From IMG/VR virus record IMGVR_UViG_3300035145_002322, positions 1 to 48,280 of that record: a DNA stretch of 48,280 bases. The stretch is one strand, 5' to 3'. A model generated the notes under the pieces. That model saw nothing but the letters and a program-made list of their open reading frames with translations, searched no databases and had not been told where the DNA came from. The stretch's first letter is position 1. Each line of letters begins with the position of its first letter. Source of the stretch: a virus. Positions 1 to 48,280 of the stretch are shown here, one piece after another. Both the position numbers and the translations under genes were made by a program.

Positions 1-108
1 TATATAGACAATATAATATCCAACACCAAAAAGGAGTATGATTATCGAGATAATCACACTCCATACAGGGTCATTTTGGTTTTCTAGGGGGCGAAGGAAC
101 AGTTCCAT
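1..108 (-). CDS. Small membrane protein, 3' end beyond the window
   Basis: An ATG at 108 opens a frame that stays open to the window edge, giving 36 visible residues. A short polar N-terminus (MELFLRPLENQNDP) is followed by one hydrophobic stretch rich in Ile, Leu, Val and Gly, which looks like a transmembrane helix. It starts inside the 3' end of the next gene upstream, as is common in this genome. No family recognised. Confidence 0.5.
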   Translation of the reverse strand, partial: MELFLRPLENQNDPVWSVIISIIILLFGVGYYIVYI

Positions 109-274
109 CTTTACTATTCATGCTAGGGATCATTTGATAAGAGAGTTTATCTCTCAACCTATTTACACGTTCCTCGTCAAATTTTGAGAAATGTCCTCGT
201 TTCTCAACATGTTTATAATAATGTAATGCATTCTGGATGATTGTAAAATCTTCCATATCCAATTCAAAATTCAT
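71..274 (-). CDS. Hypothetical protein, 67 aa
   Basis: Small soluble, charged protein starting MNFELDMEDFTIIQNAL. The first two thirds look helical and the C-terminus is a basic, proline-rich tail (PSPPRKPK). No domain recognised. It follows the holin-like gene after 1 bp, so it is probably co-transcribed with it. Confidence 0.6.
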   Translation of the reverse strand: MNFELDMEDFTIIQNALHYYKHVEKRGHFSKFDEERVNRLRDKLSYQMIPSMNSKDGTVPSPPRKPK

Positions 275-275
275 A

Positions 276-560
276 TTATACTACTTTCCCCTTAGATTCT
301 ACTTCTGGTTTTTTCTCTTCTTTTTTATCTTTTTTCGCCGGAACAACCCCGAAAGTAGCTAGCGTCCCAGTGAACACGCTGGCTATGAAAGTCGGATCGA
401 TATTTTTCTGAGGAACACCAGGAATAGTTACATAATTAAGTGTAAGAATTGCTGCGGACCACGAAAGAATAACAACACGCACCAAAGCGGACAATCCTTC
501 GTCCGCCCAATCAAACTTATTCGACTGTTTTTCCTCTTTCTTCTTTGGAGCAGACTCCAT
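276..560 (-). CDS. Small membrane protein, holin-like
   Basis: A 94-residue protein with a Lys/Glu-rich N-terminus, two hydrophobic segments (about residues 26-46 and 56-74) and a highly charged Lys/Glu C-terminal tail. Two transmembrane segments with a charged tail resemble the general layout of class II holins. It lies near a cell-wall hydrolase and a secreted peptidase, which fits a lysis role. That role is inferred; no specific family is recognised. Confidence 0.6.
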   Translation of the reverse strand: MESAPKKKEEKQSNKFDWADEGLSALVRVVILSWSAAILTLNYVTIPGVPQKNIDPTFIASVFTGTLATFGVVPAKKDKKEEKKPEVESKGKVV

Positions 561-581
561 GTTGAAAGAGCAAGGCAGTTT

Positions 582-589
582 TATTTATT
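582..589 (-). promoter_or_regulatory. Weak candidate late promoter (AATAAATA)
   Basis: AATAAATA on the minus strand matches the T4-type late consensus in 7 of 8 positions. It lies about 20 bp upstream of the holin-like gene and overlaps the stop codon of the peptidase gene. A short AT-rich match like this could be chance. Confidence 0.3.
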
Positions 590-1259
590 TGATATAATTA
601 TTTTCGCGCAACCATTCCTCGGTCAATGGTGTTGGTTTATAAACCTCCCACATCTTTCCAGTAGCACATGCATCAAGTGCTTTGGCGGTCATGCCTTCTG
701 TATGCCCTGCCCAAAATGCTTCCTTCTCCCAAGGAATTGCACCTGGAGTCATTTTGTAAGTATCTTTAGCAATTGCCTGCCACATCCTAGGAACATCTTC
801 TTCATTATGAATAATAGCAATCAAACTGTTATCAATGGTTCCTGCCATACAATCCTGTGCAGCGTGCCACCCTTCATGCCTGGTCACTGACATGAGTGTG
901 CTTTGACGATGCATAAAAGTTTCATTCAAAAAGAAATTATTAGAAACCGTATGATAAACACCTCTGTGTCCAGGTGGAAAATATTTTTCATTACCTAAAA
1001 AGACACCAACTCCGATCCTATCAAAAGAGGTGATGATGTCATCAAACTCAGAATCAATGCTACTAAAATCACTGCTGGGATAGTGATCTTTAATATCTTG
1101 AATACTTTTGATTCGTTTAACATCTCTAGTACACTCTCTTACTATCATGCAACCCATGGCATCCATGGTGTAATACCCCTTTGTAGGTTCTGCTTTCATG
1201 GGGACAGTTGCCCCATGAACTATACCTAGAAGAAGTCCAGCAATAATGTGCTTTATCAT
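585..1259 (-). CDS. Secreted zinc metallopeptidase-like protein
   Basis: A 224-residue protein with a typical signal peptide (MIKHIIAGLLLGIVHGA). The segment RHEGWHAAQD at about 127-136 contains HExxH (HEGWH), the zinc-binding motif of metallopeptidases. A glutamate about 48 residues later (WEKEAFW, about 178-184) could be the third zinc ligand, as in gluzincins. Several cysteines (about 37, 43, 137, 198) suggest disulfides outside the cytoplasm. The start overlaps the upstream gene by 4 bp (ATGA). It could act on the host envelope during lysis or entry; the substrate is unknown. Confidence 0.65.
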   Translation of the reverse strand: MIKHIIAGLLLGIVHGATVPMKAEPTKGYYTMDAMGCMIVRECTRDVKRIKSIQDIKDHYPSSDFSSIDSEFDDIITSFDRIGVGVFLGNEKYFPPGHRGVYHTVSNNFFLNETFMHRQSTLMSVTRHEGWHAAQDCMAGTIDNSLIAIIHNEEDVPRMWQAIAKDTYKMTPGAIPWEKEAFWAGHTEGMTAKALDACATGKMWEVYKPTPLTEEWLRENNYIK

Positions 1260-1522
1260 GGAAGAGATACGCCACCAGTCATCGAAGGTGCTGCTCCACC
1301 AAAGGGAACAGCACCTCCTGTAGCACCAGGAAGTTCTGGCATGGCAGAATCAATCATACCAGGAAGAGCACCTGCCACCGCTTCTGTTGCTGCTTTAGCA
1401 ACCTTTTCTTTAACACTTGCAAGGATAGAATCCTTTTGCAAATAAACATAGGTGCCACCACCGATGATACCAGCAACACCAACAAATGATAAAACTGCTA
1501 ATACGTTAATTACTTTTTGCAT
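1256..1522 (-). CDS. Small membrane-anchored Gly/Ala-rich protein
   Basis: An 88-residue protein with an N-terminal hydrophobic helix (about 5-28) that could be a signal anchor, a short charged helix, then a Gly/Ala/Pro-rich low-complexity C-terminus. It overlaps the peptidase gene by 4 bp and the gene before it by 17 bp, so the three are probably translationally coupled. Function unknown. Confidence 0.6.
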   Translation of the reverse strand: MQKVINVLAVLSFVGVAGIIGGGTYVYLQKDSILASVKEKVAKAATEAVAGALPGMIDSAMPELPGATGGAVPFGGAAPSMTGGVSLP

Positions 1523-1724
1523 AATAAGCCTCGTAATATTTTACAATCCCAAATGATGTTTTATGTCCTTGTGATACCCAATCGTGGACACATTCATAAA
1601 TGGATTGTCCTGAATATTTAGGTTCACCATTAACAAGTTCTCCGCCGTACTTTGAAAGAAGAATCTTCAGAACTTCTCCCCTTAACTTCATACGGTTATC
1701 ATCATAACGCCAATCTTCATTCAT
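1506..1724 (-). CDS. Hypothetical protein, 72 aa
   Basis: Soluble protein beginning MNEDWRYDDNRMKLRGEVLK and ending in an aromatic-rich stretch (GIVKYYEAYYAKSN). I chose the ATG at 1724, which overlaps the upstream stop by 8 bp. The longer frame from 1766 starts with TTG and would overlap by 50 bp. No family recognised. Confidence 0.6.
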   Translation of the reverse strand: MNEDWRYDDNRMKLRGEVLKILLSKYGGELVNGEPKYSGQSIYECVHDWVSQGHKTSFGIVKYYEAYYAKSN

Positions 1725-2115
1725 GGAAATTTTCTGATCCTCCCTGAAAGTTTTCAGATCCACCAACAGGATCTAATTGAAGCGTAGTTGCAGAACTTTT
1801 AGTTGCAATTTCATACATTAATTGATGAATATTATCAGGTTCTCCTTTACCAACTTCCTGTGCTTGCTGCTGCTTGATAAACGTTTCTTGCTCAATATAA
1901 TCAAGTTGTTTTTCGGAACGTACAGGAGCAGGTCCAAACCAAGGATCATCTTCAAGATAGACAGGTGCAGGAACTCCAGTGTAATAATTCAGAGCATCTT
2001 GTTTAAATGCTTCACTTTCACATTCTACAATCTGTTCATCAATAGCACACTGTATTTGATCTTCAGTGATTTTTCTTTTTGGTTCTAATAGCGTCTTAAT
2101 TGCTTTAATAATCAT
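1717..2115 (-). CDS. Hypothetical protein, 132 aa
   Basis: Acidic, Gln-rich protein starting MIIKAIKTLLEPKRKITEDQ. The ATG at 2115 overlaps the stop of the hydrolase gene by 4 bp and is preferred; the longer frame from 2154 starts with GTG. The C-terminus carries a short repeat (GGSENF twice), encoded by a near-perfect direct repeat that also supplies a GGAGG sequence ahead of the next gene. No domain recognised. Confidence 0.55.
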   Translation of the reverse strand: MIIKAIKTLLEPKRKITEDQIQCAIDEQIVECESEAFKQDALNYYTGVPAPVYLEDDPWFGPAPVRSEKQLDYIEQETFIKQQQAQEVGKGEPDNIHQLMYEIATKSSATTLQLDPVGGSENFQGGSENFHE

Positions 2116-2522
2116 TGCCAGTGATAATGGTAGAAATTTCCGTTTGAACTGCACATAGGATCCTCCGATGGAACCCTGTGCCTAAGCATAGATTGTCCTT
2201 TAAAATCTGTTCTGTTTCCTATGATGCTATATGCTTTTAATATGTTTTTTCTTCCTTCTAGGGAGTTTAATTTGTTTACCAGCACCCAATCGGTTTTGGG
2301 ATATTTTAAATCAAATCCTTGATACTGATGCTGACCTCTACTACTCTTTGCATGAACAACTTCATATACACTGTTTGGAAACACTTTAGAATTGACTCTA
2401 TTAAGAACAGAGGCAGCGACACAATACTCGTCGAAGGTATTCCTAACTGCTTCTACACGAATCACTTTAGCAAGATAGGTATAATCGAGTGGTGTTAAGG
2501 ATAGTAGCAGTTCTAGAAACAT
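2112..2522 (-). CDS. Cell-wall hydrolase, SleB-like (peptidoglycan lytic enzyme)
   Basis: A 136-residue protein resembling the SleB/CwlJ hydrolase family. It has the N-terminal LAKVIRVEA with the expected catalytic glutamate (about residue 24), then CVAASVLNRV and VFPNSVYEVVHAKS, in the family order. It probably cleaves peptidoglycan for lysis or as a virion enzyme. There is no clear signal peptide, only a moderately hydrophobic first 10 residues. The ATG lies about 3 nt after the U-tract of a terminator-like hairpin, so expression should need readthrough or a promoter I cannot see. Confidence 0.7.
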   Translation of the reverse strand: MFLELLLSLTPLDYTYLAKVIRVEAVRNTFDEYCVAASVLNRVNSKVFPNSVYEVVHAKSSRGQHQYQGFDLKYPKTDWVLVNKLNSLEGRKNILKAYSIIGNRTDFKGQSMLRHRVPSEDPMCSSNGNFYHYHWQ

Positions 2523-2523
2523 A

Positions 2524-2552
2524 TAAAAAAAGAGGTCTTTTCTTAGACCTCT
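2524..2552 (-). terminator. Rho-independent terminator after the hli cluster
   Basis: Stem AGAGGTC/GACCTCT (2531-2537 with 2546-2552) followed on the minus strand by seven T. It lies below the 42-aa membrane protein gene and directly above the hydrolase start codon. Confidence 0.75.
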
Positions 2553-2579
2553 TAGTATAGTATACTTATTTAGTTTTCG

Positions 2580-2708
2580 TCAAGAAGGTGATGGTGAATA
2601 TGCTGGTATCATCATCCCCCCATCTGGACCGTCATCATCATCAACATCATCACTCAATAGGGCGGCAAATATAAATCCACCTAACATGGATGCTGCTATG
2701 AGTAACAT
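2580..2708 (-). CDS. Small membrane protein, 42 aa
   Basis: Reading frame MLLIAASMLGGFIFAALLSD and onward: one transmembrane helix, an Asp run (DDVDDDD), then a Pro/Ser/Gly tail. It starts 5 bp after the mini-Hli gene and ends before the terminator, so it is the last gene of the hli transcript. Function unknown. Confidence 0.5.
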   Translation of the reverse strand: MLLIAASMLGGFIFAALLSDDVDDDDGPDGGMMIPAYSPSPS

Positions 2709-2713
2709 GTCGT

Positions 2714-2821
2714 TCACCAAATACCAGGAATAATCTGTCCTGTGACTGCATATGCACCCATGGCGGCAATAACACCGATCATAGCTGCAAGTCCATTAAT
2801 ACGTTCTGCGGTTTCATTCAT
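2714..2821 (-). CDS. hli: High light-inducible protein, minimal form (35 aa)
   Basis: The 35-residue product contains AERINGLAAMIGVIAAMGAY, the Hli/CAB helix with the E..NG..AMIG chlorophyll-binding signature, and ends TGQIIPGIW. Hli proteins bind pigment and protect photosystem II under stress; phage copies are thought to keep photosynthesis going during infection. The usual Arg after NG is Leu here. The start overlaps the upstream stop by 4 bp (ATGA). Confidence 0.85.
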   Translation of the reverse strand: MNETAERINGLAAMIGVIAAMGAYAVTGQIIPGIW

Positions 2822-3030
2822 GAGTTTAAAGTGAGATAAAATTTACTTTGGTCTGAAGGTGAGTTTTCGTAGATAGAAGAATCACCATATACTTTGTGGT
2901 CTTTGTATCCAACCATGCGACCCTTTGTGTTTTGAAGGGCAGGCATGAACACGATGTAGAAAAATACTCCTGGTGCGCCGATAAAAACAACGCTCACAAT
3001 TACATAATAAGTTAGAAGTTCAAGCATCAT
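2818..3030 (-). CDS. Single-pass membrane protein next to hli genes
   Basis: A 70-residue protein with a hydrophobic N-terminal helix (about 3-32) including FIGAPGVFFYIVF, then a polar tail ending in YENSPSDQSKFYLTLNS. It sits between two hli genes and overlaps the second by 4 bp, so a thylakoid or photosynthesis role is likely from context. I do not recognise it as a known photosystem subunit. Confidence 0.6.
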   Translation of the reverse strand: MMLELLTYYVIVSVVFIGAPGVFFYIVFMPALQNTKGRMVGYKDHKVYGDSSIYENSPSDQSKFYLTLNS

Positions 3031-3249
3031 TCAGAATCCGAAAACACCAAAGAAAAATACACTACCAGTAGTAGCATAGCTGACAATAGCAGCAACAAAT
3101 CCAAGCATAGCAGTGCGTCCATTCAATTTCTCTGCACGTTCTGCATATGTCTCATAACCATAACGCTCAGCGTCAGACTTGGAGACGTACATTTGTGGTT
3201 CTTTGGCAAACAAATTTTGTTGCCCTAATTCGTTTGTCGTTACAGTCAT
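3031..3249 (-). CDS. hli: High light-inducible protein (72 aa)
   Basis: A polar N-terminus of about 35 residues is followed by AERAEKLNGRTAMLGFVAA, the canonical Hli helix with ExxNGRxAMxGF, and the tail SVFFFGVFGF. It would insert in the thylakoid membrane, bind chlorophyll/carotenoid and dissipate excess energy. It is the first gene after the pstS terminator and has its own promoter at 3276-3304. Confidence 0.95.
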   Translation of the reverse strand: MTVTTNELGQQNLFAKEPQMYVSKSDAERYGYETYAERAEKLNGRTAMLGFVAAIVSYATTGSVFFFGVFGF

Positions 3250-3275
3250 TTACTTTATGTTGCAAATCTTTACAT

Positions 3276-3304
3276 AGTATATAGTAAAAAAGCACCCCTG
3301 TCAA
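3276..3304 (-). promoter_or_regulatory. Sigma70-type promoter embedded in the pstS terminator
   Basis: TTGACA (3299-3304), a 17-nt spacer and TATACT (3276-3281), reading toward hli. The TTGACA is exactly the six-base loop of the pstS terminator hairpin, and the U-tract lies in the spacer. The start site would fall about 20 nt before the hli ATG. Confidence 0.7.
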
Positions 3305-3311
3305 GGGGTGC
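3286..3311 (-). terminator. Rho-independent terminator of pstS
   Basis: Perfect 7-bp stem GCACCCC/GGGGTGC (3292-3298 with 3305-3311), a 6-nt loop and six T on the minus strand. Confidence 0.9.
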
Positions 3312-3333
3312 TGTGTAGTGATTTATACTTATA

Positions 3334-4329
3334 TCACTTAATAGTTTCGACTGCAGCAAGAGATTTCTGTCGAAGAGACTCTGGAAGAGGTACATATCCC
3401 AAAGAATCTGAAACCGCTTGCGACTTTTCACTCAACATATAACGAAGAGTTTCCTTTACTCCAGTTTTGGATTCAGGATAAGCAAGGATCCAAGTCAGGG
3501 ACACAATGGGATAAGCATTGGCACCTGCAGGGTTAGGATCTGCCCCACGAAGTTTATCGTCTAGAACGATCTTGGCAAGTCCTGCAGCAGAAGTTTCACT
3601 GTTTGCTTTCACAAAGTTACCCGCACGATTCTGAAGAGCAACCTGTTGGAACTTACCACCGTTCACATAACCATAGTTCAGATAACCGATAGCACCTTGA
3701 GTGTTCTTGATAACACCAGCAACACCAGAGTTACCTTTACCACCAACACCAACAGGCCACTGAACTGCTTTACCAGTTCCTACAGTCTTCTTCCACTCAG
3801 GAGAGAAAGCAGACAGGGAGTTAGTGAAACCTTTGGTAGTACCACTACCATCAGAACGATGAACAGTGACGATCTGCTTATCAGCACAACCGAAGGTGCT
3901 CCAGTTTGTAATCTTACCAAGGAAGACATCAGCAAGTTGAGTCTGTGTCATCTTGGCATCACAACCAGGATAGTTGTAAGCAGGGACAATAGCACCACCA
4001 GTCATGGGAATGTGAACCATCGGCAGTTTCTGCTTAGCATCCGACACAGCACCATCAGAGGCACCGAAGTCAACAGTCTTAGCAGTAAACTGACGGACAC
4101 CAGCACCACTACCAACTGCTTGATAGTTCACTTGGTTTCCAGTATCTTTATTGAAAGATTGGAACCAGGAGTTATACAAAGGAGCAGGGAATGTCGCACC
4201 TGCCCCGTTGAGTTTGAAGACAGCAGGGGCGTCTGCCTTCTTGTCCCCACCCCACCAGAAAGCTTGTGCAACTGTGGGAATACTGATAGCAGCAGTTAAA
4301 CCTGCCGCAAGGAGAAGTGAACGTTTCAT
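3334..4329 (-). CDS. pstS: Phosphate-binding protein PstS of the ABC phosphate transporter
   Basis: A 331-residue protein with a signal peptide ending near AQA (21-23). Family motifs appear in order: GAGATFPAPLYNSW (about 43-56), GSGAGVRQF (about 73-81), DFGASDGA, HRSDGSGTTKGF (mid-protein) and GAIGYLNYGY. It captures periplasmic phosphate and passes it to the host PstCAB transporter. Cyanophage copies are known to be induced through the host PhoR/PhoB system when the host is phosphate-starved. It lies 11 bp below a small secreted protein gene and shares its promoter, which carries a candidate Pho box. Confidence 0.97.
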   Translation of the reverse strand: MKRSLLLAAGLTAAISIPTVAQAFWWGGDKKADAPAVFKLNGAGATFPAPLYNSWFQSFNKDTGNQVNYQAVGSGAGVRQFTAKTVDFGASDGAVSDAKQKLPMVHIPMTGGAIVPAYNYPGCDAKMTQTQLADVFLGKITNWSTFGCADKQIVTVHRSDGSGTTKGFTNSLSAFSPEWKKTVGTGKAVQWPVGVGGKGNSGVAGVIKNTQGAIGYLNYGYVNGGKFQQVALQNRAGNFVKANSETSAAGLAKIVLDDKLRGADPNPAGANAYPIVSLTWILAYPESKTGVKETLRYMLSEKSQAVSDSLGYVPLPESLRQKSLAAVETIK

Positions 4330-4340
4330 TTTTCAATTCC

Positions 4341-4700
4341 TCAGAACTTGTACTTTGTGCCGACTTCAACTTTCCAATCACGGGTATCATCTTCACTTTG
4401 GAAAATGTTTTCCCACTTACCATAAGCACCGAACTTGTCAGTGATTTTGATCTTAGTGCCGACTTCCAGAGCAGTGAAAGTAGTTTCTTCACCTCCTTCT
4501 GGATAGGTTACACCAACACCACCTTCGATGTAGGGAGACAATGCTCCAACTTTAGTTTCATAACCAACCCGTGCCTGATGTACAGCCTTGCTGTAATCAT
4601 CATCAGTTCCTTTGAACTCATGCTTGGACTCTACATAGGGACCTGCCATTGCGGGGGCGGAGACCGCCAAGCCGAGCAGGGCAACTGCGAATGCTTTCAT
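4341..4700 (-). CDS. Secreted beta-barrel-like outer-membrane protein upstream of pstS
   Basis: From the ATG at 4700 the product is 119 residues with a clear signal peptide (MKAFAVALLGLAVSAPAMAG). The mature part alternates polar and hydrophobic residues (VGYETKVGALSPYIEGGVGV) and ends in an aromatic-terminated strand (VEVGTKYKF), typical of outer-membrane beta-barrels. Longer in-frame starts would place the promoter inside the gene. It resembles the next gene upstream (PYVES/PYVNVES after the signal, GDDY/TDDDY). It forms a transcription unit with pstS and might help phosphate cross the outer membrane; that is inferred. Confidence 0.7.
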   Translation of the reverse strand: MKAFAVALLGLAVSAPAMAGPYVESKHEFKGTDDDYSKAVHQARVGYETKVGALSPYIEGGVGVTYPEGGEETTFTALEVGTKIKITDKFGAYGKWENIFQSEDDTRDWKVEVGTKYKF

Positions 4701-4736
4701 TTGTTTGTGTTTGTAAATTGCTTTGTTTACCCAAAT

Positions 4737-4813
4737 ATTATAACAGGATGCTGGCATCCCGTCTTTAAGAAAAGGTAATCGCATTATGTAGTGTAGGTTA
4801 ATTTAATTTTAAC
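4737..4813 (-). promoter_or_regulatory. Candidate Pho box plus -10 element driving the barrel gene and pstS
   Basis: On the minus strand, five 8-base units repeat every 11 nt: GTTAAAAT, ATTAACCT, CTACATAA, GATTACCT, CTTAAAGA (4813 down to 4762). They resemble the cyanobacterial Pho-box unit (C/T)TTAACCT with 3-nt spacers. A perfect TATAAT (4737-4742) follows about 19 nt later, with no good -35, as expected of an activator-dependent promoter. The second unit is the best match and the third is poor. Confidence 0.6.
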
Positions 4814-4816
4814 CAT

Positions 4817-4844
4817 AAAAAAACCTCCCCATAAAGAGGAGGTT
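4817..4844 (-). terminator. Rho-independent terminator
   Basis: Stem AACCTCC/GGAGGTT (4822-4828 with 4838-4844) and seven T on the minus strand. It ends the transcript of the 125-aa secreted protein immediately before the candidate Pho box. Confidence 0.85.
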
Positions 4845-4877
4845 AGGATATCGTAATGTGTGTTACGGCATGAACTA

Positions 4878-5255
4878 TCAGAAGGAGAAAGTTGCTCCCA
4901 GTTTGCCACCAACACCCAGATCATCCATTTCAAAAGAATCAGTTGCAGTGATTGCAGAAAGTTCACCATAAACACCAAGACGATCAGTCAGATCGGCAGC
5001 AACCCCAACCTTACCGGAGTAACGGGTTTCGTTCTCTTCACCATCGATTGCAACAATGGCAGGGCCTCCCTGAATATACCAGGATGCATCTTCACCAAGA
5101 GCACCACCATATCCAACGTGAATGTCTGTAGTTGCACCAATGTAATCGTCGCCTGCCCAACCTGCGTTGGATTCTACGTTGACGTAGGGACCTGCAAGGG
5201 CAGGTGCTGCCATCAAAGGAGCAGCGGCAGCAAGTGCGATTGCGGATTTGATCAT
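4878..5255 (-). CDS. Secreted beta-barrel-like outer-membrane protein
   Basis: A 125-residue protein with a signal peptide (MIKSAIALAAAAPLMAAPALAG). The rest is a set of amphipathic strands with Gly turns (YSGKVGVAADLTDRLGVYGE) and a final strand ending in Phe (GGKLGATFSF), the usual C-terminus of outer-membrane barrels. It is probably a paralogue of the 119-aa barrel next to pstS. It has its own promoter region and terminator. Confidence 0.65.
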   Translation of the reverse strand: MIKSAIALAAAAPLMAAPALAGPYVNVESNAGWAGDDYIGATTDIHVGYGGALGEDASWYIQGGPAIVAIDGEENETRYSGKVGVAADLTDRLGVYGELSAITATDSFEMDDLGVGGKLGATFSF

Positions 5256-5296
5256 TTGTTTAAACCTCGTAAGTATGTGTTAAGTAATGTCACAAC

Positions 5297-5310
5297 TGTC
5301 ACATGTGACA
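5297..5310. promoter_or_regulatory. Perfect 14-bp palindrome in the leader of the barrel gene
   Basis: TGTCACATGTGACA reads the same on both strands and lies just downstream of the -10 box of the promoter at 5314-5347. A further half-site (TGTCACA) lies next to it. The position suits a repressor or CRP-like operator; the regulator is unknown. Confidence 0.4.
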
Positions 5311-5313
5311 CTT

Positions 5314-5347
5314 TATTTATCCTAAAGGATCTTCAGGATTTTGTCAA
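5314..5347 (-). promoter_or_regulatory. Composite sigma70/late promoter for the 125-aa barrel gene
   Basis: TTGACA (5342-5347), a 17-nt spacer and TAGGAT (5319-5324) form a sigma70 promoter. The overlapping GATAAATA (5314-5321) matches the T4-type late element in 7 of 8 positions. The -35 overlaps the stop codon of the GT25 gene. Confidence 0.55.
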
Positions 5348-6180
5348 GATGTCTGGTTTTCCGCATCTTGTTTTTGTTGGGCAGAACTTTCAACTGTTCG
5401 ACCCAGGTAAGGATTATAGTCCATAAAGTTCTCAATTGTAAAGCTAGCACCTTGGGTTTGCCAAAAGTTCATAATTGCTTGGTGATTACCTTTATGAAAA
5501 GCATCAACATGATCTGGATGAATACTAGAACCTAATTCAATTTTATACAGAAGGAATGGAATTGAATATGAATTGCCAGAATTATAAAGAAGATCATCCG
5601 CAACTGGACGTGGACGAACACCGTTATCCAGTTTGTATTTGTCTCCCCGACAATGAAGACGAATCATTTTTTCTGCATGATGCCTTGTAATTACATAACA
5701 AGCAGTAGAAAATTCATTCACAAACCTTTTGTGAATTTTAACATGAATATCTCCTGTACAAATAATTGCAAGTTGAAGTAAATCCCAGTCGTATGGAACT
5801 CTAGCAATTGCATCATACCATGTAAAGTTCCAGTACTTAACTAAATCTAAGTTACAATCATCCTCCATTATGATTGCATAAGGACTATCTGATGTTTCTA
5901 ACCAATGTTTGATTGCTTTCAGGTGTGAAGTTACACATCCAACTTCACCAGAAGTCATTAGTTCTGGATATCTTCCCTTAATGATATCACTCAAATCATC
6001 TTCCCGACCATCATATGCTGAGATACGTTCGTAATTAGTAAGTTCCCAATATTCAAACTGCTCCTCCATATACTTCCATCTCTCCGGTTGCCCATCAAGA
6101 TTGATACAGTAAATAGGACCAAACCCATTCAATTTGTATGCCGACTTATTCTTGTCCAGCGTTTCTTTAAGAGTAACCAT
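5344..6180 (-). CDS. Glycosyltransferase family 25 (LPS biosynthesis type)
   Basis: A 278-residue protein with the GT25 hallmarks: PIYCINLDGQPERWKYM near the N-terminus, SGEVGCVTSHLKAIKHW (about residues 95-112) and AIIMEDDC (about 119-126), whose acidic cluster acts as the metal/nucleotide-sugar site. GT25 enzymes transfer galactose or related sugars to LPS or other glycans. It is the last gene of the long glycan operon and overlaps the gene before it by 14 bp at most. Confidence 0.85.
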   Translation of the reverse strand: MVTLKETLDKNKSAYKLNGFGPIYCINLDGQPERWKYMEEQFEYWELTNYERISAYDGREDDLSDIIKGRYPELMTSGEVGCVTSHLKAIKHWLETSDSPYAIIMEDDCNLDLVKYWNFTWYDAIARVPYDWDLLQLAIICTGDIHVKIHKRFVNEFSTACYVITRHHAEKMIRLHCRGDKYKLDNGVRPRPVADDLLYNSGNSYSIPFLLYKIELGSSIHPDHVDAFHKGNHQAIMNFWQTQGASFTIENFMDYNPYLGRTVESSAQQKQDAENQTS

Positions 6181-7117
6181 CGATAACTTTCTGTACGTTG
6201 GGTAGATAATAATCTGTTAGTATTTTACACCATTCAAATTCTTTTGCATAGTCAAGAATTTCTTCCCTATGTTCAATTGAATAGTTTCTATTCTCAATAA
6301 TTTTTTTCTCGATATATTCAGTATCATCAATTTTTTCTTCATCAATGACCGTGATAAATTTCTTATCTAGATCAAGATTAGCAGTTCCCCATTCACTGAC
6401 AACCACACCAAGTCCAGCAGCAAATGCTTCCATACAAACTAAGGGGTGTGCTTCACCATCTGAAAGCAATACTAGATTACCATACTCAGTTAGGTTATCA
6501 TATAAAAATTCTTTTTGCCACTCACCAAGATAGTTTTTAGATTTATCAAATCTTTGATCTGCAATATTTCCAGCATACCAAAGACTATCAATATCCTGAA
6601 ATTTAAATTGGCGTTTTCTATGATCTATCTTAGCAAGATAAATTGATCTATCAGAAAATTTAGGACTGTCAGTCTTCCTAAAGTTATCCAACATTACACC
6701 ATTTGGATTCAAAAATAATTTATGTCTTGGAATGTTTGCAAGAAGATTATAGACATCATTGATTCCACTAGAAAGACCAAATACGTTCGGTTGAACTCTC
6801 CAAAAATTATCAAATATCCTTGGTTTATAATCGCCCATCATTTCAGGACGTTCAATATAAGCAAAGTGAGTTGTGACTGCACATGGATACTGAATATAAT
6901 AATACAAAAGAATCCAATCATCATAATTGATGTGAACAAAATCCGGACGAAATCTATTCAGCATCCTAATGATTTCAGCAGGATCGGATACATTTATAAT
7001 CTGAATTTCATGTCCCATCTTTTCAAGAGATAATTTCATATCCCAAATCAAAGACTCAACAGCACCCCAACCTACAGGTGGGATTGGAAGTGCTGGACCA
7101 ATAATACTAATTCGCAT
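6167..7117 (-). CDS. Glycosyltransferase, GT4-like (GT-B fold), copy 2
   Basis: From the ATG at 7117 the product begins MRISIIGPALPIPPVGWGAV and aligns from its first residue with the next gene upstream. Shared features include GWGAVESLIWD, the mid-protein SIYLAKIDHRKRQF, the NYLGEW motif and the late VLLSDGE...EAFAAGLGVVVSEWG nucleotide-binding segment of GT4 enzymes. Length is 316 residues. The longer frame (7147) adds 10 residues absent from the paralogue. Probably a tandem duplicate with a changed donor or acceptor. Confidence 0.8.
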   Translation of the reverse strand: MRISIIGPALPIPPVGWGAVESLIWDMKLSLEKMGHEIQIINVSDPAEIIRMLNRFRPDFVHINYDDWILLYYYIQYPCAVTTHFAYIERPEMMGDYKPRIFDNFWRVQPNVFGLSSGINDVYNLLANIPRHKLFLNPNGVMLDNFRKTDSPKFSDRSIYLAKIDHRKRQFKFQDIDSLWYAGNIADQRFDKSKNYLGEWQKEFLYDNLTEYGNLVLLSDGEAHPLVCMEAFAAGLGVVVSEWGTANLDLDKKFITVIDEEKIDDTEYIEKKIIENRNYSIEHREEILDYAKEFEWCKILTDYYLPNVQKVIDGYS

Positions 7118-8084
7118 TTGCTTCCATCTTTTCAACGTTTTCAGCATAAAGTTTTACAAGACTTTCCCATGAGAAATTATCAATGCCAAACTGGCGGATT
7201 TCATCTCTCATACCAATTGATACTTCGCGATTTTCTTTGATTTTACTTTCGACATATGGAATGTCTGTAAGTCTGTCATCTGGAATTACGGTAACAAAGG
7301 GAAGATCGTCTGGCAAATCATGTGCAGCATACTTAGATATTACCACACCTAGTCCATTAATGATAGCTTCTTTAACTACCAACGGTGTTCCGTTTTCACC
7401 ATCCGACAAAAGAACAAGACTTGCAAAGTCAGTAAAATGTTCTCTCTTATACTCATCAGTCCATTCCCCAAGATAGTTTTTACTTTGGTCAAATGGTGTA
7501 GCACCAGTATCTTGTCCCACGTAGTCAATAGAATCGATTCCCTGATACATCCATTGCTTCTTACGATGATAGATCTGACCAAGATACAATGAACGATCTG
7601 GAAGAACTGCTTCGCTACGATAGGTAAATCGTTTATGATTTGCACCATTCTCAGACAATAGCAATCTACTTTCATCTGCACCAGAATTCTTGAAAGTTTG
7701 GTAATCTTTCTTAGAGATACAGAAAATATAATATTGTTTATTATTGATAATCCAATCAAACGTGCGATCATACCCATCACGGCGATGCATATGTGGTTGG
7801 TCAATATATGGATAGTGACTACTAATTGCTAACTTAGGAATATTTGTTTCGTTTGCAATTCTATCCATGATTGGATGAAACACATCATAATGTAAATGTG
7901 CAAATTCATATGAATCTTCATTCAGATATTTAATAATCTCATCCCAGTCTGGAGTATTAACAATCGTTCCTTCATGACCCAGTTCATCAAGTTCAAGTGC
8001 ATAGTCCCAAATAAGACTTTCAACAGCACCCCATCCCGTTGGGGGGATGGGCATAATGCCCGGTCCAATTAATGCAAGTTTCAT
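7107..8084 (-). CDS. Glycosyltransferase, GT4-like (GT-B fold), copy 1
   Basis: A 325-residue protein starting MKLALIGPGIMPIPPTGWGA, the glycine-rich N-terminal loop of GT-B enzymes acting on an inverted-repeat-like GWGAVESLIWD helix. The C-terminal half has SLYLGQIYHRKKQ, LVLLSDGENGTPLVVKEA and GLGVVISKY, which correspond to the donor-binding EX7E region. It is paralogous to the downstream gene and overlaps it by 11 bp. It probably adds one sugar in LPS or capsule-like assembly. Confidence 0.8.
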   Translation of the reverse strand: MKLALIGPGIMPIPPTGWGAVESLIWDYALELDELGHEGTIVNTPDWDEIIKYLNEDSYEFAHLHYDVFHPIMDRIANETNIPKLAISSHYPYIDQPHMHRRDGYDRTFDWIINNKQYYIFCISKKDYQTFKNSGADESRLLLSENGANHKRFTYRSEAVLPDRSLYLGQIYHRKKQWMYQGIDSIDYVGQDTGATPFDQSKNYLGEWTDEYKREHFTDFASLVLLSDGENGTPLVVKEAIINGLGVVISKYAAHDLPDDLPFVTVIPDDRLTDIPYVESKIKENREVSIGMRDEIRQFGIDNFSWESLVKLYAENVEKMEANAN

Positions 8085-8812
8085 CAGTAAAGTTCCTTAT
8101 ATGCGTGTACAAGCGAGAAGTCAGTTTCTTTAAAGTTAGGTGTCTTCCAAACTTCTGTAAGATTAGAATTAATTGAATAATCTTTTCCAAGAATAAAATA
8201 TGCAATCTGCATATAAAGGTCCAACCATCCAAATCTATAATCAAGAAACTTCAAGATATAATCAAAGTCATAATCAATAAAATCATAAATCGTATGATAG
8301 TTGTCTAAGAAAGTTTCTATATTATAGATACTTCCCCCACCAGCACCATACCAATCTACATTTGGAGTGGCACCATACTTTGCTTTGATATATTGAAGTA
8401 ACTCTGGTTTAATTTTATTGCCAGGGACATCAAATCCCGCACACTCCCATTCCGGAGGAATCTTTACTTTACCTTGTGTAAGAACATCATCTTCCATCAT
8501 AATCATATGTGTACCGCCGTTGGAACGAACATAGCGTGCTGCCTCACGGAACATATGAATCCAATGTAGACTTTCATCCTTGGTAAATCCATAGATGCCA
8601 GATTCATGACCACTATTCCTACGCCCAATTCTCATATATGAATGAACATAATTTACATTATACTTATCACAAAGATCAGAATAATCTACTCCACCATCGC
8701 AACAAATAGTATATGGGGCATCTGGATGATACTTTCTAAATTCTTTTAGAATAAATTCTGTTGCTTTTTTGTTCTCATAAACTGTATGAAAACATCCAAA
8801 TTTTGCATTCAT
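8084..8812 (-). CDS. Putative glycosyltransferase (GT-A like)
   Basis: A 242-residue protein with an N-terminal segment like GT-A enzymes (ATEFILKEFRKYHPDAPYTI, then CCDGGVDYSDL) and a mid-protein MIMMEDDV that fits a DxD-type metal site. A Gly-rich loop (WYGAGGGSIYN) follows. No exact family recognised. It overlaps the neighbour on each side by 1-4 bp in the glycan operon. Confidence 0.6.
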   Translation of the reverse strand: MNAKFGCFHTVYENKKATEFILKEFRKYHPDAPYTICCDGGVDYSDLCDKYNVNYVHSYMRIGRRNSGHESGIYGFTKDESLHWIHMFREAARYVRSNGGTHMIMMEDDVLTQGKVKIPPEWECAGFDVPGNKIKPELLQYIKAKYGATPNVDWYGAGGGSIYNIETFLDNYHTIYDFIDYDFDYILKFLDYRFGWLDLYMQIAYFILGKDYSINSNLTEVWKTPNFKETDFSLVHAYKELY

Positions 8813-9573
8813 GATTCTTTCAAATAGTGTGGATGAATGTCGTCACGATACAACCAGAACCAGTGTGGTTCTCCTGGCGGCGTAGGTTGAACATCAGGAG
8901 TCATATCCTTGAAATCGTAACTAAATGGTGGATTGTAGAAACTAGAAACAGACGGATCTTTCATGCCCACCCATTTTTCAAAGTTCATTCTTTCAATCGG
9001 ACCAAAGTCTTCTTTCTCTCTAACAAATGCATCTTTAGTAGGATGCTGTAGTGTTGAAATATAATCTGCTCTTGCCCACCAGAAATTACCACTCATATGT
9101 GGCCATGGGTCTAGACAATAATTGACTCCGGTAACTTGATAGGTATCAAGTCGATCAAGATTTTCCTTCCATTTATCAATACACCCCCATTCCATGAGGT
9201 GTCTCCAACTATTTATTGCTCGAACCTTACGGTCAGAATACTGATCACGAACACCACACATGTGACTAATTCCTTTTGTATGAAAGTACATCACTTTAGT
9301 GGCACGTTCATTTACACAATCTTCGTAAAGATGCTTCAGTGTAAACCCTTCATATTCTTCGTCACTGTCCCTGCAACCAATGATATTGATCCAATCATAC
9401 AAGGAAACAAATTGCTTGATTCTGGACGCTTGTGGACCATTTATAGCACATTTCACGGTTGCTACTTCGGGAAGTCCGGAACGATATAGACGCTTGATCT
9501 GGTCGTCTACCATGATCTTCCAGAGGTCAGTATCTGCAGGAGACCAGATGTGATAATAAACTGTTGTCTTCAT
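8809..9573 (-). CDS. Putative glycosyltransferase with HTKG/SGNFWWA motifs
   Basis: A 254-residue protein with KVMYFHTKGIS (about 92-102) and MSGNFWWARADYI in the second half. I know both motifs from a group of putative glycosyltransferases in phage and giant-virus glycan clusters. It overlaps the downstream gene by 4 bp. Donor and acceptor cannot be told. Confidence 0.6.
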   Translation of the reverse strand: MKTTVYYHIWSPADTDLWKIMVDDQIKRLYRSGLPEVATVKCAINGPQASRIKQFVSLYDWINIIGCRDSDEEYEGFTLKHLYEDCVNERATKVMYFHTKGISHMCGVRDQYSDRKVRAINSWRHLMEWGCIDKWKENLDRLDTYQVTGVNYCLDPWPHMSGNFWWARADYISTLQHPTKDAFVREKEDFGPIERMNFEKWVGMKDPSVSSFYNPPFSYDFKDMTPDVQPTPPGEPHWFWLYRDDIHPHYLKES

Positions 9574-9574
9574 T

Positions 9575-10306
9575 TTACCATTGATTATTGTCGAGTGCTT
9601 TATTGTCTTTTGCTAGATGCATCATAATATTATCAAATTCACAATATTTTGCAAACATCTCAGGATATGCATATGAAGGTGGAAGTGTATTTGTATCATC
9701 CTTATGTGTAAGGAACCACTTATTCATATAACTTTCTTCAAAGAATCTTGCTGAAACATTCTTCTTAAGATCATCTTTAGTCCACTCATCAATCTGTTTC
9801 ATCATGTCAAAGATATGAGAAACTTTTCCTCCCCACAAACACCCTTGGTAATAGACAGACATATCCATAATGTCTTCCGTAATGCAGGCGTTCGATAGTG
9901 GATTCACATCGTAAGAACCTGGTTCCTTATTATGTGGTTGGAATCCAACTGCATGACATGGATGATGCACTGCAAGATATTTTTTATCCTCAGCAAAAAA
10001 ATCTTTATACTCAACAGTTTGTTGAATATAAAGATCTGCATCAACAGAAACCAACCAATCATAATCCACAACTTCTTTTTCAAGTCGCAACATTTCCTCA
10101 AATGTTTTATGATAAGTTGTAGGAAATCCATAGTGTGGTATTTCCATCTTAGTAATATTATCTGGACAACCTTCAAGGTCTCCATCAGTAAATACAAAAT
10201 ATTGTTTTTCTACTCCAGGTACAAAATACTTTTCAAGTCTTTCATACCATTCCGGAAGAAACTCAATGTATTTTTGAGTTCCCCAAAATGTAATAGCAAT
10301 TTTCAT
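9575..10306 (-). CDS. Glycosyltransferase family 6 (ABO blood-group transferase family)
   Basis: A 243-residue protein matching the catalytic core of GT6. It has IAITFWGTQKYIEFLPEWYE, KQYFVFTDGD, WLVSVDADLYI with the metal-binding DxD (DAD), an HHPCHAVGF segment, YYQGCLWGG, FFEESYMNKWFL and a final AKDNKALDNNQW. Human A/B transferases have the equivalent DVDMEF, YYLGGFFGG, HDESHLNKYLL and KNHQAVR. GT6 enzymes add alpha-1,3-linked Gal or GalNAc, usually to a fucosylated galactose. Many bacterial GT6 proteins have NxN instead of DxD; this one keeps DxD. GT6 has been reported in a cyanophage before. Confidence 0.88.
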   Translation of the reverse strand: MKIAITFWGTQKYIEFLPEWYERLEKYFVPGVEKQYFVFTDGDLEGCPDNITKMEIPHYGFPTTYHKTFEEMLRLEKEVVDYDWLVSVDADLYIQQTVEYKDFFAEDKKYLAVHHPCHAVGFQPHNKEPGSYDVNPLSNACITEDIMDMSVYYQGCLWGGKVSHIFDMMKQIDEWTKDDLKKNVSARFFEESYMNKWFLTHKDDTNTLPPSYAYPEMFAKYCEFDNIMMHLAKDNKALDNNQW

Positions 10307-11088
10307 TCTAGAAGATGTTTAGGTTCCCAATCAAAAGTTTTTCTAACCCTAAAATTTTCAATATGCAAAAATGTTTTTTCTGCTTTCTGGTTGATTCTAA
10401 GATTTAGCGATCCACGTCTTGATACTATATCTATTATATCACAAAGACAGATACTTTGTCTTCCTACCAAGAAAAGTTCATGTTGACCAACTAAATCATC
10501 ATCAATGACTTTATTCAACAGATCAATAAAATCATCGAGGTGAACTAAGTCAACTCTAGTTTTTAGGTTAGCAAATATTTCTACTACTTGATCGGTATCT
10601 AAAACACTTATCAACTTATCTACCAATCCATTAATTCTGTTAGCAGAAACATTTGCACCCCAAATATTCGATGTCCTCAGAACAACCGTTTTACATGGAA
10701 GTTCTTTCAACATATTTTCTACATGAAGCTTACATTCCCCATATAATGAATGTGGTGAGGGTTCGTTACCTTCTAGAACTGTTCTTTGATGACCTAGATG
10801 CAAATCGCCAGCAGAAGAAATAAAGATTATCTTTCCGTTTGGATTTTTGTTTACGTAATATTCAAACAACTTCTTTGTGTTATAGACATCATGTTGCATA
10901 ACATCTTCAATATCATCATATGTATTTCTAGTGGTTGATGACCAAGCAAGATGAACTAAGCAAGATTTTTCATGGGATTCAAAAACATCAGGGACCTCAT
11001 TCCTATAAGAAATAGGAACTACTTCCTTATCAGTTAGTTCTAAAAATCTAGAACCAACCAATCCACCAGCACCGGTAACATAAATCAT
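10303..11088 (-). CDS. NAD-dependent sugar epimerase/dehydratase (extended SDR)
   Basis: A 261-residue protein with the Rossmann motif VTGAGGLVGS at residues 4-13, VHLAWSS in the place of the usual NNAG-type motif, IIFISSAGDLH with the catalytic Ser, and the active-site YxxxK (LYGECK). It is somewhat short for the family. It should act on a nucleotide-linked sugar used by neighbouring transferases. It lies between the GT6 and GT11 genes, overlapping each by 4 bp. Confidence 0.8.
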   Translation of the reverse strand: MIYVTGAGGLVGSRFLELTDKEVVPISYRNEVPDVFESHEKSCLVHLAWSSTTRNTYDDIEDVMQHDVYNTKKLFEYYVNKNPNGKIIFISSAGDLHLGHQRTVLEGNEPSPHSLYGECKLHVENMLKELPCKTVVLRTSNIWGANVSANRINGLVDKLISVLDTDQVVEIFANLKTRVDLVHLDDFIDLLNKVIDDDLVGQHELFLVGRQSICLCDIIDIVSRRGSLNLRINQKAEKTFLHIENFRVRKTFDWEPKHLLE

Positions 11089-11906
11089 TTTACAACTACC
11101 CAGTCTTCTGGAATTATATCACTTGTATCCAAATGTGCATTATTTGGACCAAACCAAATCTCAGGATCTGGAGTATATACTGTCTTATTCATGCTCTTTG
11201 ATAACCATGCACCCCACCAAGAAAAAGTAGAGTTGGCAATAATAAAATCAGTACAGAGACTCATCAGACACAGATCTGTGTAACTATCGTTTCCTTCTGC
11301 AACAAGGAATCTATCATCTTCAAATAAATCTTGTTCTTTACACCAATCAGGATCATCAGAAAAAATAATCACCGTTCGATCACTTTCAAATTTATTCAAA
11401 CATTTCTCATAATAATCCAAACCAAGATTAGTGTGATTATGTGAATTTCTTAGAAAGTCTCCACGACGAATATGTAATGCAATTGGTCTATCAACTTCAC
11501 TCATATTGTGCTTACACAATAAAGATATTTCATTCTTGAATGTGAAGTCTTCACGGATTTCATCTTCAATATCTTTGAAATACTTTTCGGTTTGAAAATA
11601 TCCTTGAAGTGATACCCAGTCTGGACATTCATCAAATAATTTTTGATCGAATCCAAATCCACTTTCTTTGACAATTGGTCTATCTTGATCAATCAACTGT
11701 ATATTCAAGTTGTTGACATTAGTCATTACAAACGGATCAAACAATTCAATCCGCAGTTTATTCCCAATACCATCATCAAATACTTCACGATGATATGGAA
11801 TACAAAAGTTAAATCCACGATTCTTTGCAATACCACGAAGGGAAGCATATTCAAACATCTGGTTTCCCAGTTGTCCCATTTTACCAAGAAAATTAAATCC
11901 AATCAT
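11085..11906 (-). CDS. Alpha-1,2-fucosyltransferase, GT11
   Basis: A 273-residue protein with all GT11 motifs in order: N-terminal GKMGQLGNQMFEYASLRG (donor-binding loop), LQGYFQTEKYF, the signature HIRRGDFL, VIIFSDDPDWCKE, and FIIANSTFSWWGAWLS. These enzymes transfer L-fucose from GDP-fucose in alpha-1,2 linkage to galactose, making the H-antigen type terminus. The neighbour two genes on is GT6, which classically uses that product as acceptor. GDP-L-galactose, made by the epimerase encoded in this operon, could be an alternative donor (inference). Confidence 0.92.
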   Translation of the reverse strand: MIGFNFLGKMGQLGNQMFEYASLRGIAKNRGFNFCIPYHREVFDDGIGNKLRIELFDPFVMTNVNNLNIQLIDQDRPIVKESGFGFDQKLFDECPDWVSLQGYFQTEKYFKDIEDEIREDFTFKNEISLLCKHNMSEVDRPIALHIRRGDFLRNSHNHTNLGLDYYEKCLNKFESDRTVIIFSDDPDWCKEQDLFEDDRFLVAEGNDSYTDLCLMSLCTDFIIANSTFSWWGAWLSKSMNKTVYTPDPEIWFGPNNAHLDTSDIIPEDWVVVK

Positions 11907-12493
11907 TTCACTTTAATAACAAACATCAAATCGTCATATCGGGTTTCACCATAGACATTAACCATTTCCCTAAGATCAATTTTTTCCAAAACGTAGGAAC
12001 AAGTATCTAGTTCTTTTATTACTGCTGCAGCAGTTGATTCTAAATCATCAAACCAAGCAAAATCCTGAATATCTTCTATGACAAAGATACCACCAGGATT
12101 TACTTTAGGAAGATATAATTTGATAGCTTTTATCATACTATCTAAAGTATGTGGACCATCATCAATAAAAATATCAATATCACTTATTCTATCACAGATT
12201 TCTCTTGAATAAGCATCTCCAAAATAATATGTTGAGTTTTCAACTTCTTTATACTGATCCCATATAGATTCTTGGTTTAACTCAATTCCAATAATTGATC
12301 TTGCATTAGAAAAATACTCAGACCAAAGTTTAACTGATCCACCCATCCATACACCAATTTCAACCAAATTTACTTCAGCATCTTTGTATGGTTCAAAATA
12401 TTTTTCGTAAAAACCTTTTATATAATTGTGAAGAGTATTTTTGTCTGTGGCAATATCAAGATTGTTCCTTTCTATAATATCAACTAAACTCAC
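11903..12493 (-). CDS. Class I SAM-dependent methyltransferase (Methyltransf_24 type)
   Basis: A 196-residue protein with motif I LVEIGVWMGGSVKLW, acidic motif II IIGIEL, IFIDDGPHTLDSM and a late GGIFVIEDI. This arrangement is typical of methyltransferases in O-antigen, macrolide and cephalosporin hydroxylase-like clusters. It may methylate a sugar of the phage-directed glycan. It overlaps the fucosyltransferase gene by 4 bp. Confidence 0.8.
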   Translation of the reverse strand: MSLVDIIERNNLDIATDKNTLHNYIKGFYEKYFEPYKDAEVNLVEIGVWMGGSVKLWSEYFSNARSIIGIELNQESIWDQYKEVENSTYYFGDAYSREICDRISDIDIFIDDGPHTLDSMIKAIKLYLPKVNPGGIFVIEDIQDFAWFDDLESTAAAVIKELDTCSYVLEKIDLREMVNVYGETRYDDLMFVIKVK

Positions 12494-13431
12494 TATCTTG
12501 CCCCCTCATTAATCTTTTCAACAATTTTAAGTAGACCTTTACACCTATTGATGTATGTATGATCCCGTTTGACCACTTCCATTTGATGAAGAATTAATTC
12601 TTTATTGTCTTTATTTGCCATCCCAAGATCAAATATTTCTTGTGCATCTTCAGAAACTAAAAGACTACCATCAATAAAATCTTGGAGATAAGGTGCATCA
12701 GAAACAGTCAGACATCCATAACTAATTGCTTTCATAACCCTACAAGGAACATACCAGTTATCTTTCTGTTCCTGTGGACGGAAGTCTGGAACAAAAATAG
12801 ATCTTTGCATTAAACGAATATTTTCATTCTCCTCAGTCTTTCCTTTCTGTGGATCATAATGATTAAATTCTATACCATTATTTTTTACAATCTCAATAAA
12901 ATCTTGATGAAGTGGTGGTGCATTAGGACGTGGACAGTGAACCGTTCCTACAAAATTATATTCATTATGTCTTTCATTATTAACATCGTCTATATCAATT
13001 TCTTCAGGAAGAATGTTAGTTGCCCAAGCAAGATGAATTACATCATAAGGTTCTGGTGATTGTGTATCAAACATCACACCCTTTTCTATCTCAAAATATC
13101 TTTCATCATCTTTGAAAACTTGCTTATATTCTGCAACCCTAAAATTGATGAGACTTTTAACTCTACCAAGATACTTATTATCCTTAAATTCATCGTATGA
13201 AAAATAGATACAGTCATCTCTTACAGGGCAATTCCTATCAGTAAGTCCCTGATTATCGACGATAAAAACAGAATCACTATAGTCAAAATCAGCAGAACTT
13301 GGATGACTTTGGTCGCTGAACCAATATACTTCTTGACCCAGTTTTTCAAAAGCACGTTCAAGCGCCCAGTAAATGTACGAATGTGTATTCTGCCCATGAA
13401 GAGGACCCCAAAGAATAATTTTGTTTTTCAT
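12493..13431 (-). CDS. Putative glycosyltransferase (GT-B, GT1/GT4-like)
   Basis: A 312-residue protein with N-terminal IILWGPLHGQNTHSYIYWAL and a C-terminal segment VPCRVMKAISYGCLTVSDAP followed by FIDGSLLV. The latter matches the C-terminal nucleotide-sugar lobe of GT-B enzymes in which a gene product is reassigned per cell state (KAISYGC-V pattern). NFVGTVHCPRP lies mid-protein. It is chained to both neighbours by 1-bp overlaps. Confidence 0.65.
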   Translation of the reverse strand: MKNKIILWGPLHGQNTHSYIYWALERAFEKLGQEVYWFSDQSHPSSADFDYSDSVFIVDNQGLTDRNCPVRDDCIYFSYDEFKDNKYLGRVKSLINFRVAEYKQVFKDDERYFEIEKGVMFDTQSPEPYDVIHLAWATNILPEEIDIDDVNNERHNEYNFVGTVHCPRPNAPPLHQDFIEIVKNNGIEFNHYDPQKGKTEENENIRLMQRSIFVPDFRPQEQKDNWYVPCRVMKAISYGCLTVSDAPYLQDFIDGSLLVSEDAQEIFDLGMANKDNKELILHQMEVVKRDHTYINRCKGLLKIVEKINEGAR

Positions 13432-14171
13432 TAATAATGTACCTGAAAATCTACTGGACTGATTCTGATTTTATTATTTTGGATATGATGCTTCAGAAGA
13501 AGTTCATTACACCAATATCCATCCATTTCATTAGATTGACGTATTAATTGACCAATATGATTATAGACTCCACAGAAAACATTCATTGTGTTTGTAGTTC
13601 CCATACCAAACCAATCGCTAATCATTCCATCTGGTTGTTTTAGATCTTGATAGACAAGAACATCATCATCCAGTTTGACTTTACTTAAGTCTAATACAAC
13701 ATGGGGGGAATAGTCAATCCTATTTCTAATTACCAAATCATACTCTACTCCGGTCTCTACGGAGTATTGTTCTTTTAACTGATTTGCCATCATTATACTA
13801 TAGAACATACTATGCGTAGTGTCACTGATATATTCTTTCGCTACATCTAGTCCACCCTGAACTTCTAAAGCCCAAGTCCAAGCATTTGTAAAGCACTTAT
13901 CAGTAAATCCATAATCACGTTTCCATTTCTTTGGTTTCTCAACCAAAATTTTTTTGGGGTTGTAATACTTTTCAAGTTTATTGATTGCCAAAGAATCTAA
14001 TGTATGATTCTCTCTTCCAGGTATGACAGAGTTTGTACTTAAATTATCAGAATCAAACCAAGTATGAACGAAAACATCAACATCATTTCCATCAAGAATG
14101 GATTGTTTAATTTTATGAAATCCAGTATCAACAACTCTAGGTTGACCAGACAAGCACAATGCTACCTTCAT
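13431..14171 (-). CDS. Putative glycosyltransferase (SGQPR/HTW type)
   Basis: A 246-residue protein beginning VALCLSGQPRVVD and continuing VDVFVHTWFD. In the middle lies YDLVIRNRIDYSP, an RxRxD segment that may replace DxD. I know this set from poorly characterised phage and virus glycosyltransferase-like proteins; the family is not named with certainty. Overlaps the upstream FkbM gene by 4 bp. Confidence 0.55.
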   Translation of the reverse strand: MKVALCLSGQPRVVDTGFHKIKQSILDGNDVDVFVHTWFDSDNLSTNSVIPGRENHTLDSLAINKLEKYYNPKKILVEKPKKWKRDYGFTDKCFTNAWTWALEVQGGLDVAKEYISDTTHSMFYSIMMANQLKEQYSVETGVEYDLVIRNRIDYSPHVVLDLSKVKLDDDVLVYQDLKQPDGMISDWFGMGTTNTMNVFCGVYNHIGQLIRQSNEMDGYWCNELLLKHHIQNNKIRISPVDFQVHY

Positions 14172-14794
14172 AAATCTACCTCGTTGACAAATACAACGTC
14201 ACTTACATCACTACCATTATCAGTATCATGAACGTAGAATACTTCAAAGTTAATTGATTGAAAGTATTCGATACATTTTTCTTTAACAACTTCACCTTCA
14301 AGTCTTGGTTTAGTCATCGGACATTCTACTGCAATATACTTGATCCTATTAAGCACATCTTTCCGCAGTGACTTAACAATATGAAGATCTTTTCCCTCCG
14401 CATCAATCTTTAAAAAATGAATCGTTCCTTCCGGAATATTATCTTCAATGATGTCATTTAGATTTAAAACTTGAACTTTGATTGGTTCTCTAAATGCATT
14501 CTTTTTATCTTCCGCAGGGACACAAAGAGAACTTGCCTGATCATCGATGGCATTCATATAGAAATCCATCTCAACAGGTTCTTTCACATCATCAATACAT
14601 GCTTGATAAAATTTATCATAATGATCTTTCACACCATGATCAAAAGGATCAATGCCAACAGCATAGACATCTCCAAGATCAAAATATTTTTCTAATTCTA
14701 CAAGAAAAGATGCTCTTGCGGCACCAACATCGATAACATTAATTTTATCATACTTCTTCAGTTCACCAAATGATGGTGCAATAGTTGATGTCAT
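14168..14794 (-). CDS. FkbM-family methyltransferase
   Basis: A 208-residue protein with the SAM-binding motif NVIDVGAARASFLVEL, VYAVGIDPF, and the FkbM signature IHFLKIDAEGKDLHIVKS, followed by IKYIAVECP. FkbM enzymes O-methylate sugars or polyketides, and are common in LPS and capsule loci. It probably caps or decorates the glycan. Overlaps of 4 bp link it to both neighbours. Confidence 0.85.
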   Translation of the reverse strand: MTSTIAPSFGELKKYDKINVIDVGAARASFLVELEKYFDLGDVYAVGIDPFDHGVKDHYDKFYQACIDDVKEPVEMDFYMNAIDDQASSLCVPAEDKKNAFREPIKVQVLNLNDIIEDNIPEGTIHFLKIDAEGKDLHIVKSLRKDVLNRIKYIAVECPMTKPRLEGEVVKEKCIEYFQSINFEVFYVHDTDNGSDVSDVVFVNEVDL

Positions 14795-15264
14795 TTCATT
14801 TCCCCAACATAATCACTACAAATACCATAACAATTATATGCTTTCATATCAGAAAACTCAGTTTTAAACTCAGGAAATACTTTCATATTTTCTGGCATGA
14901 CCATTACAGACTTAGGTGTATATGGTTGACCAGGATACGTCCAAATATAATTCTTACTTGTTAATGTATATTTATCCGTGTCATGCCAGAAGTAATTATA
15001 TCCACCTGTGTTAGCAAATTTATGCAAGGCATCAATGTTCTTACAGTGAATCCATAATTTATCAATGTGTTTTGCTAACCAAAACCAAGAGACTAAGTAT
15101 TGTGGTTTGTCATGTCCAAGATAAAGTTGATCTGCTTGCGGCAAATACCAAATATCAATTTCAGCATCAAAACCCTTTTCTATTGCTCTTTCAACATACT
15201 CTAATTGATTTTCCTTTTCAAAGTTGGGTCCATCAATATTACCCCGATGTGCAATAAATTTCAT
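14791..15264 (-). CDS. Glycerophosphodiester phosphodiesterase-like protein (GDPD/PI-PLC-like, short)
   Basis: A 157-residue protein starting MKFIAHRGNIDGPN with ENQLEYVERAIEKGFDAEID. This matches the N-terminal HRG...EN...A...GAD..E.D pattern of GDPD barrels, including the catalytic His-Arg and the Glu/Asp metal ligands; GHD follows at about 50. It is about half the usual length and lacks the later barrel strands, so it may be a reduced family member in glycan clusters. The substrate is unknown. Confidence 0.6.
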   Translation of the reverse strand: MKFIAHRGNIDGPNFEKENQLEYVERAIEKGFDAEIDIWYLPQADQLYLGHDKPQYLVSWFWLAKHIDKLWIHCKNIDALHKFANTGGYNYFWHDTDKYTLTSKNYIWTYPGQPYTPKSVMVMPENMKVFPEFKTEFSDMKAYNCYGICSDYVGEMK

Positions 15265-15581
15265 ACCAAATACTTATCCGAAGGAATAGATGGCCATCTT
15301 ACTATAATAAGTTCCGAATCTGCAAGAAACTCAACATCAGAAACTTCATTTGGTTCGTATATCCACATATCACCTTCACTCATAATCTTGCCATTAACTT
15401 TCAGTTCACCACTGACAATATAGTTCAGTTCATTAGTGACCTTATGTGTATGTGGAAATGTTTCACATCCTTTTTTGTGCTTATGATGTGCTACTTCAAA
15501 GAATGGATTTTTAAAGATAGATGGTTCAAAGTCTCCCACAAACCATCCTGCTTTGAAGTCAGCAATATTTGCTTGTTTCAC
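15261..15581 (-). CDS. Cupin-domain protein
   Basis: A 106-residue single cupin: motif 1 TFPHTHKVTNELNYIVSGEL supplies two His and a Glu, and motif 2 (EGDMWIYEPNEVSDVEF) is partly degenerate, with no clear His. In glycan operons such cupins are sugar isomerases/epimerases or sensors of intermediates. It directly follows the nucleotidyltransferase-RpiB gene (4-bp overlap). Confidence 0.7.
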   Translation of the reverse strand: MKQANIADFKAGWFVGDFEPSIFKNPFFEVAHHKHKKGCETFPHTHKVTNELNYIVSGELKVNGKIMSEGDMWIYEPNEVSDVEFLADSELIIVRWPSIPSDKYLV

Positions 15582-16735
15582 TTTTCTAACTCCTGAATAC
15601 GAATCTGGTGACGACCACCATCAAATGTATGATTTGCACAGAGATAAAGATACTTATCTAATGTTTCATAATCAACTCCCCTAGAAGGAATGGCAAAGAA
15701 GTTTGCACAATTGTGGCGGATTGCCATCTGCATTGAGAATGTATCGTAAATTAATGCTGAACGAATGCCTTTGTATTTGTTAGCACAGATATTGACTCCT
15801 TGACCTGTGCGGCAGAATCCAAAACCATAATCACAATCACGTTCACCAATAGACTTCACTGCTTGTGCAATGTAATCTCTATAGTCACAATCTTTATTAA
15901 GAATAGTACCAAAGTCGATATATTCGTATCCGTTATCTTCTAAGACTTTTTTGAAGGTTTCTTTAGCATCAAACCCAGAATGATCAGAACAAATGGCAAT
16001 AGGTTTATCACCCAAACGACGAGTAACGTTGTCTTTGTAAAAGTGAAACTCATCAGGCGTACCAAAAACATGCATCTTATCCACATCTTCAGTGCGGATC
16101 TTTTTGCCATCTTCGATAAGAAGATTGTACAATGGTGAAATATAGAACTCATTATTAGTTCTAAGATCACGTTTGATCATATCGCGGGCATATTTACAAA
16201 AGTCTGAACCTTTTTTAAACCCGTAGATACCTACACAAGCATCACTACTAATTGCTTTCTTCTCAGCGGTCTGGGTCACAAACCCATTCTTATCAACCTT
16301 AGCATAACTATAGTTTGATGAATTTGATTTAAAAGTAAGAAGAAGTCCATCCCCATTCAATTTATTCATTAGATGGGGATCAAACTTAGGTTCAAATTCA
16401 ATATCCAAGGTATGGATAATCAAAGGTGCATCGTTATCAATATACTCTTCTGCAAATAGACAACTACAAACTGACCCATCAGTAAGTTTATCAAGGATTA
16501 CAACTTTAATATCATCGCCAAACTTCTTGCGGAGAAGTTCATCCATATGAAAGTTATAGACAGTTTCATCCCTAACAACAAAAATAAGATTACATCCCTC
16601 ATAATCTAAACAGTCTAGAGAGATATCAATCAGATGTTTGTCTTTGATATTAATTAATTGCTTGGGAACTTTGAACCCCTCTTTAATGAAGCGGCTCCCA
16701 AGTCCTGCCATCGGGACAAGGATATTTGGTTTCAT
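15578..16735 (-). CDS. Fusion: sugar-phosphate nucleotidyltransferase + RpiB/LacAB isomerase
   Basis: A 385-residue two-domain protein. Residues about 1-240 are a nucleotidyltransferase: NILVPMAGLGSRF (the G-x-G-x-R loop) with PKQLI, DGSVCSCLFAEEY, and IHTLDIEFEP. Residues about 245-385 are an RpiB/LacAB isomerase: PIAICSDHSGFDAKE (Asp-His), YIDFGT, DYRDYIAQAV, FGFCRTGQGVNICANKY with the catalytic Cys, and GIRSALIYD. RpiB is usually a stand-alone protein of about 150 residues. One polypeptide could isomerise a phospho-sugar and later activate it with a nucleotide. It is chained by 4-bp overlaps to a PfkB kinase and a cupin. Confidence 0.85.
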   Translation of the reverse strand: MKPNILVPMAGLGSRFIKEGFKVPKQLINIKDKHLIDISLDCLDYEGCNLIFVVRDETVYNFHMDELLRKKFGDDIKVVILDKLTDGSVCSCLFAEEYIDNDAPLIIHTLDIEFEPKFDPHLMNKLNGDGLLLTFKSNSSNYSYAKVDKNGFVTQTAEKKAISSDACVGIYGFKKGSDFCKYARDMIKRDLRTNNEFYISPLYNLLIEDGKKIRTEDVDKMHVFGTPDEFHFYKDNVTRRLGDKPIAICSDHSGFDAKETFKKVLEDNGYEYIDFGTILNKDCDYRDYIAQAVKSIGERDCDYGFGFCRTGQGVNICANKYKGIRSALIYDTFSMQMAIRHNCANFFAIPSRGVDYETLDKYLYLCANHTFDGGRHQIRIQELEK

Positions 16736-17403
16736 ATAGAATTCCTAATAATTTCAGTCGTCGTTAAATGTGAAAATTCAATCCAGTCGCGGATATTACC
16801 TACATTCTTTAATAATTTATGCAAGAAGCAGGAGGCAAATGTATCACCTGCACCAAGAACATTTACGTCTGTAAGCATCAATTCGTCAGGCATTTTATAG
16901 AAGAATTCTTCCTGACCATTGGTCACTATACTACCAGATGAACTATGAAGGATTACCCAACCTTTGGTTGCTTCTGCATACTCAGAAAGATCGCCATCAA
17001 TGTCTTCATCAGAAATGAAAAGATAATCAACATACTGAAGAAGATCTTTATTGACAGATTTACCCGGACAGATATCAGCAGTGATAATTCCATCCAGTGC
17101 AGGGATGAAATCATGACGGGTCATTTCATTAAGGTAGATAAGATGATGAATCTTTGACTCAATGATCTTTGCCTTATGTTGAACCAAACTTAGATTGACT
17201 TTTGAATATCTTTGTGCAGCAGGTTTATCAACATAGATAAGTGCTTGACCTACATCAATTGGCGATAAACCAATATCAAGTGATGCATCAACTTCAAGAA
17301 GTGCCTTCCATACATTTGCCATTGAACCCAATGTCTTTCTCTCACCATTCCCATCAAGAATAGTATCGATTGTCAAATGCCCATAAAGTGAAATATCTTT
17401 CAT
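16732..17403 (-). CDS. PfkB-family carbohydrate kinase (short)
   Basis: A 223-residue protein with N-terminal LYGHLTIDTILDG, GSMANVWKAL in the place of the Gly-Gly substrate loop, and the C-terminal family signature VLGAGDTFASCFL, whose Asp is the catalytic base. Family members are usually about 300 residues; the lid and part of the middle are missing. HldE-N, which phosphorylates heptose-7-phosphate, is a PfkB kinase, so a phospho-sugar kinase step is plausible. Neighbours are the KdsC-like phosphatase and the nucleotidyltransferase-RpiB fusion. Confidence 0.8.
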   Translation of the reverse strand: MKDISLYGHLTIDTILDGNGERKTLGSMANVWKALLEVDASLDIGLSPIDVGQALIYVDKPAAQRYSKVNLSLVQHKAKIIESKIHHLIYLNEMTRHDFIPALDGIITADICPGKSVNKDLLQYVDYLFISDEDIDGDLSEYAEATKGWVILHSSSGSIVTNGQEEFFYKMPDELMLTDVNVLGAGDTFASCFLHKLLKNVGNIRDWIEFSHLTTTEIIRNSI

Positions 17404-17939
17404 TAAAACTTTTCCTTCAAATCAAGTTCGTAAATTTTATCGATAACTTCATCATATGGGACAAAGGGAATAAGTCCTTTCAGTTCAAGTGTATCAAAGA
17501 GATGCATGATAACATTGTTACCGCCTTCTGCAGATAAAATATTTGATTTTTCTCTTACCACTCTGGGGGCATTTCTTGGACAATATGAATACTTGATCCT
17601 CTCCATAATACCAATATCAAAAAGATCATCACCAACGTAAGCAGTTTCTTTCACACTACAATTATACTGCTCAAGTATTTCATCAAGATAATTTTTTTTA
17701 TCACTGTGGAAACCAGATCCACGATTTGCAATCACATGAAGATTTCTATTTTCTAAGATACTTACATTGTAAGGATCGCCTGTAAGAAATACAATATCTA
17801 CACCGATGGCACGAAATCTTTTGATTGCTGTCCAATCCTTATCACAAAAAGTTTTAAGTTTTACTGTTCCTTCTCTATCATAGTATTTGACCCCATCGGT
17901 CATAACACCATCTACATCAAGAATTACTAATTTGATCAT
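17403..17939 (-). CDS. KdsC/YrbI-like HAD sugar phosphatase
   Basis: From the ATG at 17939 the product has 178 residues and begins MIKLVILDVDGVMTDGVKYY, the DxDGxxTDG active site of KdsC-type HAD phosphatases. VFLTGD follows (motif II Thr), and AYVGDDLFDIGIME is the acidic motif. KdsC removes phosphate from 8-phospho-KDO or 9-phospho-sialate; in this operon the substrate is more likely a sugar phosphate from the neighbouring kinase. Longer in-frame starts run through the epimerase gene and are rejected. It overlaps the epimerase gene by 23 bp. Confidence 0.88.
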   Translation of the reverse strand: MIKLVILDVDGVMTDGVKYYDREGTVKLKTFCDKDWTAIKRFRAIGVDIVFLTGDPYNVSILENRNLHVIANRGSGFHSDKKNYLDEILEQYNCSVKETAYVGDDLFDIGIMERIKYSYCPRNAPRVVREKSNILSAEGGNNVIMHLFDTLELKGLIPFVPYDEVIDKIYELDLKEKF

Positions 17940-18963
17940 TAATCCAATTGTAAGTTTTGCTGATACCCTCTTCAAGGGTTGTGGAATAATCCCATCCAAG
18001 TTCTTCGCGAATAAGATCATTGTTAGAGTTGCGACCACGAACTCCAGTCGGACCATCAATGTTTATTTTATGAACAGTCTTACCAGATACTTTAGCAACA
18101 GTGTCAACTAATTCATTGATTGTAACCATTTCTTCGGAACCAATATTAACAGGACCAGTAAAGTCACTATCCATCAACCGTCGAGTCGCTTCAATGCATT
18201 CATCAATGAACAAGAAGGAACGAGTCTGTAAGCCATCTCCCCACACCTCGATTGCTCCACCCTGCTGCGGGAGGTAAGCGACCTTACGGCAGATTGCAGC
18301 TGGCGCTTTCTCTCTTCCTCCCTCCCAGGTTCCTTCTGGACCAAAGATGTTGTGATACCTAGCAATACGAACAGGAATACCATAATTACGGTTGTAAGCC
18401 AAGTAAAGTCTTTCGCTAAAGAGTTTTTCCCATCCATATTCGGAGTCTGGGTTTGCTGGGTATGCTGATTCTTCACGGCAGTCTGGATTATCAGGATCAA
18501 GTTGGTTGTGTTGTGGATACATGCAAGCAGATCCGGAATAAAAGATCTTAGTCTTATTAACTTCTTTTGCAATATTCATCTGACGTTGACACTCAAGAAC
18601 ATTCAGATTAATTTGAACAGAGTTGTGCATAATGTCTGCATCATTCTCTCCAGTAAACACGAAACCTGCACCGCCCATATCAGCAGCAAACTGATAGATC
18701 TCATCGAAAGTATCAATATACCGTTCAGGAACGTCATGATAAAAGTTCTCACGCACACCTTTGAATTTAATGGCACGACGAACAAAGTCAATGTCCCGAA
18801 GATCACCGACGACAAACTCATTTGCCTCTGACTTAGAAAACTCCGTGTGCTTCAAATCAACACCACGAACCCAGTACCCTTCAGAACGAAGACGTTTTAC
18901 CATATGGCTTCCAATGAAACCACCTGCACCCAATACAAGTGCAGTTTTTTTATACTCACTCAT
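17917..18963 (-). CDS. GDP-mannose 3,5-epimerase (GDP-L-galactose forming)
   Basis: A 348-residue extended SDR with VLGAGGFIGSHMVKRL, YQFAADMGGAGFV, SGSACMYPQHNQL containing the catalytic Cys, the catalytic YGWEK, GTWEGGREKAPAAICRK, WGDGLQTRSFLFIDEC and GVRGRNSNNDLI. These match plant GDP-mannose 3,5-epimerase motif by motif (AADMGG, SSACIYP, GREKAPAA, GDGLQTRSF, GVRGRNS). The enzyme turns GDP-D-mannose into GDP-L-galactose (or L-gulose). It is the first gene of the glycan operon; the mannose-6-phosphate isomerase cupin at 24.7 kb could feed the GDP-mannose pool. Confidence 0.92.
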   Translation of the reverse strand: MSEYKKTALVLGAGGFIGSHMVKRLRSEGYWVRGVDLKHTEFSKSEANEFVVGDLRDIDFVRRAIKFKGVRENFYHDVPERYIDTFDEIYQFAADMGGAGFVFTGENDADIMHNSVQINLNVLECQRQMNIAKEVNKTKIFYSGSACMYPQHNQLDPDNPDCREESAYPANPDSEYGWEKLFSERLYLAYNRNYGIPVRIARYHNIFGPEGTWEGGREKAPAAICRKVAYLPQQGGAIEVWGDGLQTRSFLFIDECIEATRRLMDSDFTGPVNIGSEEMVTINELVDTVAKVSGKTVHKINIDGPTGVRGRNSNNDLIREELGWDYSTTLEEGISKTYNWINDQISNS

Positions 18964-18987
18964 TTTCAGTATTTGTGTACATTATGT

Positions 18988-19016
18988 ATTATACAAAAAA
19001 AGGACGGTTTATGCAA
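18988..19016 (-). promoter_or_regulatory. Candidate promoter of the glycan operon, overlapping a terminator
   Basis: A perfect TATAAT (18988-18993) lies 17 nt from TTGCAT (19011-19016). The -35 lies in the stem and loop of the terminator at 18994-19023, and the spacer holds its U-tract. The start site would be about 20 nt above the epimerase ATG. The -35 is weak (3 of 6). Confidence 0.5.
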
Positions 19017-19023
19017 CCGTCCT
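18994..19023 (-). terminator. Rho-independent terminator before the glycan operon
   Basis: Perfect 9-bp stem AGGACGGTT/AACCGTCCT (19001-19009 with 19015-19023), 5-nt loop and six or seven T on the minus strand. Confidence 0.9.
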
Positions 19024-19041
19024 TAAAGGTCTTTCATGCAC

Positions 19042-19128
19042 GCCACTTGCTCTTTAACCTGAAGCAAGAAACAGGGCGGGAGTGTTACCTCCATCCGCAC
19101 CACTTGCTTTTGGGATAAAGCAAGAAAC
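19042..19128 (-). repeat. Two imperfect tandem hairpin repeats
   Basis: Two copies of a unit of about 30 nt (19042-19072 and 19100-19128), each reading GTTTCTTGCTT...AGCAAGTGG on the minus strand, so each can fold as a short hairpin. They lie between the 64-aa gene and the terminator. Read in the frame one base off that gene, they extend it by about 28 codons. Function unknown. Confidence 0.5.
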
Positions 19129-19129
19129 C

Positions 19130-19324
19130 TTAAAAATCCATTTGCTTACTAAGTCTGCCAATAAGATCATCAACCTTTGCTTCCAAAGCAGCAAGACGAT
19201 CAGCATCTATTCCACCATCACATTTTGGATGTGCTTGTGCTTCAAGTGCTTTAAGTCTTGTTTCTACGGATGTAGAAGGAGAGGAAGTTGGTGTTGACTT
19301 TACTGGTGTTCCTTTAGTTGCCAT
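19130..19324 (-). CDS. Hypothetical protein, 64 aa, coiled-coil
   Basis: A Ser/Thr/Pro-rich N-terminus (STPTSSPSTS) is followed by two heptad-like helices (RLKALEAQAHP and DRLAALEAKVDDLIGRLSK). Small linker-plus-coiled-coil proteins of this kind are common in phage genomes. No family recognised. The next gene upstream, also small and coiled, is 69 bp away. Confidence 0.5.
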   Translation of the reverse strand: MATKGTPVKSTPTSSPSTSVETRLKALEAQAHPKCDGGIDADRLAALEAKVDDLIGRLSKQMDF

Positions 19325-19393
19325 GGTATCAATCCATTTAGTATTTCGTATGTATTTAGTTTTAAGGGGTCTTATGACTCCACCAGTGCTGTT

Positions 19394-19618
19394 TTAGTCC
19401 ATCCGTGACTGAAGGTCTTCAATGTCCTTCTGAAGTTGGCGCAACACACCTTCGCGGGTGTATGCTCCTGTTTCTTTAGTTCGCTTCTGCATTTCTTCTT
19501 CCACCTTTTTAGTGATGGATTCATGTCGCATGTGCTCACTTGGATGTGCCATCATCTTCTTTGTTTGACTCATGCAAAATTGAAGTTGCATGAGTTCCAT
19601 GTCATCAAAATTAATCAT
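19394..19618 (-). CDS. Hypothetical protein, 74 aa
   Basis: Met- and Gln-rich N-terminus (MELMQLQFCMSQTKKMM), then a charged helix ending REGVLRQLQKDIEDLQSRM, probably a coiled coil. No function recognised. It ends a short unit below the oxygenase gene. Confidence 0.55.
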   Translation of the reverse strand: MINFDDMELMQLQFCMSQTKKMMAHPSEHMRHESITKKVEEEMQKRTKETGAYTREGVLRQLQKDIEDLQSRMD

Positions 19619-19658
19619 AGTAATTAGATAAGGGGTCCCGACCAGGGCAGGTTTATAG

Positions 19659-20252
19659 TCACTCCGGGACTGCTACACCTTCCATCTTACGCCTTTCTTG
19701 CTCAGACATTAATCTACGAAAAGAATACCATCCAGTAAGAATATATTTGTATTCTGTATTAGATACAATACCATGATGACTATGTGTCCAACCAGCAGGC
19801 CAAATTAAAAGATCACCTTTTCTTGCAGACTTTTTAAATTTCTGCTGAGGCCAATATGTTTCTCCACCGTCATTAACATCATTCAAATAAACCATCCATC
19901 CAAGAAGTCTAAGACAAGTTATTTCATCATTTCCATGCTCCATGTGCTCAGGACTATAACATTGCCCTGGTTTATACTTTTGCAAATTAAAAGAACTTTC
20001 CATTCCCCAATCACAATACATATCCCGTAAAAAAGGATAGCATTCATCTCGATAGGTTATAAAATTTTCATGAACAATATCTAAAATAAATCGAAATTTA
20101 GTATGATCAATGTCATGCGTATCTACAGTATAAAAACCATATGGATGGTTCACTAATGGATTATTGTCAAGCCAATCAATAGCAATATCACAAAATGAAC
20201 TATCAACAGCTTTTTCTTTTACATAGATATGATCTTTACTTTGATACGACAT
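19659..20252 (-). CDS. 2OG-Fe(II) oxygenase, prolyl-4-hydroxylase-like
   Basis: A 197-residue double-stranded beta-helix protein. NLQKYKPGQCYSPEHMEHG is the first metal-binding region, with His-x2-His-like spacing rather than a clean HxD. It is followed by GWMVYLNDVNDGGETYWP and GDLLIWPAGWTHSHHGI (distal His), and YILTGWYSF takes the position of the 2OG-binding segment. T4-like cyanophages typically carry several such genes. Substrate unknown. Confidence 0.78.
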   Translation of the reverse strand: MSYQSKDHIYVKEKAVDSSFCDIAIDWLDNNPLVNHPYGFYTVDTHDIDHTKFRFILDIVHENFITYRDECYPFLRDMYCDWGMESSFNLQKYKPGQCYSPEHMEHGNDEITCLRLLGWMVYLNDVNDGGETYWPQQKFKKSARKGDLLIWPAGWTHSHHGIVSNTEYKYILTGWYSFRRLMSEQERRKMEGVAVPE

Positions 20253-20490
20253 CTTTTACATAACAGGGAACACCATCTGGATCTAACCAACAAGTATAAT
20301 CATAATCTTCCATAGCAGTTAGTAACTGCATTTCATTATCACAAAGATACATATCCTTATAATGACCTGTATAAGAATCTGCCTTTTGAATGCGACAATC
20401 TGGCATACCGTTGATTTCTAGTTTACCAACCTGAATATAACGATAGGGAAACCGCTCAAGAAGAACGGTTGGTTTTTTTACAACATTCAT
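20236..20490 (-). CDS. Hypothetical protein, 84 aa
   Basis: Soluble protein starting MNVVKKPTVLLERFPYRYIQ, with two Cys-containing segments (GMPDCRIQK and YTCWLDPDGVPCYV). It overlaps the oxygenase start by 17 bp and the gene upstream by 4 bp. No family recognised. Confidence 0.6.
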   Translation of the reverse strand: MNVVKKPTVLLERFPYRYIQVGKLEINGMPDCRIQKADSYTGHYKDMYLCDNEMQLLTAMEDYDYTCWLDPDGVPCYVKDVVSK

Positions 20491-20705
20491 GAACTTACTT
20501 CAACAGTTTCAAGATCAGTATAAAGATATTCCATCAAGATTTCATAATCATCAAGAGGATCACCAGAGAATACTACACCTTCATTTTCATAATAACGACG
20601 AACCTTTTTGAAAAGTTTCGGATTCTTTACATCAAGGAATAGTTCACCATTTGCTGCACCACGAAGGGTTTGAATGTCTTTCTTGAATTTGTCTGTAAGT
20701 GTCAT
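20487..20705 (-). CDS. Hypothetical protein, 72 aa
   Basis: From the ATG at 20705 it begins MTLTDKFKKDIQTLRGAANG and ends in an acidic tail. A longer frame to 20756 adds 17 residues overlapping the region next to tRNA-Met and is less likely. It resembles small conserved cyanophage proteins; no function recognised. Confidence 0.6.
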   Translation of the reverse strand: MTLTDKFKKDIQTLRGAANGELFLDVKNPKLFKKVRRYYENEGVVFSGDPLDDYEILMEYLYTDLETVEVSS

Positions 20706-20758
20706 TGTTTTGAATGTTGACCTTAGTATTATAAGGGAATGACGGCGGACCGTCAAGT

Positions 20759-20830
20759 GCAGGTTGTGAGGATCGAACTCACCTTAGGCAAATTATGAGT
20801 TTGCTGCATTCACCAGATTGCTAAACCTGC
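20759..20830 (-). tRNA. tRNA-Met (CAT)
   Basis: A 72-nt cloverleaf: acceptor GCAGGTT/AACCTGC, anticodon stem GCAAA/TTTGC with loop CTCATAA, T-arm GTGAG/CTCAC with TTCGATC. The CAT anticodon could also be a lysidine-modified Ile tRNA. No CCA is encoded. Confidence 0.85.
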
Positions 20831-20834
20831 TGGT

Positions 20835-20905
20835 AGGACTGCTGGGAGTTGAACCCAGTTCACACCGTTATAAGCAGTGGGCCTTAACCGATAGGCGACA
20901 ATCCC
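20835..20905 (-). tRNA. tRNA-Ile (TAT)
   Basis: A cloverleaf with acceptor GGGATTG/CAGTCCT (two G-U pairs), anticodon stem CACTG/CGGTG with loop CTTATAA, T-arm CTGGG/CCCAG. Anticodon TAT reads ATA, a codon favoured in this AT-rich genome. Confidence 0.8.
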
Positions 20906-21073
20906 TCAGGAACCTTCTTCGTGGTCTCTATACATGCGTATGAGTTCATCATCCGCAGGTATCATTATAGCAGTATTTTCTCCGTTTGTCACTCCAATAT
21001 GTTCTCCCTTCTCAACTCTTTCCATCAGTTCTTCCCAGTTCTCTTGCCAGTGTTCCACAGTGTAAATTTCCAT
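20906..21073 (-). CDS. Phd/YefM-like antitoxin-type protein, 55 aa
   Basis: Reads MEIYTVEHWQENWEELMERV, then KGEHIGVTNGENTAIMIPAD and a short acidic tail. The pattern (N-terminal strand, helix with LxERVE, G-E-x-I-x-V-T-N-G, A-x-M-I-P) is that of the Phd/YefM antitoxin fold. Phd-like proteins bind DNA as repressors and neutralise RelE/Doc-type toxins. No toxin gene is visible beside it. The stop codon lies directly against the 5' end of tRNA-Ile. Confidence 0.7.
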   Translation of the reverse strand: MEIYTVEHWQENWEELMERVEKGEHIGVTNGENTAIMIPADDELIRMYRDHEEGS

Positions 21074-21090
21074 CTTTGTAGTATGTATAA

Positions 21091-21783
21091 TTAAATGAAT
21101 CGACGTTGCAATGATTCTAATATTTTTTGATATGCTGGAACAATATCACCTTCATCATTCCTAAACAAGTCTTTATCAAATCTATCTTGATTGACTTTAT
21201 CCCACAATCTCATTGAGTCTGGTGAAATTTCATCAGCTAGAAATAAATCACCATGATTATCAATACCAAACTCAATCTTAAAATCTACAAGATCATATCC
21301 CATCATGTTAAAGATGTTCAAAAGATATTCGTTTATTATTGATGCTTGTTCTACAAGAGGGGCAGGATCAATACCCATCAGTCTTATCCTATCCCTAGTA
21401 AGAAGAGGATCATGCTTTGAATCATCTTTCAAGAAAAACTCAACAATTGCAGGAATAATTGGTTGACCTTCAGCGATAGTTGTAGTTCTAACAATAGAAC
21501 CTGCTGCTCTATTTCTGCAGATTACTTCCAAAGGGATAATATCAACTTTTCTACATAACATTTTATTAGGACCAATCTGCCTAATGTAGTGATTGCGAAC
21601 ACCAAGTTCCTGCAACTTTTCAAATAAAATGGATGCTATCTGACAACATAAAGATCCTTTACCTACAGGATAGTCTTCTTTCTCACCATTCCCTGCAGTG
21701 ACTTTATCGTGATATTCAATCAATACCTGATCAGCACTTTCTGTAGAATAAACAGTCTTTACTTTTCCTTCAATCAGTTTCAT
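21091..21783 (-). CDS. purC: SAICAR synthetase PurC
   Basis: A 230-residue protein from the ATG at 21783, starting MKLIEGKVKTVYSTE. Family motifs are present: ATP-grasp-like loops, PLEVICRNRAAGSIVR, DPLLTRD and LADEISPDSMRLWD. PurC joins CAIR and aspartate in purine synthesis; cyanophage copies are thought to raise nucleotide supply during infection. A longer frame would add 26 residues read from tRNA-Pro sequence and is rejected. The length is normal (about 230-240). Confidence 0.95.
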   Translation of the reverse strand: MKLIEGKVKTVYSTESADQVLIEYHDKVTAGNGEKEDYPVGKGSLCCQIASILFEKLQELGVRNHYIRQIGPNKMLCRKVDIIPLEVICRNRAAGSIVRTTTIAEGQPIIPAIVEFFLKDDSKHDPLLTRDRIRLMGIDPAPLVEQASIINEYLLNIFNMMGYDLVDFKIEFGIDNHGDLFLADEISPDSMRLWDKVNQDRFDKDLFRNDEGDIVPAYQKILESLQRRFI

Positions 21784-21803
21784 ATCAATCAAATTAAATT
21801 GAA

Positions 21804-21877
21804 TCGGGGTGATAGGATTTGAACCTACGGCCCCTCGCTCCCAAAGCGAGTGCTCTACCAAACTGAGCTACACCCCG
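21804..21877 (-). tRNA. tRNA-Pro (TGG)
   Basis: Acceptor CGGGGTG/CACCCCG, anticodon stem CTCGC/GCGAG with loop TTTGGGA, and T-loop TTCAAAT are all clear; the discriminator is A. It lies 20 bp upstream of purC. Confidence 0.95.
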
Positions 21878-22019
21878 TAAATAATGCATCAGTGATATCC
21901 TGCAGAATAACACTGACGGGTCCAAGGGGGGTCCCACCCCTCTCCCACGCGGGTTGGATTCCGATTCTATTTACTCTCGGAGACGTGAGCACGGATGTAT
22001 GCCAGTCCGTTCGTGTTTA
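21878..22019 (-). other. Structured 140-nt leader without an ORF between promoter and tRNA-Pro
   Basis: No convincing reading frame in this stretch. On the minus strand it has several inverted repeats: ACGGA...TCCGT, CCGA...TCGG, a GC-rich CCCGCGTGGG, AGGGG...CCCCCCTT and CAGTG...CACTG just before tRNA-Pro. It is the 5' part of the transcript from the consensus promoter at 22020-22048. Possible non-coding RNA, or a leader for tRNA processing. Confidence 0.4.
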
Positions 22020-22048
22020 ATTATAACCCTACTTATGTCCTTTGTCAA
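22020..22048 (-). promoter_or_regulatory. Perfect-consensus sigma70 promoter
   Basis: TTGACA (22043-22048), a 17-nt spacer and TATAAT (22020-22025), reading toward tRNA-Pro and purC. Both boxes and the spacing are ideal. It overlaps the 3' end of the 53-aa membrane protein gene. Confidence 0.9.
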
Positions 22049-22190
22049 ATGGTGCCCAGTGTTCCCACCCATATTTGTGGACTGCCCACATTCCTAAAAT
22101 AGGGACAAACACTAGTGACCATCCCATAATCGCCATTGTCCACCAGGTATTCAATACCCATGCAGAAAAGTGTGCTGCTGAATGAATCAT
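22029..22190 (-). CDS. Small membrane protein, 53 aa
   Basis: Starts MIHSAAHFSAWVLNTWWTMA, with a hydrophobic Trp-rich segment (about 11-38) and a polar tail ending PFDKGHK. The ATG overlaps the upstream stop by 4 bp (ATGA). Its last codons double as the -35 region of the purC promoter. Function unknown. Confidence 0.6.
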   Translation of the reverse strand: MIHSAAHFSAWVLNTWWTMAIMGWSLVFVPILGMWAVHKYGWEHWAPFDKGHK

Positions 22191-22270
22191 CCCCTATACC
22201 TCCCTGGCCATGTAAGTTGCATTCCTGCCAGCAATAATGTCATAAAAACAAATATGAATAATAAACTCAT
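22187..22270 (-). CDS. Very small membrane protein, 27 aa
   Basis: A 28-codon frame starting MSLLFIFVFMTLLLAGMQLT, almost all one transmembrane helix, with a basic end (RYRG). It has a GGAGGAGC ribosome-binding sequence 2-8 nt before the ATG. It overlaps both neighbours by 4 bp (ATGA), which supports its being real despite its size. Confidence 0.5.
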   Translation of the reverse strand: MSLLFIFVFMTLLLAGMQLTWPGRYRG

Positions 22271-22401
22271 TGCTCCTCCAATTCACGAAGATATTCTATC
22301 CACCAATCAGGATCGTGTTTCATTTTCCATTGAGGAACTGATTGACCTTTCTCATCATAATATTCTTGAATTGCCTTATCGATAATCTGTGCGATCTCCA
22401 T
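22267..22401 (-). CDS. Hypothetical protein, 44 aa
   Basis: From the ATG at 22401, which has GAGGAG just upstream, the product is a charged, Trp-containing peptide starting MEIAQIIDKAIQEYYDEKG. A longer frame from 22482 would overlap the upstream gene by over 100 bp. The end overlaps the 27-aa gene by 4 bp. Function unknown. Confidence 0.5.
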   Translation of the reverse strand: MEIAQIIDKAIQEYYDEKGQSVPQWKMKHDPDWWIEYLRELEEQ

Positions 22402-22582
22402 ACTCCTCTTCCTCCTCATCAACGTCTGCATATGCATTCTCCACGAAGGGTCCTCTTTTTCTGGAAGGTTCTTTTCTGACATAACTTGATTCGGTGTTTA
22501 CGGCAGATAACCACACAGCAAGTTTCATTACTATGTAGATAATGACTAATGGAGATAGACATAGCAATAGAGTAAAATTCAT
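22376..22582 (-). CDS. Small membrane protein, 68 aa
   Basis: N-terminal helix (MNFTLLLCLSPLVIIYIVMK), a basic linker (RKEPSRKRGPF) and an acidic C-terminus (DVDEEEEEYGD). The acidic codon run also serves as the ribosome-binding sequence of the next gene. Starts 4 bp inside the preceding stop. Function unknown. Confidence 0.55.
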   Translation of the reverse strand: MNFTLLLCLSPLVIIYIVMKLAVWLSAVNTESSYVRKEPSRKRGPFVENAYADVDEEEEEYGDRTDYR

Positions 22583-22734
22583 ATGTTTTCTCCTATGAAT
22601 TGATCTGGTTCCTCATCATCATCCCACTCAGGTTCATATAAAGAGCATGGTTCTTCAAACAAATGTTCCATTCTCAACTGCTTGATTCTTTCTTTTAATT
22701 GTTTGTAAAACTCTCTCTTTTCGTCTGAGTTCAT
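22579..22734 (-). CDS. Hypothetical protein, 51 aa
   Basis: Charged helix at the N-terminus (MNSDEKREFYKQLKERIKQL) and an acidic C-terminus (EWDDDEEPDQF). It overlaps both neighbours by 4 bp. Soluble, possibly coiled; no family recognised. Confidence 0.5.
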   Translation of the reverse strand: MNSDEKREFYKQLKERIKQLRMEHLFEEPCSLYEPEWDDDEEPDQFIGENI

Positions 22735-22913
22735 CTTTTGCTATCGTTTAAAAAGTGTTCTGGAACTGGACATCCTTTAAAATCATTTATCTCATCCACT
22801 GCCAAAACGAACATAGTTACAAATCCTAAGCAGAATGCAAATAACATCTGTGGAAAATTGTAATTGCCCATGTATGCTGTCGGATCAGGTTCATCATCGT
22901 GAGGATGAATCAT
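22731..22913 (-). CDS. Small membrane protein, about 60 aa (start uncertain)
   Basis: From the ATG at 22913: MIHPHDDEPDPTAYMGNYNF, one transmembrane helix (QMLFAFCLGFVTMFVLAV) and a short tail. An AGAGGA sequence lies about 11 nt upstream. A longer frame starts at 23003 (90 aa, Lys/Glu-rich N-terminus), but that overlaps the 70-aa gene by 110 bp and has no visible ribosome-binding site. Confidence 0.5.
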   Translation of the reverse strand: MIHPHDDEPDPTAYMGNYNFPQMLFAFCLGFVTMFVLAVDEINDFKGCPVPEHFLNDSKR

Positions 22914-23106
22914 CCTTGCGATTTCCTCTGATCGCTTTTTCGACTTGTCTTCTAATTCTGTCTCTTGCTTCGGGGTCTTCGGTTTCTTTTCTGGAGTATC
23001 CATGTTTCTGATGGAAGATAAAGTGTCCCTGACAAAACATAGTTACCCCAAATACCAATGCGAGGACTATGCCTATCCATTCAATTATAAGTTGATTTGT
23101 AGCCAT
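22894..23106 (-). CDS. Small membrane protein, 70 aa
   Basis: N-terminal helix (IIEWIGIVLALVFGVTMF) and a very basic/acidic C-terminus (RDRIRRQVEKAIRGNRKDD). It begins 22 bp inside the gene before it. Function unknown; it belongs to a run of tiny membrane proteins. Confidence 0.5.
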   Translation of the reverse strand: MATNQLIIEWIGIVLALVFGVTMFCQGHFIFHQKHGYSRKETEDPEARDRIRRQVEKAIRGNRKDDSSSR

Positions 23107-23321
23107 GGTAGTAGCGGTGGTATCACTCCAATAAGTCTAAGAAGACCCTCAGAGAAAAGTGCAAGAACAACCCAACCAACACAGAAACTGATAATTGAAG
23201 CATTACGATTATGTTTTCGTATAGCATCATCAATCATCTCCTGTACTTCAACTTTAGTTGTCCATTCGGGAGGTTCAGTTCCCTTACCCCAATCCTTAAA
23301 CATACCCGCCACCATCTTCAT
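23085..23321 (-). CDS. Small membrane protein, 78 aa
   Basis: The polar N-terminal half has DWGKGTEPPEWTTKVEVQEM, then IRKHNRNASI and a hydrophobic C-terminal helix (IISFCVGWVVLALFSEGLL) continuing into PPLLPW. A tail-anchored layout. It overlaps the zinc-ribbon gene by 26 bp. Function unknown. Confidence 0.5.
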   Translation of the reverse strand: MKMVAGMFKDWGKGTEPPEWTTKVEVQEMIDDAIRKHNRNASIISFCVGWVVLALFSEGLLRLIGVIPPLLPWLQINL

Positions 23322-23577
23322 ACCCCTCCCTTAAATCATCAAATCCATCTAGTACTTCAAGACGTTTTTCCCAAGTATCACCACCCTCATATCCCTTTAA
23401 TGGATTGATACAAGTATGATCCCCATAATTGTTACACACTAATCCAGCAAGATCTAATTCATTGCCTTTGTTTCCAGTCCCAGACCAGTAGTGTTCACCA
23501 TTTATCCAAATGGCATTACACTTAGGACATTCCTTCCTTTCTAATTTAAGGTCGGACAGTTCCCTGTCTTCGGTCAT
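23296..23577 (-). CDS. Small zinc-ribbon-like protein, 93 aa
   Basis: Two cysteine groups (CPKC at about 17-20; VCNNYGDHTC at about 47-56) could bind one zinc. The rest is charged, ending in an acidic, Gly-rich tail. GGAG lies 8 nt before the ATG. It is the first gene below the promoter at 23621-23649. Function unknown. Confidence 0.6.
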   Translation of the reverse strand: MTEDRELSDLKLERKECPKCNAIWINGEHYWSGTGNKGNELDLAGLVCNNYGDHTCINPLKGYEGGDTWEKRLEVLDGFDDLREGYEDGGGYV

Positions 23578-23620
23578 ATTGGTGCTCCGTTGTAGTTTTT
23601 GTAGTCAACTGCATGGTAGC

Positions 23621-23649
23621 ATCATAACCCATGCAAGCAGCTATAGCAA
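23621..23649 (-). promoter_or_regulatory. Sigma70-type promoter in a 164-bp gap
   Basis: TTGCTA (23644-23649), 17 nt, TATGAT (23621-23626), reading into the run of small genes below. I see nothing else in the gap 23578-23741 apart from AT-rich sequence. Confidence 0.55.
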
Positions 23650-23741
23650 CATTTTGTTATGATTAGGTGAAAATAAGATGCTTTAGGATATATATGCATT
23701 GCATATTCGCTTTATATTGTATTGTGTTGATACACAAAAAA

Positions 23742-24236
23742 TTACCTATGAAAATCAATAGCCAAACTATACCTTGGTTTTGTTACATCTGTAGGAACCG
23801 TATGATCCAAACGTTTAGAAAAAGTAATTGCTGAATTAGTAGGACACTTACTTTTATATATTTTATTATTATACTTAAACCAAGTTCCAACATTTTCGGG
23901 ATTATCTATCATATAAACACAAGTAAATTCATGATAATCTGGTTGATTATGATTATGCCAAAATTGATATGAAAACTGATGATCAGTATAATTAATCCAA
24001 GATCTTAATACTTCATTTTCTATCTCAACTTTTTCTCTTACCTTATTGATAAGATAATCAGATTCTTCAGATAATAGATGAAGATTTGAGTAAGTTTGTA
24101 ATCCGGGGGCACCTGATATTTTTCTTAAATTTAGTCCACCTTTATGACGTAATACTAGTCTTTCTTCCTCAGGTAAAATATTATGGTAAGTTCTTATTTC
24201 AAACTTATCCAAATATCCAACATCAAAAGAAGTCAT
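23742..24236 (-). CDS. 2OG-Fe(II) oxygenase-like protein
   Basis: A 164-residue protein with FWHNHNQPDYHEFTCVYMID, where His-x-His/Asp residues can bind iron. NSAITFSKRLDHTVPTD (distal His) and PRYSLAIDFHR (Arg for 2OG) follow. The order and spacing match the small oxygenases elsewhere in this window. The first metal ligands deviate from the usual HxD, so activity is uncertain. Confidence 0.65.
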   Translation of the reverse strand: MTSFDVGYLDKFEIRTYHNILPEEERLVLRHKGGLNLRKISGAPGLQTYSNLHLLSEESDYLINKVREKVEIENEVLRSWINYTDHQFSYQFWHNHNQPDYHEFTCVYMIDNPENVGTWFKYNNKIYKSKCPTNSAITFSKRLDHTVPTDVTKPRYSLAIDFHR

Positions 24237-24481
24237 TTTATTTCAAAATCTAATTTACGTACTTTTCTTTGGCGTCTTGCTTCTTGATATGCCAGGTCAT
24301 TATTAGAAAGAACATTTGATTTCTGTTCTTTCTTTGAAGAATTTATCATCACAACTTTATTTAAATCTACTGCTGATACTTTATCACCAGTCACTGTCAT
24401 CATGTTTGGACACCCACAAACTTGGGTCTTATTATTACTACGCAACTCTTTGTTGCAATCTTTGCATCTTACGATAATCAT
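24233..24481 (-). CDS. Small zinc-finger-like protein, 82 aa
   Basis: N-terminal C-x2-C...C-x-C cluster (RCKDCNKELRS and VCGCPN) that could bind zinc, followed by a charged helix (AYQEARRQRKVRKLDFEIK). The stop overlaps the oxygenase start by 4 bp. Function unknown; possibly nucleic-acid binding. Confidence 0.6.
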   Translation of the reverse strand: MIIVRCKDCNKELRSNNKTQVCGCPNMMTVTGDKVSAVDLNKVVMINSSKKEQKSNVLSNNDLAYQEARRQRKVRKLDFEIK

Positions 24482-24504
24482 TGGTCATAGGTCCTCTTTA
24501 GGAA

Positions 24505-24576
24505 TGGGCGAAGAGGGGATCGAACCCCCGACATTCTCGGTGTAAACGAGACGCTCTACCGCTGAGCTATTCGCCC
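24505..24576 (-). tRNA. tRNA-Val (TAC)
   Basis: Acceptor GGGCGAA/TTCGCCC, anticodon stem TCTCG/CGAGA with loop TTTACAC, T-arm with TTCGATC. Its first 21 nt also encode the end of the isomerase gene. Confidence 0.95.
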
Positions 24577-24909
24577 GTAATCATCTTCATATCTTACAAT
24601 ATCATCTTCTTCAAGATATGATCCACATTGTACTTCTACAATTCGCAGAGGTATTATCCCAGGATTAGAAAGATGATGAATTTCTGTGGGAGGAACATAG
24701 ATACTTTCATTTTGAAATAAAAGTTTTTCTACATCTCCTACTCTAACTTTTGCTGTTCCTACAACAACTATCCAATGCTCAGACCGATGATAGTGCATTT
24801 GTAAGGATAATCTAGCACCAGGATTAACAACTATGTTTTTTGTTTTGTATCTGTCACCTTCATCGATAACTTCATACCAACCCCAAGGTCTCTCAACTTT
24901 CATCTTCAT
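24556..24909 (-). CDS. Type II mannose-6-phosphate isomerase (cupin, C-terminal domain of ManC-type enzymes)
   Basis: A 117-residue cupin with [39 protein letters not shown] (metal-binding His-x-His...Glu-His), [13 protein letters not shown], and the family ending EDDYGR. In most bacteria this domain is fused to a GDP-mannose pyrophosphorylase; here it is alone. It would interconvert fructose-6-P and mannose-6-P and so supply GDP-mannose, the substrate of the epimerase at 18.9 kb. The last four codons and the TAG stop lie inside tRNA-Val. Confidence 0.88.
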
Positions 24910-24940
24910 TATTTAAAATCTCCACACTATGTATGAAGAA

Positions 24941-25012
24941 AGCGGGTGATCGGGATCGAACCGACGACATTCAGCTTGGAAGGCTGACGTTCTACCGCTG
25001 AACTACACCCGC
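24941..25012 (-). tRNA. tRNA-Gly (TCC)
   Basis: Acceptor GCGGGTG/CACCCGC, anticodon stem TCAGC/GCTGA with loop CTTCCAA, T-loop TTCGATC. Confidence 0.95.
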
Positions 25013-25027
25013 AGCGTGGGTCTTACA

Positions 25028-25060
25028 TAGGAAAGGAGGTGGTGGTGGTCTTTCCTACTG
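25028..25060 (-). other. Hairpin with poly-purine loop between tRNAs
   Basis: TAGGAAAG and CTTTCCTA (8 bp) pair around a GGTGGTGGTGG-type loop. There is no U-tract. It may mark processing between tRNA-Arg and tRNA-Gly in the shared transcript. Confidence 0.35.
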
Positions 25061-25101
25061 CCCAATATTAAATTGTATTATAAAAAAATAATAATGTCAA
25101 G

Positions 25102-25173
25102 CAGGTCATCCAGGACTCGAACCTGGGACATCCGCTTAGAAGGCGGAGGTTATTTCCACTTAACTAATGACCC
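25102..25173 (-). tRNA. tRNA-Arg (TCT)
   Basis: Acceptor GGGTCAT/ATGACCT, anticodon stem TCCGC/GCGGA with loop CTTCTAA, T-arm CCAGG/CCTGG with TTCGAGT. It reads AGA, a codon common in AT-rich phage genes but rarer in many Synechococcus hosts. Confidence 0.93.
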
Positions 25174-25182
25174 AAAAGGGGA

Positions 25183-25389
25183 TCATCCCCGTTCAATGTA
25201 ATCCTCATATTCTTCGCCAGTTGTATCTTCCAGCGAAATAATATCTAATTCATCTTTTGGGGATATCCATTCATAAAATTCATCAATAATTGCTACTTGA
25301 TCTTCTGGATTTCCTTTCTTTTCTTCGATAATATCGATTGCCCAATCACGAATATGTTGAACAATATCTTCAGTTTCAACTTTCTTCAT
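25183..25389 (-). CDS. Hypothetical acidic protein, 68 aa
   Basis: From the ATG at 25389: MKKVETEDIVQHIRDWAIDI, continuing acidic to the end (DTTGEEYEDYIERG). A frame extending to 25605 would overlap most of the endonuclease gene and is low-complexity, so it is rejected. It overlaps the endonuclease stop by 14 bp. No family recognised. Confidence 0.55.
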   Translation of the reverse strand: MKKVETEDIVQHIRDWAIDIIEEKKGNPEDQVAIIDEFYEWISPKDELDIISLEDTTGEEYEDYIERG

Positions 25390-25816
25390 AGTAGTCTTTG
25401 CGGAAGTACCTGCTGAGGATGTTGCTATTGTAGTAGGCGGGGACTCCTTTGTCAAGGGACTCTGTGAGAACGTTGTTGATGAAGAGTTGTTTTGTTTCCT
25501 CGAAGTTTGTTTTGCCAGGTGTTTTATGTAGTGACAAGATAGTGCGACTAAAATTTTGTCGCCCCAGTCGTTCAATTTCTTCTTTAAGTTCTGGACAAGA
25601 CCCATAATATTTTTTCCAATCAGATTCTTTCTTTACTTTGCGTTTCTTACCAGGAGGTTTTCTGAATGACCAGAAGTATTTCCTACCGATGTACTTTCGA
25701 TTGTTTTGGAGATTTGTAATGAGATAGACAAAACCGAAGTTATCGTCAATACTCTCAGATAAAAAAGGTTGTCCTTCAAAAATCCAGGGGTTTTCATAAT
25801 CAATACCTGTACTCAT
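25376..25816 (-). CDS. SegE-like GIY-YIG homing endonuclease
   Basis: A 146-residue protein with FGFVYLITNLQNNRKYIGRK (a GIY-YIG module written VYLI...KYIG), then YFWSFRKPPGKKRKVKKESD, a conserved WKKYYGSC segment, FSRTILSLHK, and a Glu about 70 residues after the first motif (NFEETKQLFI). This order fits the SegE family of T4. Such enzymes cut DNA near their own insertion site. It lies next to nrdB and the tRNA cluster, typical of homing sites. Confidence 0.75.
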   Translation of the reverse strand: MSTGIDYENPWIFEGQPFLSESIDDNFGFVYLITNLQNNRKYIGRKYFWSFRKPPGKKRKVKKESDWKKYYGSCPELKEEIERLGRQNFSRTILSLHKTPGKTNFEETKQLFINNVLTESLDKGVPAYYNSNILSRYFRKDYYEES

Positions 25817-25961
25817 TAATTATATCTAACACTTTGTTCAGATATTTATGTGCTAGATCTTTCTCTCCTTGCCACACTGTTGATGGTTCATTATCTACTG
25901 TATGCTTTAACTTAAGTATCTTTACCTTCAGTTCTTCTTTTTCAATTTGATTCTTAGGCAT
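25800..25961 (-). CDS. Hypothetical protein, 53 aa
   Basis: Charged helical peptide starting MPKNQIEKEELKVKILKLKH, then PSTVWQGEKDLAHKYLNKVL. It overlaps the endonuclease start by 17 bp. The ATG lies 2 nt after the hairpin at 25963-25985. No family recognised. Confidence 0.5.
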   Translation of the reverse strand: MPKNQIEKEELKVKILKLKHTVDNEPSTVWQGEKDLAHKYLNKVLDIINEYRY

Positions 25962-25985
25962 ATAGGGGGAATAATGTCTCCCCCT
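25962..25985 (-). other. 8-bp hairpin between nrdB and the 53-aa gene
   Basis: TAGGGGGA/TCCCCCTA with an 8-nt loop lies between the nrdB stop and the next start codon. There is no T-run after it on the minus strand, so it is probably a mRNA stability or processing structure rather than a terminator. Confidence 0.5.
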
Positions 25986-26000
25986 ATTTAATAGCAGTAA

Positions 26001-27131
26001 TCAGAGTTTAAATCCACTAAATGTGTTTTTGCTGACATCTTGCTTGATACCACCGACTACATAAGATTCAACTTCAGTTTCTTGAGGTGCAACCTGAAGA
26101 CCCTTAGAAGAAATCCAATGTTGCGTCCATGGAAGTGGATTATTCTTTGCAGCAATATCATACTGAGGCTTGAGACCAATCGCCTTAAGACGACGGTTAG
26201 CAACCCACTCAACATACTGCTGAAGAAGTTTATCGTTCAGACCAATCATAGATCCATCCTTGAACAGATAGTCTGCCCAACGCTTCTCTTCATTTACAGC
26301 ACGATCAAATGCCTTGTAGGTCCACTCCTCTTCTTCCTTCATGATCTGCTTCATTTCTGGATCATCACCTGCTCTCCACTTATTGAGGATGTTTTGAGTA
26401 ATTGCAAGGTGCTGGTTTTCATCTCTGGCGATAAGTGAGATAATCTTAGCGGACCCTTCCATAAGTTTAAGTTCACCAAATGCGAAGCTGCAAGCGAAAC
26501 TAACATAGAAACGAATACCCTCCAGGATGTTGACATTTGCCATCGCTCTATATAACTTTCTCTTCACATCTTTGATTTCCCATTCTGCTGTAGGCGAACC
26601 TCTAAAATCATCACTCCACATTTTTCCAGTGTCCCATTGATGGGCACTTCGGATAAAGTCATCATATGCTTCTGTAACGCTGCTAGCACGTTCTAGAATA
26701 CGCTCATCACTAACAATCTTATCAAAGACCTCAGATGGGTCCGAATAGACATTTTTAATGATATACGTATAGGAACGACTATGGATCATTTCCATAAATC
26801 CCCAGACTTCCATACAAGCTTCCAATTCTGGAAGTGAGCAATATGGAATGAATGCCATGCCAGGACCACGACCCTGGATAGAATCAAGCATAATCTGATA
26901 TTTAAGATTAGAAGTATAGATATGCTTTTGTTCTGGGCGCAGTGTTTGGTAATCACCGCGATCTTTTTGAAGGGAGACCTCTTCAGGTCTCCAAAAATAA
27001 CCTAATTGTTGTGTAGTAAGTTTATCAAAAACTGGATACTTATATGAATCGTATCTTTGAACTCCAAGTGGTTTACCAAAAAACATTGGTTGCTTTTTAG
27101 TATTAACTTGTTCTGTATTAAAAACTGTCAT
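26001..27131 (-). CDS. nrdB: Ribonucleotide reductase class Ia, small (beta) subunit NrdB
   Basis: A 376-residue protein. From the ATG at 27131 it begins MTVFNTEQVNTKKQPMFFGK, matching the E. coli NrdB start (...EPMFFGQP). Iron and radical residues are present: LDSIQGRGPG (Asp), MEMIHSRSYTYI (Glu, His, radical Tyr), EGIRFYVSFACSFAF (Glu) and RDENQHL (Glu, His). The C-terminus holds the NrdA-docking tail. It makes the tyrosyl radical used by NrdA to reduce ribonucleotides. A start at 27191 would overlap nrdA and is less likely. Confidence 0.95.
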   Translation of the reverse strand: MTVFNTEQVNTKKQPMFFGKPLGVQRYDSYKYPVFDKLTTQQLGYFWRPEEVSLQKDRGDYQTLRPEQKHIYTSNLKYQIMLDSIQGRGPGMAFIPYCSLPELEACMEVWGFMEMIHSRSYTYIIKNVYSDPSEVFDKIVSDERILERASSVTEAYDDFIRSAHQWDTGKMWSDDFRGSPTAEWEIKDVKRKLYRAMANVNILEGIRFYVSFACSFAFGELKLMEGSAKIISLIARDENQHLAITQNILNKWRAGDDPEMKQIMKEEEEWTYKAFDRAVNEEKRWADYLFKDGSMIGLNDKLLQQYVEWVANRRLKAIGLKPQYDIAAKNNPLPWTQHWISSKGLQVAPQETEVESYVVGGIKQDVSKNTFSGFKL

Positions 27132-27171
27132 CCCTTCCACTTTCAAAGAAGGTCTATCTAAAGAAGAAACT

Positions 27172-29469
27172 CTAAACTGCACAGGATTCACACTCTCCCT
27201 CCTCGGATTGTTCTAACTGGTCTAGTATGGTATGTAGTTCGGATTTTTCTTCTTCTACCTCATCAGTTTTGATGTCGTAAGTGTTTTGGTAGTAAGAAGT
27301 TTTCCACCCGTATTTGTATGTAGTTAAAAAATCATTTGCCATCACGGAAACTGGTACTTCATTATCTGTGTAATTTTCTGGATTGTAACTCCAGTTACCA
27401 GATATAGCTTGATCAAAGAATTTTTGCATCACAGACACCACATTTATGTAACCCGTATTATCAGGCATTTCCCATAAAAGTGTATAGTTATTTTTCAACG
27501 ACGAATACTGCGGAACAATTTGCTTAAGAGGTCCTTTCTTTGATTTTTTAATGGACAAATACCCTCTAGGTGGTTCGATTCCATTTGTTGCGTTTGACAC
27601 AACGGAACTGCTTTCTGATGGCATCTGAGCAGACAATGTTGAGTGCCTAAGTCCGTGCTTGGAGATAGATACTCTAAGACTTTCCCAATCATGTTCGTAT
27701 TTGATACTAGTGATCTCGTCTACATCCCTCTTGTATGTATCGATGGGAAGAATTCCATCAGCATACTTTGTACGTCCAAAATTTTCACAGTATCCTTTTT
27801 CTTTAGCAAGTTGATTTGATGATTTCAAAAGATAGAACTGGAAAGATTCTGCAAGCCCATGAACAGCATCCCATGCGCCCTGTTCACCATAATTATATCC
27901 AAGTTTTGCCAAATAATGGGCGAGACCAATAAATCCTACCCCAAGGGATCTACGTGCCTTTGTAGCACGTTCTGCAGCAAGTACAGGATACTTCTGATAA
28001 TCAATTAATTCATCCAAACCACGAACAGAAAGATCACACAGTTCTTCCAATTCTTCATCAGATTTAATCTTACCAACATTAACTGCAGAAAGGATACACA
28101 AAGCAATCTCACCGCTTTCATCATCGATATGTTGAATGGGATAAGTTGGAAGTGTGATCTCTTGGCAGAGATTAGACATCTCAACTTTATCCTTAAAGGA
28201 TGAATGAGAATTACAGTGGTCAATATTCATAATATAAAGACGACCAGTCTCGGCACGCTCCTTCAAAATATTCAGAATTAATTCCTGCGCCCGAATAGTT
28301 TTCTTTGGGATAGATTCATCAGATTCATAATCTGTATAGAGATCATCAAACCTATCAGTCCCAAAAGCATCGTACAGACCTGGGACATCGTGAGGACTGA
28401 ATAACGTGATGTCTCCATCTTGGATGAATCGCTCATAGAACAATTTGCTAATTTGAATTGAGTAGTCTAGTTTGCGGACACGATTGTCTTCCGTTCCTTT
28501 ATTATTCTTTAAGACGATGATGTCTTCTATTTCTTGGTGCCAGATCGGAAAGTGGACCGTAGCTGATCCACCTCTGATGCCATTTTGAGTGCAGCATCTG
28601 ACAGTCGATTCAAATTTTTTGAGAAACGGAACAACGCCAGTGTGCTGAACTTCTCCGCCTCTGATTTTAGCGTTGATGCCACGGATCCTGCCTGCGTTGA
28701 TGCCGATACCCGCCCTTTGTGCAACATATCTACCAATAGCCATATCGCTGCTAAAGATAGAATCGAGGGAGTCATCAACATCAACAAGAACGCAACTAGC
28801 AAATTGTCTAAGTGGGGTTCGCACCCCTGCCATGATGGGGGTTGGGATGTTGATTTTGTGCTTGCTGATTGCGTCGTAGTATCGTTTGACATAAGATAAT
28901 CTGGTTTCTTTTGGATACTCTTGGAAAATGGTCAAAGCAATCATAATATACATGAACTGTGGGGTTTCATATACACCCCCAGTGCTTCTATCTTGAACCA
29001 AATACTTATCCACTACTTGGCGAAGACCAGCATAGGTGAATAAGAAATCGCGTTCATGATCGATAAAGTTATTTACTCGCGCAATTTCTTCTTTAGAATA
29101 CTTTGTGAATATTTCAGGATCATATACTTCCTGATTAACACAGTTGTAAATATGTTGCTCAAGACTGGGCAATTCTCGCATCTTGCCGTAAATCTGTTTA
29201 CGAACTGCAAACAGAAGAAGTCTTGCTGCAACAAATTGATAGTTCGGGTGATCAAGATCAATCAAATCGCTTGCAGCACGAATCAAGATTTCCTGAATTT
29301 CTTCAGTGGTAATCCCATCATAAAACTGAATACCAGACTTCATCTCAACTTGACTTGCAGAGACCCCTGCAAGACCCTGACACGCTTCATCAACCATCAA
29401 GTGCATCTTGTCTAGGTCAAGTGGTTCAATTCGACCATCACGCTTCTTTACTTTAGTACCGTTGCTCAT
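27172..29469 (-). CDS. nrdA: Ribonucleotide reductase class Ia, large (alpha) subunit NrdA
   Basis: A 765-residue protein from the ATG at 29469, which overlaps the primase stop by 4 bp. Hallmarks: FASCVLVDVDDSLDS (redox Cys), QRAGIGINAGRIRG, DHCNSHSSF, SNLCQEITLPT with the catalytic Asn/Cys/Glu set, and a C-terminal CESCAV redox pair. It converts ribonucleoside diphosphates to deoxy forms for phage DNA synthesis. The N-terminal ATP-cone is shorter than in E. coli. The next gene is nrdB. Confidence 0.96.
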   Translation of the reverse strand: MSNGTKVKKRDGRIEPLDLDKMHLMVDEACQGLAGVSASQVEMKSGIQFYDGITTEEIQEILIRAASDLIDLDHPNYQFVAARLLLFAVRKQIYGKMRELPSLEQHIYNCVNQEVYDPEIFTKYSKEEIARVNNFIDHERDFLFTYAGLRQVVDKYLVQDRSTGGVYETPQFMYIMIALTIFQEYPKETRLSYVKRYYDAISKHKINIPTPIMAGVRTPLRQFASCVLVDVDDSLDSIFSSDMAIGRYVAQRAGIGINAGRIRGINAKIRGGEVQHTGVVPFLKKFESTVRCCTQNGIRGGSATVHFPIWHQEIEDIIVLKNNKGTEDNRVRKLDYSIQISKLFYERFIQDGDITLFSPHDVPGLYDAFGTDRFDDLYTDYESDESIPKKTIRAQELILNILKERAETGRLYIMNIDHCNSHSSFKDKVEMSNLCQEITLPTYPIQHIDDESGEIALCILSAVNVGKIKSDEELEELCDLSVRGLDELIDYQKYPVLAAERATKARRSLGVGFIGLAHYLAKLGYNYGEQGAWDAVHGLAESFQFYLLKSSNQLAKEKGYCENFGRTKYADGILPIDTYKRDVDEITSIKYEHDWESLRVSISKHGLRHSTLSAQMPSESSSVVSNATNGIEPPRGYLSIKKSKKGPLKQIVPQYSSLKNNYTLLWEMPDNTGYINVVSVMQKFFDQAISGNWSYNPENYTDNEVPVSVMANDFLTTYKYGWKTSYYQNTYDIKTDEVEEEKSELHTILDQLEQSEEGECESCAV

Positions 29470-30443
29470 ATTTTTTTCCAAGTAGTAAACTTAAGTTTTG
29501 CTTCTAAACCAGAGTATGTATTTGATTCTATCACAGACTGCACATCCAGTCCACACATTACCATATCATTTATGTCCTTCTCCTGAATATGAGAAGGCCA
29601 AATTACTATTTTTTCTCCTCTATCAATTGTTTTGGAGATTCTGTTGACAATTTCTCTATTGCGCGGTTCGTTATCGTAAATCCACACACAATCGCTAATC
29701 CCCCAATTACTGACATCAAGATCAGCTCCGCACATAGCAATCGCATTGCGTATGAACGTGCTGTCAAAAGGGCCTTCGGTAATGTAGATAGTTTGATCCT
29801 TTTGTACTTCATCGAGACCATAGATTTTCGGCGCATTGTCATTAAACATCACGGTAATATATTTAACAGACTTTGGATCTGCAAATTTTAAACTTCTTCC
29901 CTGAATACCAATTAAATTCTTCTGGTAATAAAGAGGAATAATAATTCTTGGTTCATCATATTTTGTAGAATCAAAAGTCTGTTTCTTTGAATTTACAAAT
30001 TGTTTAAAATTTTTTGCCCAATAAAATTTATTAGGATCCAATTTTCTAGCAGTTAGATATCCACATGATTCTGGATTTTCTGATGCTTTTGGTAGATTTA
30101 AACTTTGTTTGAATTTTGGTGGTTCAAAATGAAACTTTGGTTCATCTACAACAAAACTTCTACCAGTATAACCTTCTTTAAACTTCTCCATAGAATACTG
30201 TTTATGGAGATTAGTATCAACATGCTTCAAGAAGTTACTAAAAGACATCGAAGCACCACAATTATGACACTTAAAATTAGTATTTGCCTTTACATTATAA
30301 AGATATCCCCTTGTCTTATTCTTATTCTTTTGCGAATCACCACAGATAGGGCAACGAAAATTGAATAAGTTATTCTTTACTCTCTTAAATTTTTCTAATC
30401 GAGATGATACAATTCCGATAAACTTTGAATCAATATGATCCAT
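29466..30443 (-). CDS. 61: DNA primase subunit gp61
   Basis: A 325-residue DnaG-type primase. A zinc ribbon is visible (CPIC at 31-34, CHNC at 59-62), followed by DKGRGYLYNV-like basic residues in the nucleic-acid binding part. The TOPRIM region has IYITEGPFDSTFI and VWIYDNEP, with the catalytic Glu and Asp. T4 gp61 works with gp41 to lay RNA primers on the lagging strand. It overlaps nrdA by 4 bp and the coiled-coil gene by 14 bp. Confidence 0.9.
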   Translation of the reverse strand: MDHIDSKFIGIVSSRLEKFKRVKNNLFNFRCPICGDSQKNKNKTRGYLYNVKANTNFKCHNCGASMSFSNFLKHVDTNLHKQYSMEKFKEGYTGRSFVVDEPKFHFEPPKFKQSLNLPKASENPESCGYLTARKLDPNKFYWAKNFKQFVNSKKQTFDSTKYDEPRIIIPLYYQKNLIGIQGRSLKFADPKSVKYITVMFNDNAPKIYGLDEVQKDQTIYITEGPFDSTFIRNAIAMCGADLDVSNWGISDCVWIYDNEPRNREIVNRISKTIDRGEKIVIWPSHIQEKDINDMVMCGLDVQSVIESNTYSGLEAKLKFTTWKKI

Positions 30444-30831
30444 TCACAAAAGCAACTGCTGGGGATACTATAGCACTATCAGCAGCAGATAACAAGGGTT
30501 TTAAAGTTTTAATTGCTTGTGGGTTAGAAAATGCTATAACTGCTCCCAGTATTCCGAGACCAACCCAAAGTTTCCGTTCCAATAATGATAATCGTTTACT
30601 AACGTTGTCATGATCGCTGTCCATTTTATCACGCAGTTTGTCGATTTTATCAAACAACACTGAGTCGATTTCTTCTTGTTTAGATATTCTTTCTTCATGG
30701 ACGGCAAGCATCCTAGACACATTATTATTTACCTCAGCAATTTTTTCAATAGCAGAATCTAACTTTGTGACAAGTGCCTCAAAGTTTTGTAATCTTTCTT
30801 CTAGAACTGCAACCTTAACTTGCTCTGCCAT
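30430..30831 (-). CDS. Coiled-coil membrane-anchored protein, 133 aa
   Basis: A long heptad-rich helix (about 1-90, with EERLQNFEALVTKLDSAIEK) is followed by a transmembrane segment (VGLGILGAVIAFSNP) and a hydrophobic tail. Coiled coil plus one helix is a layout seen in spanin- or membrane-tether-like proteins; the role is unknown. It lies between structural-type genes and the primase. Confidence 0.55.
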   Translation of the reverse strand: MAEQVKVAVLEERLQNFEALVTKLDSAIEKIAEVNNNVSRMLAVHEERISKQEEIDSVLFDKIDKLRDKMDSDHDNVSKRLSLLERKLWVGLGILGAVIAFSNPQAIKTLKPLLSAADSAIVSPAVAFVNGSY

Positions 30832-31030
30832 TGGAGGATCGTAAATGGTCTAACCAAACTTTTCGTCCAGGACCTTTCATATATTTCCTTTTCTTCTTCC
30901 TGCCAGATGTTCCAGCAGTTGGTCCTTCAGCAGGTGATGAATCACTAAATCCACCTTGAGTCCCTGGTGCATTAGCAACCATGTTCTCCCGAATTATTTG
31001 TATAATTTTATCAATCTTACTATTTGACAT
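30815..31030 (-). CDS. Hypothetical basic protein, 71 aa
   Basis: N-terminal helix (SKIDKIIQIIRENMVA), a Gly/Ser/Pro linker, then a very basic patch (GRKKKRKYMKGPGRKVWLDH). The layout is one I associate with small conserved cyanophage proteins; function unknown. It overlaps the genes on either side by 11-17 bp. Confidence 0.55.
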   Translation of the reverse strand: MSNSKIDKIIQIIRENMVANAPGTQGGFSDSSPAEGPTAGTSGRKKKRKYMKGPGRKVWLDHLRSSNGRAS

Positions 31031-31403
31031 CGTAAGTTTGCTGAAGTTTTTCTAAACAATCGTCATCTATTTCAATTTCATGAATATAGCAACGTGGATA
31101 CTCTGGCAATTTATTCAAGAAAACTATAAAAGTTTTCATAACTGACCACAACTCCCTTTCTATTTTGAAAAATAACATCGGAGTTGTGGCTTCTCCAAAT
31201 ATATTATAAAGGACGATGAAGTGATTGAGGATAAGTTGGGATTTCAATTCACCCGTATTTCTATATCTCTTCAGTAATCTTTTAATATACTTAAAATAAT
31301 TTAAGTCTTTTTCAAAATCTTCTTTTGTAACTGCTTGCGGATTCTCATAATTTTTTATCGCAAACAAAAGAAAATTATCCTCATTCAATTCACTAAAAAT
31401 CAT
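31020..31403 (-). CDS. Conserved cyanophage hypothetical protein, 127 aa
   Basis: Soluble protein starting MIFSELNEDNFLLFAIKNYE, with a mid-protein helix (YIKRLLKRYRNTGELKSQ) and FNGEATTPMLFFKI-like aromatic region followed by LPEYPRCYIHEIEIDDDC. I recognise it as a protein often found beside structural genes in T4-like marine phages. No function known. Confidence 0.6.
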   Translation of the reverse strand: MIFSELNEDNFLLFAIKNYENPQAVTKEDFEKDLNYFKYIKRLLKRYRNTGELKSQLILNHFIVLYNIFGEATTPMLFFKIERELWSVMKTFIVFLNKLPEYPRCYIHEIEIDDDCLEKLQQTYDVK

Positions 31404-31414
31404 ATCAAATCATA

Positions 31415-31942
31415 TCAGGCATCAGTTGGATATTGAATCGCCTCAGCAAATCCATTAGTTGCAGTGGTAATACCAGACATTGCAACAAGAACTTCTTTCT
31501 TGACTCTGAGTTCACCCTCTGTTCCCATATAAGTGGTAACACCAACCCAACCTTCATGATCGAGATGATATGAACCAGTTACATTTGCAGATACTCCATA
31601 TGCAAGAGCATCATAATCGCCATTTGCTTCACTGTAATGTGGATTCAGAACAGTGGATTTAGGACATTGAGTTACCTTAAATGCAGCGCCAGAAATGGCA
31701 CCACCGGTAAGACCTGCAGTAGAATCAATAGTCAGAGACTGAGTTCCAGCGATAGAAACGATGACTGCATCTCCAAAATAAGTACCGCCACCACCACGGG
31801 CACCAAATCTAATTACGTCACCTTCTTGTGCTGCGCCAGTTTGACCAAAGGTTGTACCGGTTCCGGTTACAACACGGGTAGTATAATTTAAAGATACTGT
31901 ACCACCTGATCCAACGGCATCGTTATTTCCCCAGAGTGCCAT
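31415..31942 (-). CDS. Putative virion structural protein, 175 aa
   Basis: A Gly/Thr/Ser-rich, beta-strand-rich protein starting MALWGNNDAVGSGGTVSLNY, with repeating TGTGTTFGQTGAA and STAGLTGGAISGAAF patterns. This composition is typical of phage head decoration or tail fibre-type surface proteins. It has its own late promoter (TATAAATA) right behind a terminator, supporting a structural role. No exact T4 counterpart recognised. Confidence 0.6.
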   Translation of the reverse strand: MALWGNNDAVGSGGTVSLNYTTRVVTGTGTTFGQTGAAQEGDVIRFGARGGGGTYFGDAVIVSIAGTQSLTIDSTAGLTGGAISGAAFKVTQCPKSTVLNPHYSEANGDYDALAYGVSANVTGSYHLDHEGWVGVTTYMGTEGELRVKKEVLVAMSGITTATNGFAEAIQYPTDA

Positions 31943-31974
31943 GTCTTTTCCTGTAAAATTTATTTGCTATAAGA

Positions 31975-31982
31975 TATTTATA
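31975..31982 (-). promoter_or_regulatory. T4-type late promoter (TATAAATA)
   Basis: An exact TATAAATA on the minus strand, directly after the terminator U-tract and 33 bp above the structural-protein start. T4 late promoters use this -10 with gp55/gp33. Confidence 0.75.
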
Positions 31983-32013
31983 AAAAAGGAGACCTTATCT
32001 TTTAGGTCTCCTT
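31983..32013 (-). terminator. Rho-independent terminator ending the long replication transcript
   Basis: A 10-bp perfect stem AAGGAGACCT/AGGTCTCCTT (31986-31995 with 32004-32013) and a T-run on the minus strand, which runs straight into the late promoter. Confidence 0.92.
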
Positions 32014-32020
32014 TTTATTA

Positions 32021-32227
32021 TTAAGCTGCTTCTTCTCTTGTTACCATCGCCTTCTTGACGACTTCTAATAGTTGATCATCCATATCAGTCTTGGTTAGCT
32101 TAACCGCTTTACCCAAGATAACAAGACAGATCTCAACCAACTTCTCACCGAGTTCTTCGTTTTCTGGAATTTTGGAAACCGCATCGGAGATGATTTTTGA
32201 CGCTAATGGAAGTAAAAATGCGAGCAT
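32021..32227 (-). CDS. Hypothetical protein, 68 aa
   Basis: Helical protein with a hydrophobic start (MLAFLLPLASKIISDAVSKI) and a Glu/Lys-rich remainder ending MVTREEAA. It could be membrane-associated at the N-terminus. It is the last gene before the terminator. No family recognised. Confidence 0.6.
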   Translation of the reverse strand: MLAFLLPLASKIISDAVSKIPENEELGEKLVEICLVILGKAVKLTKTDMDDQLLEVVKKAMVTREEAA

Positions 32228-32259
32228 GATGAAACCTCAAATCTACACACTATATATCG

Positions 32260-32763
32260 TCAATCCTTATTAGAAACGTATTTTTTCTGGACTGGATCCC
32301 ATCTCTTTACTTCACCAGGACGGAGGCGGGTCTTCGCTTCTTTTGCTTTATCATAAAACTTACCGAACTTCATTCGGTTGTCTGCTTTAGAAAACTGCTT
32401 CTTCTCTTTATCATACCTATCATACTTTGTTACTTCGTTCACATCTCCAGTCATGTCTTTTTTGTGAAGTGTACTATAAAGATGTTTATGAAGAGGTTTT
32501 GCCCTCTTCATAATTTTATCTCTTTGAGAATAATTTTTTGCCTCTTGCTGATCTTTCTTTTCAGGAAGTTTATCATGCTTTGTAGAGGCAAACTTCTTCA
32601 CGTCGGCACGCTTGGCGGTGGCAGCAACTTTGGCAACCTCAGGCGAGGGATTTTCCATTTCCCCTTTCTGAGTCGCCCTAACCATCCCGAAGAACCTTTG
32701 TTGGGCTTTGGAGACTGCTGGCATGTCACTTTTTCTTGGTGTCCATGATGGCACCTTTGCCAT
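32260..32763 (-). CDS. Basic protein with DUF3008-like domain, 167 aa
   Basis: The N-terminal part MPAVSKAQQRFFGMVRATQK with PSPEVAKVAATAKRADVKKF and ASTKHDKLPEKK matches the DUF3008 pattern (SKAQQRFMG...ASPEVAKVA...FASTKHKGLPE). The rest is very Lys/Arg-rich (YDRYDKEKKQFSKADNRMK). Conserved in marine T4-like phages; probably DNA- or head-associated, role unknown. It overlaps the gene upstream by 38 bp. Confidence 0.7.
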   Translation of the reverse strand: MAKVPSWTPRKSDMPAVSKAQQRFFGMVRATQKGEMENPSPEVAKVAATAKRADVKKFASTKHDKLPEKKDQQEAKNYSQRDKIMKRAKPLHKHLYSTLHKKDMTGDVNEVTKYDRYDKEKKQFSKADNRMKFGKFYDKAKEAKTRLRPGEVKRWDPVQKKYVSNKD

Positions 32764-33961
32764 GCTTCTTACGAATATCCGCCTTTACATAATCAAGGGC
32801 TGACATTCCATCATACTTTTTCTTAGAACCAGGAGTGACCTTAGGTGCTTTATCATATCTGACGTTGCCATCAACACCACCACGCTCCATACGACGATCT
32901 CTTAGAGAATCTTCAGTTGCTTCACCAATTTTCTCTTTACGTCCTGCGCCAGCACCTCTATATGTGGTCTTTTTTTCTACAGGACCTCTGCCTTGCTCAT
33001 AACCCTTCTTAGCAGCTGCTCTTACACGATCAACAACAGATTTTACCTTCGCTTTTGCTTGTCCAGGTTTTTCTGCTCTTGCTTTCATAACCTTACCAGC
33101 AGCACGGGCAGTTCCCATGATTGCTTTTTTAGCAGCAGACTTGAGTCTATCTTTCATAGACTTTTTGGGAGTTTCTCCACTATTCTTTGCTGCAGCTGCT
33201 TTTGATGCTGCTACTGCAGAATCATAATACCCTTCATCAAGAGTTGTAAGTGCGGTCTCAATTCCATTCTCAACTTCATCTTCACTATAACCTTCTACAA
33301 TGAGTTCTTCATATACAGATTCAATTACTACATCAATCTCATCAATTTCAATTGCTTCTAATAAAGTTCCACCAATTTCTTCTATTGCTTCTCCCAGTTT
33401 AGGATTAATCTTAATTGTATTGCTGATTTTCTTTTCAGTAACTTTTTGATCTTCTTTCTTATCATCCATAACTTCAGACAGATCCTGTCTCCAGTTTGAG
33501 AATGACTCTTTGGGAACACAATTAGGAACCATTCTACCACCCTTCTTCTTCATACCAACTTGCTTATGGGTATCCCAACATGGATCATTCTTACCCTCAT
33601 CCATTGCTTTGGCAATTGCCTTACGACGATTCTTCAGATACTTATCTGACTTAGTATTCTTCTTACCGTCGTTATCAATATCATCATCTTCCTGTCCTAC
33701 AGGGTCAAGACTTGCTTCGTCAACATATTTTTTATTTGGATACTCGGGATGATCATCCATTTTCTTACCATGCTTCTTCTCAAGTGCTGCTTTCTTCTCT
33801 GCAGTCTTTTTCTTAATACGCTCAGCAGCAGCCATTTGATCCGCCTTAGGAATGCTGAACATATTCCTGTCGGTCTTCAACTTTTCTGCAGGTTTTCCAG
33901 GAACAGCAGACTCTGCAATACTTTCTTTATAGATCTTAGAAAGGTCGTTAAGATGGGTCAT
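32726..33961 (-). CDS. Head-associated candidate, 411 aa, with Asp-rich calcium-loop motif
   Basis: A 411-residue Lys/Ala/Glu-rich protein. DDDIDNDGKKNTKSDKYLKN contains DxDxDG, an EF-hand/dockerin-like calcium loop. A helical repeat region follows (AAAAKNSGE, then MKDRLKSAAKKAIMGTARAA), ending in basic KKHGKGAIMDTKKK. The N-terminus (IYKESIAESAVPGK) contains IAE, which fits the (L/I)xE cleavage rule of the T4 prohead protease. It may be an internal head or scaffold-type protein; that is inferred. Confidence 0.55.
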   Translation of the reverse strand: MTHLNDLSKIYKESIAESAVPGKPAEKLKTDRNMFSIPKADQMAAAERIKKKTAEKKAALEKKHGKKMDDHPEYPNKKYVDEASLDPVGQEDDDIDNDGKKNTKSDKYLKNRRKAIAKAMDEGKNDPCWDTHKQVGMKKKGGRMVPNCVPKESFSNWRQDLSEVMDDKKEDQKVTEKKISNTIKINPKLGEAIEEIGGTLLEAIEIDEIDVVIESVYEELIVEGYSEDEVENGIETALTTLDEGYYDSAVAASKAAAAKNSGETPKKSMKDRLKSAAKKAIMGTARAAGKVMKARAEKPGQAKAKVKSVVDRVRAAAKKGYEQGRGPVEKKTTYRGAGAGRKEKIGEATEDSLRDRRMERGGVDGNVRYDKAPKVTPGSKKKYDGMSALDYVKADIRKKHGKGAIMDTKKK

Positions 33962-33974
33962 TAGTATAAATGCT

Positions 33975-35195
33975 TTACTTTTTAGCCTTATACTTATTTA
34001 TGAAGTTCCTAATTTCTTTTACTCCTGTAATCCTCATTACATATTCACGATGAGCATCAGTTCCAACTTCTCTTTGGTTTGCAGGAACACCAGATGGACC
34101 AGGATAATTTACAATCGCTTCCATTACATCGTGAATCCAACATTTGAACATATGATCTTCTTCTGTCACACAGATCAAATGATTGGTTCCTCGTCTAATA
34201 ATTTTTCCTACTAAACCAGTATTTACGTTCTCTACAACATCCCCAAGGTTAAAAATCTTACCACCAACATAATTTTCGCGAAGTCCACGCGGATCAAATT
34301 TAGGTGCAACCTGCCACATTTCAGTTACTTTCTTTTTCTTTACACCCATTCCAGATTTTACTGCATCAAACAAAGACTTTGCTTCCGCATCTTTCAATGA
34401 CTTAGGTGTTCCCTTACGGAATGAATCAAAGTCATCATCCATAACCGCCTTTCTCATCTTAGATGCTGACATACCTTCAACACCTTCTGCATCAGCATCT
34501 CTTGCACCAGCAGATATCACACGGATCAAATCAAAGTTATAAAGTTCTCCATTATATTTCTGTGCAAGATTTTCAAATTCAGATTGACGATCAGATCCAA
34601 CTATAATATTGACATTAGCATAATCTTCTGCATCAGCAGTGATTAAAACATCAAAAATTGATTTCATTTCATCATCATTCACAATGTTATCTGCATAATC
34701 AGGGAACATTTTTTTCATGAATGAAATCTTCATATCAGGATCAAGAGGATTTTTCTTAGGATCCTGCGTTCTTGATGGATATATTTTAAAGTCACCACCA
34801 GTTGCCGCTTTCTCAACTGCCTTAAGAAGTTTTTCGTGCCCAACAGTTGGTGGATTGAAGCGACCAAATGCAACTGTCAAAGTATTACTTGCTTCACCAG
34901 ACTCATCTTCAGGTGCAGCGTCTGCTTTCTTTGTTTTTGTTGGTTCTTGTGCTGTTGCCTTTTTATCTTTTGGTGCTGCAGCAACTGCGCTAGTTTTAGT
35001 TTTACTTGGGGTATCTTTCTCTCCTACCTTTCTTCCCTTATCATAGAATACAAGTTTGCCACCTTCAGTTTTCGCCACAAATTCTCCACGGGAGTCTACC
35101 CAACCACCGTGACCATCACTTTTCAGATTCAGTTTTTTCGCCTGCATTGATGCTTGCGATTCTGCCTCTGTCAAAAATTGAAAGAAACTTTTCAT
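33975..35195 (-). CDS. Cytidylyltransferase-like nucleotidyltransferase with a possible capsid-targeting N-terminus
   Basis: A 406-residue protein. Residues about 107-125 (TVAFGRFNPPTVGHEKLLK) carry the (H/T)xGH nucleotidyltransferase loop, and about 240-252 (VEGMSASKMRKAV) match the ISSTxxR-type site, as in NMN adenylyltransferases and cytidylyltransferases. A C-terminal segment (FNLGDVVENVNTGLVGKIIR) looks like a small KOW/SH3-type domain. The first 11 residues (MKSFFQFLTEA) resemble the T4 capsid-targeting sequence of internal proteins, ending at the (L/I)xE cleavage site (LTE/A). Substrate unknown. Confidence 0.75.
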   Translation of the reverse strand: MKSFFQFLTEAESQASMQAKKLNLKSDGHGGWVDSRGEFVAKTEGGKLVFYDKGRKVGEKDTPSKTKTSAVAAAPKDKKATAQEPTKTKKADAAPEDESGEASNTLTVAFGRFNPPTVGHEKLLKAVEKAATGGDFKIYPSRTQDPKKNPLDPDMKISFMKKMFPDYADNIVNDDEMKSIFDVLITADAEDYANVNIIVGSDRQSEFENLAQKYNGELYNFDLIRVISAGARDADAEGVEGMSASKMRKAVMDDDFDSFRKGTPKSLKDAEAKSLFDAVKSGMGVKKKKVTEMWQVAPKFDPRGLRENYVGGKIFNLGDVVENVNTGLVGKIIRRGTNHLICVTEEDHMFKCWIHDVMEAIVNYPGPSGVPANQREVGTDAHREYVMRITGVKEIRNFINKYKAKK

Positions 35196-35222
35196 CTATA
35201 TTGTTTTTTCCTATACATTTAT

Positions 35223-36545
35223 TTAGTATATTTTTCCATAAGGACCATAACGTTTACCTGCCTTTTCAGCAGTAAAAATTAAAGAGGTACAAAATTCATT
35301 TCTTTTCTTATCTGGCAATGTTAATAATGCATACAAAAATTGTATCTGTTGTAATTTTGAAACTGCAACCCAAGGTTGTCCTCTGTACAAATCAAATGCT
35401 TCTTTAATGTTTACTAATGCCGTAGTTGTATCGACTCCAGATCCAACATCAACAAATCTATCACCAATAATTTCATCCAACATCATCTTATAATCATCTT
35501 CAACTTTAGCAAACTCAGTTTTATTCCTTGGATATTTTTTGTTGTCTGGTTCGTAGTATCTAAGAATTCCATAGACTCTCATTAAATCTAAAACCAATTC
35601 AACAGTTGCCTTACCAAGTCTTGCTGCTCCGCGACCGACAATTGTAGGTTCCCATTTTAAATTAGAAAATTTAGTAGAATCGTTTGCCTTAATTTGAACA
35701 GTATATGTTACTTTTTTACCCGTAACAATTCCAGGATCTTCAATGGTCAATACAGTATCTTGCAACAGAGTTGCAGCACCAGGTGCTCCTCTTCTCTTGC
35801 CCCTTTCAATATCTTTCTTTGCCTTGGCAGGGTCAATTCTTTTAGTACCAAGAATACATTTAGCTTTATCAAAAGTCATTACAGTTGATTTTAAATTTCT
35901 AAAGAATTTTGCGGATACATTAACTTCTTTAAATTGTGCCGGACCACTTCCAACTTTTTTCAGGGATATCCCCATAATCTGTTTAGTTCTAAACAGAGCT
36001 CTAAATATGGAATTAAATTTTGCTAATTCAGATTCAATTGATGCGGATGGATCCTTCTTTTGATTGAATGATTCTGTAATTACTTTGCGCCACTTCTTTT
36101 CATTTTGAATCAACCAAATATCAGCTGGATTCCAGTTATCTTTTTGACTTATTTCAAACTCTTCTTTTACTAAATTACTCACCCACTCCATGAAGGTTTC
36201 TCCTGATCGAGAACCTGGTAATATATAATTTCCTCCAGGTGCTCCTCCATCACGACAAAATTCTGTGAATAATGGTTTTCCTATTTTTTTAAGTAATATT
36301 TTTTGTTGCTTATAAAAATTAACTACCCACTCACCATCAACACTATCATCCCAATCAACTTTTCCAACAGTCTTCCAAATTTTAACTAATTCATCATATG
36401 TTTTTTTATCATTTATAATGTCATTAGCACTATTAAAAATAATATTATCCTGTATAGCTCTCTTAAAAACCCATGCTGATCCAAGTTCTTGCATTCGTGT
36501 CATTGTAGCAGCAGGAACATTGGCACTTGTTTTTTTCTTGACCAT
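35223..36545 (-). CDS. Large conserved cyanophage protein of unknown function, 440 aa
   Basis: A 440-residue soluble, Lys-rich protein. Notable segments are DNWNPADIWLIQNEKKWRK, ASIESELAKFN, GSGPAQFKEVNVSAKFFRN, and a C-terminal half with FDLYRGQPWVAVSKLQQIQF. The NPADIW(L/I) motif with nearby Glu and Lys recalls nuclease-like phage proteins, but no catalytic set is certain. It stands at the end of the replication block, next to tRNA-Ala. Confidence 0.6.
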   Translation of the reverse strand: MVKKKTSANVPAATMTRMQELGSAWVFKRAIQDNIIFNSANDIINDKKTYDELVKIWKTVGKVDWDDSVDGEWVVNFYKQQKILLKKIGKPLFTEFCRDGGAPGGNYILPGSRSGETFMEWVSNLVKEEFEISQKDNWNPADIWLIQNEKKWRKVITESFNQKKDPSASIESELAKFNSIFRALFRTKQIMGISLKKVGSGPAQFKEVNVSAKFFRNLKSTVMTFDKAKCILGTKRIDPAKAKKDIERGKRRGAPGAATLLQDTVLTIEDPGIVTGKKVTYTVQIKANDSTKFSNLKWEPTIVGRGAARLGKATVELVLDLMRVYGILRYYEPDNKKYPRNKTEFAKVEDDYKMMLDEIIGDRFVDVGSGVDTTTALVNIKEAFDLYRGQPWVAVSKLQQIQFLYALLTLPDKKRNEFCTSLIFTAEKAGKRYGPYGKIY

Positions 36546-36573
36546 CTATCTAATACTTTTTAAGTATTTAGAA

Positions 36574-36646
36574 TGGAGTTATGGGGACTCGAACCCCAAA
36601 CCTCCTGCGTGCAAAGCAGGCGCTCTACCAGTTGAGCTATAACCCC
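36574..36646 (-). tRNA. tRNA-Ala (TGC)
   Basis: Acceptor GGGGTTA/TAACTCC, anticodon stem CCTGC/GCAGG with loop TTTGCAC, T-loop TTCGAGT. Its first 10 nt overlap the end of the 56-aa gene. It is isolated from the other six tRNAs. Confidence 0.95.
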
Positions 36647-36807
36647 GATTTCTTAAGTTGGAAATACATTTTATAGTATTTCTTCTTCATTTGATTAAGA
36701 GTTTCCATGTCTTCTTGAAAACCCATGTACTTGAGGAGTTGAGATGACCCCTCAAGTTCACTAAGTAACCTGAGGATATCTATTGGATTGATATTAGAGT
36801 TTTCCAT
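36637..36807 (-). CDS. Hypothetical protein, 56 aa, ending inside tRNA-Ala
   Basis: Helical protein starting MENSNINPIDILRLLSELEG and ending with FQLKKSGL. The last codons (GGG TTA TAG) are the first bases of tRNA-Ala, so the tRNA supplies the stop. It begins 14 bp inside the gene upstream. Function unknown. Confidence 0.6.
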   Translation of the reverse strand: MENSNINPIDILRLLSELEGSSQLLKYMGFQEDMETLNQMKKKYYKMYFQLKKSGL

Positions 36808-37072
36808 CTACAATCGCACTTCCAACCACTCTAGTATAGTCATCTAAAGTTCCTTCTTGCTCACATTTAAGATGCCAGCGACTCATTTGTAACACTCCAT
36901 CATATGTTGCACCAGTTAGGAATCCATCACCATTCTTTTTAATACTCCTATACAAACCAAATCTGGTTTTTTCAATATAGAAAGCATCATCAATCCAATT
37001 TACTTCTGCAATTTCAGGATGCTCTTTTTGGTTTGTTGTATCGGAATTCTTGGACTCGTTTTGATGATTCAT
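36794..37072 (-). CDS. Hypothetical protein, 92 aa
   Basis: Polar N-terminus, then IAEVNWIDDAFYIEKTRFGL and GATYDGVLQMSRWHLKCEQE. Looks like a small mixed alpha/beta fold. The start lies 59 bp inside the upstream 48-aa gene, an unusually long overlap; no better start is visible. Function unknown. Confidence 0.55.
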   Translation of the reverse strand: MNHQNESKNSDTTNQKEHPEIAEVNWIDDAFYIEKTRFGLYRSIKKNGDGFLTGATYDGVLQMSRWHLKCEQEGTLDDYTRVVGSAIVDGKL

Positions 37073-37160
37073 GAAGTTTCTTTAGTGCTTGAATAGTTTC
37101 TGGAGTTTCTTCCCACTCCCAAGTTTGACCACCTTTACCAGTGTAAGTTTTTTTAGTCAT
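37014..37160 (-). CDS. Hypothetical protein, 48 aa
   Basis: From the ATG at 37160 (8-bp overlap with the upstream stop): MTKKTYTGKGGQTWEWEETP, then a charged helix ending NKPKRAS. The longer frame (37211) would lie inside the upstream gene. Function unknown. Confidence 0.5.
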   Translation of the reverse strand: MTKKTYTGKGGQTWEWEETPETIQALKKLHESSKRVQEFRYNKPKRAS

Positions 37161-37368
37161 CAGATTCACTCTCCGTTTTCTTATTAAACCCAAAAGGTCC
37201 TTCTTTTTCATCTAATGCAAACTTAAGTGCTAAACCACCTACTGCTTCCATTACTTTCAAAACTTCTTCTGGTTTTGCGTTTTCACCAAGTTCTTGGGCT
37301 ACATACCAATACTTAGGCCAGAAAGTTTCTCCTGCTTTTTTGTAATCATCCAACGTTAGTAGTTTCAT
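37153..37368 (-). CDS. Hypothetical protein, 71 aa
   Basis: Soluble protein MKLLTLDDYKKAGETFWPKY with a C-terminal acidic tail (TESESDD). The N-terminal pattern is one I associate with small conserved cyanophage proteins. Overlaps both neighbours by 8-23 bp. Function unknown. Confidence 0.6.
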   Translation of the reverse strand: MKLLTLDDYKKAGETFWPKYWYVAQELGENAKPEEVLKVMEAVGGLALKFALDEKEGPFGFNKKTESESDD

Positions 37369-37558
37369 CTCTTAGTACCTCATCAATTTTGTTATCAAGA
37401 TCTGCAATCACTTCACGGATAAAAGTGATCCGTGAAGGGACGCTTTTGGGATCATAAGTATATCTTTCTTGTTCTTTGAATAAAACATGACGAATTGCTG
37501 CAGCATTATGCAGACCAAGTTCAAGTTTAATTTGAATAGGTTCTTTATTAGTTTCCAT
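37346..37558 (-). CDS. Hypothetical protein, 70 aa
   Basis: Mostly helical: LELGLHNAAAIRHVLFKEQE and RITFIREVIADLDNKIDEVL. It is similar in outline to the 67-aa gene at 71-274 (helix with ERVNRLRDKL), but too divergent for me to call a paralogue. It follows the oxygenase after 2 bp. Function unknown. Confidence 0.6.
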   Translation of the reverse strand: METNKEPIQIKLELGLHNAAAIRHVLFKEQERYTYDPKSVPSRITFIREVIADLDNKIDEVLRDETTNVG

Positions 37559-37560
37559 GA

Positions 37561-38172
37561 TTATGCAAAATTAAATGAAAATGTAATTCGTTCCTCTTCA
37601 TTTTTTCCAAAGGGAACACTGTGCGGAAGGTGTGATCTAAAGATAAGTAATGTATTTGATTCAAATTCAATAGTTGACGTATGTTTAAAGAATTGTGGAG
37701 TTTTGGTGCAATCCATGTATGGCAACACAGTTGCCATTTTTGTAAAGTCAGAAAAAATAATAGGTGCAGATCCTTCAGGAATATCACAAAAATAAATCGC
37801 ACTAAAGTAATTGCTAGGATGTGAATGAAACTCTTGAAATTGATGCTTTGTATATGAATTATACCATGCACTAATGCATTTAAATTTATATTCGGTTACT
37901 CCAAGATTTTCTCCAAAAATCTGCACATTATCGTGAACTAAATTCAGAAGTTTGTGAAATTGTTCTACTTTATGAAATTGTTCATCAAGATGGAAACTAT
38001 TTGATGGAGATTTAGTTCCAGAAGCCCATACATTTTTTCCTTGCCCCTCCCACTTTTTAGAAAACTTTTTAACTTTTCTAATTAAAATTTGTCTTAGATC
38101 GTGGTCAAGAAAGTCAGGTATGACAAAAAAAGGTTCCGCAAAAAAAGGTGCTATTTGATAGTTAGTATTCAC
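37561..38172 (-). CDS. 2OG-Fe(II) oxygenase-like protein (2OG-FeII_Oxy_5 type)
   Basis: A 203-residue protein. FQEFHSHPSNYFSAIYFCDI gives the first iron-ligand region (HSHP in place of HxD), APIIFSD follows, then NTLLIFRSHLPHSVPFG with the distal His, and EERITFSFNFA with the Arg expected to hold 2-oxoglutarate. This order is the 2OG-FeII_Oxy_5 pattern. It overlaps the mazG gene by 4 bp. Substrate unknown. Confidence 0.75.
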   Translation of the reverse strand: MNTNYQIAPFFAEPFFVIPDFLDHDLRQILIRKVKKFSKKWEGQGKNVWASGTKSPSNSFHLDEQFHKVEQFHKLLNLVHDNVQIFGENLGVTEYKFKCISAWYNSYTKHQFQEFHSHPSNYFSAIYFCDIPEGSAPIIFSDFTKMATVLPYMDCTKTPQFFKHTSTIEFESNTLLIFRSHLPHSVPFGKNEEERITFSFNFA

Positions 38173-38576
38173 AGATCACCTTCTTTACGATTTTCAGAAT
38201 AATGAACATCAAACTCTCCACCAGGATAACGTGCTTTGAGTTTATCAACATTCATCTCAATGACTTCATCAAGACAAATCTCAAGACCCATACATGCTTG
38301 CATGACATACCACATAATATCACCAAGTTCACGCTTCAAGTGAAACAGATTTTCTTCATTGACAGGTTTGCCTTGGAAGACAATCTTTTTAACAACCTCA
38401 GTAAACTCACCTGCCTCAGCAGACATTCCTACAGCAGCAGTAAGCAGTCGCTCGGAAGGAAATCCTTGACCTTGAAGTTCTTGAAGACGATAGATGAATG
38501 CTTCGTTATCTTTCGACGGTTGCGACGTAACTGCATTGACAAACTGTGCATATTTTTTAGGATCAACTTTAGTCAT
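38169..38576 (-). CDS. mazG: MazG-like nucleotide pyrophosphohydrolase
   Basis: A 135-residue protein with GMSAEAGEFTEVVKKIVFQG (the ExxE metal site) and KRELGDIMWYVMQACMGL (ExxD), the two halves of the MazG fold, and a C-terminal helix KLKARYPGG. Such cyanophage enzymes hydrolyse (d)NTPs such as dGTP and dCTP and may help recycle host nucleotides. It lies in the replication block and overlaps its neighbours by 4-8 bp. Confidence 0.92.
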   Translation of the reverse strand: MTKVDPKKYAQFVNAVTSQPSKDNEAFIYRLQELQGQGFPSERLLTAAVGMSAEAGEFTEVVKKIVFQGKPVNEENLFHLKRELGDIMWYVMQACMGLEICLDEVIEMNVDKLKARYPGGEFDVHYSENRKEGDL

Positions 38577-38895
38577 GAAAATCAGGAATAAATGGTTCTT
38601 GTTCAGATTGGGGAAGTTTTTGTTGAACGTCTAGACGTTGACCATTAACTTCAATATATTCAACTTCTTTCCAACTACCACCAACACCACCGTCCATATT
38701 GACTACGATGTCGCGGGTAGGAAGTTGCTTACCTTCAGAAACATCAATGATGTCACCAGGTAAAGGATTAAACTGATAGTAGTGTCCATCCCATCTACGA
38801 TTTCTCGATCCAATAAGATTGACTGCATCTTTTTCTTGCCCACAATCAGCGATCTTTTTACCGTCTGGATCAAAGACGGAGTAGTAACCTCTCAT
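38569..38895 (-). CDS. Conserved hypothetical protein, 108 aa
   Basis: Probably beta-rich: MRGYYSVFDPDGKKIADCGQ, DGHYYQFNPLPGDIIDVSEG, then GGVGGSWKEVEYIEVNGQRL. It lies between gp41 and mazG with 4-8 bp overlaps. Function unknown. Confidence 0.6.
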   Translation of the reverse strand: MRGYYSVFDPDGKKIADCGQEKDAVNLIGSRNRRWDGHYYQFNPLPGDIIDVSEGKQLPTRDIVVNMDGGVGGSWKEVEYIEVNGQRLDVQQKLPQSEQEPFIPDFHD

Positions 38896-40271
38896 GAAAA
38901 CTTAAACCCAGCAAAAGACTTCTTTGGTTTTGATTCTTCATAAGTATACTCCTCTTCCTTACCTTTGTCAATAATATCATCTTGCGCTGTCTGTTCACAA
39001 TCATAAAGACGCATCTTAGCGCGATCAATACCAATAACAAACCTCTTTGAAATAGTTGGATCGTTGTATCGATTCTTTAGTTGCTTTACCATAATTTGCC
39101 CGAGTCCTTCAAGATCTTCAGTTGAAATAAGGGCAAACATAAGATCAGCAGTAGCAGGCAACCCAAAGGACTCACTAGTATCAGTAAGCTCCACATCACT
39201 GCTACCATAACCAGAACGGGTAGTCTGGGTGGCAGATACGATAGGTACGTTCGCCTCGACAGCCAGTCCTCTAAGTTCTTCAGCAATAGCCTTGATATAG
39301 CTATATGAATTGACATTGCTGTTTCCGCGATACCTGCTGGAAGCACATATATTAAGGTAATCAATGAAAATAATATCAGGTCTAAATGACTTCTTAAGTG
39401 CAAGTTCATTAAGAAGTGATTTAAAGTGTCCACTATGTGCAGATGCTGTAGGATACTCCTTAATTATAAGAGTACCTTGTGTTTTCTTTGCAAGATTTGT
39501 TACCTTGTTTTCAAACATTAACTTAGGAAGTTCTGTTATCTCCTGAATTGGAACATTAAGAAGGTTTGCATCAATTCGCTCTGCAATCTTTTCTTCAGCC
39601 ATTTCAAGCGTAATATATAACACGTTCTTTCCACTAAGGAGTGCCGAAGAAGCGACATGACACATAAACAAAGATTTACCAACGCCAGTGCCAGCGAGAG
39701 CAATATTAAGCGTTTTGTTAGGAAGACCACCTTTCGTAATCTTGTTAAAATACTCAAGGTCGAATTCGATCTTGTCTTCCTTGCGGTGATATGACTCATA
39801 CCTTGCCTCATAATCAAGTAAGTAATCGTGACCCACATGGGAGTCAAAAGACACTGCTAAAGCGTCTGAAAGGATGCTTGGGATAGCATCCCGCCCTTTC
39901 TTTTCATCAGTCCCATCTGCAAGAGCAATAGACTCCATCAATGCAAGATAAATTGCACGATCCCTACACCACTTTTCAGTAGTATCAACTAACCAATCAA
40001 AATCAGTTGGAACATCCTCAAGATAACTAATAAATTTAGTTGCCTCGGCAAATGATGTATCATTTATGTCATCGCGTTTTTCAACTTCAATACAAAGAAC
40101 TTCTTTTGTAGGTGGTTGATTGTATTCTTGAACAAATGATAAGGTTTCTTCAAAGACCATTTTTTGAGTAAGATCTTCAAAATAATCTGGTTTGATAAAT
40201 GGAACTACTTTACGTAGATATTCTTCATTAAAAAGAAGGTTCCTAAGAATCAATACTTCAACTTTATCCAT
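38892..40271 (-). CDS. 41: Replicative DNA helicase gp41 (DnaB-like)
   Basis: A 459-residue protein with a short N-terminal helical domain and a RecA-like core. ALAGTGVGKSLFM (Walker A, 191-203), VLYITLEMAEEKIAERI, PDIIFIDYLNIC (Walker B) and PIVSATQTTRSGYG are all present, as in DnaB-family helicases. It unwinds the fork and works with gp61 primase. It has an acidic/basic C-terminal tail ending in FAGFKFS. It is coupled to an oxygenase gene by an 8-bp overlap. Confidence 0.94.
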   Translation of the reverse strand: MDKVEVLILRNLLFNEEYLRKVVPFIKPDYFEDLTQKMVFEETLSFVQEYNQPPTKEVLCIEVEKRDDINDTSFAEATKFISYLEDVPTDFDWLVDTTEKWCRDRAIYLALMESIALADGTDEKKGRDAIPSILSDALAVSFDSHVGHDYLLDYEARYESYHRKEDKIEFDLEYFNKITKGGLPNKTLNIALAGTGVGKSLFMCHVASSALLSGKNVLYITLEMAEEKIAERIDANLLNVPIQEITELPKLMFENKVTNLAKKTQGTLIIKEYPTASAHSGHFKSLLNELALKKSFRPDIIFIDYLNICASSRYRGNSNVNSYSYIKAIAEELRGLAVEANVPIVSATQTTRSGYGSSDVELTDTSESFGLPATADLMFALISTEDLEGLGQIMVKQLKNRYNDPTISKRFVIGIDRAKMRLYDCEQTAQDDIIDKGKEEEYTYEESKPKKSFAGFKFS

Positions 40272-40785
40272 AGTGAATGTAAGTACTCAAAATATATTTG
40301 TTCCCGTCTTTAGGTGCTAATCCACTATGAGGATATTCCCAGGTGGGAGGAAACACAACCACTTTACCACAACTTGGTTTTACCTTCAACTCATGTCGCG
40401 AAAATACAGTATCTCCATCACAATCATTTAAGTAAAAAATAAATGCGATGCATCTTTTTGCGGAAGCATGACTCCTTACATCTACATGTTCGTCAAACCT
40501 TTCCTCTCCACCAGGACAATATCTTTTTATACGAAACTCTTCCATATAATCCATCCTTGGAATATATGGAGAAGAAATATCTGCAACATACTTATCATAT
40601 GCTTCTTTAGTATATTGAACTAGACCAGGAACCAAAGAAGAAACGTGCTCATTAACATTTAATTGTGTAAAAGAAGGTTTGTAATCTGAATTTATTTTTT
40701 GATGTCCTTGAGTGTTTACTTCAAATATTTCAATTAATGCTTCACATACTTCTTTTGGAATAATTTCGTCATACTGACGAACCAT
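40264..40785 (-). CDS. 2OG-Fe(II) oxygenase, prolyl-4-hydroxylase type
   Basis: A 173-residue protein from the ATG at 40785 (MVRQYDEIIPKEVCEALIEI). The best match to the prolyl-4-hydroxylase pattern in this window: RFDEHVDVRSHASAKRCIAF (HxD iron site), FIFYLNDCDGDTVFSRHEL, GKVVVFPPTWEYPHSGLAP (distal His), then KYILSTYIHYG with a Lys in the 2OG position. A start at 40812 is possible but overlaps uvsX by 44 bp. Probably hydroxylates a protein or other host target; unknown. Confidence 0.85.
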   Translation of the reverse strand: MVRQYDEIIPKEVCEALIEIFEVNTQGHQKINSDYKPSFTQLNVNEHVSSLVPGLVQYTKEAYDKYVADISSPYIPRMDYMEEFRIKRYCPGGEERFDEHVDVRSHASAKRCIAFIFYLNDCDGDTVFSRHELKVKPSCGKVVVFPPTWEYPHSGLAPKDGNKYILSTYIHYG

Positions 40786-41779
40786 ATGAAAATTGTTCTT
40801 TTGCGATTTCATCGAGTTTCTCCATTACTTCATCAGTAAAATATGTTTCTGGGTCTTTCAGAATTGCTTTTGCATAAACTTTTTTACCATTCATTTCATA
40901 TCGACCAGCAACGTTCTTCCAAAGTCCGCCAATCTCACCGAGTTCAAGAAGACCATAATATCTATCAAGACCACGATCATCGTAATAGAGACGCACCGTA
41001 ACATCTTTATTCTCCTTACTTAAACGCGACTTAGCAGTCTTTGCCTTGATAAGATTTCCAACGATTTCTGTTCCATCTTTCTCTTTTTTCTTGCTGAGAT
41101 AGATGATTGTAGACGCAGCATACTTGAGTCCACTGCCTCCACCCATTTCTTTTGTAGGGACATAAGCGCCAATAACATCGTAAGTATGGTTGGTAACGAT
41201 CATAGGAATATTTGCTTGACCCAATTTAAGAGTAAGCATACGGAATGCACCTTTAACCAATTGTGATTTGGTCATATCACGAACCTGTTTATCATTCAGT
41301 GCATCGGTGATTTCTTTCTCAGTAGAAAGCATACCCAAAGAATCTAAAACAAACATACAAGGTTTACGCTCATCTTCTTCAGTCTTCAAATACATATCTA
41401 CCGCCCGAAGTGCTTTACTTCGGAACTCTTCAATAGTTACTACATTGACAACAACAAGTCTGTCCATGTCGATCCCGCGACTTGAAATAAGAGACTTGTT
41501 AACAGCGGCTTCAGTATCGAAATATAAGCACATACCGTCAGGATTAGAATCCAGGAAGTTCTTGACAACCGCAAGTGAGAAAAAAGTTTTTCCAGTGCTA
41601 GACTCGCCAGCAATGGCAGTAATCTTATTCCCAGATACACCACCAAAAATACTCCCTGAAACAAGTCCGTTAAAAATGTACGAACCCGTGTCAACAAATT
41701 TTTCAGTATCATCAATATCGGATGCAAGTTTTGTGTAGTCATCTCCGATCTCTTTTACAATTTCTTTTAAAAAATCCAT
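40769..41779 (-). CDS. uvsX: Recombinase UvsX (RecA-like)
   Basis: A 336-residue RecA-family protein with Walker A GESSTGKTFFSL (58-69), FDTEAAVNKSLI, MFVLDSLGMLST (Walker B), and PMIVTNHTYDVIGAYVPT with GGGSGLKYAASTIIYL. UvsX performs strand exchange in recombination-dependent replication and repair. The size is slightly smaller than T4 UvsX. It lies between two oxygenase genes. Confidence 0.95.
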   Translation of the reverse strand: MDFLKEIVKEIGDDYTKLASDIDDTEKFVDTGSYIFNGLVSGSIFGGVSGNKITAIAGESSTGKTFFSLAVVKNFLDSNPDGMCLYFDTEAAVNKSLISSRGIDMDRLVVVNVVTIEEFRSKALRAVDMYLKTEEDERKPCMFVLDSLGMLSTEKEITDALNDKQVRDMTKSQLVKGAFRMLTLKLGQANIPMIVTNHTYDVIGAYVPTKEMGGGSGLKYAASTIIYLSKKKEKDGTEIVGNLIKAKTAKSRLSKENKDVTVRLYYDDRGLDRYYGLLELGEIGGLWKNVAGRYEMNGKKVYAKAILKDPETYFTDEVMEKLDEIAKEQFSYGSSV

Positions 41780-41781
41780 AT

Positions 41782-42405
41782 TTAAAAAACTCTATCAAAC
41801 AATTCTTTTGAGCAGTTATCTGATTTTAATTCCATATTAAGTGAATACCTAAAATCAAGCGATCTATTTGGTTGCGCTGCATGGAGTAAATCTGGCGGGA
41901 AGATAATCAATTCTCCATTTTCTGGGAGGTAGTCAAATGTCTTTGTTGTGTCAGGCATTTTTCCATATTCCAAAAAATGTTTCATAATATAATCATTGTT
42001 TATATCCTTTGCAAAAGTGATACCATCCTCAAAAACTTCAAGATAATATACGGAATTTATTGATGATGTTTTACGATGATCATGCCACCAATTTGGTATT
42101 CTCTCCCCCATATCTTTTTTGTTTCCACGATATGAATAGCAAGTAGATACGTTTGCAGGGGAAACAACAAATTTTCCAAAAATATCAAAACAACATTCTA
42201 AGTATTTTTGATATAGATCGTCAAATAATGATATCTCACCATCTATTACACCCCAATTGTATGGACCTAATTTTGTAGCTACTGGGTTATGATAGATTTC
42301 TTTATTAAGGTCTACCATTACCTTCATCCATTCTTTTTCTCTCTCATCAGGATTGAAAAAGTTTTTAATGGATAATATCCTAAATTCTTCATTAATGATT
42401 TCCAT
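41782..42405 (-). CDS. 2OG-Fe(II) oxygenase-like protein, 207 aa
   Basis: From the ATG at 42405 (MEIINEEFRILSIKNFFNPD). NWWHDHRKTSSINSVYYLEV places a His-x-Asp/His iron site, and GELIIFPPDLLHAAQPNRS supplies the distal His with RYSLNME in the 2OG position. The frame annotated from GTG 42408 differs by one residue. The ATG overlaps the upstream stop by 3 bp (TGATG). Confidence 0.72.
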   Translation of the reverse strand: MEIINEEFRILSIKNFFNPDEREKEWMKVMVDLNKEIYHNPVATKLGPYNWGVIDGEISLFDDLYQKYLECCFDIFGKFVVSPANVSTCYSYRGNKKDMGERIPNWWHDHRKTSSINSVYYLEVFEDGITFAKDINNDYIMKHFLEYGKMPDTTKTFDYLPENGELIIFPPDLLHAAQPNRSLDFRYSLNMELKSDNCSKELFDRVF

Positions 42406-42572
42406 CACAGAACAAATCCAAATCTTTTTTTAGCAACTGTCTTATAGTTATCTGGGTTATCTTTACGAAGATCTTTAACAATATTCAATTTTTGATATAA
42501 AGCAACATCCCCACCAAGGCGAAGAGCACTTACGATTGTTGCTAGTTCTTTGTCGTTGATAGGAAGTTCCAT
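42405..42572 (-). CDS. Conserved small protein below gp43, 55 aa
   Basis: A 56-codon frame starting MELPINDKELATIVSALRLG and ending KKRFGFVL. The ATG overlaps the gp43 stop by 1 bp (TAATG), and the TGA overlaps the next ATG. Helical, basic toward the end. Function unknown. Confidence 0.6.
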   Translation of the reverse strand: MELPINDKELATIVSALRLGGDVALYQKLNIVKDLRKDNPDNYKTVAKKRFGFVL

Positions 42573-45067
42573 TAGGAAAAGAATGATTCTAGGTTTACGC
42601 TTTTTTCAACTTTCCACCCAATAGCATCTAAGATAACTTTAAGTGGTTCAAGAAATGACTTATCAAATTGTAAGTCATAATCAATGTAATTGTCAATTCC
42701 AAGTTCTTTTGGAAATTCTTGGATGAAAGAAATTACATTTTCATGAATAATATTTGGTTTTTTCAAATAGCAGAATTTAATTTTTTCACCATTCTGTATG
42801 TAAGAATACTTGTTAGTAAGTTTCTTTTGTTTGATATAGTGATTATATAAAAGAGCACCACGAACATGAATTGGTGTTCCTTTTACATAGATGTCAGATG
42901 ATGATTTATATTTCACAACATCAGATGCAGAACGAGGGAAAGAAATATCTTCGGGAGGAAGTGACCTGAACTTCTTTCTAGAACTTTCAATAAAGTCAAT
43001 GACATCATCTTCAGTTGCCGTCATCAAAAGTTTAAATGCATCCTTGAGCATCTGACGACAAGGTGCAGGTGTTGATGATTTAACCGATTCAATACCCATA
43101 ACCTTAAGTTTAGGTTCAGTATATTGAACACCTTCACTGTTCCACACATTAAGGATATATCGCTTCTTCGCAGTCCAAATACCACGATCAGCGATATTCT
43201 CACGCTTCATTTGCATTTTCTGTTCATATGCCGAAACGTAATCCGCAAGTTTCTGATAAGACTGTTCGATGAATGGTTCCAACTTGTCTTCACAGATCTT
43301 ATCAAGTATTGAAACAATTTCTGCTTTATCGCCAGACTTGTTACTAAAAAATTTATCAACAAGAGGTCCCATATTAAGATAGATTGAATCGGTGTCAGAT
43401 GCAATGACATAATCAACTTCCTCAGTCTGCAAAAGTTTATTTAGATACCCATTCATCTTACCTTCAATCCAACGAATTGACACCTGTCCAGACAAAGTAA
43501 TTGCTTCAGCATTTGCTAATTTGTAATACCTGAAGTATTGATTACCAATAGCACCATAAGCAGAGTTAAGAGAAATCTTCTTCGCCATCTGAATGTTGTT
43601 ACATCTGGCGATTTCTTTTTCAAGTGCAACAGTAGGCGTCTTCTCATACTGCTGCTTGGCTTCAAGCATTTTCTTCTTGAAGATGACACGATCCCCATAC
43701 ATTTTCTCCATCAGTTTTGGAAGAAATCCCTTCACATCTTTTCGGAACATTGCACCATTAGCGCAGATGGCATTGTCCTTATAAAGTTCAAAATTTATTT
43801 CTTCATTAAGGATTCGATCAACTGTAACCGTGGGATGCCGTTCCTCAAGTAATGTCTCTGGTGAGATGTTATACTGCATAATAAGATGAGGGTACAGACT
43901 ATTAAGGTCAAAGCTGACCACCCAATCATACTTTCCTGGAATCGGTTCCTTGACATATGCACCCGCATACTTTTCATCTTTACTTGAACGAATTTTTGGT
44001 GGGATGACAATATTCCGCTTCTTCAGATAGTTGTAGATAATATTGTCCCACATCCGTACCTGATAGAACACATCAGCATAATTAACTTTGGCTTCGTATG
44101 CCATAGTCAAAGCAAGTTCAATCAGTTTCATCTTGCTTTCCAATCGGTCAACAAGTTCTACGTCAACGATGTTATATTCAATAAACTTCTGCCATCCTTT
44201 AGTATAAAAATCTTTGAAGGTATCAAATTCAGAGTGGTCAAGTTTCTTCTGACCCAACTCAACACTAGCAATATAATCAAGACGATATGATTCCTGTGCC
44301 TTGTATGTGAACTTCTTATACAGATCAAGATAGTCAAGGATAGTAACTCCTGCCACTTCAAATGTAGTGAACTTTCTACCATTGATGTATGTTTCACCTT
44401 CAGTAACCAATCCCCAGTGCGAGAATCGCTTCATCAACTTTTCACCAAGGACACGACGAATACGCTTACAGATGTATGGAATATCATACAACTGACAGTT
44501 CCAACCAGTAATTACATCAGGAACATCATTCATCCAGTGATTGATAAAATGACTCAACAATTCATGCTCTGAAGGGCAGTGATAATAAGTCACATTGTCT
44601 TGCTTATTGACAAATGGTTTTACACCCCAAGTTGTAATTTTCTTGGTGGCATAATCCTGTATTGTAATCGCAAGAATTTCTTCCTGACAAGATTCAACAT
44701 CTGGGAATCCGTGCTCAGAAGAAACCTCAATATCAATAGTCACTAGTTTGATCTGTTTGATATCAAACTTGATTTCATCTTCAGGATATTTTTCTGAAAT
44801 ATACTGATAGATATATCTTTCATTTCCGTATACTTCAAACCCATCAATATCGTCATATTTTTTGAGGAACTCTCTACTTTCTCGAATAGTTCCTGGTTTG
44901 ATTTGTTCTACACTATCTCCAGTTAGAGTTTTATATTTTGTTTCGCGTTTCGACTTTACAAAGAGGGTAGGATAAAATTCATCTCTTGCTTCATAACGTT
45001 GTCCATTATCAACACCACGAACCAAGATTTGATTCCCGATCATCTGAACATTTGTATAAAACTTCAT
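42572..45067 (-). CDS. 43: DNA polymerase gp43 (family B)
   Basis: An 831-residue family B polymerase. The 3'-5' exonuclease site appears as VTIDIEVSSEHG with a further Asp in VITGWNCQLYDI. Polymerase motif A is VVSFDLNSLYPHLI, motif B is KKISLNSAYGAIG, and motif C is VIASDTDSIYLNM. It is slightly shorter than T4 gp43 (about 898). It replicates the phage genome with UvsX and the gp41/gp61 primosome. It overlaps neighbouring genes by 1-4 bp. Confidence 0.97.
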   Translation of the reverse strand: MKFYTNVQMIGNQILVRGVDNGQRYEARDEFYPTLFVKSKRETKYKTLTGDSVEQIKPGTIRESREFLKKYDDIDGFEVYGNERYIYQYISEKYPEDEIKFDIKQIKLVTIDIEVSSEHGFPDVESCQEEILAITIQDYATKKITTWGVKPFVNKQDNVTYYHCPSEHELLSHFINHWMNDVPDVITGWNCQLYDIPYICKRIRRVLGEKLMKRFSHWGLVTEGETYINGRKFTTFEVAGVTILDYLDLYKKFTYKAQESYRLDYIASVELGQKKLDHSEFDTFKDFYTKGWQKFIEYNIVDVELVDRLESKMKLIELALTMAYEAKVNYADVFYQVRMWDNIIYNYLKKRNIVIPPKIRSSKDEKYAGAYVKEPIPGKYDWVVSFDLNSLYPHLIMQYNISPETLLEERHPTVTVDRILNEEINFELYKDNAICANGAMFRKDVKGFLPKLMEKMYGDRVIFKKKMLEAKQQYEKTPTVALEKEIARCNNIQMAKKISLNSAYGAIGNQYFRYYKLANAEAITLSGQVSIRWIEGKMNGYLNKLLQTEEVDYVIASDTDSIYLNMGPLVDKFFSNKSGDKAEIVSILDKICEDKLEPFIEQSYQKLADYVSAYEQKMQMKRENIADRGIWTAKKRYILNVWNSEGVQYTEPKLKVMGIESVKSSTPAPCRQMLKDAFKLLMTATEDDVIDFIESSRKKFRSLPPEDISFPRSASDVVKYKSSSDIYVKGTPIHVRGALLYNHYIKQKKLTNKYSYIQNGEKIKFCYLKKPNIIHENVISFIQEFPKELGIDNYIDYDLQFDKSFLEPLKVILDAIGWKVEKSVNLESFFS

Positions 45068-45297
45068 TCCTCATCATCACTAAAAAATGTACCGAAAAGA
45101 CCACTGTCTCCATCTTTCCTACTTTCAATTTTATCAAAAATAGAATCCATGGTTTGGAGATTATCAATCTTACCAATAAGTTCTGCAATCATGTTGCAAA
45201 CCATTGGGCGCTCTTGACGTGCCGCAAAAGCAAGTGCATTTCTAAGGTTTGATTCTGCTTCTTTTAAAGAATCTTCTACTGATTTTGAAAGTGCCAT
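45064..45297 (-). CDS. Conserved small protein, 77 aa
   Basis: Helical protein MALSKSVEDSLKEAESNLRN, then FAARQERPMVCNMIAELIGK, with an acidic end (SDDEE). It lies between gp43 and the Sm-like candidates, a position in which cyanophages carry short conserved genes; UvsY is much longer, so I do not assign it. Overlaps gp43 by 4 bp. Confidence 0.6.
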   Translation of the reverse strand: MALSKSVEDSLKEAESNLRNALAFAARQERPMVCNMIAELIGKIDNLQTMDSIFDKIESRKDGDSGLFGTFFSDDEE

Positions 45298-45524
45298 TAG
45301 TCAATTAATTCCTCGTATTTTTCAAGTAATGTTGGAAGTGGATCTGCAAGAGTTAAGATCTTGTCTGAACTCATCATAAAAGTATTTTCTTTGGTAAGTC
45401 CACAAAGAAATGGTGAAAGCGTTTTGTTAGAGTCAACCACAAATGGATCGATTAACTTACAATCAGGTTGCCCAATATCAGCACCAACTTCTTCAATCTG
45501 ACTGATCAGAGTCCGATTGTTCAT
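45297..45524 (-). CDS. Sm-like candidate, copy 2 (75 aa)
   Basis: From the ATG at 45524: MNNRTLISQIEEVGADIGQP, then DPFVVDSNKTLSPFL and a C-terminal KILTLADPLPTLLEKYEEL. The last segment matches that of the next gene upstream (WLITMVEPIAQLKQMYENG), so the two look related. A Sm-like protein of cyanophage origin has been described structurally; the fit here is from pattern only. A longer frame starts at 45557 and overlaps more. Confidence 0.5.
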   Translation of the reverse strand: MNNRTLISQIEEVGADIGQPDCKLIDPFVVDSNKTLSPFLCGLTKENTFMMSSDKILTLADPLPTLLEKYEELID

Positions 45525-45846
45525 CAACACTATCAGTTTGATCACCTTCTTCTCCATCTTTCATAACTCCATTTTCATACATTTGTTTTAGTTGTGCTAT
45601 TGGTTCAACCATAGTAATTAGCCAATCTGCAGCGATGGGAATTTTCTTATCAGTTGTAAGTGGCATCCAAGGTGTCAATTGAAGTTTGCAAGGCATCTTT
45701 TCACCACTTTCGGTTTCTTTTGCAAGAATTTTAACAACGCAAGGGTTGGTAAGAAAGTATCCGACAACTCTTTCAGACACAATCATTTCTTCAACATCAG
45801 CGATGACATCCTCTCCAGATTTCAGTAAAGTAAGTTTTACAGTCAT
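45493..45846 (-). CDS. Sm-like candidate, copy 1 (117 aa)
   Basis: Starts MTVKLTLLKSGEDVIADVEE, a beta-strand pattern with the G-E-D turn often seen in Sm folds, then GYFLTNPCVVKILAKETESG, PWMPLTTDKKIPIAADWLIT, and an acidic low-complexity tail (SVDEQSDSDQSD). It is the first gene of the long replication transcript, just below the promoter at 45868-45896. If truly Sm-like it could bind RNA; not certain. Confidence 0.5.
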   Translation of the reverse strand: MTVKLTLLKSGEDVIADVEEMIVSERVVGYFLTNPCVVKILAKETESGEKMPCKLQLTPWMPLTTDKKIPIAADWLITMVEPIAQLKQMYENGVMKDGEEGDQTDSVDEQSDSDQSD

Positions 45847-45867
45847 TTTCAGTGCATTCCTTCATAC

Positions 45868-45896
45868 ATTTTAGCAATAAAAAAGAGGGGCGTCAA
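45868..45896 (-). promoter_or_regulatory. Sigma70-type promoter inside the hsp20 terminator, driving the replication block
   Basis: TTGACG (45891-45896), 17 nt, TAAAAT (45868-45873). The -35 box lies in the terminator stem-loop (45879-45919) and the U-tract in the spacer. The start site is about 15 nt above the 117-aa gene. Confidence 0.55.
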
Positions 45897-45919
45897 CTGG
45901 ATTTGACCAGTTACCCCTC
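45879..45919 (-). terminator. Rho-independent terminator of hsp20
   Basis: A long hairpin with outer stem GAGGGG/CCCCTC (45885-45890 with 45914-45919), inner stem AACTGG/CCAGTT and six T on the minus strand. Confidence 0.88.
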
Positions 45920-45947
45920 CGTCTGCGACGACGATATTCAGTTCTAT

Positions 45948-46382
45948 TTAGAACCAATCCTTCCGTTTATGTGCTTCAGGGACCACTTTTCCAAGTGTAA
46001 TACTCAGCAACCCATCCTCAAAGCTAACTGATCTAACTTCCGTCTCGTCACTGAGGGTCCATGATCTAGTGAAAGATCGAGCAGCCACTCCTCGATGGAC
46101 GTATTCCGTTTCAGTTTCTTCATCTTCTCGTTGCCCTTCGACAAAGAGTTTTCCGTCTTGTGTGTAGACATTTACTTGCTTCTTTTTAAAACCTGCGAGT
46201 GCTAGTTCCAGTCTAGATTCTACGTTGCTGACTGTCACTAGATTGTATGGTGGGTAATTAGTAGTTGTTTCTTGCAGATCAAACAACCTACTAAAGTATT
46301 CATCCATACCAATACTATTCTTATTTATACGGTCTATCAAGGCAGGCAGATCCGCAGCACCGTAACGTGTAAGGTTTCCCAT
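45948..46382 (-). CDS. hsp20: Small heat-shock protein Hsp20 (alpha-crystallin family)
   Basis: From the ATG at 46382 (AAAGGAGAAG ahead of it) the product is 144 residues, starting MGNLTRYGAADLPALIDRIN. The alpha-crystallin domain shows PPYNLVTVSNVESRLELALA, NVYTQDGKLFVEGQRED, EYVHRGVAARSFTRSW, then VSFEDGLLSITL, and a C-terminal VPEAHKRKDW with the oligomer-tail motif. A chaperone that keeps unfolding proteins soluble, common in cyanophages. Two in-frame ATGs further upstream lie at or before the late promoter's likely start site, supporting this choice. Confidence 0.93.
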   Translation of the reverse strand: MGNLTRYGAADLPALIDRINKNSIGMDEYFSRLFDLQETTTNYPPYNLVTVSNVESRLELALAGFKKKQVNVYTQDGKLFVEGQREDEETETEYVHRGVAARSFTRSWTLSDETEVRSVSFEDGLLSITLGKVVPEAHKRKDWF

Positions 46383-46440
46383 TTGTACTTCTCCTTTTAA
46401 AGCGAGATTTGATTGTGTGGACCCCGAAGGCATCCACATA

Positions 46441-46448
46441 TATTTATA
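46441..46448 (-). promoter_or_regulatory. T4-type late promoter of hsp20 (TATAAATA)
   Basis: An exact TATAAATA on the minus strand, 59 bp above the hsp20 start and just below a terminator. Confidence 0.75.
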
Positions 46449-46458
46449 ACATAGAATA

Positions 46459-46484
46459 TAAAAAAACGAGGTAGTGAACCCCGT
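46459..46484 (-). terminator. Rho-independent terminator of the ParB-like gene
   Basis: Stem ACGAGGT/ACCCCGT (46466-46472 with 46478-46484, one G-U pair) and seven T on the minus strand. Confidence 0.82.
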
Positions 46485-46504
46485 AATTTTTTATTCGGTT
46501 TACC

Positions 46505-47554
46505 TCAGATCTTAATATCAGCAGGGAAAGTTGGTAGGTCTTTTCTTTCTGCTTTTGTTAGCATTTTGGTGGGATCAAGAATACCATTCTGATGCAAATA
46601 ATCTTTGGTAATAGTCATCGTGGGTGCATTTTCTTCTGCCCAAAAGTTATACTCATTCACAATGTTATGCACAATCTTGAATTGTGTGTTGCCACCAGCA
46701 GAGTTGTGATAGTACTTTCTCATAGATGTTTTACCCATTTCAGAATTCATCCAGGATAACATCTGCTTTTTCTTACCATTTAATCCATTTGAAGTTCCAC
46801 CTTCAACTTTTCCTGCTTTATCAAGAAACACAAAAAGTGTAGTGAGACCATGAATCATATCATCACGAATATCAAGGAGAGGATTGTCATCAGATCCCCA
46901 AGTATCACGCATAAAATCTACTGCTCTTGGGATGTAACTAGAGAAATCATCACCGTATTGCTCAATGGTTTTGATAATACGAGCACCAGATCCACTGATG
47001 ACATTACCATCAACAGCACCAATTCCATCGACATTGAGATTACAAAGTTTTAAAATGTTCTCAAACAGAATTGCATATGATTCTTCCAGAAAGATATCAT
47101 TGCGAATGATATCCAACTTAGAGGGATTTTTACGTTGGGTATTCAGTGCTTTGTAGAGACGTGCCTCTGCCTCTTGAACTTCTTCAAGTGTCGCATCTTC
47201 GCTGTGGTGCAGTTCAAGAGTATCAAGATCCTCATCACATTCACCGAGAATATCCATCATCCCAGTGTGTTGTCCATCCACAACAACAATAGCACCACCA
47301 AGATGCTCCGGTCGAACAGATACCACAACTACTGTGGCAAGTTCTGGATCGTACTGCTCATATTTGATAATGGCGTTTCCACTAATCGTCCTATTCCACT
47401 TTCTTGCGGTCTGGAGTTCGGATGATTTGCGGGTGCCTTTTTTAAGTTTTTTCTTGTGCTTTTTAAGTCCCTTCTTGAATTTTCTTTTCGCGTTTTCAAG
47501 CGCGGGATCATTCGCTACATCTTTAAGATAGCGAAGTTCATCCATGTTAGACAT
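46505..47554 (-). CDS. ParB/DGQHR-like protein, 349 aa
   Basis: A 349-residue protein. Highly basic N-terminal stretch (RKFKKGLKKHKKKLKKGTRK), then GGAIVVVDGQHTGMMDILGE and EAEARLYKALNTQRKNPSKL. The VVDGQHxG segment followed by the Asn-x-Gln-Arg element recalls the ParB-like/DGQHR nuclease superfamily (cf. DndB, sulfiredoxin fold). The C-terminal half is helical with no known domain. It stands alone between terminators and has strong promoters upstream. A nuclease or nucleotide-binding role is possible. Confidence 0.6.
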   Translation of the reverse strand: MSNMDELRYLKDVANDPALENAKRKFKKGLKKHKKKLKKGTRKSSELQTARKWNRTISGNAIIKYEQYDPELATVVVVSVRPEHLGGAIVVVDGQHTGMMDILGECDEDLDTLELHHSEDATLEEVQEAEARLYKALNTQRKNPSKLDIIRNDIFLEESYAILFENILKLCNLNVDGIGAVDGNVISGSGARIIKTIEQYGDDFSSYIPRAVDFMRDTWGSDDNPLLDIRDDMIHGLTTLFVFLDKAGKVEGGTSNGLNGKKKQMLSWMNSEMGKTSMRKYYHNSAGGNTQFKIVHNIVNEYNFWAEENAPTMTITKDYLHQNGILDPTKMLTKAERKDLPTFPADIKI

Positions 47555-47632
47555 GTATTACCTCTCGGTTAGATTTTGCTTTGGTTGTTCTTACTTTTCA
47601 GTAGAACCGAACGCCTTTCGTTGTTCGTACAC

Positions 47633-47663
47633 TATTTATAACAGTTTTCAAAAAAATTGTCAA
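47633..47663 (-). promoter_or_regulatory. Composite sigma70/late promoter of the ParB-like gene
   Basis: TTGACA (47658-47663), 17 nt, TATAAA (47635-47640). The -10 also belongs to an exact TATAAATA (47633-47640) on the same strand, so both early and late RNA polymerase forms could use the site. It is about 79 bp above the gene. Confidence 0.7.
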
Positions 47664-47693
47664 CTACTATAGTTCGGGTCTCCGAACAAGAAT

Positions 47694-47721
47694 ATTATGA
47701 CATAAAAAAAGCACCCGTCAA
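47694..47721 (-). promoter_or_regulatory. Sigma70-type promoter embedded in a terminator
   Basis: TTGACG (47716-47721), 16 nt, CATAAT (47694-47699). The -35 is the loop plus one stem base of the terminator at 47704-47728. It is the second promoter of the ParB-like gene. Confidence 0.5.
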
Positions 47722-47728
47722 GGGTGCT
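47704..47728 (-). terminator. Rho-independent terminator of the 113-aa gene
   Basis: Stem GCACCC/GGGTGC (47711-47716 with 47722-47727), a 5-nt loop and seven T on the minus strand. Confidence 0.9.
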
Positions 47729-47796
47729 TGTATTAAAGATAAGTCAGATTGGGTTCTTGAAACCAAATACAATATTGGTAAGAAGGGTAAATTACA

Positions 47797-48138
47797 TCAA
47801 AAACCAGGATCCCAATAGTAACCTTTACTAACAACACTTCGTTTTAATCCAGGAAAATGATAGGCAGCAATGTCCATACCTTTTCCATACTTACGATTAA
47901 TATTCTGTAAAGCAATGCGTCCACACTTACAGAAATCTTCTCGTTGGTCTGGGTGCATATCTGCCCACCTTTCCGTTTTAACGCATGAAGCATATAAAGA
48001 TTCCTCTCTATTATGATCCCAGGTTGGTCTTACAATTTCTCCTTTTAGAAAATTTTCTACACTATCTATATCAAATTTATAATTCTTGAATTTCTTTTTC
48101 CTAGGGTTAGGTTTAGGAAAAAATTCTGTATCTAACAT
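47797..48138 (-). CDS. Hypothetical protein, 113 aa
   Basis: Basic N-terminus (FPKPNPRKKKFKNYKFDIDS), a mid segment with SLYASCVKTERWADMHPDQR, then EDFCKCGRIALQNINRKYGK and a Tyr/Trp-rich end. Three cysteines could bind a metal. A GGAGG ribosome-binding site lies 6 nt before the ATG. It has its own promoter and terminator. No family recognised. Confidence 0.6.
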   Translation of the reverse strand: MLDTEFFPKPNPRKKKFKNYKFDIDSVENFLKGEIVRPTWDHNREESLYASCVKTERWADMHPDQREDFCKCGRIALQNINRKYGKGMDIAAYHFPGLKRSVVSKGYYWDPGF

Positions 48139-48186
48139 GTTGCCTCCGGGGCTAGTTGTTTAATAGAACTCATTGGTTCTTCAAAA

Positions 48187-48214
48187 ATTATAGCATAAAA
48201 AAGCACCCCGTCAA
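48187..48214 (-). promoter_or_regulatory. Sigma70-type promoter embedded in a terminator
   Basis: TTGACG (48209-48214), 16 nt, a perfect TATAAT (48187-48192). The -35 is the loop of the hairpin at 48196-48222 and the U-tract lies in the spacer. It drives the 113-aa gene. Confidence 0.65.
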
Positions 48215-48222
48215 GGGGTGCT
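48196..48222 (-). terminator. Rho-independent terminator at the right edge
   Basis: Perfect 7-bp stem GCACCCC/GGGGTGC (48203-48209 with 48215-48221), loop TTGAC and six T on the minus strand. It ends an upstream gene outside the window; its stem sequence is the same as that of the pstS terminator. Confidence 0.92.
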
Positions 48223-48280
48223 TGTAAGTTCCGACTTTTGAAGCGACCGCACGAAAGATCGCAGATTTATTTATTCGGTT

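Follow-up and report, generated by a model that had tools for sequence, protein, structure and literature searches.

The closest described systems are the promoter-early stem-loops (PeSLs), which were reportedly described in coliphages RB49 and phi1 by Arbiol et al. in 2010. The PeSLs of vibriophages KVP40 and nt-1 are credited to Comeau et al. 2014 in later papers that cite that work. Passages of two papers present PeSLs as composite promoter-terminator motifs of T4-like phages and say that they drive gene shuffling (PMC4503421, PMC5931544). For cyanophages, a study of S-PM2 reported that PeSL-like signals are scarce in that phage and questioned whether they play a role in it. The cyanomyoviruses S-PM2 and Syn9 have sigma-70-like early promoters of the same -35/-10 type as the elements described below (PMC2984593), and they lack MotA/AsiA. 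The literature that we searched held no mention of terminator-promoter overlap in cyanophages and no cyanophage transcription start-site map.

The genomes of RB49 and KVP40 show two different ways of combining the signals. RB49 has the two in succession, hairpin first: the TTGAC of a strong promoter begins 16-34 nt after the hairpin at 12 of 41 predicted terminators, and none is embedded. KVP40 has 11 near-identical cassettes, laid out as GGG-TTGCTTCGGCAGCCCTTTTTGCG-TATTAT, with the -35 box in the hairpin and the -10 box 17-18 nt away, just past the U-tract; most of the 11 also share ATCGAAACGA or a close variant downstream. Because these cassettes exist and PeSLs are published, a composite element is neither confined to cyanophages nor new in principle.

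The DNA analyzed here, which we call the window, is the 48,280 nt of IMG/VR record IMGVR_UViG_3300035145_002322. Its gene content is that of a T4-like cyanophage, including a B-family DNA polymerase (gp43), ribonucleotide reductase, pstS, hli and hsp20, and it is most closely related to myoviruses of Synechococcus, Bellamy among them. At five intergenic sites on the minus strand, each between co-directional genes, a hairpin leads into a U-tract with a -10 box beyond it, and a -35-like hexamer within the hairpin lies 16-17 nt from that box. All five sequences had been picked out by an earlier sequence-only reading and are present where it placed them. Its count of five promoters among nine terminators is about right, with the correction that the transcribed strand has approximately ten terminator-like hairpins. 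The RNA folds of the five range from -13.1 to -21.7 kcal/mol (z -4.9 to -6.2), and no shuffled sequence equalled any of them. The hexamer spans the apex of the hairpin in four of the five, the exception being the element at 45.9 kb, and TGn precedes the -10 box in the copies at 47.7, 48.2 and 45.9 kb.

The element at 3.3 kb is predicted to end pstS (3334-4329, minus strand) and to start hli (high light inducible protein, 3031-3249, minus strand). The hairpin AGCACCCC-UUGACA-GGGGUGCU (3291-3312) stands after pstS and leads into a U-tract; TTGACA (3299-3304) is at its apex, and the -10 box TATACT (3276-3281) lies 17 nt below the -35 box. The hexamer had been described as an exact six-base loop, and it does sit at the apex, but in the fold a U-A pair closes a UGAC tetraloop. 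The element at 18988-19024 precedes a nucleotide-sugar epimerase gene (17917-18963), with a hairpin at 19000-19024, the apex TTGCAT at 19011-19016 and, 17 nt on, TATAAT at 18988-18993. After hsp20, the element at 45868-45920 heads an operon that runs to the DNA polymerase gene gp43. Its TTGACG (45891-45896) is 17 nt from TAAAAT (45868-45873), as had been claimed, but the -35 hexamer lies outside the loop: the hairpin (45884-45920) is a longer one in two parts, and the hexamer occupies part of its descending arm together with a 3-nt bulge. The remaining two have five-base loops, UUGAC. At 47694-47729, before the ORF at 46505-47554, the hairpin (47709-47729) holds TTGACG (47716-47721), 16 nt from the extended -10 TGTCATAAT with its box CATAAT at 47694-47699; in one orthologue the loop is TTGACA. 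At 48187-48223, before the ORF at 47797-48138, the hairpin (48201-48223) holds TTGACG (48209-48214), 16 nt from the extended -10 TGCTATAAT with its box TATAAT at 48187-48192. All of these lie on the minus strand. A scan of 45.0-48.3 kb against Rfam gave no family at gathering score.

We consider it very probable that these elements are intrinsic terminators and host-type sigma-70 promoters built from the same bases. As in an intrinsic terminator, a G+C-rich hairpin is followed directly by a U-tract and the stem is kept by compensatory change; as in a sigma-70 promoter, the -35 and -10 hexamers are 16-18 nt apart and are conserved jointly.

To ask how far this exceeds chance we searched 340 cyanophage sequences, 4.3 Mb in all, which gave 515 predicted terminators, and sorted these by the families of the genes on either side. 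Exact TTGACA lies in or at the loop of 33 terminators, which represent 18 independent gene junctions and place this hexamer first of 180 anagrams: the best of the 179 others reaches 8 junctions (TGCATA, which is the TTGCATA series) and the next reaches 4. When the loop matches at five or more of the six bases, a -10 box (at least 5/6) stands at 17 nt in 40 cases and at 16 nt in 9, with few, scattered cases at other distances. The proposed excess of TTGAC loops with a -10 box 16-17 nt away is thus borne out in the collected terminators.

The loops could instead be RNA sequences that are preferred for stability or for protein binding, with the -10 matches arising by chance. The DNA of cyanophages is rich in A+T, and many terminators do have a -10-like hexamer beyond the U-tract, but with other loops it is seldom correctly spaced: a -10 box at the right distance follows 28 of 33 exact TTGACA loops and 32 of 327 loops that match at three positions or fewer. 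Swapping the downstream tails among terminators also destroys the pairing, leaving 5.0 ± 2.1 (maximum 13) loop -35/-10 pairs against 26.1 observed. Together with relatives that keep the hli promoter and have no hairpin (see below), these results led us to reject an RNA-loop explanation, which we regard as extremely improbable. Bacterial hairpins with the identical loop point the same way, since they mostly have no -10 box. For the one exact stem that was searched, the same stem-loop string is accompanied by a -10 box (at least 5/6) in 29 of 33 viral matches and in 1 of 10 bacterial matches. Those 10 are all the matches in genome contigs, and the string occurs in 2 of 292 cyanobacterial genomes, one of which (G002) was picked because it has a match; a host origin of this string was rejected on these grounds.

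Two further counts agree with the fused reading. Ten cyanophage genomes that are complete or nearly so contain 15 strong promoters with the -35 box inside a terminator hairpin, against approximately 0.6 expected by position. Under a strict rule these genomes have 0-4 embedded promoters each (none in the complete genomes of Syn9 and Syn19), so the window is unusually rich; the low copy numbers agree with the few PeSL-like signals of the S-PM2 study. A scan of IMG/VR with the stem-independent pattern TTGACA..TTTTTT..TATAAT gave 121 matches, and a hairpin encloses the -35 box in 44 of them, compared with 7.1 ± 2.2 with swapped upstream sequences. Because the matches include contigs with psbA, with a T4-like clamp loader and, in one case, with an endolysin and a DnaB-like helicase, the embedded form probably spans more than one phage group. 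A correlation of arm length with the -35 and -10 boxes arises by construction and was left out of the evidence.

Three series of orthologous junctions show how the two signals have been kept; being phylogenetically related sequences, they weigh less than their counts. Between pstS and hli, five of the nine stem pairs show compensatory changes, a number reached in 0 of 500 shuffles, and the relatives retain TTGACA, the U-tract and TATA(A/C/T)TATGTAAAG before hli while the stem varies. The gene after pstS varies among phages, yet the promoter tracks hli. In three relatives (L341, L346 and L348) the hli promoter comes directly after a plain terminator, in tandem and not embedded; in two (L378 and L365) it stands without any terminator; and in another (L354), where a small gene separates pstS from hli, the promoter remains beside hli. 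Where pstS is followed by a gene other than hli, the loop mostly lacks a -35 box, the -10 box is absent and the terminator is mostly plain. In ten sequences a small gene (MKKK...) downstream of pstS seems to begin with an ATG that sits immediately on the U-tract of the terminator. A usual promoter or ribosome site would have no space there, and expression by readthrough or by hairpin-controlled translation is possible.

At the epimerase junction, a -10 box (at least 5/6) lies exactly 17 nt from a TTG or TTT apex hexamer in all 22 terminators, with the -35 variants TTGCAT, TTGACA, TTGTCA, TTTACA and TTGCTT and with compensating stems. The TTGCAT site had been ranked as a weaker form; this strong conservation shows that it is real. 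Between hsp20 and the DNA polymerase operon the same hairpin apex occurs in 77 distinct sequences, the great majority of which have TTGAC or a near match together with a -10 box; in S-SM2, regA and hsp20 come first, then the element, two small genes and gp43. That apex, CTGG-C(A/C)AAA(T/A)-CCAG (in the window within 45884-45920, minus strand), is nearly invariant in the 77 sequences, whose outer stems differ by compensating changes. It also occurs without any -35 box on terminators near hli genes in Syn9 (approximately 164.16 kb) and S-PM2 (approximately 125.0 kb), and for this reason it may be a binding site between RNA and protein.

From the compensatory stems and the three series, which agree in this, we conclude that the terminator and promoter sequences are under joint selection. 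The suggestion of a selected building block is supported in the same way, and the loop enrichment, the 17-nt spacing and the tail swap likewise favour a single element of approximately 40 bp that would end one gene and start the next.

The companion suggestion, that the block is mobile, fared differently. Cassettes that copy themselves among genome sites have been proposed for the PeSLs of RB49/phi1 and KVP40/nt-1, and a similar origin could be read from the stem AGCACCC(C) common to three copies in the window, from the 11 near-identical cassettes of KVP40 and from the variable gene after pstS. However, 60 composites have 46 different 5' arms, the copies within S-SM2, P-SSM4 and a third genome (G001) are unlike one another, and at fixed junctions the stems drift by compensatory change. 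The look-alikes at 3.3 and 48.2 kb do share a core, as had been pointed out, but their flanks are unrelated. Given this stem diversity and the absence of flank repeats, we rejected mobile cassettes for the cyanophages and consider them very unlikely.

The same observations place the elements relative to PeSLs. Like the PeSLs of RB49 and phi1, they unite the stem-loop of an intrinsic terminator with a sigma-70-type promoter within a single short stretch between genes, but with the -35 box inside the hairpin. In this, and in having the -10 box immediately after the U-tract, they resemble the cassettes of KVP40. There, however, the -35 box starts in the ascending arm and the flanks are shared, whereas in the cyanophages it is usually apical, the stems mostly differ and the flanks are unrelated. 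The many near-identical copies per genome that characterize PeSLs are not found, since stems differ within cyanophage genomes. Judged by their sequences, the cyanophage elements therefore appear to work like PeSLs but are not strict members of that class. Composite stop/start signals are already published; the apical-loop -35 box with mostly differing stems is a new form. Composite signals and mobility, which are joined in the PeSL literature, come apart here.

The fused reading leads to a simple picture of how such a site would act. In the nascent RNA, pairing of the arms together with the U-tract would terminate transcription of the upstream gene. In duplex DNA the apical loop, or the adjoining arm, would serve as the -35 box, with the -10 box beginning just past the U-tract, and RNA polymerase would begin the next gene approximately 7 nt beyond it. 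From the hairpin, the U-tract, the two boxes, their spacing and their joint conservation we infer that transcription stops and starts here, at which base it starts and that it does so early. A stem of 7-8 bp and a U-tract of 6-7 nt would fill the 17-bp spacer, so that a compact terminator already has the right length and the overlap would be easy to evolve in a crowded genome. In marine picocyanobacteria -35 boxes are reportedly weakly conserved, and host use of TTGACA is for this reason an assumption.

The embedded promoter might in addition allow RNA polymerase, after terminating, to move a few bases along the DNA and initiate again, so that the output of neighbouring genes would be coupled. 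RNA polymerase is able to remain on the DNA after termination and, by diffusing, to reinitiate at promoters close by, among them a sense promoter that lies downstream (PMC6978380), and the -10 box is here within a few bases of the U-tract. Such restarting would add to the main explanation, but we think it rather unlikely: genome compaction accounts equally well for the spacing, the behaviour of the cyanobacterial polymerase is assumed by analogy, and RB49 has its tandem promoters 16-34 nt past the hairpin. We are equally doubtful, while noting the idea, that the apical -35 box is a general solution that arose repeatedly in several phage lineages, with stem and U-tract geometry tuned to the 17-bp spacer and the terminating polymerase handed straight to the next promoter.

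For fused signals as such, one stretch of approximately 40 bp would carry two messages that are both selected, a stop signal in the RNA and a start signal in the DNA. This yields predicted promoters and transcript boundaries for hli, the DNA polymerase operon and the epimerase gene, whose transcription control is poorly understood. Such sites will be overlooked or wrongly positioned when promoters and terminators are predicted by independent programs, and they could also supply very compact natural parts for gene circuits.

Other overlaps were seen as well. At approximately 31986-32012 in the window (minus strand), the U-tract of a terminator runs into TATAAATA, a T4-type late promoter, and T4 itself has similar cases; such stop/late-start fusions may form a parallel class. 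Between the 47.7-kb element and the ORF at 46505-47554, a second promoter-like stretch, TTGACA-17-TATAAATA (47630-47665, minus strand), reads as sigma-70 and late type alike. In one cyanophage contig (L212), the ORF directly after an embedded promoter encodes 511 aa and resembles, by eye only, an NdhD-type subunit of NADH dehydrogenase.
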